In this document: positions 1-40,579 of the stretch, piece by piece
Numbering within the stretch: position 1 is the first letter of the stretch
How the letters are laid out: each line of letters starts with the position of its first letter
Assembly (NCBI GenBank): GCA_020200095.1
Contig: JAIVJJ010000010.1
Span: 1-40,579 of the forward strand
Origin: Acidobacteriota bacterium
GTDB taxonomy: Bacteria > Acidobacteriota > Blastocatellia > Pyrinomonadales > Pyrinomonadaceae
Reading direction: 5' to 3'
DNA length: 40,579 bases
Position numbers and translations under genes: made by a program
Notes under the pieces: generated by a model
Told to the model about the DNA's origin: nothing
The model's input: the letters and a program-made list of their open reading frames with translations, nothing else
The model's database searches: none

Positions 1-1
1 A

Positions 2-298
2 GCCAGCAAAAAAGCTACACAGCAACAGGCAGAAATAACCGTTACTTCTGAAGACGAAGTAATTAGAATTATTGGCACAGTAAAAAAAGTCGGCGCGAAA
101 ACTTTTTATCTGGAAAACGGCGTTTGGATTGATTCGGAGTTCAAAGAAGAAGCCAAGGTGCCGGAAACAAAACTTGTATTTGCCTCAAAAGATTTTTTTG
201 ATTTAATTGATAAGGAAAAACATTTGGCGCAGTATTTATCGCTGGGCGAAGAAGTCATCATAGTTTGGAAAGGCAAGATTTATCGAATTGTGAAATAG
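2..298 (+). CDS. C-terminal end of a probable VIT/VWA-family protein (partial)
   Basis: An open frame runs in from the left edge and stops with TAG at 296-298, leaving about 98 residues. The tail has the pattern TFYLENGVWIDSEF, then FASKDFFDLIDKE, then QYLSLGEEVIIVWKGKIYRI. From memory this matches the C-terminal region of acidobacterial proteins with vault/inter-alpha-trypsin (VIT) and von Willebrand A domains, where a short beta-rich tail follows the VWA domain. The diagnostic VIT and VWA parts lie outside the window, so the family call rests on the tail alone. The stop codon overlaps the first word of the heptameric inverted repeat that follows. Confidence 0.5.
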   Translation, partial: ASKKATQQQAEITVTSEDEVIRIIGTVKKVGAKTFYLENGVWIDSEFKEEAKVPETKLVFASKDFFDLIDKEKHLAQYLSLGEEVIIVWKGKIYRIVK

Positions 299-367
299 AT
301 GTCAGATATTAGATTGCTAGATGTTAGATAAAACCTTTTTGTTACTGACATCTGACATCTAACATCT
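297..367. repeat. Heptameric intergenic inverted repeat, site A
   Basis: Two nested perfect 11-bp inverted repeats are present: AGATGTCAGAT at 297-307 pairs with 350-360, and AGATGTTAGAT at 319-329 pairs with 357-367. The right arm is a clean 7-base tandem (three words ending in ACATC) and the left arm repeats AGAT at near-7-base spacing. It lies just downstream of the first gene and may also act as a transcription terminator, but there is no classical hairpin plus T-tract. Confidence 0.7.
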
Positions 368-445
368 TCCCAAAGAGGTGACTTTTAGCGAAATAAAGTT
401 TATTTTATTCGTTAAATTCACCTTTTTTATTTTATTATTCTTTTC

Positions 446-450
446 GGAGG
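446..450 (+). promoter_or_regulatory. Ribosome binding site deciding a GTG start
   Basis: GGAGG lies 8 bases before GTG at 459. The longer frame beginning with GTG at 378 has no spaced Shine-Dalgarno and would put 27 extra residues ahead of an otherwise normal signal peptide. Confidence 0.75.
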
Positions 451-458
451 AATCCTTT

Positions 459-1430
459 GTGTCAATTTGGAAGAAAGCAATTTTATTTTCTTTAATAACA
501 CTTTTATTACCGCAATTTTTTTATGCGCAAACAAATTGGAGCGCGGTTAAAAGCGGCGGCACAGGAGATTTGGTAGCAGTTTATTTTACGTCTGCGGAAC
601 GCGGTTTTGTGGCGGGCGACAAAGGCTATTTTGCCTACACAAACGACGGCGGAAGAAATTGGGCAAAACAATCTGTAGATACGCAGGAAGACATTAACGA
701 AATTTATTTTCGTAACGACAATAACGGTTATATTGTCGCGGGTAGAAAAATGTTTTTAACCGACGACGGCGGTCGCAGTTGGCGCGAGATAAAGATTTTT
801 GACCCGAAAGATTTTAAGAATTTATCGTCTGAGTTTTTAAGCGTGCGCTTTGCCGACAAAAAACGCGGGTTTGTCGTCGGCTCTATAATAAATAAAGAAG
901 ATGAGGTGGTAGATTCGCTAGTGATGCGAACCGACAATGGCGGTGAAACGTGGCAAAGAATCATTGTTCCTTCCAAACGAGAGTTGTATCACTTAGATTT
1001 TGTTAACAGTTCGCGTGGCTGGATTGTTGGCGATAAAGGTTTGATTTTGGCGACGAGCGATGGCGGCTTAACTTGGCGGATGCAGATTACTGAAACAGAT
1101 AAAGCGCTTTACAACGTTGATTTCAGAGATGAAAACGACGGATTTGCCGTCGGCGGCAAAGGCACGATTCTCCGAACCGAAAACGGCGGTGAATCCTGGG
1201 AAGCCGTAAAAATTAATTTTCTCGCCACATTTTTGCGCGTTAATTTCGCGGATGATAAAAACGGCTTTGTCGTCGGTTATAACGGTTCTATTTTACGTTC
1301 AACCGATAAAGGCAAAACGTGGGTCAAGCAGGAGAGCAATACAAAGGAAAATCTCTACGGACTGTTTATGAACAAAAAATACGGCTGGGCAGTTGGGGCA
1401 AAAGGATTGATTATGAAGTATCAAAAGTAG
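459..1430 (+). CDS. Exported Ycf48-like / BNR-repeat beta-propeller protein
   Basis: This 323-residue protein starts with a signal peptide (MSIWKKAIL, a leucine-rich core, then FYAQ) and is then built of six or seven similar blades of about 42 residues. Each blade has the GFVAGDKG / TNDGGRNW type signature (for example RGFVVGS with TDNGGETW, and GFAVGGKG with TENGGESW). That is the pattern of the photosystem II assembly factor Ycf48/HCF136 superfamily and of BNR/sortilin-like propellers. In non-photosynthetic bacteria these proteins are secreted or periplasmic and mostly of unknown role, so no photosynthetic function is implied. It stands alone between heptameric repeat site A and the broken acylase gene. 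Confidence 0.8.
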   Translation: MSIWKKAILFSLITLLLPQFFYAQTNWSAVKSGGTGDLVAVYFTSAERGFVAGDKGYFAYTNDGGRNWAKQSVDTQEDINEIYFRNDNNGYIVAGRKMFLTDDGGRSWREIKIFDPKDFKNLSSEFLSVRFADKKRGFVVGSIINKEDEVVDSLVMRTDNGGETWQRIIVPSKRELYHLDFVNSSRGWIVGDKGLILATSDGGLTWRMQITETDKALYNVDFRDENDGFAVGGKGTILRTENGGESWEAVKINFLATFLRVNFADDKNGFVVGYNGSILRSTDKGKTWVKQESNTKENLYGLFMNKKYGWAVGAKGLIMKYQK

Positions 1431-1598
1431 ATTCATTAAATATCACACATAGAAATAACTGTATAGACTTTCCTTAATTATGAAAAAACTCTTCATTAAA
1501 ATTATTCTCCGAGACAGATTGAACGTGCCGTTTTAACTAACTTACCGGTTAACGCGCTAAACGACGCAGCGTAATTTATCGGATTTAACTCAAAAAAC

Positions 1599-2585
1599 AT
1601 GCAAGCCAATGCAATGGAATTCACTTTAAGACTACAAACTTCAAAAACTGTTATCACGGTTTTCATATTTGCCTTTTTAATTTTGTTTAGTGGCAAAACG
1701 TTAGCCGCCAATAAAACAGCGGATAATCTCGCACGCTCGGTCACGATTTATCGGGACGCTTTCGGAGTTCCGCACATTTACGGACGCACGGATGAGAGCG
1801 TCGTTTTCGGACTGATGTATGCCCAGTCGGAAGATAATTTCTGGCAGTTGGAAGAAGACTACATTAACAAATTAGGTCGCGCAGCGGAAGTATATGGAAA
1901 CGCGCGGCTTGCCGGAGATTTGATGACGCGGCTGTTTGAGACGAGCAGACGAGCGCAGGATGAATACAAAAGTTTAAGTCCGCAGATGCGAAAACTGTGC
2001 GATGCTTACGCCGCCGGACTTAATTATTATCTCGAACGACACCCGGAAGTTCGTCCTCGTCTGATTAACCGTTTCGAGCCTTGGTTTGTGCTGATAACAG
2101 GCGCGCCACAGCTTGCGTCCTTGGGAATTACGACGCAGGAAATACGGACGCTTTTCAAAAACCTTCCCGCTGCGCCACCGCCAACTCCTACTCCCGGCGA
2201 ATCTGTCGAAGAAGGCTCGAATATGTGGGCAATTAGCCCGCAAAAAAGCGCATCGGGACACGCAATGTTGTTTATCAATCCGCACGTCGGTTTTTTCGGT
2301 GGCGGGCAGCGTTACGAAGCGCATCTGCACAGCAAACAAGGTTTGAACATCTCCGGTTTTGCAATGCTCGGCTCGCCTTATATTTGGTCTGGACACAACG
2401 AATTTTTGGGGTGGAGTCATACAAACACAGGCGCTGATTCGACAGATGTTTTTATTGAAACTTTCGACAACCCGCAAAACCCGCTTGCTTATCGCTACGG
2501 AAACGGTTACCGCAACGCCGTCGAATGGACTGATGAAATTCCGGTTAAAAATCAGGAAAAGACGGAAATGAAACGCCGTTTCTGA
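1599..2585 (+). pseudogene. Penicillin-acylase-family (S45) N-terminal fragment
   Basis: The fragment encodes a signal peptide (about residues 1-36), the alpha region ([25 protein letters not shown], shown in part) and the start of the beta region. The autoprocessing/nucleophile site reads EEGSNMWA, with Gly206-Ser207, as in Ntn-hydrolase acylases that cut N-acyl amide or acyl-homoserine-lactone bonds in the periplasm. The frame then ends at TGA just after the family-conserved KRRF near 2575, where related enzymes continue into a THHGP motif and over 100 further residues. The remainder resumes in another frame (see the next entry), so no complete enzyme can be made. ATG 1614 is an alternative start that keeps the signal peptide. 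Confidence 0.8.
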
Positions 2586-3472
2586 CTTCGACCACAGACA
2601 ATCCCGACCGCTCGAAATTTCCGGTTTATATGGCGCCCGATCTTGACACGCCGCGAGCGCAGATGTCGCGGCGCATACTTTCGTCAAAGGAAAAGTTCAC
2701 GTTTGAAGAATGGGCACGATTATCGCTCGATACTCATATGATTTTGGCTGAAACATTTGTGCCGGAGCTTGTTTCGATTTGGGAAAAACTACGGCAAACC
2801 GATGCTGCCAAAGCAAATAAACTTGTCGAACCAATTGCAGTTTTGAAATCTTGGGATTACAACAGCCAAACCAATTCCGTGCCGACGACGCTGTTTATGC
2901 TGTATTTTGAACAGCTTCAGCGTGTCAACCGCGAGCGAGCCGCACAACGCACGGACGACGCGCCAATTGCGCCGCAGACGCTCGCCGAGCAGTTAAATAA
3001 AATTGATGCCGCCGTAAAAATTACGGCTTTCGAGCGGGCTTTAAATGAATTGCAAAACGATTACGGCAAATGGCAAGTCGAGTGGGGAGAAATCAACCGT
3101 CTTCAGCGCATTCATTCGAGCGCAACGCTGGAAAAATTTGATGACGCGAAGCCGAGCCTTCCCGTGCCGGGCGCAAGTGGTCAAGCCGGAAGCCTTTTTA
3201 CGTTCAACACGCGCCGCGAGGCGGGACAAAAACGGCGCTACGGCATCAGCGGCAATTCTTATTTGGCGGTGGTCGAATTCAGCCCGCGCGTGCGTGCGCG
3301 TTCGCTGCTGGTTTTCGGTCAGAGTGCCGACCCGAAATCACCGCATTTTTTCGACCAAGCCGAATTGTATTCCACAAAACAATACAAGCCCGCGTGGTTT
3401 GAACTGAAGGAAATCAAGCGCAATCTCGAACGCAGTTATCATCCCGGCGGCGAAACTGTTTTACGCAAGTGA
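2569..3472 (+). pseudogene. Penicillin-acylase-family (S45) C-terminal fragment
   Basis: In the third frame, sense resumes at about 2569 with [19 protein letters not shown], which corresponds to the N(S/A)TPF region of S45 acylases, and continues [18 protein letters not shown]. The first ATG in this frame is 2630. The C-terminal half is well preserved to the stop at 3470-3472: the [14 protein letters not shown] region, the [10 protein letters not shown] loop, and the terminal [20 protein letters not shown] stretch. What is missing between this and the upstream fragment is the central beta-subunit segment (KTHHGP onward), probably 130-190 residues. A ribosome start at 2630 would give a domain without the catalytic serine. 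Confidence 0.8.
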
Positions 3473-3545
3473 TAATTCTTTACCACGACAATTAAAATGA
3501 ATCCGAAATTTTTTAGTCCGCTAAGTCTTTCGGATTTTACTGATT

Positions 3546-5186
3546 ATGTTTAATCAATATCAAAGGCTTGCATCCGTTTTGCTGCTTTTCGCAATAATTG
3601 CGGTGGCGTTTCAGACACAATTCTTTGCCCAGCGTCGCCTAAAGAAATCTCCGCTCGGTGAAGAATTGAAGCTGGATTTATTGATAAAAGGCGGAACGGT
3701 TATTGATGGTTCGGGTTCTGCGCCGATTAAGGCGGACATCGGCATTCGCGGCGAACTGATTGTCTTTATCGGTAAATCTGCCAAATCAAAAGTCACCGCC
3801 GCGAGAACGCTCGATGTCGCCGGGATGACGGTCGCACCCGGATTCGTTGACCCGCACACGCATACCCTCGAAGACCTTTCAAATCCAAAGTCGAATAGTA
3901 ACGAAAACTATCTAATGCAGGGTGTTACAACGGTCGTCACCGGCAACGATGGTGACGGACCCGTCCGCATCGCCGAAACGCTCGAAAAATGGGAGCAGCA
4001 GGGAATCGGGACGAATGCCGCTCTGCTGGTTGGTCATGGCAGCGCTCGCCGGCAGGTGATTGGAATGGGCGATGTCGAGCCTTCCGTCGAACAACTCGCG
4101 CAAATGAAAAACTTAATCGCGCGGGCGATGAGCGAAGGAGCTTTCGGTATGTCAACCGGACTTTTCTCTGCTCCCGGCAGTTTTGCCAAAACCGAAGAGG
4201 TCATCGAGCTTGCCAAAGCGGTTGCAGAAAAACGCGGCATTTATGACACGCATATGCGCGACGAAGGCTCTTATTCAATCGGGTTGCTCGATTCGGTTCG
4301 AGAGACAATCCGCATCGGGCGCGAAGCAAAAATTCCTGTTCACATATCGCACATAAAGGCTCTCGGAACAGACGTTTGGGGACAAAGCCGCGAAGTCGTC
4401 AGGCTTATCAGACAAGCACGCGCCAGAGGAATTTCAGTTACCGCCAACCAGTATCCTTATGCCGCTTCCGGTACAAACATCGCCGCCGCTCTCGTTCCCC
4501 GCTGGGCGGAAGCGGGCGGTAATGCACAGCTTCTCGAACGAATCAAAGACCCGAATGTTCGTCCCCGACTGCTCGTTGAAATGGAGGCAAATTTGAAACG
4601 GCGCAACGGAGCTGAAGCAATTTTAATTACAAGGGCGCGCGACCAACAGATGGTCGGAAAAACGCTTGGCGCATTAGCGCGGCAATGGAAAAAAACGCCG
4701 GTTGAAGCCGCACTCGACATTGTTATCGCTGGTGGAGCGGGCATTGCTTCGTTTAATATGAGCGAATCCGACATTAAATATTTTATGAAACAAAATTTTG
4801 TAATGACCGGCTCTGATGGGTCTGCCGGTCATCCGCGAAAATACGGAACTTTTCCCCGAAAATTGCGCGAATACGTATTTGAAAAAAAACTTATCACGCT
4901 GCCTTTTGCTATTCGCATAAGCAGCGCGTTGACGGCTGAAAACTTTCGCATTCCCGAACGCGGGCGATTGCTAGTTGGGTATTTCGCGGACGTTATCGTA
5001 TTTGACTCGAAAACAGTTGCCGACCGCGCCACTTATGAACAACCGGAAATTCCGGCGGTGGGAATGAAATACGTTTTCGTCAACGGTAAAACGGCGGTTG
5101 ATGATGGAAAATATACGGGAATCCTGGCGGGGAGACCTTTACGCGGAAAGTGGTCAATCGAGAGGGCATCGAAAATTTATCCCTAA
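3546..5186 (+). CDS. N-acyl-D-amino-acid deacylase (amidohydrolase)
   Basis: A 546-residue exported amidohydrolase. A hydrophobic signal segment (residues 8-28, ending FFAQ) precedes the LLIKGGTVIDGSG small beta domain. The metal-site strand follows: GFVDPHTHT (His104, His106), then STGLFSAPG, DTHMRDEG, PVHISHIKALG and the conserved TGSDGSAGHPRKYGTF with the catalytic Asp. The C-terminal part (ADVIVFDSKTVADRATYEQP) matches D-aminoacylases, which release D-amino acids from N-acyl-D-amino acids. The length and motif order look intact. It follows the broken acylase by 73 bases, so both may have belonged to one amide-hydrolysing unit. The exact substrate cannot be read from sequence. Confidence 0.85.
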   Translation: MFNQYQRLASVLLLFAIIAVAFQTQFFAQRRLKKSPLGEELKLDLLIKGGTVIDGSGSAPIKADIGIRGELIVFIGKSAKSKVTAARTLDVAGMTVAPGFVDPHTHTLEDLSNPKSNSNENYLMQGVTTVVTGNDGDGPVRIAETLEKWEQQGIGTNAALLVGHGSARRQVIGMGDVEPSVEQLAQMKNLIARAMSEGAFGMSTGLFSAPGSFAKTEEVIELAKAVAEKRGIYDTHMRDEGSYSIGLLDSVRETIRIGREAKIPVHISHIKALGTDVWGQSREVVRLIRQARARGISVTANQYPYAASGTNIAAALVPRWAEAGGNAQLLERIKDPNVRPRLLVEMEANLKRRNGAEAILITRARDQQMVGKTLGALARQWKKTPVEAALDIVIAGGAGIASFNMSESDIKYFMKQNFVMTGSDGSAGHPRKYGTFPRKLREYVFEKKLITLPFAIRISSALTAENFRIPERGRLLVGYFADVIVFDSKTVADRATYEQPEIPAVGMKYVFVNGKTAVDDGKYTGILAGRPLRGKWSIERASKIYP

Positions 5187-5229
5187 ACAGACGCAAGTCT
5201 TAGGAAAGGCTCGCTCTCGAAGCGAATGT

Positions 5230-5267
5230 GCCGATTTGGAACTTTACCTTCATCCGGTCAAATCGGC
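5230..5267 (+). terminator. Hairpin downstream of deacylase, terminator-like
   Basis: GCCGATTTG at 5230-5238 is perfectly complementary to CAAATCGGC at 5259-5267, with a 20-base loop, followed by TGCCCTTTTGATTT. The T-tract is short, so termination is plausible but not certain. Confidence 0.45.
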
Positions 5268-5514
5268 TGCCCTTTTGATTTACCGATGGATACAAAAGAA
5301 TTGAAAACAGTCGGTTAATTCTGATTTACTTTTATCTTTTTTGGAAAAGCATTTATAGCTTCAATTTTCCCATCTTACAAACGTCGTTATAAAAAAAATC
5401 GGTAAAAGTGAAATTTTTCTTAACTATTTTTCTTTTTTGTGTTATTTTGCATAAATAATTCTTGTTAAAGCTTTACATTTCATAAGGCGCTTTTATTCTA
5501 AATTCAAAATTTGT

Positions 5515-5519
5515 GGAGG
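5515..5519 (+). promoter_or_regulatory. Ribosome binding site for the receptor gene
   Basis: GGAGG is placed 8 bases before ATG 5528. This fixes the start at 5528 rather than at the in-frame GTG 5513, which lies inside the site. Confidence 0.8.
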
Positions 5520-5527
5520 TCATCACA

Positions 5528-8500
5528 ATGGTTAGGAAATCATTTTATTTCCTTTTATCTGCTTTTGCTTGCTCGATTTTATGCGTTAATTTCGCTTTCG
5601 CGCAAGGAACAACTTCTCGCATAACCGGAACTGTGCAGGACAATACCGGCGCCGCTGTTTCCGGCGCAACGGTAACTTTAGCCAATGAAGGAACCGGAAC
5701 TTCTTTAACAACGGAAACGAGTGAGAGCGGTTCTTACACTTTCGACTTGATTCAAGTCGGAACTTATAGCGTTTCGGTAGAAAGGCAAGGTTTCAAAAAA
5801 TTCGTTTCAACAGGAAACGCCATCAGCGTCAATGTACCGGCGACGGTTAATGTTACGCTGGAAATTGGCGGTTTGAATGAAACGGTGACAGTCCAGGCAA
5901 CTGCTGAAGTTGTTCAAACAAGCACTTCCGGCAATGTTGGAAGCACCATTGAACAACGAACGTTAGAAGCCTTGCCAGTTGTCAGTTTGCGTGGACGCAA
6001 TCCGCTCGATTTAATTAATTTTCAACCCGGAGTTACTTTTGGCTCAAACACCGGGGGCGGCATTCATGTACACGGTTCGCGTGACCGGGCTTTTAATTTT
6101 ACGCTCGACGGGATTGACATCAATGAATCAAGTGCGGGTGGAGCTAATTTCACGCCTATTCGAGCGAATCCGGATTCGCTTCAAGAGATGCAATTTGTAA
6201 CGAGTAATTTTACAGCTGAACTCGGACGAAGCAGTGGGGCGCAAGTTTCGTTGATTACAAAAAGCGGAACCAATCAATTTAGAGGAAATGTTTTCGAGTT
6301 TTACCAAACGCCGGAATTTATAGCTAATGAATGGGAAAACAATGCAGTTGGGCTGCCGAAAAGACAGTTTGTGCAGCATATTTATGGCGGAAGTCTGGGC
6401 GGACCCATTATCAAAAACAAATTCTTCTTTTTTACGAATTTGCAAATGCTGCGTGCAACAGAAAGCCGTCAAGTATCAAGCAATGTCTACACGCAGACAG
6501 CCCGACAAGGCATTTTCCGGTATATCGTTGGGGGAAGAAACGCTCCTGCAGGAACGTCCGCTTCTACTGCAAATCCCGCGGGGGCTTCGGTGGATGCTGC
6601 GGGTAATCCATTATATCCGGTTTGTAATGGCAATCCCCCGACAAACACCCCTTGCATTGCTTCTTACAATATTGGCGCCAGTAGTCCGATAACTATTGAT
6701 CCGAGGTTGCAGGGAGTAATTAATGCAATGCCTTTGCCAAATGACTTTATAAGTACCTCCACGGCTAACCCTACCGATGGGTTAAATTTTGCAAGGATTA
6801 CCTTCAATGCGCCTCAGCGCGAAAAGCAATACGATTTCGTCTCGAAATTTGATTATAAATTTGCTGAAAACAATCAGATATATGTGCGCTATGCACAAGG
6901 TAATCAAGACACCTTTGGTGATTTCGTTAATGATGGATGGCGCCTTTTCCCAGATTCGCCGGATCAGGTTAATACATTTCGCCGACCAAGGAATCTGGCA
7001 ATAAATCACCGCTGGTCACCAACTGCTAATTTGACAAACGAGTTTGTTTTCGGCATCAACAGGTTTGGGTTTACATTTGCAACACCTACGCCAAACGAGG
7101 ACTTTCCCTATGCTTTCAATACAATTGCGACGCCGGAATCAAATTTTGCTTATAACGCAAGAAAGGTGCGAACTTATCAATTCGTTGACAATATAACGTA
7201 TGTAATGGGGTCGCACTTGTTGAAAGGTGGATTTAATTTTCGGTTTGGACGTCAAGAAGATGATAGGTCATCAGCAGGAGGACAAATTGAACCGCGAATC
7301 GGATTCGGCGCTGGATCGAGCGATTTTACAGGTTACAATTTGCCTACTGCCGGTTCGACCAGCATCAATTCTGCTGACAGAACTACTCTTCAAGCTGCAA
7401 TCAACAACTTTATCGGTCGGATAGGATCTATTTCACAAGGATTTGTTTCAGACCCCAGTAATCCGAGCCAGTTTGCGCCAGCCGGCACTCGCTATACCGA
7501 GGTTGCCGATTATCCTGAATACGATTTTTACATTCAGGATACCTGGAAAGCACGACAGAATTTGACGCTTGACCTTGGCTTGCGTTGGGAATTCAAGCTA
7601 GCTCCTACTACGCAGGTCAGACCGGTATTGAGACCGAATCAACCCTTTACGGCTGGTTCTGCGCCGACTAATACTCTGCGTTTTGAAGAAGGCGAGCTAT
7701 TTCCTAACGACATGAACAATTTATCGCCTTCAATTGGTTTTGCCTGGGATCCGTTTAGTGATGGTAAAACATCAATTCGGGCAAATTACCGTTTGTCTTA
7801 TGACAAATTTCCGTCGCAATTGTTTGCCGCAAACATTTTCCAGAGCGCTCCCGGAAATACGACTCCCGGCACAATCACCGGCATCGCATCGCAAAACAGA
7901 TTGCTAAGAAATGGAATACCTAATGTCACTCCAACTCGGACGCCAGATGAATTACGTCAGCCAGCGGCATTTTCGACAAGCAGCATCGTTTTGATAGACC
8001 CCGATTTGCAATTCCCGGAAAGCCATCAATGGTTTTTTGGAGTGCAGCGCGAACTTGGGTTCAACAATGTGCTGGAAGTAAATTACATCGGCAGAAAAGG
8101 AGAACATCTTTTCGGCGGATATGACGCAAACCAAGTCAACATTTTGGCTGCTGATCCGCGATGTAATCAAAACTTTTTGCAAGCATTTAACGCAATTCGT
8201 GGTGGTTCGACTAACGAATGTTTAACGAATTTGTTGTTTACCGGAAGTACAACCAATAGCGCCGGAACGACAACCTTTAGAAATATCACGGCTGTTTCCT
8301 CAGCTCTTTCGACAACAAATACAGGCGGGGGCGTTGCGGCTGCCGCTGCCGCTGTTTCTCAAAATTCTAACAGCAGTGGACAGCAAATAATAGGATTAGC
8401 GACCGGATTTAATAATCCGTTCTTTTTCCAACCGTTCCCGCAGTTTTCAAGCGCTTTGAATGTTTTAGACAGCAAGGACTACTCGCGCTATCACGGGTTG

Positions 8501-9253
8501 GAAGTGATTTTGAAACGCCGTCTGACAAGCGGCATCGGTTATCAAGTCGGTTACACCTGGTCTGTGTCGAAAGACACTCGTTCTTTTGATCCGACCTTTA
8601 CGCTTGTTAGCCGCGGTAATGCACAATCGGCTTCGAGTACGCCGTTTGACATTAATAATCGTGATTTGAATTACTCCTGGTCCGATTTTGACCGGCGACA
8701 TGTTGTACAAGCTACATTTGTTGCTGAAGTGCCATTTGGTCGAGGACGCGCCTTTGGTTCTGATATGCCGAAAGTGCTTGATTATGTTATCGGGGGCTGG
8801 CAGCTTTCAGGAACATTTTTCTGGGGTTCTGGACGACCGTTTACCGTTTATTCAGGCTTGAATACTTTCAGCAACGCTGTTCAATCAACGGCTAACTGCA
8901 ACAATTGCCCGCGAGATTTGGGCAAACTGGTTCAGGAAAACGGTTTGAATTATTGGTTTACCAAAGAACAGCGAGATATGTTTTCCCAACCTGCGCCAGG
9001 TGAGCTTGGAAATACGCCCCGGAATTATTTTATCGGTCCGAGTCGTAACTCAATAAATGCGTCGCTTTCCAAGAAATTCAAATTTTCGGAAAGATACAGT
9101 TTCGACTTAAGGGTTGACGCAAGTAATTTGCCAAATATTCCTTCATTTGGCTTACCAACCGCAACCGCTAGTTCCACTTCTTTCGGACAGATTGGAAATA
9201 GCGTATTAAGTTTTTCTAGAAGACTACAATTTTCAGGTAAATTTAATTTCTAA
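5528..9253 (+). CDS. Oar-like TonB-dependent outer-membrane receptor
   Basis: A 1241-residue protein. It has a signal peptide ending in FAFAQ (about residue 26), then a carboxypeptidase-regulatory/CNA-B-like domain (SRITGTVQDNTGAAVSGATV, residues 29-115). A plug domain follows (LPVVSLRGRNPLDLINFQPG, then TLDGIDIN, then SLQEMQFVTSNFTAELGRSSG, in part). The rest is a long beta-barrel with alternating aromatic strands ending in LQFSGKFNF, a C-terminal Phe typical of outer-membrane barrels. This is the common Acidobacteriota 'Oar/TonB-dependent receptor' class, thought to import large or complex substrates; the ligand is unknown. A low-complexity Ala/Ser stretch lies at about 8330-8390. It is an independent transcription unit: an A/T-rich leader upstream and a strong terminator immediately after. 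Confidence 0.9.
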   Translation: MVRKSFYFLLSAFACSILCVNFAFAQGTTSRITGTVQDNTGAAVSGATVTLANEGTGTSLTTETSESGSYTFDLIQVGTYSVSVERQGFKKFVSTGNAISVNVPATVNVTLEIGGLNETVTVQATAEVVQTSTSGNVGSTIEQRTLEALPVVSLRGRNPLDLINFQPGVTFGSNTGGGIHVHGSRDRAFNFTLDGIDINESSAGGANFTPIRANPDSLQEMQFVTSNFTAELGRSSGAQVSLITKSGTNQFRGNVFEFYQTPEFIANEWENNAVGLPKRQFVQHIYGGSLGGPIIKNKFFFFTNLQMLRATESRQVSSNVYTQTARQGIFRYIVGGRNAPAGTSASTANPAGASVDAAGNPLYPVCNGNPPTNTPCIASYNIGASSPITIDPRLQGVINAMPLPNDFISTSTANPTDGLNFARITFNAPQREKQYDFVSKFDYKFAENNQIYVRYAQGNQDTFGDFVNDGWRLFPDSPDQVNTFRRPRNLAINHRWSPTANLTNEFVFGINRFGFTFATPTPNEDFPYAFNTIATPESNFAYNARKVRTYQFVDNITYVMGSHLLKGGFNFRFGRQEDDRSSAGGQIEPRIGFGAGSSDFTGYNLPTAGSTSINSADRTTLQAAINNFIGRIGSISQGFVSDPSNPSQFAPAGTRYTEVADYPEYDFYIQDTWKARQNLTLDLGLRWEFKLAPTTQVRPVLRPNQPFTAGSAPTNTLRFEEGELFPNDMNNLSPSIGFAWDPFSDGKTSIRANYRLSYDKFPSQLFAANIFQSAPGNTTPGTITGIASQNRLLRNGIPNVTPTRTPDELRQPAAFSTSSIVLIDPDLQFPESHQWFFGVQRELGFNNVLEVNYIGRKGEHLFGGYDANQVNILAADPRCNQNFLQAFNAIRGGSTNECLTNLLFTGSTTNSAGTTTFRNITAVSSALSTTNTGGGVAAAAAAVSQNSNSSGQQIIGLATGFNNPFFFQPFPQFSSALNVLDSKDYSRYHGLEVILKRRLTSGIGYQVGYTWSVSKDTRSFDPTFTLVSRGNAQSASSTPFDINNRDLNYSWSDFDRRHVVQATFVAEVPFGRGRAFGSDMPKVLDYVIGGWQLSGTFFWGSGRPFTVYSGLNTFSNAVQSTANCNNCPRDLGKLVQENGLNYWFTKEQRDMFSQPAPGELGNTPRNYFIGPSRNSINASLSKKFKFSERYSFDLRVDASNLPNIPSFGLPTATASSTSFGQIGNSVLSFSRRLQFSGKFNF

Positions 9254-9273
9254 ATTGGATGATAATTGAAACT

Positions 9274-9317
9274 AAAAATCTCCGCGAATTTTTAATATAA
9301 AATTCGCGGAGATTTTT
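9274..9317 (+). terminator. Strong intrinsic terminator after the receptor
   Basis: AAAAATCTCCGCGAATTTT pairs with AAAATTCGCGGAGATTTTT around a very short loop, and the right arm runs straight into a T-tract at 9313-9318. This is a textbook Rho-independent terminator about 20 bases after the stop codon. Confidence 0.9.
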
Positions 9318-9336
9318 TGTAAAATATTTTTTACAA
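9317..9336. terminator. Second A/T hairpin directly behind the terminator
   Basis: TTGTAAAA-TATT-TTTTACAA is a perfect 8-bp inverted repeat that starts within the T-tract of the preceding terminator, giving a tandem arrangement. It is weak on its own. Confidence 0.5.
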
Positions 9337-9451
9337 AAGCAACTCAACTTAAAAGGCAGGCATCATTATTAACAGGCTAAGAGTCGAGCCGATATATTTC
9401 AAAAATTTTTTAGCACGGCTTAAAGTCTTTCTGATTCCTCCTGTTTCTTTT

Positions 9452-9483
9452 CCCGCTGGGTATGTGACTTGGCGGGTTTTTTT
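9452..9483 (+). terminator. Orphan intrinsic terminator (possible sRNA 3' end)
   Basis: CCCGC (9452-9456) pairs with GCGGG (9472-9476), followed by seven T residues (9477-9483). It lies 170 bases after the receptor terminator with no gene between, so it may end a small non-coding transcript or catch read-through. Confidence 0.6.
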
Positions 9484-9680
9484 ATTTTTACCATTTTATT
9501 AATTTTGTTTGTGCAGATTTTTGTCAAACAAAACGCGAGTCTCTGCTAAAAATTTCAACAATCAATAATTAATTCACTTAATCGAATCATTTCTTTTGCA
9601 TTTTATCTTCTCTAAATGGTTAAATCCTTGTTAAAAATTAATTGTTGTAAGAAAAAGATAGACACACAACTTAGTATTCT

Positions 9681-9743
9681 GATATAAAAAAAGCGACCAC
9701 TTTCTAAATTGGAAACCTCTTTTTATTTGTTAGCTTTTATATC
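9681..9743 (+). promoter_or_regulatory. Inverted repeat in the 5' leader of the lamin-tail gene
   Basis: GATATAAAA (9681-9689) is perfectly complementary to TTTTATATC (9735-9743), with AGC/GCT continuing inside after a bulge. The loop holds CGACCACTTTC and GGAAACCTC. It may be a leader structure or an operator; no known class was recognised. Confidence 0.35.
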
Positions 9744-9810
9744 GCAATTTTGCTCTGACTAAAAATCAGAAGTTAAAATATTGATTTCTATTCAAAGAGG
9801 AGAAAAAACA

Positions 9811-10698
9811 ATGAACAAAAAATTAGCTTTCTGCGCTTTGTTTATCGTGGCGATATTTCTAAGCGCGTCTTTTGCATCACAGACTTATGCCGCCGTTGTT
9901 ATTAACGAAGTTTACGGCGGCGCGGGTTGCGGCACGGCTGGATGTTCAATCTATAATAGGGATTTCGTTGAGCTTTATAATAACGGTACGACTAATGTTG
10001 ATATTAGCGGTTGGACGGTTCAATATAGCTCCGCAACAGGCACAAATTACACAATAGCTGCCACAATTCCAGCCGGAACTATTCTTCAACCCGGTGATTA
10101 TTACTTGATTGGTTTGGCTACTGGTGCCGCTGGAACAGGAGTCAATACTCTAACGCCAGATTTAATTGGAACTACTGCGCTCAGTGCGACTGCTGGAAAG
10201 GTAGCTCTGGTGAGTAGCGCAACCGTTTTAAGCGGAGCCAGTTGCCCGCCAACGGGAGCGACTATTATTGATTTTGTCGGATACGGAACTGCTAATTGTT
10301 TTGAGGGAGCAGGACAAGCTCCGGCTCCAAGCACTACAACATCAGTTCAAAGGTTTCCAAACGGAACAGATACAAATAACAATAACCTTGATTTTGTAGC
10401 TGCTGCGCCCACGCCGGGTAGTGCCGGACCGACCGCCGCGAGCGTATCAATTGAAGGGCGCGTAATGACAATAAAGGGAAGAGGCATTTCAAGAGCGCAG
10501 ATAACTTTAACTGACGCTGAAGGCAATACGCGTCTTGCCATGTCGAACTCATTCGGTTACTACCGTTTCTTTGATATAGCTGCCGGAGAAACTTACATTC
10601 TCAGTATCCGCAGCAAGAGTCATCAGTTTGCCGAGCCGACACGGGTTATTAACGTGACGGAAGATTTAACCGGAGCCGATTTTGTAGCTTATTGGTAA
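9811..10698 (+). CDS. Secreted lamin-tail-domain (LTD) protein with C-terminal regulatory-like domain
   Basis: The start is ATG 9811, 7 bases after AGAGGAGA, giving 295 residues. A signal peptide ends near SQTYA (about residue 28). An intermediate-filament-tail-like LTD domain follows: VVINEVYGGAG, then RDFVELYNNGTTNVDISGW, GTILQPGDYYLIG, ATIIDFVGYG and the SVQRFPNG / TPGSAG close. After a short Ala/Thr-rich linker comes a carboxypeptidase-regulatory-like beta sandwich (SIEGRVMTIKGRGISRAQITL, in part, to the end). LTD domains occur in secreted nucleases and surface proteins, but no catalytic domain is present here, so a surface or matrix role is only a guess. It is a single-gene unit with its own terminator. 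Confidence 0.85.
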   Translation: MNKKLAFCALFIVAIFLSASFASQTYAAVVINEVYGGAGCGTAGCSIYNRDFVELYNNGTTNVDISGWTVQYSSATGTNYTIAATIPAGTILQPGDYYLIGLATGAAGTGVNTLTPDLIGTTALSATAGKVALVSSATVLSGASCPPTGATIIDFVGYGTANCFEGAGQAPAPSTTTSVQRFPNGTDTNNNNLDFVAAAPTPGSAGPTAASVSIEGRVMTIKGRGISRAQITLTDAEGNTRLAMSNSFGYYRFFDIAAGETYILSIRSKSHQFAEPTRVINVTEDLTGADFVAYW

Positions 10699-10718
10699 AA
10701 GCTGTAATTTAGAAATTG

Positions 10719-10749
10719 AAAGGGGCGGGAAATCTTCCGTCCCTTTTTT
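10719..10749 (+). terminator. Intrinsic terminator after the LTD gene
   Basis: AAAGGGGCGGGAA and TTCCGTCCCTTTT form a G/C-rich stem with a short loop, followed by a run of T residues at 10744-10750. Confidence 0.8.
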
Positions 10750-10915
10750 ATTATGACAGATTCACTTGTTGGAGCGCGGACGAGCCATCTGCGCTTCTGG
10801 AAGTAAGATTTATCTTAACCAAAACATTTCCATTCTGCCGTTGAACCCTTTTGCATTTTCTTACTTAAAATGATTAACATATCTTTAACTTGTAGAAGTT
10901 TATATTGGAGAAAAA

Positions 10916-12070
10916 ATGTCAGATAAATTCCGGCTTCCATCGCTGAAAATTGAACAATACACACTTGATAACGGTTTGCGCGTGGTCTTAAATCCCGACA
11001 CTTCCGTGCCTGTTGTTTCCATCGCGGTTTATTACGATGTCGGTTCACGCAACGAACGCGAAGGGCGCACGGGCTTTGCGCATCTGTTTGAACATATGAT
11101 GTTTCAGGGTTCGGATAACGTGAAAAAAACCGAACACTTTCAATATGTGATGAAAGCGGGCGGTACGATGAATGGCACGACGAGTTCCGAACGGACGAAT
11201 TATTATGAAACTTTGCCTGCCAATCAGTTACCTTTAGGATTGTGGCTCGAATCGGACCGAATGCGTTCGCTGGCGGTAACCGAAGAAAATCTTGACAACC
11301 AGCGCAATGCCGTGCAGGAAGAAAAACGCCTGCGTTACGATAACCAGCCTTATGGACAAGTTTTCGACCTTTTAATCGAGATGGTTTTTAAGAATTTTGC
11401 TAACGCGCATTCGGTTATTGGCTCGATGGAAGATTTGGATGCTTCGACTGTTGAAGATATAAAGGAATTTTTCCGTACTTATTACGCGCCGAACAACGCC
11501 GTGCTGGTTATCTCAGGCGCGTTTGAGCCACAAGAAGCAAAAAAATTGGTGGAGAAATATTTTGCCTCGATCCCGGCGCAACCGAAACCGTCCGAAATCA
11601 ACGTCGAAGAACCACCAGAAATATCCAATACTTATCAAAAATACGAAGACAAACTTGCGCCGTTTCCGGCATTTTTAATCGGTTGGAAAATTCCGCCGCG
11701 CCGCACACCCGAATATAACGCTCTTTATCTTGCCGGAAAATTATTGTATGACGGCGAAAGTTCGCGGCTTTATCAAAAGTTGGTTAAAGGCGACGAATCA
11801 GTCGTGCAGCTTTTCGGTTTTACCGACGAAAGAAGAGGTCCGTCGGGCGTTGCTATCGGCGCAATTCCGAAACCCGAACAAGATTTGAGCAAAATTCGGG
11901 AAGCTATAATGAATGAAATCAGAGATTTAGCGAAAAATGGACCGACTGCCGAAGAGATGCAGAAGCTGCAAAACCAATTGATAAACGGTACGGTTCGCAT
12001 TTCGTTCGGGCGAAGTCAACGACCCGAAAGATTCAATCGGTTTGACTTCGGCGATGACCTCGATGCTTAG
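10916..12070 (+). CDS. M16 zinc peptidase (truncated at its C-terminus by a deletion)
   Basis: A pitrilysin/mitochondrial-processing-peptidase type M16 protease. The inverted zinc motif HLFEH is at residues 56-60 and the distal Glu of VQEEKR at about 135-136. The GTMNGTTSSERTNYYETLPANQ substrate-groove region (in part) and the APNNAVLVISGAF / SSRLYQKLVKGDESVVQLFG half-domain follow. There is no signal peptide. Homologues run to about 430 residues. Here the family sequence stops near residue 360 (KLQNQLINGTVR) and is followed by about 24 residues of out-of-frame read-through (FGRSQRPERFNRF...) that overlap the start of the next frame. The catalytic half is present; the last helical segment is lost. 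GGAG precedes the ATG. Confidence 0.8.
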   Translation: MSDKFRLPSLKIEQYTLDNGLRVVLNPDTSVPVVSIAVYYDVGSRNEREGRTGFAHLFEHMMFQGSDNVKKTEHFQYVMKAGGTMNGTTSSERTNYYETLPANQLPLGLWLESDRMRSLAVTEENLDNQRNAVQEEKRLRYDNQPYGQVFDLLIEMVFKNFANAHSVIGSMEDLDASTVEDIKEFFRTYYAPNNAVLVISGAFEPQEAKKLVEKYFASIPAQPKPSEINVEEPPEISNTYQKYEDKLAPFPAFLIGWKIPPRRTPEYNALYLAGKLLYDGESSRLYQKLVKGDESVVQLFGFTDERRGPSGVAIGAIPKPEQDLSKIREAIMNEIRDLAKNGPTAEEMQKLQNQLINGTVRISFGRSQRPERFNRFDFGDDLDA

Positions 12071-13562
12071 CGAAGGCACGAAAACGCGCACGAGCAAGCA
12101 GCTTGCAGAAGAAATCGAGAGGCTCGGCGCAAATGTCTCGGCAAGCTCAAACGCTGATAATACTGTAATTTCAGCTTCTGCTCTGTCGCTTTACAGTTCT
12201 GATATTTTAAGATTGATGGCGGAAATAACTTTATTTCCTACGTTTCCCGAAAGCGAACTAAAATTATATAAACAAAATACAATTGAAAACTTAAAGTTTC
12301 AGCGTTCGCAGCCCGGATTTTTAGCCGAGGAGCAAACGGCGCGCCTCCTTTACGGCTCGCATCCTTATAGCATTACTTCACCGAAGCCTGCCGATGTGGA
12401 AAAAATTACGCGGCAAGAATTAATACAGTTTCACGAAAAAATGTTTGTTCCAGAGAACGCGATTTTTATTGTTGTCGGTGATGCAAATCGTGAAAGTATT
12501 CTGAAAGAAATCGAAGAAAATTTCGGACATTGGACACAGGGAAGTTTTGAAGAAATGTATTTTCCAATGCCGCCCGCGCGAACCGAAACAACCGTTACGA
12601 TTGTTGATCGTCCCGGCTCGGCACAGTCAAACATCGTGCTTTCAAACCCGGCGCTTGAGCGCACGAATCCCGATTATTTTCCGCTATTGGTAATGAATCA
12701 AATTTTGGGAGCGGGCGCGTCATCGCGGCTGTTTATGAATTTACGCGAGGAGAAAGGCTACACTTACGGCGCGTATTCAAGCCTCGACGCACGCCGTCTA
12801 GCAGGCGCGTTTGAAGCGACTTCCGAAGTTCGCACGCCAGTGACGGGCGATTCACTCAAGGAATTTTTCTATGAGCTGAACCGAATCCGCGACGAAAAGG
12901 TTTCCGAAGGAGAATTAAAAGACGCTAAAAATTTTTTGAGCGGGGTTTTCCCGATTCGCGTTGAAACGCAGGAAGGCTTAACGAATTTGATTGTGTCGCA
13001 ACAGCTTTATAATCTTCCGGCGGATTACCTGCAAACTTACCGCCATAAAATTAACGAAATTACAATAGAAGATGTTGAACGCGCGGCGAAAAAATATATT
13101 ACGCCCGAAAAACTTGCGATTGTCGTTGTCGGCGACGCGGAAGAAGTGTTGCCGCAGGTTAATTCATATTCGGACAAAATCGAGGTTTTCGACACTGAAG
13201 GCAATCCGGTTGATATTGTAAATTACGGCAAAGAATCAAATGAAGAAACCGCAGATGTTACCGGCAAGTGGAATTTAATCATTGATTTTCAAGGTCAAAA
13301 ACTTCCTGTTACTTTAATTTTGGAGCAAAAAGCAAACAAAATTAGCGGCTCGCTTGAATCAATGCTTGGCAGAGGCGAAATTACGGACGGAAAGGTCAAA
13401 GGAAACAAATTTTTCGGGACGGCGCAAATCGAAGCTCAAGGGCAGTCTCTGGAAGTTTTGCTGCAGGGTGATTTGCCAAACGAAAATGAAGTAAATGGCA
13501 CACTTTCGGCGCAAATGGACGGAATGCCGGATTTGCCATTTACAGGAAAGAAGGTAAGCTAA
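12042..13562 (+). CDS. M16 peptidase-like partner protein (N-terminus missing)
   Basis: This matches the second, non-catalytic M16 partner commonly encoded right after the catalytic one. Recognisable sense begins before the first ATG, at about 12000, with FRSGEVNDPKDSIGLTS. It continues through MLSEGTKTRTSKQLAEEIERL (in part), GSHPYSITSPKPADVEKITR, the YFPLLVMNQILGAGASSRLF region and VSEGELKDAKNFLSGVF. No HxxEH motif is visible. About 60 N-terminal residues, including any signal peptide, are missing because the upstream gene is joined directly to this point in another frame. The last 100 residues (GKWNLIIDFQGQKLPVTL onward) form an extra lipocalin-like or beta domain seen in such proteins. 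Translation from 12042 would give an incomplete fold. Confidence 0.8.
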   Translation: MTSAMTSMLSEGTKTRTSKQLAEEIERLGANVSASSNADNTVISASALSLYSSDILRLMAEITLFPTFPESELKLYKQNTIENLKFQRSQPGFLAEEQTARLLYGSHPYSITSPKPADVEKITRQELIQFHEKMFVPENAIFIVVGDANRESILKEIEENFGHWTQGSFEEMYFPMPPARTETTVTIVDRPGSAQSNIVLSNPALERTNPDYFPLLVMNQILGAGASSRLFMNLREEKGYTYGAYSSLDARRLAGAFEATSEVRTPVTGDSLKEFFYELNRIRDEKVSEGELKDAKNFLSGVFPIRVETQEGLTNLIVSQQLYNLPADYLQTYRHKINEITIEDVERAAKKYITPEKLAIVVVGDAEEVLPQVNSYSDKIEVFDTEGNPVDIVNYGKESNEETADVTGKWNLIIDFQGQKLPVTLILEQKANKISGSLESMLGRGEITDGKVKGNKFFGTAQIEAQGQSLEVLLQGDLPNENEVNGTLSAQMDGMPDLPFTGKKVS

Positions 13563-13650
13563 CGGTGAATTGTGAGCGGTGAACGGTGAGCTAAAAGCTA
13601 AATCTATTAAATTTGCTTTTAACTCACCGTTCACCGTTTATCACTCATAG
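13563..13650. repeat. Heptameric repeat and bidirectional terminator-like hairpin, site B
   Basis: Six consecutive 7-base words on the plus strand run from 13563: CGGTGAA, TTGTGAG, CGGTGAA, CGGTGAG, CTAAAAG, CTAAATC. The 22-bp arm at 13577-13598 pairs with 13615-13636 with one mismatch. The element fills the whole gap between two convergent genes and so probably ends transcription from both sides. The module CTAAAAGCTAAAT recurs exactly at site D (36281-36293). Confidence 0.85.
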
Positions 13651-15684
13651 TTATTTTAAGTGTTTCTCAAACCAATCAAGCACTTGGCTATACCAGAATT
13701 GCGAGTTTTGCGGCTTCAAAATCCAATGTCCTTCGTCTGGAAAAATAATTAATTTTGAAGGCACATTCTTTAATTGCAAAGCCGTGTAAAGCTGCAAACT
13801 TTGATCAACCGGAACGCGATAGTCTATTTCGCCTTGCGTAACGAGCGTCGGCGTATTGAAGTTTTTAGCAAAACGATGCGGCGACCATTTTTGATAATTC
13901 GTCGGATTTTCCCACGGCATTCCTTTGAATTCGTAATTAACGAACCAAAGCTCTTCGGTTGCACCCGCCATACTTTCCAGATTATAAACTCCGGCGTGCG
14001 AAACCAGCGTCTTAAATTTAAAGCGCGGGTCGTTGTTGTGTCCTAAAATCCAGTCAACCATATAACCGCCGTAAGATGCGCCCGCCGCGCCGATACGGTT
14101 TTTATCTACAAAATTGTTTCTTCTGATAACATCTGCTACGCCGTTCATAATATCGGTATAGGCTTTGCCGCCCCAATCCGCCGAAATTTCATTAACGAAC
14201 TTTTGTCCGTATCCGGTTGAGCCGCGCGGGTTCGGCATAAAGACAACATAACCAGCGTTGGCGAAAATCTGCGGATTCCAGCGATATCCCCAATTATTGT
14301 TCCACGCGCCCTGCGGTCCGCCGTGAATCAAAACTAAAAGCGGATATTTTTTCGACGCATCAAAATTTGCGGGTTTCAGCAAAAAGCCGTGAACATTAGC
14401 ATTCATCGCGCCTTTCCATTCGACTTCTTCCGCCTTCTGTAAATTTAATCCAGCATTTACCTTGCTCAGGTTCGTCATCGAACCCGAACCAATCGAAGCG
14501 TGATAAACTTCGCTCGGACTCGTCATCGAATTATTTACGAAAACAAGATTTCTACCGTCAGGTGTTATATTCAGATTGCTGTAAAACCCGTCGCGCAAAA
14601 CAGATTTGACGTGCGTGGCGATGCGCGAGCGAAAATCCGGTTCGACCGGAACGCTGAAAACCGGCTCAAAGCCGCGCTCGCCCGCCGTGAAATAAACGGT
14701 TTTTCCGTCGCGCGATAAAATCATATCGCCAGCCTGTAAATCGAACCCTCGCGTCAGCTCGACTGTTTCGCCCGTTTGACGATTAAATCGCATAATGCGC
14801 CAACGGTCTGATTCGAAACCTTCTGTCGCCTGCGAGCGATATAAAATATATTTTCCGTCGGGCGTATAAACGGGCGACGCTTCGTAACCTTTGTTTTTAA
14901 CAGTGATATTACGCGGCGACCCGCCATTTAAGGAAACTATAAAAACATCGCTGTTGGTGGAAATTGCCTCGACTTTATCTGGATTTTTCAAATAAACGAT
15001 TTCTTTTGAGTCAGGTGAAAATGCGTAATCAGTTCCGGTTGAAGCTCCATAGGGCGGCGCGTCAAAATCGCCAGGCGTTACGTCTCGCGCAGCTCCACCG
15101 TCGCTTGAAACAACCAAAACGTGAGTACGCTTTTTGTCGCGCCACTCAACCCAGTGGCGATACAAAAGTCTCTCCGTAACAATCGCTTTGACTTTGCTAG
15201 TTTCCGCATAAGTCTCTTTTTGCGCGTTGCAATCATCGTTTGTGCATTCTGGATAAACGTCGGAATTAAAAGCAATCCATTTGCCGTCAGGCGACCAGAC
15301 GGGATTTCCCGCGCCTGTAGAAATTTTTGTGATTTGTTCGGTATCATCCCCGTCCGCATCCATTGTCCAAATTTGCCCGCCGGTCGTAAAAGCGATTTTT
15401 TTTCCGTTGGGTGACCAACGCGGCGAGCTGCTTGATTTATCGCCTTTGGTCAATTGCTTCATATTGCTGCCGTCAATAGAAACGGTGTAAATATGCGTTA
15501 AAGTTCTATTGGCGGGCATATTGACATCGCCGATTGTGAAAGCGACTGTTCTGCCATCCGGTGAAGGCTGCGGGTCGCCGACGCGCCGGATTTTCATTAA
15601 TTCGTTAAAGGTAAAATTTGTCTGCGCTTTTGTATTTGTAAAAACAAACGCCAGCAGAAAAAGCAAAAAGCAAATGCGTTTCAT
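13651..15684 (-). CDS. S9 family prolyl-oligopeptidase/acylaminoacyl-peptidase, exported
   Basis: A 677-residue serine peptidase, starting at ATG 15684 (preceded by GGGGA) with a signal peptide ending TNTKAQ. The N-terminal two thirds is a TolB/PD40-type propeller (DPQPSPDGRTVAFT, SPRWSPNGKKIAFT, NPVWSPDGKWIAFN, AFSPDSKEIVYL). The C-terminal third is an alpha/beta hydrolase. The nucleophile elbow GASYGGYM has Ser537, and Asp621 (GEIDYRVP) and His653 (DEGHW) complete the triad; HGGPQG is the oxyanion region. This family cleaves short peptides or N-acyl-peptides and is common in Acidobacteriota peptide scavenging. It is divergent from the M28 exopeptidase gene, with just over 100 bases between the two chosen starts, suggesting a shared control region. 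Confidence 0.9.
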   Translation of the reverse strand: MKRICFLLFLLAFVFTNTKAQTNFTFNELMKIRRVGDPQPSPDGRTVAFTIGDVNMPANRTLTHIYTVSIDGSNMKQLTKGDKSSSSPRWSPNGKKIAFTTGGQIWTMDADGDDTEQITKISTGAGNPVWSPDGKWIAFNSDVYPECTNDDCNAQKETYAETSKVKAIVTERLLYRHWVEWRDKKRTHVLVVSSDGGAARDVTPGDFDAPPYGASTGTDYAFSPDSKEIVYLKNPDKVEAISTNSDVFIVSLNGGSPRNITVKNKGYEASPVYTPDGKYILYRSQATEGFESDRWRIMRFNRQTGETVELTRGFDLQAGDMILSRDGKTVYFTAGERGFEPVFSVPVEPDFRSRIATHVKSVLRDGFYSNLNITPDGRNLVFVNNSMTSPSEVYHASIGSGSMTNLSKVNAGLNLQKAEEVEWKGAMNANVHGFLLKPANFDASKKYPLLVLIHGGPQGAWNNNWGYRWNPQIFANAGYVVFMPNPRGSTGYGQKFVNEISADWGGKAYTDIMNGVADVIRRNNFVDKNRIGAAGASYGGYMVDWILGHNNDPRFKFKTLVSHAGVYNLESMAGATEELWFVNYEFKGMPWENPTNYQKWSPHRFAKNFNTPTLVTQGEIDYRVPVDQSLQLYTALQLKNVPSKLIIFPDEGHWILKPQNSQFWYSQVLDWFEKHLK

Positions 15685-15794
15685 AATGGTTTTCCCCAAA
15701 AAATAAAAGTCGAATTACAAGCACATTATTGCATAACATTATGGAAAGTTTGAAGGGTATCAGTTATGATGTGTTTAAAAACATTAGCAAAAAA

Positions 15795-17234
15795 ATGAAA
15801 CAAAATCTTTTAATTTTCTTCGGACTTTTTCTACTTTTTACAAATCAGATTCTTGCCCAGCAACCTTCACCGAAGCCGACTCCAATTTTGTATTCGGAAA
15901 AAACCATTTCGCAAATGCAGCAACTACAGCAAGCTGCGTTGCAAAGTGATTACGCTTTAAAACAAACGGCTTATCTTTCCAATAACATCGGCGCGCGTCT
16001 AACCGGCTCGGCGCAAGCTGAACGCGCAGTGCAATACGTCGCCGACGAGATGCGAAAACTCGGTCTTGATGTTCGATTGCAAAAATTAACCGTTCCGCAT
16101 TGGGTTCGCGGCGAAGAACGCGGCGAACTTGTCGAGTTTAATGGAATGGCTCGAGGGACAACGCAGAAAGTTGTTTTAACCGCGCTCGGCGGAAGCATCA
16201 GTACCGCGCCAAACGGTTTAATCGGCGACATCGTAGTTGTCAATAATTTTGACGAATTGGAAAAGCTAGGTCGTAAAAACGTCGAAGGAAAAATTGTTCT
16301 TTTCAATTTCAAATTCGACCGCGAAATGGCAGCTGTCGGTTTCGGCAGTCAGGCTTATGGGCAAGCGACACAATATCGCGGCGGCGGTGCAATCGCAGCC
16401 GGACGTTTGGGCGCAATCGGTGTTTTGGTTCGCTCGGCGGGCGGCTCGCAAAATCGCCTCGCGCATACCGGCGGAATGCGCTATGCCAATGACGTTCCAA
16501 AAATTCCGGCGGCGGCAGTTTCATTTGAAGACGCGGAAACCATTTCTTATTTGGCAAAAATGGGACGAGTAAAAATTAAAATGCTTCTAACCCCGCAAAC
16601 TTTGCCTGACACGATAAGCTATAATGTTATAGCCGATTTGAAAGGAAGCGAAAAGCCCGACGAAGTTGTAATTGTTTCCGGTCATCTCGATTCGTGGGAT
16701 TTAGGAACGGGCGCATTGGACGATGCTTGCGGCGTTGCCGTTTCGATGCAAGTGCCTTTCTTGCTGAAACAGTTAAAATTAAAACCGAAACGCACAATTC
16801 GCGTCATTGCTTATATGAACGAAGAAAACGGTCTTGTCGGCGGCAGAACTTACGCACAGGAAGAAGACGCGAACGTTGCCAAACATTTCGCCGCCATCGA
16901 ATCAGATTTGGGTGCGTCGCATCCGCTCGGCATTAATTTTGCCGGAAGACCGGAACTGCTGCCGTTTCTCGCGCCGATTTCAAAAATTCTAAACGAACAA
17001 GGCGCCGGACTCGCGCAAATCCAACCGGGCGTCGGCGCCGACATCGGACCTTTGACGCAAAAAGGCGTGCCTTCGTTCGCGCCGTGGTTCGACACGCGCA
17101 CGTATTTTAATTACCATCACACCGCCGCCGACACTTTCGATAAAATCAATCCGAAAGAATTGTCCGAAGTTGGCTCGTTAATGGCGGTTCTCGCTTACGG
17201 GCTGGCAAATCTCGAACAGCCGCTACCGAGATGA
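15795..17234 (+). CDS. M28 family zinc exopeptidase (carboxypeptidase Q-like)
   Basis: The chosen start ATG 15795 gives a clean signal peptide (MKQNLLIFFGLFLLF ... ILAQ) and 479 residues; longer frames from 15729 or 15741 only add a charged leader. A protease-associated (PA) insert lies around GLIGDIVVVNNFDELEKLG to RYANDVPKIPAAAVS. The two-zinc site follows: GHLDSWD (His, Asp), GALDDACG (bridging Asp), NEENG (catalytic/ligand Glu), ESDLGA (Asp) and YFNYHHTAADTFDKI (His). Every expected ligand is present. The family releases terminal amino acids from peptides in the periplasm or outside the cell. Together with the neighbouring S9 and M16 genes it makes this a peptide-degradation region. Confidence 0.9.
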   Translation: MKQNLLIFFGLFLLFTNQILAQQPSPKPTPILYSEKTISQMQQLQQAALQSDYALKQTAYLSNNIGARLTGSAQAERAVQYVADEMRKLGLDVRLQKLTVPHWVRGEERGELVEFNGMARGTTQKVVLTALGGSISTAPNGLIGDIVVVNNFDELEKLGRKNVEGKIVLFNFKFDREMAAVGFGSQAYGQATQYRGGGAIAAGRLGAIGVLVRSAGGSQNRLAHTGGMRYANDVPKIPAAAVSFEDAETISYLAKMGRVKIKMLLTPQTLPDTISYNVIADLKGSEKPDEVVIVSGHLDSWDLGTGALDDACGVAVSMQVPFLLKQLKLKPKRTIRVIAYMNEENGLVGGRTYAQEEDANVAKHFAAIESDLGASHPLGINFAGRPELLPFLAPISKILNEQGAGLAQIQPGVGADIGPLTQKGVPSFAPWFDTRTYFNYHHTAADTFDKINPKELSEVGSLMAVLAYGLANLEQPLPR

Positions 17235-17237
17235 TTT

Positions 17238-17301
17238 CATTTATCATGTACTACTAAGTTTGATTCGATAAATGATAAATGGTAAATGTTAAATGTTATG
17301 G
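17238..17301. repeat. Heptameric repeat, site C, running into a start codon
   Basis: Five in-phase 7-base words run from 17267: GATAAAT, GATAAAT, GGTAAAT, GTTAAAT, GTTATGG, and the last contains the ATG at 17298. CATTTATCAT (17238-17247) is a perfect inverted partner of 17272-17281. There is no Shine-Dalgarno between the tract and the ATG. Confidence 0.8.
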
Positions 17302-17471
17302 AAAAAAGACCGCCGCCGTATTTTCCGCAAAGCCAGCTTTCGCCGGGTGATGACAAACGCTATAGAAAATTTAAATTCTTTGTCGTTTTGGCAATTGCCG
17401 GTTTGATTTTCCTTCTCGTTGGCACTGGCTTTGGAGTTTATTATCTAGTCAAATGGCTTTGGGCTAATTAA
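17298..17471 (+). CDS. Small single-span membrane protein, unknown function
   Basis: A 57-residue frame with a proline-rich, positively charged N-terminus (MEKRPPPYFPQSQLSPGDDK), a basic stretch RKFKFF, and one transmembrane helix (about residues 28-50, VVLAIAGLIFLLVGTGFGVYYL, in part) ending WLWAN. ATG 17286 would add four residues. The layout suggests a real inner-membrane micro-protein, but no family was recognised. Its start codon sits at the end of heptameric repeat site C with no visible ribosome binding site, so initiation may be weak or leaderless. Confidence 0.55.
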   Translation: MEKRPPPYFPQSQLSPGDDKRYRKFKFFVVLAIAGLIFLLVGTGFGVYYLVKWLWAN

Positions 17472-17502
17472 AATAATCGTTCAATTCTCAAAAATTAATT
17501 TC

Positions 17503-17531
17503 TTGTCAAAAAAATTCATAAATGCCATAAT
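17503..17531 (+). promoter_or_regulatory. Sigma-70-like promoter for the sensor kinase gene
   Basis: TTGTCA (17503-17508), a 17-base spacer, then CATAAT (17526-17531), about 39 bases ahead of the GTG start at 17570. Confidence 0.6.
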
Positions 17532-17569
17532 TCGCCTGTTAAATTTCTAATCCGGAGCGGGGTGCGAAA

Positions 17570-20338
17570 GTGCCGCGAAAAGCAAACGTCAAAATCGGGC
17601 AAAGTCGAAGCCGCAGATTCTTCGGGCGGTTTTTTCGGCTGGCGCAAGTTTTAATTTTGTGCGCCGCTCCGCTTTTCGCCGAGCGTCTGCCGGTAAAAAC
17701 CTACACGGTTGCTGATGGTTTGCTGCGCGACGGTGTTCATAAAATTCGGCAGGATTCGCGCGGCTTTTTGTGGATTTGCACCGGAGAAGGCGTCTCGCGG
17801 TTTGACGGTGCCGGAATTACAAATTTCACTGTCGCCGACGGTCTGCCCAACCGCTTCGTCTATGATTTTCTCGAAACCCGCAACGGCGCAATTTACATTG
17901 CCACCGGAAAAGGCTTGGCGCGGCTTAATCCGCACGGGCTTCGAGGTTCGAAAGAAAATCCCCTTTTCACGGTCTTTCTGCCGGACAATCCGAAGGCGGA
18001 AAGAATACAAAATTTGTTCGAGGACAAAAACGGACAGGTTTGGGTCGGGACAAGCGACGGGCTTTATAAATTGATTGAAAACGGCGTGCAGAAGACCGCG
18101 TTTGAATCCGTCGCTCTGGACAAATCGAAATATGAAACGCTTGCCATCGGCGATATTATCGAAGACCGGCGCGGAACGCTCTGGGTTGGCACATCGAACG
18201 ATTTGTTTCGTATCTCGCCGGACGGCGCTGTGCTGCGGCGTTTGACGCTTGCCGACGGATTATCGGGCAACATCGTCATTTCGCTGCTCGAAGACCGTGA
18301 CGGACAGATTTGGGCAGGCTTTTACAACACCGGCGGTTTGTGCCTGCTCGACGCGGAAACGGTTGAAGTCAAAAAATGCTTTTCGGGAAAAGACGGGCTG
18401 CCAGCTTTGTGGATGGGTTCGGGATGCGGGGCGAAAAAAATCGCTCGCTATGGTTTTACGACTTACAGCGAAGAAGACGGGCTGGATTTCGCTTATACCA
18501 GCTCGACTTTTGAAAACCGCGCCGGTGAATTGTTCGTAACTACAACTTTCGGGGACCGGCGCAAAATCAGCCGTTTTGACGGCGACAAATTTTTAACGGT
18601 CGAACCGCGTCTTTCGGAAGCGGTAAATTATCTCGGCTGGGGCTGGCAGCAGACCGTCTGGCAGGACAGCACGGGCGCTTGGTGGATTCCGACGGGACAG
18701 GGAGTTTTCCGAACCGCGCCAACGAGCTTTGAAAATCTCGCTCGCACGGCGGCTGAAAGGCAGCCTTTCGGTGGGAAGGAAAAAGAAGTTTTTCGCCTTT
18801 TTGAAGATTCGCGCGGCGACATCTGGATTGCAAGAGCAAACAGTGAGATTTGGCGTTGGGAACGCGCCGCGAATGTTTGGCATGATTACACGGCGCAAGC
18901 CCGTCTTGCGCCTGACCGCCTTGTTTCGGCTTTTGTCGAAGACCGCGACGGCAGCGTTTGGATTGGCACGGGAAGCGACGACAGCGTTGGTTACTACGAA
19001 GGCTTGTTGATTCGATACCGCGACGGCGAATTTCGCCGCTTCACAGAAAAAGAAGGAGCGCCGTGCGGCTGGATGCGGGATTTGTTTTTAGACAGCCGCG
19101 GAAGACTCTGGATTGCCAGCACTGAAGACGGATTGTTCAGACTCGATGACACGAACGCGGATGATTTGAATTTCTTTCGCTACACGTCCCCCAACGGATT
19201 GACCAGCAACGCAACCGCCTCAGTGACGGAAGACCAGTACGGACGGATTTACACGGGGACGTGGCGCGGGATTGACCGCATAACACCCGAAACCGGACAA
19301 ATCGAGAACTTCACGACCGCCGACGGTTTGCCCGGAAGTTTTATCGAAACGGCTTACCGCGACCGCCGCAACAATCTCTGGTTTGCCACAAGGAAAGGTT
19401 TAGCGCAGTTTCAGCCTGAACCCTTGCGGCAGAGAAAGCCGCCGACTGTTTTAATCATGGGTTTGCGCGTCGAAGGCGAGCCGCAGGCGGTTTCGATTTT
19501 GGGCGAAACGGAAATTCCTCGCCTTGAATTAAATTCCGACCAAAATCAAATCGGCGTTGATTTTCTCGGCTTGGGCGCTTCCTTGGGCGAAAAATTAAAA
19601 TACGAATACCGGCTCGGAGATTCTGCCGATTGGACGCCGACGACGGAAAGAACTTTGAATTTCGCCAATCTCGCGCCGGGCGAATATCGTTTTGAAGTTC
19701 GCGCCGCGTCCGCCGACAAAATTTACAGCGCACCGGCTTTGCTGCAATTCAAAATCGCCGTTCCCGTCTGGCAGCAGTGGTGGTTCGTCGCGCTGGTCGC
19801 GCTGGTCGCGGGCTTGACGATTTACTTTTTTTACCGCAATCGCGTCGCGCAGCTTCTGGAAATCGAGCGTACCCGAACGCGCATAGCGACTGATTTGCAC
19901 GACGACATCGGCACGAATTTATCGAAGATTTCACTGCTCAGCGAAATCGTCAACTTGCAGCTCGCCGACGGAAACGCCAAAAACAAACAAATGCTCGCTT
20001 CGATTGCCGAAATCTCGCGCGAGTCTGTCGCCTCGATGTCGGATATTATCTGGGCAATCAATCCGCACCGCGATTCGACGGACGAATTGACGAGCCGGAT
20101 GCGCGAACACGCCGAAGAAATCTTTCTCGAAAAAGGCGTGCAGGTTCGTTTCAACGCTCCGCCGGACGGCGGGCAAATCAAACTTCCGGACGGGCGCGGC
20201 TTCGACGTTTCGCAAAAGCGCGAGGGAAACGGCTTGGAAAATATGAAACGCCGCGCCGCGATGAATCGCGGAAGATTTGCAGTCGAGTCAAAAATCGGCG
20301 GCGGAACGACGGTAGAAATTGAATTTCCGCAACATTAA
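17570..20338 (+). CDS. Reg_prop/Y_Y_Y sensor histidine kinase with damaged ATPase domain
   Basis: The gene starts at GTG 17570 (GGAG upstream) and encodes 922 residues. A signal/anchor segment is followed by a periplasmic two-component-regulator propeller with repeated DGL..I.EDRxGxLWxGT blades. Then come a Y_Y_Y domain (about 650-730), one transmembrane helix (WWFVALVALVAGLTIYFFY, about 738-756), and a HisKA_3 dimerisation domain with the phosphoacceptor His777 in TDLHDDIGTNL. The HATPase part is incomplete: NAPPDGGQIKLP is followed directly by DGRGFD (residue 874). The N-box segment (EAVNNxxRHS in relatives, about 55-65 residues) is absent although the frame is kept. GNGLENMKRRA and the GGGTTVEIEF end are present. 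A second in-frame loss is suspected in the propeller at LPALWMGSGCG (about 18410). Without the N-box, ATP/Mg binding and autophosphorylation should fail, unless the loss is an assembly error. Confidence 0.85.
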   Translation: MPRKANVKIGQSRSRRFFGRFFRLAQVLILCAAPLFAERLPVKTYTVADGLLRDGVHKIRQDSRGFLWICTGEGVSRFDGAGITNFTVADGLPNRFVYDFLETRNGAIYIATGKGLARLNPHGLRGSKENPLFTVFLPDNPKAERIQNLFEDKNGQVWVGTSDGLYKLIENGVQKTAFESVALDKSKYETLAIGDIIEDRRGTLWVGTSNDLFRISPDGAVLRRLTLADGLSGNIVISLLEDRDGQIWAGFYNTGGLCLLDAETVEVKKCFSGKDGLPALWMGSGCGAKKIARYGFTTYSEEDGLDFAYTSSTFENRAGELFVTTTFGDRRKISRFDGDKFLTVEPRLSEAVNYLGWGWQQTVWQDSTGAWWIPTGQGVFRTAPTSFENLARTAAERQPFGGKEKEVFRLFEDSRGDIWIARANSEIWRWERAANVWHDYTAQARLAPDRLVSAFVEDRDGSVWIGTGSDDSVGYYEGLLIRYRDGEFRRFTEKEGAPCGWMRDLFLDSRGRLWIASTEDGLFRLDDTNADDLNFFRYTSPNGLTSNATASVTEDQYGRIYTGTWRGIDRITPETGQIENFTTADGLPGSFIETAYRDRRNNLWFATRKGLAQFQPEPLRQRKPPTVLIMGLRVEGEPQAVSILGETEIPRLELNSDQNQIGVDFLGLGASLGEKLKYEYRLGDSADWTPTTERTLNFANLAPGEYRFEVRAASADKIYSAPALLQFKIAVPVWQQWWFVALVALVAGLTIYFFYRNRVAQLLEIERTRTRIATDLHDDIGTNLSKISLLSEIVNLQLADGNAKNKQMLASIAEISRESVASMSDIIWAINPHRDSTDELTSRMREHAEEIFLEKGVQVRFNAPPDGGQIKLPDGRGFDVSQKREGNGLENMKRRAAMNRGRFAVESKIGGGTTVEIEFPQH

Positions 20339-20381
20339 TGCTTTTTGCCGGAAGCGCAAGTGTCTTGCCTGTGCTCCTAGC

Positions 20382-20397
20382 CTACCGAAATACGTAG
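20382..20397. promoter_or_regulatory. CTACC-N6-GGTAG-type operator upstream of the regulator gene
   Basis: CTACCGAAATACGTAG, an imperfect inverted repeat (one mismatch) between the kinase and response-regulator genes. It matches the perfect site at 21147-21162 at most positions (CCTACCGA..TA.GTAG). Confidence 0.6.
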
Positions 20398-20434
20398 GAC
20401 ACAAAAAACGCGCGATGGTTTATTGTTATTGAAA

Positions 20435-21103
20435 ATGCTCCAAACAGTCGAAAATCCGGTGAAAACCAAAAAAATCCGAGTCGTCGTCATTGAAGACGAG
20501 CGAGAATTGCGTAGCGGTCTGCAAACTTTATTAAATCTCACGCCGAATTTTCGCTGCGAAAAATGTTTCGGTTCGATGGAGGACGCGCTTCAAAGCCCGG
20601 AGACGGGCGCGGCGGATTTGGTCTTGACCGACATTGGGCTGCCGCGTTTGAGCGGCATCGAAGGCACGCGAATTCTGCGTCAGGAGTTTCCTGAACTCCC
20701 GATTGTCGTGCTGACGGTTCACGGCGAAGACGACAAAATTTTTCAAGCCCTCTGCGCTGGAGCGAACGGTTATCTCTTGAAAAACACGCCGCCCGGGAAA
20801 ATTATCGAAGCTCTGACCGAAGTTCTCGACGGCGGCGCGCCGATGTCGCCGTCGGTCGCCCGCCGCGTCGTTCATATTTTCCGCACGTTCAACCCGCCCG
20901 CCGAAGCCGAATGTCGTCTGACTGAACAGGAAAAAAAGATTCTGAAAATGCTGGTGGACGGTCATCATTACAAAACCGCCGCTTTTGAACTCGGCATCTC
21001 GGTCAACACGATTTCCTTTCACCTGAAAAACATTTATCACAAACTCTGCGTCCACTCGAAAACCGAAGCGGTCGCCAAAGCGTTGCGCGAAAGATTGGTT
21101 TAA
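20435..21103 (+). CDS. NarL/FixJ-type (LuxR) response regulator
   Basis: ATG 20435 gives 222 residues; TTG 20423 would add four. The receiver domain has the acidic pocket IEDE (20-23), the phosphoacceptor Asp66 in VLTDIGLP, Thr94 (VVLTVHG) and Lys116 (YLLKNTPP), all the residues expected of an active receiver. The C-terminal LuxR helix-turn-helix runs from LTEQEKKILKMLVDG through AAFELGISVNTISFHLKNIYHKL to VAKALRERL. It follows its cognate kinase by 96 bases. The partial palindrome at 20382-20397 in that gap, and the matching one before the collagen-like gene, are candidate binding sites, which would mean autoregulation plus control of the collagen-like gene. That link is inferred. Confidence 0.88.
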   Translation: MLQTVENPVKTKKIRVVVIEDERELRSGLQTLLNLTPNFRCEKCFGSMEDALQSPETGAADLVLTDIGLPRLSGIEGTRILRQEFPELPIVVLTVHGEDDKIFQALCAGANGYLLKNTPPGKIIEALTEVLDGGAPMSPSVARRVVHIFRTFNPPAEAECRLTEQEKKILKMLVDGHHYKTAAFELGISVNTISFHLKNIYHKLCVHSKTEAVAKALRERLV

Positions 21104-21146
21104 CAGCGAAGCCAAAGCAAACTTCTCAAAAATATTTTTCCCCAAC

Positions 21147-21162
21147 CTACCGATTTAGGTAG
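21147..21162. promoter_or_regulatory. CTACC-N6-GGTAG operator before the collagen-like gene
   Basis: CTACCGATTTAGGTAG, a perfect 5-bp inverted repeat with a 6-base spacer. It ends directly against the -35 box at 21163, the position expected of an activator site, and matches the site at 20382-20397. Confidence 0.65.
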
Positions 21163-21192
21163 TTACATTCGCCTGTCCGCTTTTGCTATAAC
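21163..21192 (+). promoter_or_regulatory. Promoter of the collagen-like gene
   Basis: TTACAT (21163-21168), an 18-base spacer, then TATAAC (21187-21192). The weak -35 box adjoining the operator suggests activator dependence. The ribosome binding site AAGGAG lies just before ATG 21251. Confidence 0.55.
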
Positions 21193-21250
21193 AAGAGCTA
21201 CCGCAACTAACTTTACGGATTCATTTCAAAACACAAGGAGAACAAATCAA

Positions 21251-21955
21251 ATGAAAAAGAATTTTTTACATTCAATCGGAAAATTAGGACTGGGAAGTCT
21301 GTCGGTTCGCCGTCAGCGCGTAATTATTCTTTCGACAATGGCTGTGCTGTTTACGAGCATCATCGCCTTTGCGAGCATTCCCGGACCGAACGGCGTTATT
21401 TCCGGCTGCTATTCGAGAAGCGGCGGCACGCTGCGCGTTATTGACGCTTCGGTGACGCAGTGTAAACAAGGCGAAACTGCAATCAGTTGGAATCAGACCG
21501 GACCGCAAGGTCCACAAGGCATACAAGGTCCTGTTGGTCCCGCCGGACCGCAAGGTCCGCAAGGGATTCAAGGTCCGCAAGGAATACAAGGCGAACAAGG
21601 TCCGCAAGGTCCTGCTGGTCCGCAGGGACCTGCGGGAGCAGGCGGAGTGAAGGCAATGCTATTTGTTCGCGCCGACGGAACGATTGCCAGATGTTACAAC
21701 GGAATAACCAATTCGTCGAGCGGTAATTGTGGGTTTTCCGTAACTATACCTTCGAGTAATTTCGGACGAAGATATATAGTCAATTTCGGTTTTAATACTA
21801 CCGACAAGTTCTTTTCTCTTACATCTTCAGGGATAAGTGATCATATAAACGAAAGAATTTCTTACGTAGATCCAACTGCTGTCGGTGTGCATTTCTGGGA
21901 AACGAACGAAACACTTAATGGCATACCCTCTGATTTTTTCCTGATAGTTTATTGA
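21251..21955 (+). CDS. Secreted collagen-like (Gly-X-Y) repeat protein
   Basis: A 234-residue protein with an N-terminal membrane/export segment (residues about 23-42, [19 protein letters not shown]). A compact cap domain follows ([19 protein letters not shown] ... [12 protein letters not shown]) that in many bacteria precedes a collagen region. Sixteen Gly-X-Y triplets run from residue 84 to about 131 ([16 protein letters not shown] type). A beta-rich C-terminal head contains two cysteines ([27 protein letters not shown]). The collagen part should form a trimeric stalk presenting the head outside the cell, perhaps for adhesion; no ligand can be inferred. The DNA of the repeat is imperfectly repetitive (about 21507-21640). 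The upstream operator shared with the response regulator links it to that system. Confidence 0.88.
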
Positions 21956-22080
21956 CGCACCGCCATTATGAAAACCAAAGCCAGTTCAATTCAGATGTCG
22001 TAAGAGTTCGGCAAATGCGAGTTTGAGACAAACAAATAAACTCACAAAACCGAACCGGCGACGAGCCAATCGCAATAATC

Positions 22081-22108
22081 GCGGGGCAGTTACAAACAAT
22101 TGCCCCGC
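22081..22108. terminator. Terminator-like hairpin after the collagen gene
   Basis: GCGGGGCA (22081-22088) pairs perfectly with TGCCCCGC (22101-22108). There is no T-tract on either side, so it could be a terminator or only an RNA-stabilising hairpin. Confidence 0.5.
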
Positions 22109-22206
22109 CTAAATCTTGAACTTTCCGGCTGACAAATTTAACCGGGCGGCAAAGTCACCGTCAAACAATTATTAATATCAGATTTACAGTTTCAAAGGAG
22201 AAAACT

Positions 22207-24009
22207 ATGAAGTTACGACACGCAACCGGAAATGCATTTTCAATCGGTTTATTTCTGGCAATGTTTCTTTTAGCCCTGCCGCTCGTCGCAGCCGCGCAGG
22301 AAAAGATTTTTTTTACATCCGCCCGCGACGGCAATAATGAAATTTATGCGATGAACCCGGACGGCTCTCATCCGGTGCGTTTGACTTTCAATCCGGCGGA
22401 CGACCGCGACCCGGTAATCAGTGCCAACGGCTTAAAAATTGCTTTTGTGTCCGCGCGCGACGGCAATTTTGAGATTTATATAATGAACGTCAACGGAACG
22501 AATCCGGTGCGTTTGACTTCCAACGCGGCGATTGATTTCAGTCCGGCGTTCAGTCCTGACGGCGCGAAGATTGTTTTCCTGTCAGAGCGCGACGGCGGCA
22601 ATCGTGAAATTTACTCGATGAACTCGGACGGCTCGAATCAAACGAATCTGACAAACAATCTGTTGGTTGACGATTTCTATCCGTCATTTAGTCCCGACGG
22701 AAATCGAATTGTTTTCTACTCCGACCGCGACATTACTACCGAGATATATGTGATGAACGCGGACGGCTCGAATCAAACGCGACTGACCGACAGCGACCAA
22801 TTCTACACCCATCCCACATTCAGTCCCGACGGCTCAAAGATCGCTTTTGTGAGGAATTTTCGGAACTTTACCTATAATCCTGAGATATACGTGATGAACG
22901 CCAACGGCTCGAATCAAATACGTCTGACCAATATTGCGGGAGACGATACCGAGCCGGTCTTTTCTCCCGACGGCTCGAAGATCGCGTTCACTTCCGTCCG
23001 CGACGGCAATCAGGAAATCTACACGATGAACGCCGCCGACGGAACAAATCAAACGCGCATCACCGCCAACGCCGTGTCAGACTCGATGCCGTCGTGGGGC
23101 GTCGTGCCGCAAATCGCGCCGACCTTAAATAATATCGCCTTATCTTCGCCCGTCGTTGAAAACGGCTCGGCGACTTTATCGGGCAGCATCGGCGAACTGA
23201 ATTCCGGCGACGCTTTTGTTTTGACGGTTAATTGGGGCGACGGCACGGCGGCGCAAACTTTCAATTACCCGGCGGGAACAACCTCTTTCAGCGAAACGCA
23301 TCAATATCTGGACGACAATCCGACAGCGACGGCTTCGGATAATTACACAATCAGCCTTACGCTTTCCGACACGAACGGCGGCAGCAATTCCGGTTCGGCT
23401 TCGGCGACGGTTAATAACGCCGCGCCGACTCTAAGCGGCATTTCGCTCAATCCTTCGACGGTTTTTGCCGGCAGCCCGATTTCCGTTAGCGGAGCGGTCA
23501 ATGATGTCGGAGCGCAGGATTCACACGCGGTAGTTATCAGGTGGGGCGACGGCTCGCCGAACACGACGCTCAATTTCGCGCCGTCCGGTTTGACGACTTT
23601 CAGCGCGACGCATACATACGCGAATACGGGCAGTTACAACATTTCTGTAACGGCGTCTGACGACGACACCGGCTCCTCGCCTACAAACGTCGTCGGCGTT
23701 ACCGTCAATGCCCCGCCCGTCCCGCCAAACGCGCCGAGCAATCTGCGGGTTGATTCGGTCGGCTTGAACCGAATTACGATAATGTGGACGGATAACTCCG
23801 CCAATGAAAGCGGCTTCGTCATCGAGCAGTGCGCCAACAAAAACTGCAACAACGCAGCGCAAATCGGACAAACGAGCGCGAATGTTACGACGTTCACGCA
23901 CACGGGCTTGCTCGCCAACACGCAATACATCTATCGCGTGCGGGCTTTTAACAGCGTGGGCGACTCGGCATATTCCAACACCATAACGGCGAAAACGCTT
24001 AAGAGATAA
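22207..24009 (+). CDS. Secreted TolB-like propeller protein with PKD-like and fibronectin III domains
   Basis: AAAGGAG precedes ATG 22207; the product has 600 residues. A signal peptide (ending VAAAQ, about residue 31) leads into six or seven PD40/WD40-like blades of about 42 residues, each with the pattern [15 protein letters not shown] ... PSFSPDGNRIVF. These are followed by two PKD/Calx-beta-like sandwiches (about 305-510, with ALVVNWGDGTA / VVIRWGDGSPNTTL type strands) and a fibronectin type III domain to the end (APSNLRVDSVGLNRITIMW, in part; NTQYIYRVRAFNSVG). TolB-type blades usually bind peptides or proteins, but here no Tol operon is present and the architecture is that of a secreted surface protein. 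It is the first of three paralogues in a row. Confidence 0.88.
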   Translation: MKLRHATGNAFSIGLFLAMFLLALPLVAAAQEKIFFTSARDGNNEIYAMNPDGSHPVRLTFNPADDRDPVISANGLKIAFVSARDGNFEIYIMNVNGTNPVRLTSNAAIDFSPAFSPDGAKIVFLSERDGGNREIYSMNSDGSNQTNLTNNLLVDDFYPSFSPDGNRIVFYSDRDITTEIYVMNADGSNQTRLTDSDQFYTHPTFSPDGSKIAFVRNFRNFTYNPEIYVMNANGSNQIRLTNIAGDDTEPVFSPDGSKIAFTSVRDGNQEIYTMNAADGTNQTRITANAVSDSMPSWGVVPQIAPTLNNIALSSPVVENGSATLSGSIGELNSGDAFVLTVNWGDGTAAQTFNYPAGTTSFSETHQYLDDNPTATASDNYTISLTLSDTNGGSNSGSASATVNNAAPTLSGISLNPSTVFAGSPISVSGAVNDVGAQDSHAVVIRWGDGSPNTTLNFAPSGLTTFSATHTYANTGSYNISVTASDDDTGSSPTNVVGVTVNAPPVPPNAPSNLRVDSVGLNRITIMWTDNSANESGFVIEQCANKNCNNAAQIGQTSANVTTFTHTGLLANTQYIYRVRAFNSVGDSAYSNTITAKTLKR

Positions 24010-24034
24010 GCGAAAAATAAATCTTTGAAATTCC

Positions 24035-24106
24035 GTCTTGAAGCGGCAATTACCAAAACCGGAATTAGCCGCTTCAAGACAGGACTTTAAAACTACAGGA
24101 GAAAAA
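24035..24106 (+). promoter_or_regulatory. Duplicated hairpin leader, copy 1
   Basis: GTCTTGAAGCGGC (24035-24047) is a perfect 13-bp inverted partner of GCCGCTTCAAGAC (24068-24080), followed by TTTAAAACTACAGGAG and the ATG at 24109. The same leader precedes the third paralogue (26863-26933). It may be a terminator of the upstream gene or a leader regulatory element. Confidence 0.65.
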
Positions 24107-24108
24107 TA

Positions 24109-24366
24109 ATGAAATTACTAAATACATTTAGCGAAAAATTATCAATCGTTTTATTTCTGGCAACGTTCGTTTTGATTTTGCCGCTCGCCGCCGCCGCGCA
24201 GGGAAAGATCGTTTTTCAGTCCGTCAAGGCACTGGATCGGAACGACTCCGAATTGGAACTATCGGCGGGATTGAGAGCCATTACATCGTTAATTGGGATA
24301 CTCAAACAGTCAAACTTAACGGCAGAACCTATCGCATACGTGTCATACTCGCCGGTCTTCAGCTAG
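24109..24366 (+). pseudogene. N-terminal piece of a frameshifted secreted protein
   Basis: ACAGGAG precedes ATG 24109. Residues 1-37 (MKLLNTFSEKLSIVLFLATF ... AAAAQGKIVF) are a signal peptide nearly identical to those of the two neighbouring paralogues. After the T-run at 24212-24216 this frame turns into nonsense and stops at 24366. If the run held one more T, translation would continue in the frame of the next entry (FSVRQGTGSERLRIGTIGG, then YIVNWDTQTVKLNGRTYRI), giving one product of about 871 residues ending at 26723. Confidence 0.75.
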
Positions 24367-24428
24367 GGGCAATTGACCTCACGCCCGACATCTACGCCAA
24401 ATTTGGCAAAACCATACCCATCAAATTT

Positions 24429-26723
24429 TTGATCGAAGCCGATCCGACTATCCGCGTAAGACTTCTGCGCTCTTTGGGAAAATCAGCTTCACAGGTCGCA
24501 TCGGTGCTGCGTAACGAGTTTAATCTAAGCACTGAAGAAGTTGCGTCGCTGTTAGCCAATGACTTAGCGCCTTACTCGGCGGCAGACATAGATCTGGCGA
24601 TCAGGGGCGTATACCAACCCGCCGTCATTCCTGACACAACAAAGGTGAGTGACGAAGTTACCCGAAACGCATTATCCTCCTTCGACTCTACAACGGGCAG
24701 AATGACTTTCTCAGCCAAAACCCCACTGCTCGGGACCGTCGAGCCTGGCGACGTACTGGTTGGCGAGCCGAGTGCAGCCGCACCCTACGGTTATCTACGC
24801 AAAGTAACATCCATCAGAAAAGAACAAGGCAGCCTTGTCCTCGAAACGACCCAGGCAAGGCTCGACGAAGCCCTTCAACAAGGCACTCTTGATGCTGAGG
24901 GCATCCTCCAGCCAAGTGATTTGTTGGGGACAGAAGCCAAGGTTCCCGGTGTGACATTTAGTGCCATATCCGCGCCCTCGGATACTCCTCAGGCTGCGAG
25001 CGTTATTGGGGACGGCTATAACTTCGAGACTGCTGTTGACGTAACGCTTGAGGGCTCTGCCAGCGGAGGCGGGGTCACCGGGAGCGGGAAAGTGCGTATT
25101 CAGGGTTATATACGTTTTAATGCGGGTTATGATGTCGGCGTCGGTGTTGAAACATGTGCAGAAATCCCGCCCGTGTGCGTTGACCGATTCGAGGCTAGAT
25201 TGGGCGTGGATCAGTACAGCCGGCTCCAAGTAGATGGACAGTTTGATGGCACGCTCAACAAAGAAATTAAACTGGCAACTCATTATTTCAAGCCGGTCGT
25301 ATTCTTTATCGGTCCAATTCCGGTAGTGCTCGTACCCGTCGTTGATGTTGTGGTTGGCGTTAACGGCGACGCCCATCTTAAATTCAGCTTTACCTCTACG
25401 CTGACGGCACAACTCGCTTTGGGCGCAAAGTGGACCGACCCCGATGACGGGGGAAAAGGCTGGGAAGACGTGAGCAAAAAGAATGGCGTCCAATGGACAA
25501 TACCTGAAGCGAGCGTAGATGCCAACATGCACCTGCGCGCATATGGCAAAGGGGATGCCAAGCTGCTGCTTTATGGTATTGCAGGTCCTGGTTTTGCTGC
25601 GCGGATTGGCGGCGGACTCGATGCGCAGTTTCCAAGGCGACCGCTCTGGCGGATCTTCGGGTATATTGGCGCAAGCGTCAATTTTCAGGTGGATCTCGGA
25701 GGAGTACTTAAACTTTCCGAATACTCCAAGACGGTTCTGGATGAAGAATTTACCATTCTTGATGCTCCAAATCAGGCTCCGCGGTTCAGCAACGTGGTCA
25801 CGAATATCATCCAGGCTAATGTTGGCACACCGGTCACTCTCGGACCACGCTCCGGCTTTACCGGCTATTTCGATTGTATGGACCCCGAGGGCGAGCAAAT
25901 TACTTACACAGCGACATCAAACATAAATGGTCCTCTAAATAGTCTCACGGTTAATTTCCAAACTCCGGGCTTGCGTACGATTACTGTTACCGCCCGCGAT
26001 CCTGTAGGAGCGAGTTCGAGCATCACGCTCAAGGTTGACGTGCGAAACTCTCTTCCTATCGTGTCCATTTCAGCGGCAAGCGCGACCGTCCCGGCAACGG
26101 TGCAGTATTTTGTGACGGCAACCGCCTACGATCCCGATACAGGCGCTTTTCTGGGTTGTAACAGCTTAAACTGGCGAGTAATTTCGCCCGACACTCTGAC
26201 CCTGACAGGCAGCGGCGGCACATGCGGGGCAACCGTTATTTTCAGACAAGAAGGCGTGCGCACGCTAACAGTCACTGCCACCGATCCGCACGGCGGACAA
26301 GGTACAAGCTCGATTTCTGTAAATGTGACTCCCGTGCCGCAAAATCGCCCGCCAGTGATCAACTATTTTTCAGTCCAAGCTTTCCGCGGTCCTTTCTCAC
26401 ATATCTGCCCCGATCCGAATTATCTTTGCGAAGCGCCTAATAATGCAATCCTTTTTAATGGACAGGCAGGTGACTATTACCCGCCTCTATATCTGTATTT
26501 GAGTGCAAGCGACCCCGAGGGCGCGCCGATTACGGTGCAATGGTTCTGTAAAACTGGAACACAACAAGCCCCCGTGACTTGGGACTACACCTACGGCTAT
26601 CCCAGTTGCAACCCGATCTATTCATCAGTTGAACCGATCAAGGTGTACGCGATAGTGAGCGACGGAGTTAATCAAGTTCCTTCCGAGGTAAGGACTTATA
26701 CGATGCTGCAACGCGTTAATTAG
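24429..26723 (+). CDS. Main part of a large secreted protein with PKD/Ig-like domains (frameshifted)
   Basis: 764 residues are open from a TTG at 24429, but meaningful sequence in this frame extends back to about 24217. In order there is a beta domain ending in FGKTIPIKFLIEADP (the RTLPIKFRIE motif seen in large secreted bacterial proteins). A short helical repeat follows (LGKSASQVASVLRNEF, LSTEEVASLLANDL). Then comes a long beta-rich central region without a recognised family (SGKVRIQGYIRFNAGYDVGVG ... FKPVVFFIGPIPVVLVPVVDVV, both shown in part). At least two PKD/Ig-like domains come last (GEQITYTATSNINGPLN, TLTVTATDPHGGQG, LSASDPEGAPITVQW), with several cysteine pairs. The promoter, start and signal peptide belong to the piece at 24109. 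No catalytic motif was seen. Codon use looks less A/T-biased than in flanking genes (by eye only). Confidence 0.7.
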   Translation: MIEADPTIRVRLLRSLGKSASQVASVLRNEFNLSTEEVASLLANDLAPYSAADIDLAIRGVYQPAVIPDTTKVSDEVTRNALSSFDSTTGRMTFSAKTPLLGTVEPGDVLVGEPSAAAPYGYLRKVTSIRKEQGSLVLETTQARLDEALQQGTLDAEGILQPSDLLGTEAKVPGVTFSAISAPSDTPQAASVIGDGYNFETAVDVTLEGSASGGGVTGSGKVRIQGYIRFNAGYDVGVGVETCAEIPPVCVDRFEARLGVDQYSRLQVDGQFDGTLNKEIKLATHYFKPVVFFIGPIPVVLVPVVDVVVGVNGDAHLKFSFTSTLTAQLALGAKWTDPDDGGKGWEDVSKKNGVQWTIPEASVDANMHLRAYGKGDAKLLLYGIAGPGFAARIGGGLDAQFPRRPLWRIFGYIGASVNFQVDLGGVLKLSEYSKTVLDEEFTILDAPNQAPRFSNVVTNIIQANVGTPVTLGPRSGFTGYFDCMDPEGEQITYTATSNINGPLNSLTVNFQTPGLRTITVTARDPVGASSSITLKVDVRNSLPIVSISAASATVPATVQYFVTATAYDPDTGAFLGCNSLNWRVISPDTLTLTGSGGTCGATVIFRQEGVRTLTVTATDPHGGQGTSSISVNVTPVPQNRPPVINYFSVQAFRGPFSHICPDPNYLCEAPNNAILFNGQAGDYYPPLYLYLSASDPEGAPITVQWFCKTGTQQAPVTWDYTYGYPSCNPIYSSVEPIKVYAIVSDGVNQVPSEVRTYTMLQRVN

Positions 26724-26740
26724 CAGCGTTGAACGGAACG

Positions 26741-26771
26741 CCGCGGTGTGGCAGGAAAAGCCATACCGCGG
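26741..26771 (+). terminator. Hairpin after the PKD protein gene
   Basis: CCGCGGTGTGGC (26741-26752) pairs with GCCATACCGCGG (26760-26771) with one mismatch and a 7-base loop. No T-tract follows. Probably a terminator or 3'-end hairpin. Confidence 0.5.
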
Positions 26772-26862
26772 TCAAATTCGACGTTCCTCAATTTTGGCGC
26801 GGCAAGATTAGACCCGCTTGATTTGCCGTTCTTAAACGCCTGGAAGGTAAAGAATCGTTACG

Positions 26863-26933
26863 CCTTGAAACGGCAATTTCTAAAACTGGACTTAGCCGCT
26901 TAAAGACAAAACTATAAAACAACAGGAGAAAAA
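26863..26933 (+). promoter_or_regulatory. Duplicated hairpin leader, copy 2
   Basis: It matches copy 1 at 24035-24106 along most of its length (CTTGAA.CGGCAATT, then TTAGCCGCTT.AAGACA, then TAAAAC.ACAGGAGAAAAA). The stem is degraded relative to copy 1. The shared leader points to duplication of a whole promoter-proximal unit. Confidence 0.6.
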
Positions 26934-26936
26934 AAT

Positions 26937-28748
26937 ATGAAATCACGACACACTACCAAAAACGCATTTTCAATCGTTTTATTTCTGGCAATGTTCGTTT
27001 TGACCTTGCCGCTCGTCGCCGCCGCGCAAGGCAAGGTTGCTTTTGCTTCCGACCGCGACGGCAACCTTGAAATTTATGTGATGAACGCGGACGGCACGCA
27101 ACAAACGAGGCTCACCAATAATACAGCAGCGGATTTTTACCCGTCGCTTAGTCCTGACGGAAGCAAAATTGTCTTCGATTCCGAAATTACGGGCGAAAGG
27201 GAAATCTATATAATGAATGCGGACGGCACTAGCCTAACCCGCCTCACCGATACTCCGGGAATTAATTTTTCGCCATCATTCAGCCCCGATGGCGGCAAAA
27301 TAGTATTTAGTTCATCACGCACCGGCGACTTGGAAATCTATGTAATGGATGCCAACGGCGCAAACCAAACCCGCATAACTAATAGTCCGGGGGGAGACCT
27401 TGACCCCTCATTTAGTCCTGACGGCAGCCGGATCGTTTTCGAATCATACCGTAACAATTTTTGCGGCGAGATTTTTGTGATGAACGCCAACGGCACAAAT
27501 CCTACACAACTAACCAATTCCGATAGAGGTCAATTTTGCGACAGGCATCCTTCTTTTAACCCCGCTGGCAACAAAATTGTCTTTAGCGCCGACCGAGAAT
27601 ATGGAATCGAAGTTTATATAATGGATGCCAACGGAGCAAATTTAACGCGCTTGACAGACACTCAAGGATCAGCATTCAGTTCTTACCCGTCATTCAGCCC
27701 GGACGGAAGTAAGATCATTTTCTCTTCCAGCAGAGACGTGTATCCCAATTCGCAAATTTATGTAATGAATACGAACGGTTCGAGTCAAACCCGCCTGACT
27801 TATAGTTCAGGAAGTGATTTAGCACCCACATGGAGCGTTCAGGCGAATACCGCGCCGACTATTACAGCGCTGGGCGCAAGTGCGGCGCGGGACTCGAACA
27901 CTCCAAATTCCTTAATCGCTACGGTCTACGATGCGGAAGATGCCAAAGACAGTTTGGCTGTAACCATCAACGGAAGTCCTCTAGGTGCGACCGTGAACGG
28001 CGTAACGGTTGCGGGAATTTCGATTTCGCCCTCCGGCAACGTGATGGCGACAATCAGAGCGACTTGCGGTGCGTCCGATGCGAGCTTTACTTTGCGCGTG
28101 ACCGACGGCGGCTCGCTCTTTGCCGAAGCGACGCTGAACGTCAGCGTGACAAACGAAACGACCGCGCCAACAATCGCTTTGCCGTCGAATATCGTTACCA
28201 ATCTGCCTTTGAATTCGACCGACACGGGCAAAGTCGTTACTTTTACAGTTTCGGCGACCGACAACTGCGACGCTAATCCGACCGTTGTGGCAGTTCCGCC
28301 TTCAGGTTCAACGTTCCCGGTCGGCACGACGACCGTTAATGTTACGGCGACCGACACTTCGGGCAACACGGCGACGGGCAGTTTTACGGTTACGGTTTCG
28401 TATAACTTCGCGGGCTTTTTCCAGCCAGTTGATAATTTGCCAACGGTAAATGTCGTAGGCGCAGGACAGTCCGTTCCGGTCAAATTCAGTTTGAGCGGCT
28501 ATAAAGGCTTGAACATCTTCGCGGCGGGTTATCCGGCTTCGCAACAAGTTCCTTGCGTCGGCGGCTCAACCGTTGCGCCCGTCGAGGAAACCGTCACGGC
28601 TGGCGCAAGCAGTCTGAGTTACGACGCGGTGAGCGATCAATACATCTACGTCTGGAAAACGGAAAAGGCTTGGAAAGGTACGTGCCGGCAGTTGATCGTA
28701 AAATTAAACGACGGCACGCTGCACGTCGCCAATTTCCAATTCAGGTAG
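26937..28748 (+). CDS. Secreted TolB-like propeller protein with HYR and PxKF domains
   Basis: A 603-residue paralogue of the gene at 22207, with a near-identical signal peptide (ending VAAAQ). Seven PD40-like blades ([21 protein letters not shown], in part; [17 protein letters not shown]) run to about residue 300. Then come an unassigned sandwich ([16 protein letters not shown]), a HYR/bacterial Ig-like domain (about 415-490, [15 protein letters not shown] ... [16 protein letters not shown]) and a C-terminal PxKF domain ([53 protein letters not shown]). PxKF and HYR domains are hallmarks of large extracellular proteins in Acidobacteriota and Chloroflexota. No enzyme motif is present; adhesion or matrix binding is the likely but unproven role. 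It ends before a terminator-like hairpin. Confidence 0.88.
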
Positions 28749-28794
28749 AAAGCCTTGATGCCTGAAAATCAGTAGTTTTTCGAACGCGCCGGTG

Positions 28795-28830
28795 GGCTTG
28801 CCGTTGACAAAGCTAATTTCGCGGCAAGCC
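28795..28830 (+). terminator. Hairpin after the PxKF protein gene
   Basis: GGCTTGCCG (28795-28803) pairs perfectly with CGGCAAGCC (28822-28830) around an 18-base loop. No T-tract follows. Confidence 0.5.
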
Positions 28831-28965
28831 GCTGTTGGGCGATTACCGAACTTTGAGCGACTGTTTTAACTATCGGTCTTAAACTGTAATAGAAAAATTC
28901 TGCAGGTTTTAGAAAGTTTTGCAGGCGAATTCACAAATCAATTGATAACAGAAGAGGTGAAGATT

Positions 28966-29380
28966 ATGGAACGAACAATAAAAATTTTGTATCGTTTCGG
29001 CATCGCTGAATAAACCGCCGCTTCCGCCGCGCTATGCATTTGCCGAATCATTGGCGCGGGTCATCATCCACCGCGCTAAATTGACGCGGGACATTGCCGC
29101 TAATCTGCAAGCCGCAGGTTTTGAAGAACGCGGCATCATCGTTGTCGGCGGATGGGACTTTTTAACGACGATTGATGAAATGTGCGGTAACGGTTTCCGG
29201 CTTGTCAGACCGAAGCCGCGTCCGACTTGGTGGAAAGACTCATTTGACGCGCCGGATTATTTGATAATGGCGGCGCAGTTTGAACAGTCGGCACGCGAAA
29301 CCGCCTATGAAGACTTGCAGCGAATTTTTCACGAAGCCGGCGCAAAATTGATTGATGCGAGCTTGGCAAGATTGCAGTAA
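28966..29380 (+). pseudogene. Small unknown gene with a frameshift near its start
   Basis: GAAGAGGTGA precedes ATG 28966, but that frame stops after 15 codons (29013). The frame ending at 29380 is open from before 29000 and carries the protein-like sequence SLNKPPLPPRYAFAESLARV (in part), then FEERGIIVVGGWDFLTTIDEM, RPKPRPTWWKDSFDAPDYLIM and an Ala-rich helical end. Removing one T from the run at 28985-28988 joins MERTIKI to CIVSASLNKPPLPPRY and gives about 137 residues with a plausible first strand. No family was recognised. If the shift is real, only an unlikely TTG start at 29051 (109 residues) remains. Confidence 0.5.
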
Positions 29381-29381
29381 A

Positions 29382-31109
29382 TTAACGATTCATGCTGCCT
29401 TCGGATTTTTTCGCATTTGCTTTCGCTCCTTCGAGGGCAAGCCATTTGGCTTTCGGCAAAAACTCAATCGCCCGTTTTAACTGATTGTCATACTCGTTAA
29501 AAACTTGTAATGAAGTTGTCGAACCGTAAGCGGCAGTGACTACTTCCAACCGCAGCGTACGCTCTATAAATTCACGCTCTTTATCAATTTGCGCCGATGA
29601 AAATTTATATTTATCCATCGCAAACTTTTTGAAAGTTTGAAAAAGATTTTCGGTAACCGGAAAGTCGCTGGCTTTCAAATCGTATTCAAATGAAATAGGA
29701 CGATCAACTTTATAACTTTCAAAACCTTTTATTTTACCAAACGCTAAGTCAAGCGCGAATGCAAAAATCGGGTTATTAAGCTTTTGTTGAAAACGCGCTC
29801 TTTCGGCTGTAATTGTCTGCGGTTTGACAACTTCGTCCGGGTTGATTCCACCGCCGCTGTAAACGCTTCTTCCTGAATCGGTTTTGCTTTCCGCGCCTTT
29901 CGGTTTCTGCGGTTGTGCTTCGTCTTGCAGCGTTCCACCGTTCGTATAATAACTGTAAAGGTTGCCGTCCGAATAATCTTTCTGAATAAGGCGTCCTGAA
30001 GGGGTTTCGTATTTGGCAATGGTTAAAAGCAGCATTGAACCGTATTCCAAAACAAAAGGGTTTTGCACCAAGCCTTTACCGAAGGTGTTTTCGCCGACAA
30101 TCAATGCGCGGTCGTGGTCTTGCAGTGCTCCCGCCAAAATTTCGGAAGCCGAAGCCGTACTTCGATTGACCAAAATCACCAACGGCGTATTGTCGGGTGC
30201 TGGATTGTCAGCGCGATATGGCGGAGTATTAGCTCCGTCAATTCTTCCTTTTTGAGTGAAAATAGTTTGCCCGGTTGAGAGAAATGTATTGGCAACACGA
30301 TAAGCCTGGCTTACTAAACCGCCGCCGTTTTCTCGCAAATCGAGAATGAGTTGTTTCATTCCCTGCGCCTTAAGCTGCTGCATCGCCTGAACAAATTCAT
30401 CGTATGTTGTTTGATTAAAACCGCCTCTCATTCCTACATATCCAACGCCTGGACGAATCATATAGGCTTCGGAAATCGAAGGCTGCGAAACGGCATCACG
30501 AATTATTTCTACTTCTTCGCGTTTGCCAGTTCCATATCGTTCAACAACCAGTTTTGCCGGCGTTCCGCGTGGTCCGCGCAAAAAGGTTCGTACTTCAGAA
30601 AAAGACTTGCCGAGCATTGAAGCACCGTTGACCTCGACAATTTTATCGCCGTAACGAAGTCCCGCGCGATAGGCGGGCGCTCCTTCAAAAGTAGCTTTTA
30701 TAAAAGTAGCAATAACTTTTCCGTTCGGGTCGCTCAAATCGCCGATGGTGGCGCCGATGCCGTAGTATTGTGAACTCTGGCTGGTGCGAAATTCTTCAAA
30801 TTCTTTTGCATCAAAATAATTCGAATGCGGGTCGAGCGTGTGCAGCATCGAATCAATCGAAGATTTAAAAAGCTCATTATAATTCAGCTTTTTTCCACTC
30901 GCGTAATTGTCTTCAATCAAGGTCAAAGCCTCGGCAAGGTCCTGCTCGATATTTTCAATCGAGGTTGTTTTAACGGATTTGGTTGTAACTTTCGTATCGT
31001 CCGATATTTTTGGATTAACTTTTGAAACGGTTTGTGTTTGAGCAAAAATGGCGGAAAAGAGCGAGACAATTAAAAGAAAACTGCCCGCTAAAGTTGAACT
31101 TTTTTTCAC
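29382..31109 (-). CDS. S41 carboxyl-terminal processing peptidase (CtpA/Prc-like)
   Basis: 575 residues with a signal peptide ending FAQ (about residue 24). A short helical N-terminal domain contains LDPHSNYFDAKEFEEF. A PDZ domain (about 115-195: GIGATIGD, APAYRAGLRYGDKIVEVNG) precedes the protease core: GVGYVGMRGGFNQTT, LILDLRENGGGLVSQAYRVA, then STASASEILAGALQD with the nucleophile Ser320 and GENTFGKGLVQ with the general base Lys345, 25 residues later as in Prc. It is periplasmic and trims or degrades proteins from C-terminal signals. The C-terminal extension (FPVTENLFQTFKKFAMDKYKFS onward) is helical. The gene looks complete. It is divergent from the TonB-C gene, with a 142-base shared upstream region. 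Confidence 0.92.
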   Translation of the reverse strand: MKKSSTLAGSFLLIVSLFSAIFAQTQTVSKVNPKISDDTKVTTKSVKTTSIENIEQDLAEALTLIEDNYASGKKLNYNELFKSSIDSMLHTLDPHSNYFDAKEFEEFRTSQSSQYYGIGATIGDLSDPNGKVIATFIKATFEGAPAYRAGLRYGDKIVEVNGASMLGKSFSEVRTFLRGPRGTPAKLVVERYGTGKREEVEIIRDAVSQPSISEAYMIRPGVGYVGMRGGFNQTTYDEFVQAMQQLKAQGMKQLILDLRENGGGLVSQAYRVANTFLSTGQTIFTQKGRIDGANTPPYRADNPAPDNTPLVILVNRSTASASEILAGALQDHDRALIVGENTFGKGLVQNPFVLEYGSMLLLTIAKYETPSGRLIQKDYSDGNLYSYYTNGGTLQDEAQPQKPKGAESKTDSGRSVYSGGGINPDEVVKPQTITAERARFQQKLNNPIFAFALDLAFGKIKGFESYKVDRPISFEYDLKASDFPVTENLFQTFKKFAMDKYKFSSAQIDKEREFIERTLRLEVVTAAYGSTTSLQVFNEYDNQLKRAIEFLPKAKWLALEGAKANAKKSEGSMNR

Positions 31110-31251
31110 TACAAAAATCTCCTAAGTTTTACTGCTAAAAATACAATTTGGGTAAAAAATGATAACATCTGTTTGAAGAAAAAGCGATACAAATAGTTGC
31201 ACGGCTCAAAGCATCTAAAACAAACATTTTCTGTTCAAAACAAAAACAATT

Positions 31252-32163
31252 ATGCTTAAACAAATTTCGCTCTTACTTATAATTTGTCTTTCAAGTTTAT
31301 GCGTGTTTACCCAAACGGAAAAATACAGCGCGCCCGTCAAATGGGAAAGATACAAAGTCGGCGACAAAGGCATTTCCGTGTTGCTTCCTAAATTGCCTGT
31401 CCTGAATCAGGGGATAGACGTTTGCAGCGAGACGGAAATGAATCGTTACGCCGTATACGCCGACCAAACCGTATACGGTTTGACGATTGTTTCAAAAACC
31501 AAAGAAAAAGCCCCGGCTTTTTGCACGAATAAAAGAAAATTCGACGAAAAGAGTTTTGACGAAAGATTGCGGGAAATTAAAACCAAGTTAAAAACTTTCG
31601 ACGAAACAAAGTTTAGCCAAAATAATTTCGAAGTTCTAAAAATTAAGAGCGTTGACAAAACCTTTACGCACTGGCTCTTTACCGATTTCCGAAATAAAAG
31701 GTGGTTCGAACTTTGGACGACGGACGACGAAAAAATCGAAGCGAAAAATTTTATCGAATCAATCAAAATCGAAAAAAACGTTGAAGGCATCGAAATCGGA
31801 AATGGTGCCAGCCGCACGCTAGGTGATGAAGGCGTCGCCGTTGAAAATACTGATTCTCAAAATAAAAAAATTGAAAACAATCCGATAAAAGCAGAAACCG
31901 AAAATATAAGAATTATCGTCAAGCCCTACGCCAGATATACCGATGCAGCTAGGCAAGCGCAAATTCAAGGAACGGTTACTTTAAAAGTAACTTTTTTAGC
32001 AAACGGCGGAATCGGAAGCGTTACACCTGTAAATGATTTGCCTTATGGATTAACAGAGCAAGCAATTTTCGCGGCATCAAGAATTGTTTTTATTCCGGCA
32101 AAGAAAAATGGCACAACTTACACGGTAATAAAAACAGTTCAATACTCTTTTAGCATTTATTAA
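31252..32163 (+). CDS. Exported TonB C-terminal-domain protein
   Basis: 303 residues. A signal peptide ([19 protein letters not shown]) is followed by an unassigned domain of about 170 residues ([41 protein letters not shown], in part) that resembles PsbP/stress-type small domains. A polar linker follows (about 180-212). A TonB C-terminal domain closes the protein (about 213-303: [39 protein letters not shown], the FIPAKKNG turn). There is no obvious permanent membrane anchor beyond the signal peptide and no Pro-rich spanning region, so it may be a periplasmic TonB-C module rather than a true energy transducer. It ends 2 bases before the OppD-like start. Confidence 0.8.
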
Positions 32164-32165
32164 AA

Positions 32166-33200
32166 ATGTCTCATCTGCTTGAAGTAAAAAATTTAGAAAC
32201 ACATTTTCCGACACGCGCAGGAACGGTTAAAGCCGTCAACGACGTAAGTTTTTATATTGACGAAGGCGAGCTATTAGGCTTGGTTGGCGAATCAGGCTGC
32301 GGAAAATCAATCACGGCTTTATCTGTAATGCGCCTAATTACCGCGCCGGGAAAAATTGTCGGCGGCTCGGTAAAATTTAAAGGTGAAGAATTAATTTCGG
32401 CGAGCAATGAACGAATGCGCCAAATCCGCGGCAATGATATTGCGATGATTTTTCAAGACCCGATGACTTCGCTCAATCCGGTTTACACCGTTGGCGAACA
32501 AATCGCGGAAGCATTGCGTTTGCACCGAAAATTAAATAAAGAGACCGCATGGAAAGCGGCGATTGAAGCGATACACGAAGTTTCGATTCCCGACCCGTCG
32601 CGCCGCGTAAAAGATTACCCGCATCAGCTTTCAGGCGGAATGCGCCAGCGCGTGATGATTGCGATGGCTCTTGCCTGCAACCCGGAATTGTTAATTGCCG
32701 ACGAACCGACGACCGCGTTGGACGTTACGATTCAAGCGCAGATTTTAGAATTGTTGGACGAATTAAGAAAAACTCGCAAACTTGCCATTCTGCTTATCAC
32801 GCACGATTTAGGCGTGGTGGCGGAAGTTGCCGACAGAGTCGCCGTAATGTATACGGGAAGAATTGTTGAGGAATCGGGCGTAGATGAAATTTTTGAAAAA
32901 CCGAAACATCCATACACGCGCGGACTTTTGCACTCCGTCCCGAAACTCAGAGGAAAGGGCGAAGCAAAAGAAACTCGTCTTTCGACAATCGAAGGAACAG
33001 TTCCAAACCCGACAAATCTTCCGACCGGCTGCCATTTCGCGCCGCGCTGCGAGTATCGAATGGAAAGATGCACGCACGAACCGATGCCGCTTTACCAATT
33101 GGAAAACGATGTTAAGGTGCGCTGCGTGCTTTATGAAGGAAAAGATTTTGAAGAAAATTTTGAGAGGAAAAAAAGTTTTTCTGCGTCCGCCGAAAGTTGA
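32166..33200 (+). CDS. Oligopeptide/dipeptide ABC transporter ATP-binding protein (OppD/DppD-like)
   Basis: 344 residues. Walker A GESGCGKS (41-48), the Q-loop [10 protein letters not shown], the signature [12 protein letters not shown], Walker [13 protein letters not shown] and the switch [13 protein letters not shown] are all intact. The C-terminal oligopeptide-transporter extension is present ([32 protein letters not shown] with the usual cysteines). It powers uptake of peptides together with an OppF/DppF partner, two permeases and a binding protein; only the partner ATPase (34279) is in this window. Its 3' end overlaps the start of the GNAT gene. Confidence 0.9.
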
Positions 33201-33684
33201 GGATTCCGCCGAATATATTCAATTAGCCAAACAAAGCGAAAAGTTTCATCGCGGCTTAATAAAAATGGCGAAAACTCAGAAAGATTTTAATGCTTTTCTG
33301 GAGCGAAGCGTCAAAGAAGAAAACGAATGTTTCTTGGTTTGCCGCACTCAGGATAAAGCAATTGTCGGAATGATAAATCTTTCGCAAATTATTCGCGGCG
33401 TTTTTCAAAATGCATATCTCGGCTACGGTTTAGGCGTAAAATTCACCGGTAAAGGTTTAATGACCGAAGCGGTTGAATTGATTTTGCGATTCGCATTTAA
33501 AGATTTAAAGCTTCACCGCATTGAAGCGAATGTGCAACCGGATAATGCAGCTTCAATAAATGTTTTGAAGCGAACAGGTTTTACGAAAGAAGGATTTTCC
33601 CCCAAATATCTGAAAGTCGGAGGTCGCTGGCGCGATCATGAGCGTTGGGCGATAATTGCGGAAGATTGGAGAAAAGGTAAATGA
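33133..33684 (+). CDS. GNAT acetyltransferase (RimJ/RimL-like)
   Basis: 183 residues from ATG 33133, overlapping the OppD-like gene by 68 bases; TTG 33148 with GAAGGA upstream is an alternative start. It begins with [20 protein letters not shown], has [20 protein letters not shown] as the central strands, the [19 protein letters not shown] acetyl-CoA-binding region (relatives have a G..G.A loop here) and the hallmark [20 protein letters not shown] - [10 protein letters not shown] segment of the RimJ/RimL group, which acetylates protein N-termini or small amines. Stop and next start overlap as ATGA (33681-33684), so it is translationally coupled to the Uma2 gene. Confidence 0.85.
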
Positions 33685-34298
33685 GCCAAGTTACAGCAGA
33701 GAAAACAATGTCGGTTGAAGAATATTTAGCGTTTGAGGCAAGGTCAAAATTTAAACACGAATACATAGACGGCGAAATCTTTTTGATGGCTGGTGTAAAA
33801 CGTAGTCACAGTATAATTTCACAAAACATATCCCGCCACATCGGAAACAAACTTGAAAATAAACCTTGTGAAGTTCATCAAGGCGACATAAAGGTTCGAG
33901 TCAAAGAAACACGATTTGTTTATCCCGATGTGATTGTTGCCTGCGGTGATTTGCGTTGGGATTTAAATGAAACTGTTTTATTAAATCCGACGGTTATTTT
34001 CGAGGTTTTGTCAAAATCAACCGAAGCACGCGATAGAGGAGAGAAATCTCAAAATTACAGGCAATTGGAAAGTTTGACAGATTATCTGCTGGTTTCGCAA
34101 AAGCAAATGTTGGTTGAACATTTTATACCACAAGACGACGGCAGTTGGAAATTGATCGAATACCGCGAGCCGAATGATACGATTCATTTTGCGTCAATCA
34201 ATTGCCAGTTATTACTCTCCGACATTTATTACAATATCAATCTGCCGCAATTAAAATTGGTAGAGCCAAAATCGAAAAATGGAAACAAGCGCGGTTAA
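33681..34298 (+). CDS. Uma2 family (DUF820) PD-(D/E)XK nuclease-fold protein
   Basis: 205 residues. The family opening [22 protein letters not shown] leads to GEIFLMAG, then [11 protein letters not shown] (acidic metal residue) and [21 protein letters not shown], where Glu and Lys fit the PD-(D/E)XK active site. The closing [20 protein letters not shown] follows. This family is widespread in cyanobacteria and Acidobacteriota, often in many copies, and its biological role is unclear. It lies between the two peptide-ABC ATPases, overlapping the upstream gene by 4 and the downstream gene by 20 bases, so it is part of the operon. Confidence 0.85.
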
Positions 34299-35295
34299 AT
34301 TAAAGACTCAAAAAAGAGAACTCATACAAGTTCGCCATTTAGTTAAACATTTCGCGGTCGAAAACAGCGAAGATGTTGTGCGTGCGGTTGATGATATAAC
34401 TTTTGATATTTTTGAAGGCGAAACGCTCGGGCTTGTCGGCGAATCAGGCTGCGGAAAATCAACGGTCGGACGTTGCCTTTTGCGACTGCACGAACCAACG
34501 AGCGGCGATGTTTTTTTTGAGGGAAAAAACATTGTCGGTTTGTCCAACAAAGAAATGCAGGCTTTGCGCCGCGAGATGCAGATTATTTTCCAAGACCCGT
34601 ATGCTTCGCTCAATCCGCGTCTGAATATTTATTCAATAGTTTCCGAGCCTTTGAAAATTCACGGCATCGGAAATAAAACCGAAAGGCGCGAAAAGGTTGC
34701 GGATTTACTGAAAAAAGTCGGTCTTGACCCGGATTATATGTTTCGTTACCCGCACGAATTTTCAGGCGGTCAACGACAGCGAATCGGTATTGCCCGCGCT
34801 CTCGCTTTAAATCCGAAATTGATTATCGCTGACGAACCGGTTTCGGCTCTGGACGTTTCCGTGCAGGCGCAGGTCGTCAATCTTTTGCAGGATTTGCAGA
34901 ATGAATTCGGCTTAACTTATTTGTTTATCTCTCACGGTTTGGCTGTTGTCGAGCATATTTCGCGGCGTGTTGCTGTAATGTATCTAGGGAAAATTGTCGA
35001 GATTGCGGAAGGAAGAGAATTGTATGACAATCCGCTTCATCCATATACAAAAGCGTTGATGTCGGCGATTCCGATTCCCGACCCGAAGAAAAAGCGTGAG
35101 AGAATTGTTTTAAAGGGCGATGTTCCGACGCCGATAAATCCGCCTTCCGGCTGTCGTTTTCGCACTCGTTGTCCGTGGGCAATTGAAGAATGCGCACAGG
35201 TTGTTCCCGAATTACGAGAAATCAAAAGCGAACATTTTGTTGCCTGCATTCGCGTTGAAGGCTACGAATCCGCGCCGAGTTTGGATAGACGATAA
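34279..35295 (+). CDS. Oligopeptide/dipeptide ABC transporter ATP-binding protein (OppF/DppF-like)
   Basis: 338 residues. Walker A GESGCGKS (54-61), [11 protein letters not shown], signature [15 protein letters not shown], Walker [31 protein letters not shown], and the C-terminal [18 protein letters not shown] and [15 protein letters not shown] extension typical of OppF/DppF. It is expected to dimerise with the OppD-like ATPase encoded 1.1 kb upstream. The His in LFISHGL is in place of the usual FISHDL, a conservative oddity: the D-loop-side Asp after His is Gly here. No permease or solute-binding protein gene follows. Confidence 0.9.
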
Positions 35296-35424
35296 TTGAA
35301 ACGAGAGAAGATAAATTGCATATTAATGAAAAGCAGTCAAAAAGTTTGTTGCTTTTAACCGGTGTTTTGTTGTTTTACTCGAAAAGCGCAAACGCAAAAC
35401 CAATTAAAAAAGAGGAAAACTTTT

Positions 35425-36243
35425 ATGAACGAAGAAAATTCACGTCTCGAAGAAAAACCACATCCGATTGAACAAAGCGAGTGGCAAGCACCCCCGCCGC
35501 AAGAAATAATTAAAGCGGAAGAACCAGCGCAAATGTCCGAAGTCGGAACGCTCGGCAGTATCTTTTTTGAACCGGGCAAAACGTTTGAAGATTTGCGCCG
35601 CAAGCCGCGATTTCTGCTGGCGGGTTTGATAATTATCGTTGCGACTTCGTTGTTTCAAGTTGCCTTGCTTGAAAAAATTGGTTTTGAAAGGATGATCCGC
35701 GAGCGAATGGAATCAAGTTCGAGAGTCCAGCAAATGTCCGCTGAAGATAAACAAAAGCTCATCGAACAGCAAACTCAACCTTATATAAAATATATTACTT
35801 ACGGCAGCACACCGCTTGTAATGCTGATTGTTATTATGCTCGGCGGCTTGATTTACTGGCTCGGCGCGAACGCGATGGGCGGCGATTCACGGTTTCCGCA
35901 CGGCATTTCCACCTGGGTTTATTCGAGCCTTCCGCCGACGGTGGTTTTTGTTCTGGCAAATCTTCTGGTTTTGTTTTTAAAGTCGGTGGACGATATTGAT
36001 TTAGCTAACAGCCAGAGCGGTCTGATTCAAGCAAATCCCTCGTTTTTTATTGACGGTAAATCGAGTCCGGTTTTAGCCGCGCTTTTGGGAACGTTTGATT
36101 TCTTTTTTATCTGGGGCTGGATTCTGGCGGCAATCGGACTGCAAAAACTGGGGAAAATTTCAGCGGGCGCGGCGTGGGCAATTGTTTTAGTTGTTGCGCT
36201 TGTCAGTGTTGCCTTTAGAGTTGTCGCGGCTTTGTTTTTCTAG
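35425..36243 (+). CDS. Yip1-domain multi-pass membrane protein
   Basis: ATG 35425, 8 bases after AGAGGAA, gives 272 residues; the longer frame from 35362 lacks a ribosome binding site. An acidic, Pro/Gln-rich cytoplasmic N-terminus (about 1-45) precedes GSIFFEPGKTFEDLRRKPRF, the usual entry motif of bacterial Yip1 proteins. About five transmembrane helices follow (FLLAGLIIIVATSLFQVAL, in part; LVMLIVIMLGGLIYWLGA; VFVLANLLVLFL; FFFIWGWILAAIGL; AIVLVVALVSVAF). The bacterial function is unknown. An inverted-repeat block separates it from the convergent permease gene. Confidence 0.82.
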   Translation: MNEENSRLEEKPHPIEQSEWQAPPPQEIIKAEEPAQMSEVGTLGSIFFEPGKTFEDLRRKPRFLLAGLIIIVATSLFQVALLEKIGFERMIRERMESSSRVQQMSAEDKQKLIEQQTQPYIKYITYGSTPLVMLIVIMLGGLIYWLGANAMGGDSRFPHGISTWVYSSLPPTVVFVLANLLVLFLKSVDDIDLANSQSGLIQANPSFFIDGKSSPVLAALLGTFDFFFIWGWILAAIGLQKLGKISAGAAWAIVLVVALVSVAFRVVAALFF

Positions 36244-36248
36244 GTTAA

Positions 36249-36361
36249 AATTCCAGATTCCAAATTCTAGATTTCAGATTCTAAAAGCTAAATTAATGAT
36301 TTCAAATTTCAGTTGAAGATTTAAATTTTTATTTGAAATCAGCGATTTGGAATCTGGAATT
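36249..36361. repeat. Heptameric repeat and bidirectional terminator-like hairpin, site D
   Basis: Six consecutive 7-base words run from 36253: CCAGATT, CCAAATT, CTAGATT, TCAGATT, CTAAAAG, CTAAATT. AATTCCAGATTCCAAAT (36249-36265) is a perfect 17-bp partner of 36345-36361, and GATTTCAAAT (36298-36307) of 36331-36340 inside it. The element fills the gap between convergent genes and its right arm touches the minus-strand stop codon. Confidence 0.85.
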
Positions 36362-37620
36362 TATTCGTAACGCAGAGATTCAATCGGGTCAAGCCGAGCG
36401 GCTTTCCACGCCGGAAATAATCCGAAAATTATTCCGATGCCAACGCTGGCGAAAAATCCGGCAATCGGCGCCCAGAGCGGAACGTATGAAGGGAAGACAA
36501 GCCTAACCAGAAAGGTTAACGCCCAACCGATTAAAAGCCCGATAAGCCCGCCGAGTCCGGTTAATGTCGCCGCTTCAATCAAAAATTGCATAAGAATATC
36601 GCTTTGCCTTGCGCCGATGGCTTTGCGTATCCCGATTTCGCGGGTTCTTTCCGTTACGGAAACGAGCATTATATTCATCACGCCGATTCCGCCAATTAAT
36701 AGACCAACCGAAGAAATAACGACCATCGCCATAAAAACCATCGCCGAAATAGAACGAAACTGTTCGATAATACTCGCGGCGGTTTCCATCGCAAAATTAT
36801 TTGGTTTTCCGTAAGGAACTTCGCGTCGCACACGCAAAAGGTCTTGCACTTCGTCTTTGGCTTCTTCAAGCTTTCCTTCTTTGGCAATGGCAAGAATAAA
36901 CAAATCGTCGGCGTAAGGTTTCAAGCGCAGCGCCGCTCCAATCGGCATATAAATGGCGTTGCTTTGGTCGTTGTTTCCGCCGCCGCCACCAAAGAGTTGT
37001 TCTTTTTTCTGCAGAACTCCGATAACGCGAAACTCACGTCCGCCAATTTCCAGTGTTTTTCCGACGGGCGATTCAAACGGGAAATAACTTTCCACGACGG
37101 TTGCGCCAATTAAGCAAACATCGGCTTTGCTGTCGCTTTCCGACTGGGTGAACCAACGCCCTTCGACAAGAATTTCGGAACCCGCTTTTTCTACGTCGGG
37201 CAGTGTTCCTTGCAGACGAACTGCCGCCGAAGTTTTGCCGTTATTTCCCGTAACCAGAATTTTCTGTCCGAAAAAATTGCTTGTAATGTTGAGAAAAGGA
37301 ACTGCCGTTTCGATAGTTGGAAGACTTTTTATAGCTTCAGCGTCTTCCATTGTCAAAGGCTTCCGCATTCTTTCTTCCTGTGTGCGTTTGCCCGTATTTA
37401 CCCCGATATTGAATTTGTATAAAAAAATGGAGCGCGTACCGAATGCTTCAACCTGCTTTTTAACGGCGGTGTCAATTCCGCTGATGATTGAAGAAATCAG
37501 CATTACAGTTATCACACCGATAATCACGCCGAAAATGGTTAAAAATGAACGCAGTTTATTGCTTCGCAAAGTTGCGAATGCCATTTTCAAATTTTCGTAA
37601 AATCCGCTACCTATATTCAT
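36361..37620 (-). CDS. MacB/FtsX-type ABC transporter permease (second copy)
   Basis: 419 residues. A first transmembrane helix follows FATLRSNKLRSFLTIFGVIIG (in part). A large periplasmic MacB-PCD domain comes next (about 50-280). Three C-terminal helices in the FtsX core include GGIGVMNIMLVSVTERTREIGIRKAIGAR (split here as GGIGVMNIMLVSV and TERTREIGIRKAIGAR) and the closing PAWKAARLDPIESLRYE. It is a stand-alone permease without a fused ATPase and is expected to work with the ATPase at 38943 and the MacA-like adaptor to move lipoproteins, peptides or antibiotics from the periplasm outward. It is the last gene of the minus-strand operon, 61 bases after its sister. Confidence 0.9.
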   Translation of the reverse strand: MNIGSGFYENLKMAFATLRSNKLRSFLTIFGVIIGVITVMLISSIISGIDTAVKKQVEAFGTRSIFLYKFNIGVNTGKRTQEERMRKPLTMEDAEAIKSLPTIETAVPFLNITSNFFGQKILVTGNNGKTSAAVRLQGTLPDVEKAGSEILVEGRWFTQSESDSKADVCLIGATVVESYFPFESPVGKTLEIGGREFRVIGVLQKKEQLFGGGGGNNDQSNAIYMPIGAALRLKPYADDLFILAIAKEGKLEEAKDEVQDLLRVRREVPYGKPNNFAMETAASIIEQFRSISAMVFMAMVVISSVGLLIGGIGVMNIMLVSVTERTREIGIRKAIGARQSDILMQFLIEAATLTGLGGLIGLLIGWALTFLVRLVFPSYVPLWAPIAGFFASVGIGIIFGLFPAWKAARLDPIESLRYE

Positions 37621-37641
37621 TTATCATTTACCATTTACTGT
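37614..37641. repeat. Heptameric repeat, site E, adjoining a start codon
   Basis: Seven-base words TATTCAT, TTATCAT, TTACCAT, TTACTGT run from 37614. On the minus strand this reads as ATGGTAA-ATGATAA immediately before and into the ATG of the permease at 37620. It closely resembles site C. Confidence 0.7.
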
Positions 37642-37681
37642 TGAACCTTTTTCAAATTTTTAATGTTCAATAATAAATGTA

Positions 37682-38917
37682 TTACTCTGCTCTTAATGCT
37701 TCTATCGGGTCGAGGCGCGCCGCTTTCCACGCCGGAAAAAGTCCCGCCAATGCTCCGACAAAAGCCGAAACGCCGATAGAGATAACCGCCGCATACCAGG
37801 GAATTACCGTCTTTAACAAAAATGCGCTGATAATAAAACCGAGCAATTCCGCCAAAACGAGTCCGATTATTCCGCCGATTGCCGAAAGCGTCGCTGATTC
37901 CAAAAGGAATTGTTTCAAAATGTCGGATTGTCGCGCACCCAAACTTTTTCTGATGCCGATTTCCTTTGTTCTTTCCGTTACGGCAACGAGCATTATGTTC
38001 ATAATAACGATTGCTCCGACTAACAATGCAATGGCGGGAACGGCTAAAATTACAATGAATGTCGGACCTAAAATGCTGTCGCGCAGTCCGGCAATGGCGT
38101 CGGGCGTTAAAATACCGAAGTTATCTTTCTCGCCGAAAGCCAGCTTGCGTTTTATCCGTATCAAAGTTCTGGCTTCTTCGACCGCATCTTTGAATAATTC
38201 GTCGGATTTAGAAGTCGCCACGAAATAAAGCCCGCGACTGCGCGTTAAGCCGCCGAAATTTGCGCCGTAGGTTTTAATCGGAAGCTGGACGAAAACGTCT
38301 TGCGGTTGCCCGAATATCGTTCCTTTCTCGACCTGCACGCCGATAACGCGGTAAGGAATTCCTTGAATTGTAAATTCTTCACCGATTGCCGAACCGAACG
38401 GAAAAAGTTTTTTGGCGATTTCCGAACCGATAAAAGCGACGCGCATCGAATTATTATTTTCTGAGTCGGAGAAATAGCGACCTTCGGCAATATCGAGCTT
38501 TTCGATCTCTCCGATAACCGGCTCCGCGCCGTCAATCGTCACGTCTTGCAAAACTTCGCCGTTGCGCTCAACACTGCGCGTATTCGGATTAGCTTTTGCG
38601 CCGCTTTTGTCAATCAACTGTGCTCGTTCGCGGATAAATTCCATTTCATCGAAAGTTAAATCTTTGTTGCGGCGTTGAGCGGCGGCTGCCGTATCGGTAT
38701 CCTTAAAATCCTCGAAACTAAATCTTCTGACGGTGAAAGAATTTGAGCCGATGCCGGCAATTTTTTCGTCAACGTAAGTGTTAAAACCCTGCAATAAAGA
38801 AAGCACGACCATAAATGCCGTAACGCCGATAATCATTCCCAGAAGCGTCAGGAACGAGCGGAGTTTGTGCGCCCATATTGCCGAAAGTGCGAGTTTTAAG
38901 GTTTCTGCGAAATTCAT
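37682..38917 (-). CDS. MacB/FtsX-type ABC transporter permease (first copy)
   Basis: 411 residues with the same layout as its downstream sister: helix 1 after LALSAIWAHKLRSFLTLLG, a periplasmic core domain (about 50-270, with FIGSEIAKKLFPFGSAIGEE in part), then GAIVIMNIMLVAVTERTKEI and IGIRKSLGARQSDILKQF, further helices and the ending FPAWKAARLDPIEALRAE. Two divergent permease copies suggest either a heterodimeric exporter or two transporters sharing one ATPase. It starts 25 bases after the ATPase gene, the gap being heptameric repeat site F. Confidence 0.9.
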   Translation of the reverse strand: MNFAETLKLALSAIWAHKLRSFLTLLGMIIGVTAFMVVLSLLQGFNTYVDEKIAGIGSNSFTVRRFSFEDFKDTDTAAAAQRRNKDLTFDEMEFIRERAQLIDKSGAKANPNTRSVERNGEVLQDVTIDGAEPVIGEIEKLDIAEGRYFSDSENNNSMRVAFIGSEIAKKLFPFGSAIGEEFTIQGIPYRVIGVQVEKGTIFGQPQDVFVQLPIKTYGANFGGLTRSRGLYFVATSKSDELFKDAVEEARTLIRIKRKLAFGEKDNFGILTPDAIAGLRDSILGPTFIVILAVPAIALLVGAIVIMNIMLVAVTERTKEIGIRKSLGARQSDILKQFLLESATLSAIGGIIGLVLAELLGFIISAFLLKTVIPWYAAVISIGVSAFVGALAGLFPAWKAARLDPIEALRAE

Positions 38918-38942
38918 TTTATAAGTGAATAGTTATCAGTTG
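38918..38942. repeat. Heptameric repeat, site F, filling an operon spacer
   Basis: On the minus strand the spacer reads GACAACT, GATAACT, ATTCACT (three words sharing ACT at the same phase), followed by TATAAA and the ATG. The first word begins in the ATPase stop codon. Confidence 0.55.
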
Positions 38943-39677
38943 TCACCTAATTCTCTCGTCTTTTTCAATCTCGCCATCGCGGATTGTAATAACGCGATGA
39001 GCGCGCTTGGCAATATCGTGCTCATGCGTAACTAAAATAATGGTGTTTCCGTCAGCGTGCAGCTTTTCAAACAAAGCCATAATTTCAAAGCTCGTTTTCG
39101 TATCGAGCGCTCCGGTCGGCTCGTCAGCAAGGAGAATCGAGGGATTATTAACCAAGGCGCGGGCAATGGCTACGCGCTGACGCTGACCGCCGGACAATTC
39201 GTTCGGTCTGTGTAAAATACGGTCCCCGAGTTCGACGGAAGCGAGTGTCGCTTTTGCCCGCTCCTGTCTGTTGCTTGAACCTATTCCCGCGTAAATCAAA
39301 GGTAGTTCGACATTGTGAAGTGCGGTGGCGCGAGCCAGCAGATTAAATGTTTGAAATACGAAACCGATTTCCTTGTTGCGAATTTGGGCAAGTTCGTCGT
39401 CCGTCATAGCCGAAACGAGATTTCCGTTTATCCAGTACTGCCCTTTGGACGGTGTGTCGAGACACCCGATAAGGTTCATCAAAGTTGATTTTCCCGAACC
39501 AGAAGGACCGATAATGGCAAGATATTCGCCTTTTTGAACCTCAAACGTAACGCCTTGCAAAGCGTGAAGTTCTTCAATTCCCATCTGATAAGTTTTCCAG
39601 ATGTTGCGCATCGAAATCAGCGCATTCGGCACGGCGATGACGCTTTTAGTTGAAGGTAAAAATTCTTCTTTCGCCAT
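38943..39677 (-). CDS. MacB/LolD-type ABC transporter ATPase
   Basis: 244 residues. Walker A GPSGSGKS (57-64), [21 protein letters not shown] (Q-loop region, in part), signature [15 protein letters not shown], Walker [13 protein letters not shown] and the H-loop [15 protein letters not shown] are all present. This is the LolD/FtsE/MacB-N subfamily that drives mechanotransmission-type exporters with FtsX-like permeases rather than substrate pumping through the membrane. It is encoded between the MacA-like adaptor and the two permeases. An N-terminal extension of about 20 residues precedes the domain. Confidence 0.92.
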
Positions 39678-39758
39678 AAAAATATTTCGCTATCTGGAAA
39701 AGTCGCTGCTATTGAAAAATAAACTTTTTCAATGGAAGTGCTGGTTGCTGGCGCAAAT

Positions 39759-40579
39759 TTAAGTTTTTGGAGTGTCCTCTGCTTTTTTAACTTGTCTTTT
39801 AACGACTGTTCCTTCCTTCAAAGTATTAAGGACACGACTTGGTCCAGTAATAACTTCTTGACCTTCGGAAAGACCCGCTGTAATTTGAATATCCGATTCG
39901 CCCGTTATCCCCGTTTCGACTTCAATAAATTTTGTTTTATTGCCGTCCAAAACATAAACGCCTTTAATCGTTTTAGGCTTTTCGGCAGGCGCGTCACCCT
40001 GAATTGTCGGCGAAGCAGCGACTTCCGGTTTTTTCTCGATAATGGCTTGCAGCGGAACGGCAACGACGTTTTCCGCCGTTTTGGTTGTGATAACGGCAGT
40101 TGCACTCATTCCCGGACGAAGGCTGTTGCGAATTTCATCGTTTAAATCTAGGATTTCAATGACAACGCGAAATTCTTTCGCTTCCTGCACGTTGATATTT
40201 ACAGAAAGTCCGCCCGTCGTTTGTGATTTGCCGACGGCAAGCGGAGTCTTTTGTCTTACCTGACCAACCAATTCTTTATCACCTAAAGCGTCAACTTTTA
40301 TTTTCGTCGGCTGACCGACCGCAACTTTATCAATTTCCGTTTCGTCAACCTTTACTTCGACATTGACAGACGACATATCTGCGATGGTCAAAAGCGGAGT
40401 CGTTGAAAGACCGGCTACGGCAAATGTTCCGACTTTTGAAGGAATATCGGCAATGACGCCGTTTATCGGCGCGACCTGCAAAGTTTTATCGCGCTGATTT
40501 TTTTGTCCGCCCAAAACGGCGGCTTGCTGCTCAGAGCGTTTCGCGCTCGCGTTTGCGCTGTAATTCGCCGTATCTACTC
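39759..40579 (-). CDS. MacA/HlyD-type periplasmic adaptor protein (partial)
   Basis: The frame is open through the right edge, so the start, signal anchor and part of the helical hairpin are missing. The visible 272 or so residues begin in the coiled hairpin (NASAKRSEQQAAVLGGQKNQ, in part), pass through a lipoyl half-motif (QVAPINGVIADIPSKVG), a beta-barrel domain (TIADMSSVNVEVKVDETEID, LVGQVRQKTPLAVG) and a membrane-proximal domain (AVPLQAIIEKKPEV ... GLSEGQEVITGPSRVLNTL), ending with a charged tail (VKRQVKKAEDTPKT). Such adaptors bridge the inner-membrane permease to an outer-membrane channel. It is 81 bases upstream of the ATPase in the same operon. Confidence 0.88.
   Translation of the reverse strand, partial: VDTANYSANASAKRSEQQAAVLGGQKNQRDKTLQVAPINGVIADIPSKVGTFAVAGLSTTPLLTIADMSSVNVEVKVDETEIDKVAVGQPTKIKVDALGDKELVGQVRQKTPLAVGKSQTTGGLSVNINVQEAKEFRVVIEILDLNDEIRNSLRPGMSATAVITTKTAENVVAVPLQAIIEKKPEVAASPTIQGDAPAEKPKTIKGVYVLDGNKTKFIEVETGITGESDIQITAGLSEGQEVITGPSRVLNTLKEGTVVKRQVKKAEDTPKT

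Follow-up and report, generated by a model that had tools for sequence, protein, structure and literature searches.

What gives rise to short repeats that keep a period of 7 bases while their word changes from one site to the next? The question is raised by the window considered here, namely, the whole of a 40,579-nucleotide contig (C46) of the 4.32 Mb draft genome, termed G000, of an Acidobacteriota bacterium (its proteins are matched best by assemblies of Pyrinomonadaceae/Acidobacteria), in which a sequence-only reading had pointed to six intergenic sites (A to F) as likely products of one generating mechanism. Comparison with eight congeners (G001-G008) leads us to conclude, with somewhat more confidence than doubt, that the sites are dispersed small intergenic hairpin elements undergoing fast turnover through gain and loss of whole hairpins, 7-nt slippage and arm-to-arm copying. 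A single generating mechanism for the sites is plausible. The genomes compared were mainly metagenome assemblies, and genes were called with a simple codon-usage caller. The six sites are as follows:

Site A, 297..367, no strand assigned: hairpin with AGATGTC/ACATCTG-type heptamer arms in the 79-nt spacer of tandem genes.
Site B, 13563..13650, no strand assigned: inverted GGTGA-type heptamer arms with an inner AAAAGC/TAAAT layer.
Site C, 17240..17301, no strand assigned: array GATAAAT GATAAAT GGTAAAT GTTAAAT GTTA at 17267-17298; a short inverted partner, CATTTATCATG, lies near 17240.
Site D, 36244..36360, no strand assigned: long hairpin, its heptamer arms being ATTCCAG/ATTTCAG and its inner part AAAAGCTAAAT.
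Site E, 37614..37677, no strand assigned: arm CATTTAT CATTTAC CATTTAC at 37617-37638, with a partly paired second arm.
Site F, 38918..38942, no strand assigned: 25-nt operon gap, earlier proposed to be 7-periodic, a proposal unsupported here.

All six sites lie between called genes of the window, as had been read from the sequence. The convergent gap filled by site B is flanked by genes for an M16 peptidase and an S9 peptidase, and that filled by site D by genes for a Yip1-domain protein and a MacB-type permease. Site E lies in a 61-nt gap within an operon, between two genes for MacB-type permeases; according to Pfam, the genes of the operon around D to F encode HlyD, an ABC ATPase and two MacB/FtsX permeases. 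Neither Rfam families nor tRNA were found in the window.

Most of the sites had further been described as being in strict 7-base phase. When each spacer was compared with 2,000 dinucleotide shuffles of itself, this held for A to E, at which the best lag was 7, or 7 together with 14, but not for F. The lag-7 score was strongly above chance at A (14), B (13), C (21) and D (16, the same as its lag-14 score; p<0.0005 in each case) and moderately so at E (11; p=0.003, or p=0.025 if any lag of 4-12 is allowed). Site F was at chance (score 5; p=0.04, but p=0.31 over lags 4-12) and is not retained as a 7-periodic site. Four inverted repeats had also been announced, and these proved to be A (hairpin p=0.004; RNA fold z -3.7), B (p<0.002; MFE -43.6, fold z -9.9), D (p<0.002; MFE -37.3, fold z -6.0) and E (p=0.002; fold z -2.9). 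The hairpin at C is weak (p=0.012; fold z -0.2), and none was found at F by either the shuffle test or RNA folding. The 3' arm array of site A (345-367) reads CTGACAT CTGACAT CTAACAT CT, and the units of site B are GGTGAAT, TGTGAGC, GGTGAAC and GGTGAGC.

The lack of a genome-wide excess of period 7 in spacers over shuffled sequence would have refuted the sequence-only reading, which passed this test on the stretches sampled. In sampled stretches (149 kb of G000, 392 kb of G001 and 479 kb of G002, with less from the other genomes), lag-7 identity in spacers exceeded that in shuffles by 2.1-2.5 points, with z of 6.9, 15.8 and 14.0 in G000, G001 and G002, respectively. High-scoring lag-7 segments numbered 6 in G000, 25 in G001 and 46 in G002, as compared to expectations of 0.0, 0.4 and 0.8. 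Period 7, with 14 and 21, was the sole strong excess in spacers, the excess at lags 14 and 21 being a necessary consequence of that at lag 7; any other lag gave at most nine high-scoring segments. Coding DNA presented the usual period of 3 and no lag-7 excess. Most of the arrays are located in tandem gaps. As tandem 7-nt units beyond expectation and biased toward spacers, they are heptameric long simple sequence repeats in the sense of Mrazek. Three arrays of G000 (L147:1184-1217, L147:1498-1530 and L073:4419-4522) apparently lie within long ORFs and may be in-frame insertions.

Examination of a listing of all arrays revealed a typical order, i.e., a stop codon, an arm of 7-mers, a loop, an arm of reverse-complement 7-mers and a start codon. 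Usually, therefore, the unit is a hairpin whose arms both consist of heptamers, and so more than a simple tandem repeat. Indeed, a strong inverted repeat was present in 55% of 112 array-containing spacers of 30-260 nt, as compared to 12% of spacers lacking arrays and none of the shuffles, and the median RNA fold z was -4.3 in array spacers and -1.1 in the others. The element measures some 60-120 bp and usually begins at or a few bases past the stop codon and ends some 13 nt ahead of the next start. Hairpin ends facing a stop codon numbered 81, and 75% of these lay within 6 nt of it (52% under random placement), whereas ends facing a start codon were near it in only 22% of cases (45% under random placement). 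About 34 of the 81 stop-side ends fell at -3 to 0. These positions raised the possibility that the stop or start codon serves as a local template for the word, yet this is unlikely because identical words occur at many loci.

The two arms of a hairpin often mirror one another in the order of their units. An arm matched its own partner at 0.78 but the arms of other copies of the family at 0.67, and rare units are often mirrored in the opposite arm, as seen for AATTTCA (L127:782-874), AACGGAT (L106:4746-4839) and GATTTTC (L164:12491). Unmirrored arms also exist, e.g., at L161:12139, ruling out pure arm-copying.

The sequence-only reading had proposed a shared period with a different word at each site. 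The period is genuine, genome-wide in the samples and specific to spacers, and words differ between orthologous gaps as well; within a genome, however, words recur. BLAST searches with array spacers of a single genome revealed families of spacers that lie at unrelated loci and are homologous along 60-100 bp. In the best family of G001, the outer ends read TTAATGG...CCATTAA and several copies have the loop AAGAAA..TTT in common. A model of this family built from eight copies gave 144 strand-wise hits in G001, 119 in G000, 48 in G002, 33 in G006 and 9 in G008. Because most loci were matched on both strands, the number of loci is about half that of the hits, such that this family of about 75 bp occupies some 70 loci in G001 and some 60 in G000. 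Judged by eye, site B would be one of these G000 loci, alongside L260 and the AGTGGTG copies of that genome; sites C and E have a word in common, while the AGATGTC word of site A was found again in one ribosomal-operon gap of G001. The family is spelled differently by species. Its unit is AATGGTG in G001, AGTGGTG in G000 and AATGGAT or AATGGAA in its G002 relatives, the commonest unit containing AATGG at 24 of the 25 sites in G001 and AGTGG at 9 of the 10 in G000.

These families bear directly on plain replication slippage, according to which heptameric repeats are born in place, the 7 reflects the DNA polymerase footprint and the hairpins stem from chance fold-back copying. Heptamers were reported by Mrazek (2007), as cited in PMC4679880 and PMC4692102, to be the most abundant long simple repeats in most bacterial genomes, and it is there that 7-nt slippage is proposed as a polymerase footprint. 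The restriction of the arrays to spacers is also compatible with selection against frameshifts, and in G282, from another acidobacterial family, loops look mostly unrelated and are mostly site-specific. Slippage in place does not, however, account for identical words at dozens of unrelated loci or for species-specific spellings, nor for the related loops of several G001 copies. The words are, moreover, far from random choices of the same letters, given that dimers of AATTACG, AATGGTG and AATGGAT were counted 19, 13 and 6 times, respectively, and those of the reversed words not once. Likewise, trimers of AATTACG were present in 5 of 297 Acidobacteriota genomes (G000, two in family f32 and two in family f22) and in none of the sampled sister genera of the family, while the reversed word occurs in 0 of 297. 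As such, plain slippage is an unlikely explanation of the sites.

Two other kinds of dispersed sequence were seen in the spacers. One is an intergenic repeat of about 187 bp, 97% identical between L134:6358-6569 and L133:15024-15223 of G001, with shorter relatives in G000 and G002. The other is a GAGCGCG(G)AC-type motif that recurs at 10760-10800 of the window, L106:6435-6559 and L107:17007-17131, is partly fused to heptamer arms in G002 and is possibly another dispersed palindrome.

Orthologous spacers of congeners commonly contained either a replaced word or no array at all, although the word of site C is kept in the corresponding G001 spacer (81% identity across 140 bp). In G001, the spacer orthologous to site A holds no array and that orthologous to site B holds an ordinary terminator-like hairpin without heptamers. 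The gap of site D contains an inverted repeat or perfect hairpin in G000 and seven congeners, mostly with different words (ATTCCAG, AAAGTCC, ATTCAGG, TGAGTCC, ATGGTGA and TCACTTC), the hairpin of G005 being ordinary, terminator-like and free of heptamers. Those of G003 and G004 look like one hairpin in which the unit was changed in both arms. Elsewhere, a single gap carries AATGGAT in G002, AATTACG in G007 and an AATGGTG-type word in G001, and another carries AATGGAT, AGATAAA or AATGGTG, depending on the species.

The gap of site E is only 4-17 nt long in G002, G005, G006 and the relatives from other genera that were compared, and 61-130 nt long with heptamer arrays in G000, G001, G003 and G008. 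These states are scattered on a small tree of three neighboring proteins, implying frequent gains or losses. In G004 and G007, other genes are present at this position; by eye, small genes between the MacB-type permease genes (G004 L094:2620-3540 and G007 L095:2775-3440) resemble an antitoxin/PIN-toxin pair.

Across 28 orthologous pairs with arrays on both sides, which are not independent as several genomes share one gap, the mean distance between words was 2.61, as compared to 2.74 for non-orthologous pairs between genomes and 2.76 for letter-permuted words. Orthologous words being no closer than random pairs, strict inheritance of words in place is rejected. For G002 and G007, sister species whose proteins are about 80% identical (a divergence too great to fix the ends of insertions), 23 orthologous gaps were compared; arrays were present in both species in 5 cases, mostly with different words, in one species in 6 and in neither in 12. 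The 5 gaps with arrays in both exceed the approximately 2.6 expected under independence, and this could mean that words are rewritten in place. Besides the gap of site E, empty orthologous gaps were found opposite L106:6435 and L126:12214 in the sister G007 and opposite L137:7508 in G002.

Empty sites, together with high copy number, patchiness among congeners and inverted-repeat form, are also what would be expected of miniature transposable elements or of REP/REPIN-type palindromes moved in trans by a transposase (RAYT/Y1 in the case of REPs). Like REP/REPIN (PMC3116915), the elements are high-copy, small intergenic hairpins, and the common outer ends of the G001 family, its dispersal and the empty orthologous gaps are the marks of a MITE. 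No target-site duplication was, however, seen by eye at 40 flanked copies, the congeners being too diverged to delimit insertions. Unlike REP/REPIN, the arms here are repeat arrays of many unrelated words, and neither a tag nor a link to RAYT was found, with GTAG, CGTC and GGAG tags occurring 1, 1 and 2 times at 80 ends of one family. Y1_Tnp genes numbered 13 and 15 in two genomes of a sister genus with few arrays in the sampled stretches, whereas array-rich G282 has just 2 weak ones; across 21 genomes, such genes and arrays were not correlated, and a 7-mer array was near only 1 of 12 Y1 loci examined. With Y1 genes as the transposase genes examined, movement by a transposase seems improbable.

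According to the dispersed-hairpin reading favored here, whole hairpins would be gained when an existing element is copied into another gap, and would later be lost. Between such events, the arms would lengthen, shorten and drift via replication slippage, one 7-mer per step, while fold-back copying between arms would maintain complementarity and carry new units into both. What persists would be the foldable, 7-phased form, rather than the sequence. The hairpins are probably tolerated in the gaps because transcription runs through them and the operon is not halted; they may also act mildly on the ends or stability of mRNA, although this is not required. The model by itself leaves the step size of 7 unaccounted for, and no enzyme behind the spread was found upon examination of Y1 transposase genes. 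Loops within families are overall only weakly more alike than shuffles and in G282 look mostly unrelated, fitting the rewriting of arms on local loops better than the copying of whole elements. A more speculative idea, which we hold to be improbable, is that a word-writing activity, acting by template-directed synthesis or by conversion from locus to locus, brings dispersed hairpins into the heptamer spelling of the species. Were this so, tens of loci and both arms would change together, including cases at one gap, and the process would amount to concerted evolution of tiny non-coding elements.

Species-wide shifts in spelling (AATGGTG in G001, AGTGGTG in G000 and AATGGAT in G002) could also be read as the mark of a repeat-reading DNA- or RNA-binding protein, with word and protein having evolved together in each species. 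In Geobacter metallireducens, similar arrays carry an annotation as global-regulator sites (PMC2700814), and a translational role was proposed for those of Beggiatoaceae (PMC4679880). Yet one genome contains many unrelated words, even in neighboring gaps of one operon, and no link between word and gene is conserved between species, making binding sites a very unlikely explanation.

The ribosomal operons offer a view of such neighboring gaps. In the spc operon (secY to rplN, with genes named from their translations), hairpins occur in most gaps of both G000 (L291) and G001 (L288); of the corresponding gaps, two hold a common family in the spelling of each species, and the others hold different words. 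In G282, a ribosomal-protein cluster (L201:439-13589) has arrays in most gaps of at least 50 nt, with words other than those of the spc hairpins and with adjacent gaps differing in word. Operons of essential genes thus tolerate dense turnover of hairpins. Transcription must pass these hairpins, such that a function in termination is unlikely. Accordingly, the notion that the sites are intrinsic bidirectional terminators, with heptamers as their incidental building blocks, despite low folding energies, the convergent positions of B and D and the terminator-like orthologues in G001 (B) and G005 (D), can hardly be upheld, with arrays lying mostly in tandem gaps, including those of these ribosomal genes where termination would be harmful, and with A and T runs placed, by eye, at the loop rather than 3' of the stem.

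The comparison with the STRR heptamers of cyanobacteria, drawn by the sequence-only reading, stands as regards kind but not words. The STRR words CCCCAGT, TTGTCAG and CAACAGT gave 0 dimers in 1.02 Mb of the genus, and we know of no STRR definition that includes an inverted-arm architecture or families of copies. As in Calothrix and Nostoc, to the extent that these are cited in PMC4692102, several tandem 7-mers per genome are found between genes.

Over-representation of heptamers in bacteria has already been published (Mrazek, 2007, as cited in PMC4679880 and PMC4692102). The Xanthomonas GGGAATC repeats (PMC4692102) are likewise in heptamer phase, mainly intergenic (about 90% in Xanthomonas) and closer to the end of the upstream gene than to the downstream start. 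There, 70-75 cases per genome form convergent inverted pairs capable of a stem-loop and, as here, prominent repeats are not at the same genes in different species (PMC4692102). Xanthomonas, however, relies on one G-rich word family tied to G-quadruplexes (PMC4692102), whereas here many unrelated, mostly AT-rich words, a hairpin in most short array spacers and species spellings are seen; as an exact word, GGGAATC gave 0 dimers in 1.02 Mb of the genus. The TAACTGA repeats of Beggiatoaceae, Cyanobacteria and Bacteroidetes similarly present empty gaps in relatives, 7-nt indels between close strains and patchy occurrence in distant phyla (PMC4679880). These are direct repeats of a single favored word, with near-words being rare and one indirect repeat reported, and unlike the hairpins described here, which adjoin the stop codon, lie mainly directly upstream of start codons (PMC4679880). 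TAACTGA dimers were also absent from the 1.02 Mb. The MTYCTGA 'global regulator' sites of G. metallireducens, like the present arms, pair heptamers on opposite strands around a loop, yet comprise one word in five tandem heptamers at 16 sites (PMC2700814), rather than several families with tens of copies each. Further heptamer arrays include GGGGATT in Nostoc (PMC4692102); the Nostoc, Geobacter and H. pylori words gave no dimers in the 1.02 Mb.

Heptamer repeats, including inverted pairs in Xanthomonas and Geobacter, are therefore already known. To our knowledge, and within the open-access papers searched, four features have not been described before: many words coexist, a hairpin is the usual unit, each species has its own spelling and words are exchanged at orthologous gaps. 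The heptamer excess has been known since 2007, no mechanism having been demonstrated, and this genus offers a natural experiment. Given different words at the same gaps, empty gaps, families of tens of copies spelled by species and an spc operon rich in hairpins, both the origin of the 7-nt period and spread as opposed to growth in place can be tested by comparison of strains.

The heptamer hairpin form was found again in other Acidobacteriota, at a GC content of 52-65%. Hairpins of G282 used as queries gave dozens of matches in G282 and G266, while in seven further species of the G282 genus, the matches listed were to genes only. Words shared between genera exceeded letter-permuted controls for g1 and G313 (6 vs. 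1.5, p=0.005) and for G313 and G314 (3 vs. 0.2), although the stretches from G282, G266, G313, G314 and family f22 were among samples picked for containing a word. A universal vocabulary across lineages accordingly found modest support and is not adopted, several genomes having been picked for one shared word. In G038, a member of f22, a convergent spacer of about 570 bp (L141:1304-1896, equivalent to L170:8978-9549) reads as an onion-like palindrome of nested inverted heptamer layers, each with its own word, including GTGAACA, GAGATAG, AATTACG, CAACGAT, ACCTGGA and others.

What the first reader, a model, noticed from the sequence alone, without database searches (positions are those of the whole stretch)
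21147..21192. Candidate operator shared by a response regulator and a collagen-like gene
CTACCGATTTAGGTAG abuts the -35 box of the collagen-like gene, and CTACCGAAATACGTAG lies ahead of the response-regulator gene. Both fit CCTACCGA(A/T)(A/T)TA(C/G)GTAG. The placement at the upstream edge of a weak -35 box is that of a class II activator, so the LuxR-type regulator probably activates the collagen-like gene and itself.
Basis: partly seen in the sequence, partly recalled or inferred. Interest (0 to 1): 0.7.

Follow-up and report, generated by a model that had tools for sequence, protein, structure and literature searches.

The report
Matching switch sites beside a regulator
A bacterium's signalling protein very probably switches on both its own gene and the neighbouring gene for a collagen-like protein through matching DNA sites just ahead of the two promoters, an arrangement repeated in dozens of relatives.

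Summary
The two sites are real: CTACCGAAATACGTAG (20382-20397) before the response regulator (RR) and CTACCGATTTAGGTAG (21147-21162) before the collagen-like gene. Across RR homologues the conserved element is the dyad CCTRY-N8-RYAG(G/T), followed at fixed distance by a -10 hexamer. It lies upstream of the RR in 16 of 22 loci with RR identity of at least 55% (shuffles: mean 0.04) and downstream in 14 of 22 (0.06). A model built from other genera found 7 matches in nine same-genus genomes, all at RR homologues. The two sites of a module resemble each other more than other modules' sites (24 modules). Homologues with Lys for Ser in the recognition helix carry another half-site, GTGR for GTAG (held-out test), tying the site to this RR, though Lys is one clade. 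A dyad centre near -44 on weak promoters fits class II activation; binding and activation are not shown. This copy's kinase lacks about 44 residues of its ATPase domain. A known kind of circuit, a new member.

The parts
17570..20338 (+). sensor histidine kinase with two-component propeller (Reg_prop), Y_Y_Y and HisKA_3; lacks about 44 residues with the N-box of the ATPase domain that all 13 compared homologues have
20381..20398 (+). operator 1, CCTACCGAAATACGTAGG, upstream of the response regulator
20398..20403 (+). -35 position of the RR promoter (GACACA, weak; overlaps the last base of the dyad), spacer 17
   Evidence: register; read
20421..20426 (+). -10 of the RR promoter (TATTGT)
20435..21103 (+). 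response regulator, NarL/FixJ type (Response_reg + GerE), 222 aa; ATG at 20435 is two bases past the predicted start of transcription, so near-leaderless (the first-start ORF begins at TTG 20423)
   Evidence: start is inference from the geometry
21146..21163 (+). operator 2, CCTACCGATTTAGGTAGT, upstream of the collagen-like gene
21163..21168 (+). -35 position of the collagen-like gene promoter (TTACAT, weak), spacer 18
   Evidence: register
21187..21192 (+). -10 of the collagen-like gene promoter (TATAAC)
21251..21955 (+). collagen-like protein, 234 aa (Collagen triple helix repeat), the presumed target

Best explanation
The two sites are operators of the response regulator encoded between them. 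A dimer of the NarL/FixJ-type RR reads the two half-sites of the dyad CCTRY-N8-RYAG(G/T) (shown: conserved dyad and covariation; inferred: binding). Bound at about -44, directly against a weak -35, it helps RNA polymerase start (class II activation; inferred from position and weak -35) at its own gene and at the adjacent gene for a secreted protein, here collagen-like. The circuit is a local, self-amplifying cassette: kinase, operator, regulator, operator, secreted protein. Each cassette has its own version of the operator, matched to its regulator's recognition helix. In relatives the input is presumably the neighbouring propeller-type kinase; in this genome that kinase lacks the N-box segment, so either another phosphate donor is used, or the input is lost, or the gap is an assembly error.
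For: Site conserved at RR homologues: 16 of 22 upstream and 14 of 22 downstream at RR identity >=55%, shuffle means 0.04 and 0.06. Fixed geometry: TAnnnT 41-43 bases into the element in 33 of 45 elements, 25 of 26 upstream ones and 8 of 19 downstream ones. Sequence around the site is unalignable: mean identity of 5' flanks 0.26, none of 820 pairs above 0.6. Held-out model R1 (29 sites from other genera): 7 matches at E<=10 in 9 same-genus genomes, all beside RR homologues; in the window its best + strand hits are the two sites (13.5 and 9.3 bits). Exact CCTRYN8RYAGTTACA occurs three times in the own genome, each just past one of three RR paralogues. Same-module sites resemble each other: 10.67 of 16 identical against 9.22 permuted, 24 modules, 0 of 20,000 permutations. 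Recognition-helix covariation: discovery set Ser 25 of 30 S-type and 0 K-type, Lys 2 of 11 S-type and 8 of 11 K-type; new loci Ser 12 of 23 S-type and 0 K-type, Lys 1 of 10 S-type and 6 of 10 K-type; a dyad search blind to the half-site letters agrees.
Against: No binding or expression data. Lys-type regulators form one clade (97/87), so the covariation rests on few events, and other helix positions change with it. Three Lys-type loci carry S-type matches (L152, L168, L220). Of 23 new Ser-type loci 11 have neither strict pattern, many of them in deeper branches. Close loci L133 and L137 show no site next to the RR. A repressor could also bind there. The window's upstream site alone is weak in the held-out model (E 0.084 in the window) and did not reach E 10 genome-wide. 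The kinase gap makes signal input in this copy doubtful.
Confidence: 0.86

Rival explanations
1. The sites are operators of this RR but it represses: bound against the -35 it blocks RNA polymerase, giving negative autoregulation and repression of the neighbour.
For: The dyad overlaps the upstream edge of the -35, a place also used by repressors.
Against: The -35 boxes are poor (neither window promoter passes the consensus scan), as expected of activator-dependent promoters; the dyad keeps a rigid distance to the -10, as contact with polymerase would demand, while repressor sites usually tolerate more freedom (general knowledge).
Confidence: 0.12
2. Another, unlinked regulator or an alternative sigma factor reads the element.
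For: The element extends into the -35 (GTAGTTACAT), so part of it could be a sigma recognition sequence.
Against: In 9 genus genomes the held-out model finds the element only beside RR homologues; half-site changes go with the RR's recognition helix; the element is a dyad, not an asymmetric sigma site.
Confidence: 0.04
3. Chance: two similar palindromes in one 40 kb window.
For: Within the window alone, 2 of 100 shuffles reach as many matches; CTACC-N6-GGTAG with 2 mismatches is not above chance (7 against 4.14).
Against: Conservation across dozens of loci with unalignable flanks.
Confidence: 0.01
4. The dyads are RNA elements (terminator or attenuator stems) rather than protein sites.
For: A short stem with an 8-base loop could form.
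Against: They lie upstream of the -10 at fixed distance, no terminator-like match lies there, and the 8-base middle varies while the geometry to the -10 does not.
Confidence: 0.01

Closest known systems
NarL/FixJ (LuxR-type HTH) response regulators: NarL, VraR, RcsB
   Same: Receiver plus GerE HTH; best solved relatives VraR and NarL; dimer on paired half-sites (for RcsB, passages of PMC5829831).
   Different: Half-sites CTAC/GTAG eight bases apart; only family-level similarity (NCBIfam NarL model 113.7 bits, cut-off 250).
Class II activator-dependent bacterial promoters (CRP class II is the textbook case; recalled)
   Same: Site centred near -44 against a weak -35, fixed distance to the -10.
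   Different: Activation and polymerase contact are not shown here.
Local-regulation recognition code of the LacI family (PMC2978694, outline and abstract seen)
   Same: Locally acting regulators whose half-site bases follow recognition-helix residues.
   Different: Here a two-component NarL-type family; the clearest change (Ser to Lys, GTAG to GTGR) is one clade, so no convergence is shown.
UhpA/UhpB-type systems (recalled)
   Same: HisKA_3 kinase and LuxR-type RR adjacent to their target gene; the kinase matches the UhpB model weakly (25.6 bits, cut-off 408).
   Different: The sensor is a propeller (Reg_prop) kinase and the presumed targets are secreted proteins, not a sugar-phosphate transporter.

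Membership tests
NarL/FixJ response regulator | Response_reg receiver and GerE/LuxR HTH in one protein | tested here: met
   (80.3 and 54.7 bits, above cut-offs)
NarL/FixJ response regulator | Binds DNA as a phosphorylation-driven dimer on paired half-sites | not testable with these tools
   Only the dyad symmetry of the site is seen
Class II activator-dependent promoter | Activator site abuts or overlaps the -35, centred near -40 to -45 | tested here: met
   centre about -43.5 and -44.5 in the window
Class II activator-dependent promoter | Poor -35 box | tested here: met
   TTACAT and GACACA; neither window promoter is listed
Class II activator-dependent promoter | Expression depends on the activator | not testable with these tools
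   needs reporter or RNA-seq
Locally acting, autoregulated two-component cassette | Operator before the regulator and before the adjacent target, shared within the cassette | tested here: met
Locally acting, autoregulated two-component cassette | Sites confined to the cassette | tested here: met
   7 of 7 matches at RR homologues; 4 of 4 in the own genome (model not held out there)
Locally acting, autoregulated two-component cassette | Intact cognate kinase (full ATPase domain) | tested here: not met
   N-box segment of about 44 residues absent in this copy, present in 13 of 13 homologues
Family-wide recognition code | Half-site base follows a recognition-helix residue | tested here: met
Family-wide recognition code | The association arose several times independently | tested here: inconclusive
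   Lys is one clade; other clades' motifs were seen only afterwards

The most novel reading that the evidence does not exclude
A class of Acidobacteriota carries a large, diversified family of insulated cassettes (propeller kinase, NarL-type regulator, secreted protein), each reading its own operator at about -44, and the operators of the different clades (GTAG with Ser, GTGR with Lys, ACGG with Ala-Phe-His-Met, ATGTGG with Cys, GTGCGC-like with Arg) spell out a recognition code for NarL-type helices.
Probability: 0.55. Interest if true: 0.66.

Novelty: new member of a known kind. Interest (0 to 1): 0.52.

Why it matters
It gives a statistically tested operator for a common but uncharacterised regulator group in a poorly cultivated phylum, so the genes that each cassette controls can be read from sequence. 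The natural variety of paired helices and operators makes the rules by which NarL-type regulators choose DNA directly testable.

Tried and rejected
A composite pattern with two mismatches in the own genome was useless: 94 matches against 227 for the reversed control; only the zero-mismatch class was informative. With one mismatch in the genus the reversed control again exceeded the pattern. The RNA-stem and chance readings were rejected (see rivals). A tblastn against plasmid records gave only distant regulators. Literature searches brought no paper on these operators; that says only that these searches of an open-access library found none.

Rows dropped: one search lost L177 (no RR on it), leaving 48 of 49 loci. 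One search dropped 3 of 108 proteins shorter than 195 residues. One search lists 101 of 108 loci (no readable helix, or under 80 bases upstream, dropped); one search's shuffle control used 107. Alignment A2 left out 4 of the 45 elements (L139 downstream, L147 upstream, L152 downstream, L160 downstream). Four partial RR hits were not fetched, nor were the weaker LuxR-type hits beyond those laid automatically. L038 and L131 appear to be the same contig (same length and match); only L131 entered the counts. The K-type pattern was drawn by eye from the 11 Lys-type discovery loci before the flanks of the 60 new loci were read.

Full report
What is there. The window carries a kinase gene (17570-20338: two-component propeller, Y_Y_Y, HisKA_3), a response regulator gene (Response_reg and GerE) and a gene for a 234-residue collagen-like protein. 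Inside the window alone the evidence is thin: 4 matches with up to 3 mismatches, which are the two sites on both strands, against 0.84 expected and reached by 2 of 100 shuffles. The genome is a fragmented, unnamed assembly (464 contigs, 86.6% complete); the closest named relative found is an uncultured acidobacterium, L038, with an RR 74% identical.

The motif in relatives. RR homologues were collected from the genus, family and class. Among 48 loci, the exact pattern CCTRYN8RYAGK lies within 250 bases upstream of the RR in 16 of 22 loci with RR identity >=55% (1 of 26 below that) and within 400 bases downstream in 14 of 22 (2 of 26 below); shuffle means were 0.04 to 0.09, and the pattern read backwards gave 0 in all four sets. 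With the shorter CTRYN8RYAGK the figures are 18 of 22, 8 of 26, 14 of 22 and 5 of 26 (read backwards 0, 1, 0 and 3). Fifteen loci of less related LuxR-type regulators gave 0 of 15 with the CCT form, and 0 of 15 upstream and 1 of 15 downstream with the shorter form, on either strand.

Geometry. In the 45 elements that match the shorter pattern, a TAnnnT hexamer starts 41-43 bases into the element in 33 of 45: 25 of 26 upstream elements and 8 of 19 downstream ones; no other single offset between 18 and 83 exceeds 5 of 45. Some downstream elements miss the strict hexamer but have a related one there, as the window's TATAAC. The dyad centre thus lies at about -43.5 to -44.5, against the -35. Upstream elements often end RYAGG-TGACA or -CGACA, downstream ones RYAG-TTACAT. 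The flanks do not align (mean identity 0.26 over 820 pairs), so the element stands out from unrelated sequence.

Specificity. A sequence-only model from 29 elements of other genera (A1, R1) found 7 matches at E<=10 in the nine genomes of the genus, and all 7 lie beside RR homologues; five genomes had none. In the window its two best + strand matches are the two sites. The exact string CCTRYN8RYAGTTACA occurs three times in the own genome, each 20 to 96 bases past one of three RR paralogues on contigs C46, C90 and C260. A second model that includes the own sites finds 4 matches at E<=10 in the own genome, all in these cassettes; the window's upstream site is not among them. So the regulon looks local. 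In some relatives extra copies precede other genes of the same cluster.

Shared operator. In 24 modules with a site on both sides of the RR, the two sites agree at 10.67 of 16 positions against 9.22 after permuting partners; none of 20,000 permutations reached this, and the inner eight bases show it too. This supports the word 'shared' in the finding directly.

Which protein reads it. The recognition helix reads N-T-(I/V)-x-F-H. In the first 48 loci, x = Ser goes with the S-type site (25 of 30; K-type 0), x = Lys with another dyad, CYAC-N8-GTGR, at the same place (8 of 11; S-type 2 of 11); the rest of the 48 were Ala 1 of 2 S-type, Arg 1 of 3, Asn 0 of 1 and one unread with S-type. The two patterns were then applied unchanged to 60 new loci: Ser 12 of 23 S-type and 0 K-type; Ala 1 of 5 S-type; Lys 1 of 10 S-type and 6 of 10 K-type; Cys 0 of 3; His 0 of 1; Asn 2 of 4 S-type; Arg 1 of 9 S-type; unread 2 of 5 S-type; K-type 0 in all groups but Lys. 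A search that does not know the half-site letters, only dyad symmetry plus the -10 distance, finds a good dyad in 36 of 107 upstream regions at score >=13.5 (5 shuffles: 0 to 2) and in 58 at >=12.5 (4 to 8); at >=12.5 the third base of the right half-site is A in 24 and G in 2 Ser-type loci, and A in 2, G in 9 and T in 1 Lys-type loci. In the PDB alignment x faces a Lys of NarL's recognition helix (its number, 188, and its base contact are recalled). For RcsB the passages seen say that K180 and S184 contact bases and S183 the backbone (PMC5829831); by my count S183 is position x, so the mapping to a base contact is not settled. Lys-type regulators are one clade in the tree (97/87), so the association counts sequences and not events. 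Seen afterwards, other clades have their own dyads at the same place: CCGT-N8-ACGG (Ala-Phe-His-Met, 3 loci), CYACAT..ATGYGG (Cys, 3 loci), GCGCATATTTGTGCGC-like (Arg-Asn-Tyr).

Mechanism. Best reading: a dimer of the RR binds the dyad and activates from a class II position its own promoter and that of the next, secreted protein. Shown: the conserved element, its geometry, its restriction to the cassettes, the resemblance within modules, and the covariation. Inferred: binding, dimer, activation, and the role of phosphate. Neither window promoter passes a plain sigma-70 scan, which fits activator dependence. The RR's start is probably ATG 20435, two bases past the predicted transcription start.

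A complication. Aligned with 13 homologues, the window's kinase lacks about 44 residues around the N-box of the ATPase domain, in frame. If real, this kinase can hardly phosphorylate the RR. I cannot tell a true deletion from an assembly error.

Targets. Genes downstream of the RR encode mostly secreted-looking proteins that differ from cassette to cassette: collagen-like in the window, and among 8 tested others five without a Pfam family at E<=0.001, one DUF5122 propeller, one with Peptidase_S74, and one with a Thiol_cytolysin match (chosen as the longest ORF within 900 bases after the RR, so not always the first gene).

Novelty. The kind of circuit (autoregulated, locally acting NarL-type regulator at class II sites) is established knowledge; this is a new, well-supported member. 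The literature searches found nothing on these operators in the library searched. The closest published idea is the LacI recognition code derived from local regulation (PMC2978694, outline and abstract seen).

Noticed in passing
window 20100-20338 (kinase C-terminus): About 44 residues with the N-box of the ATPase domain are missing in frame compared with 13 of 13 homologues: a dead kinase, or an assembly error.
   Followed up: partly
window 20421-20437: The RR message looks near-leaderless: predicted start of transcription 20433, ATG 20435; several homologues show the same closeness of -10 and start codon.
   Followed up: partly
L209, L231, L239; L212, L229, L237; L252, L254, L257 upstream of the RR: Other clades of the same RR family carry different dyads at the same distance from the -10, hinting at a clade-by-clade recognition code.
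   Followed up: partly
L174 7887-9707: In one relative the gene after the downstream operator matches the thiol-activated cytolysin family (86.7 bits).
   Followed up: no
L134, L139, L142, L144, L147 downstream of the RR: Secreted-looking proteins share an N-terminal stretch like FNFQGRLNDGxNPANGxYDLQFRLYD and mostly have no Pfam family.
   Followed up: no
L177 (G007:C81) reverse strand, position 704: A zero-mismatch site of the downstream type on a contig without an RR; the gene after it resembles one found downstream of the RR in L137.
   Followed up: partly
L174 10980 and 12247; L132 8363; L136 2983 (oriented as): Extra copies of the operator precede further genes of the same cluster, so some cassettes may control several genes.
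   Followed up: partly
L152 downstream of the RR and 2.6 kb further: A Lys-type regulator with the same S-type-like dyad twice, 2.6 kb apart, an exception to the Ser/Lys rule.
   Followed up: no
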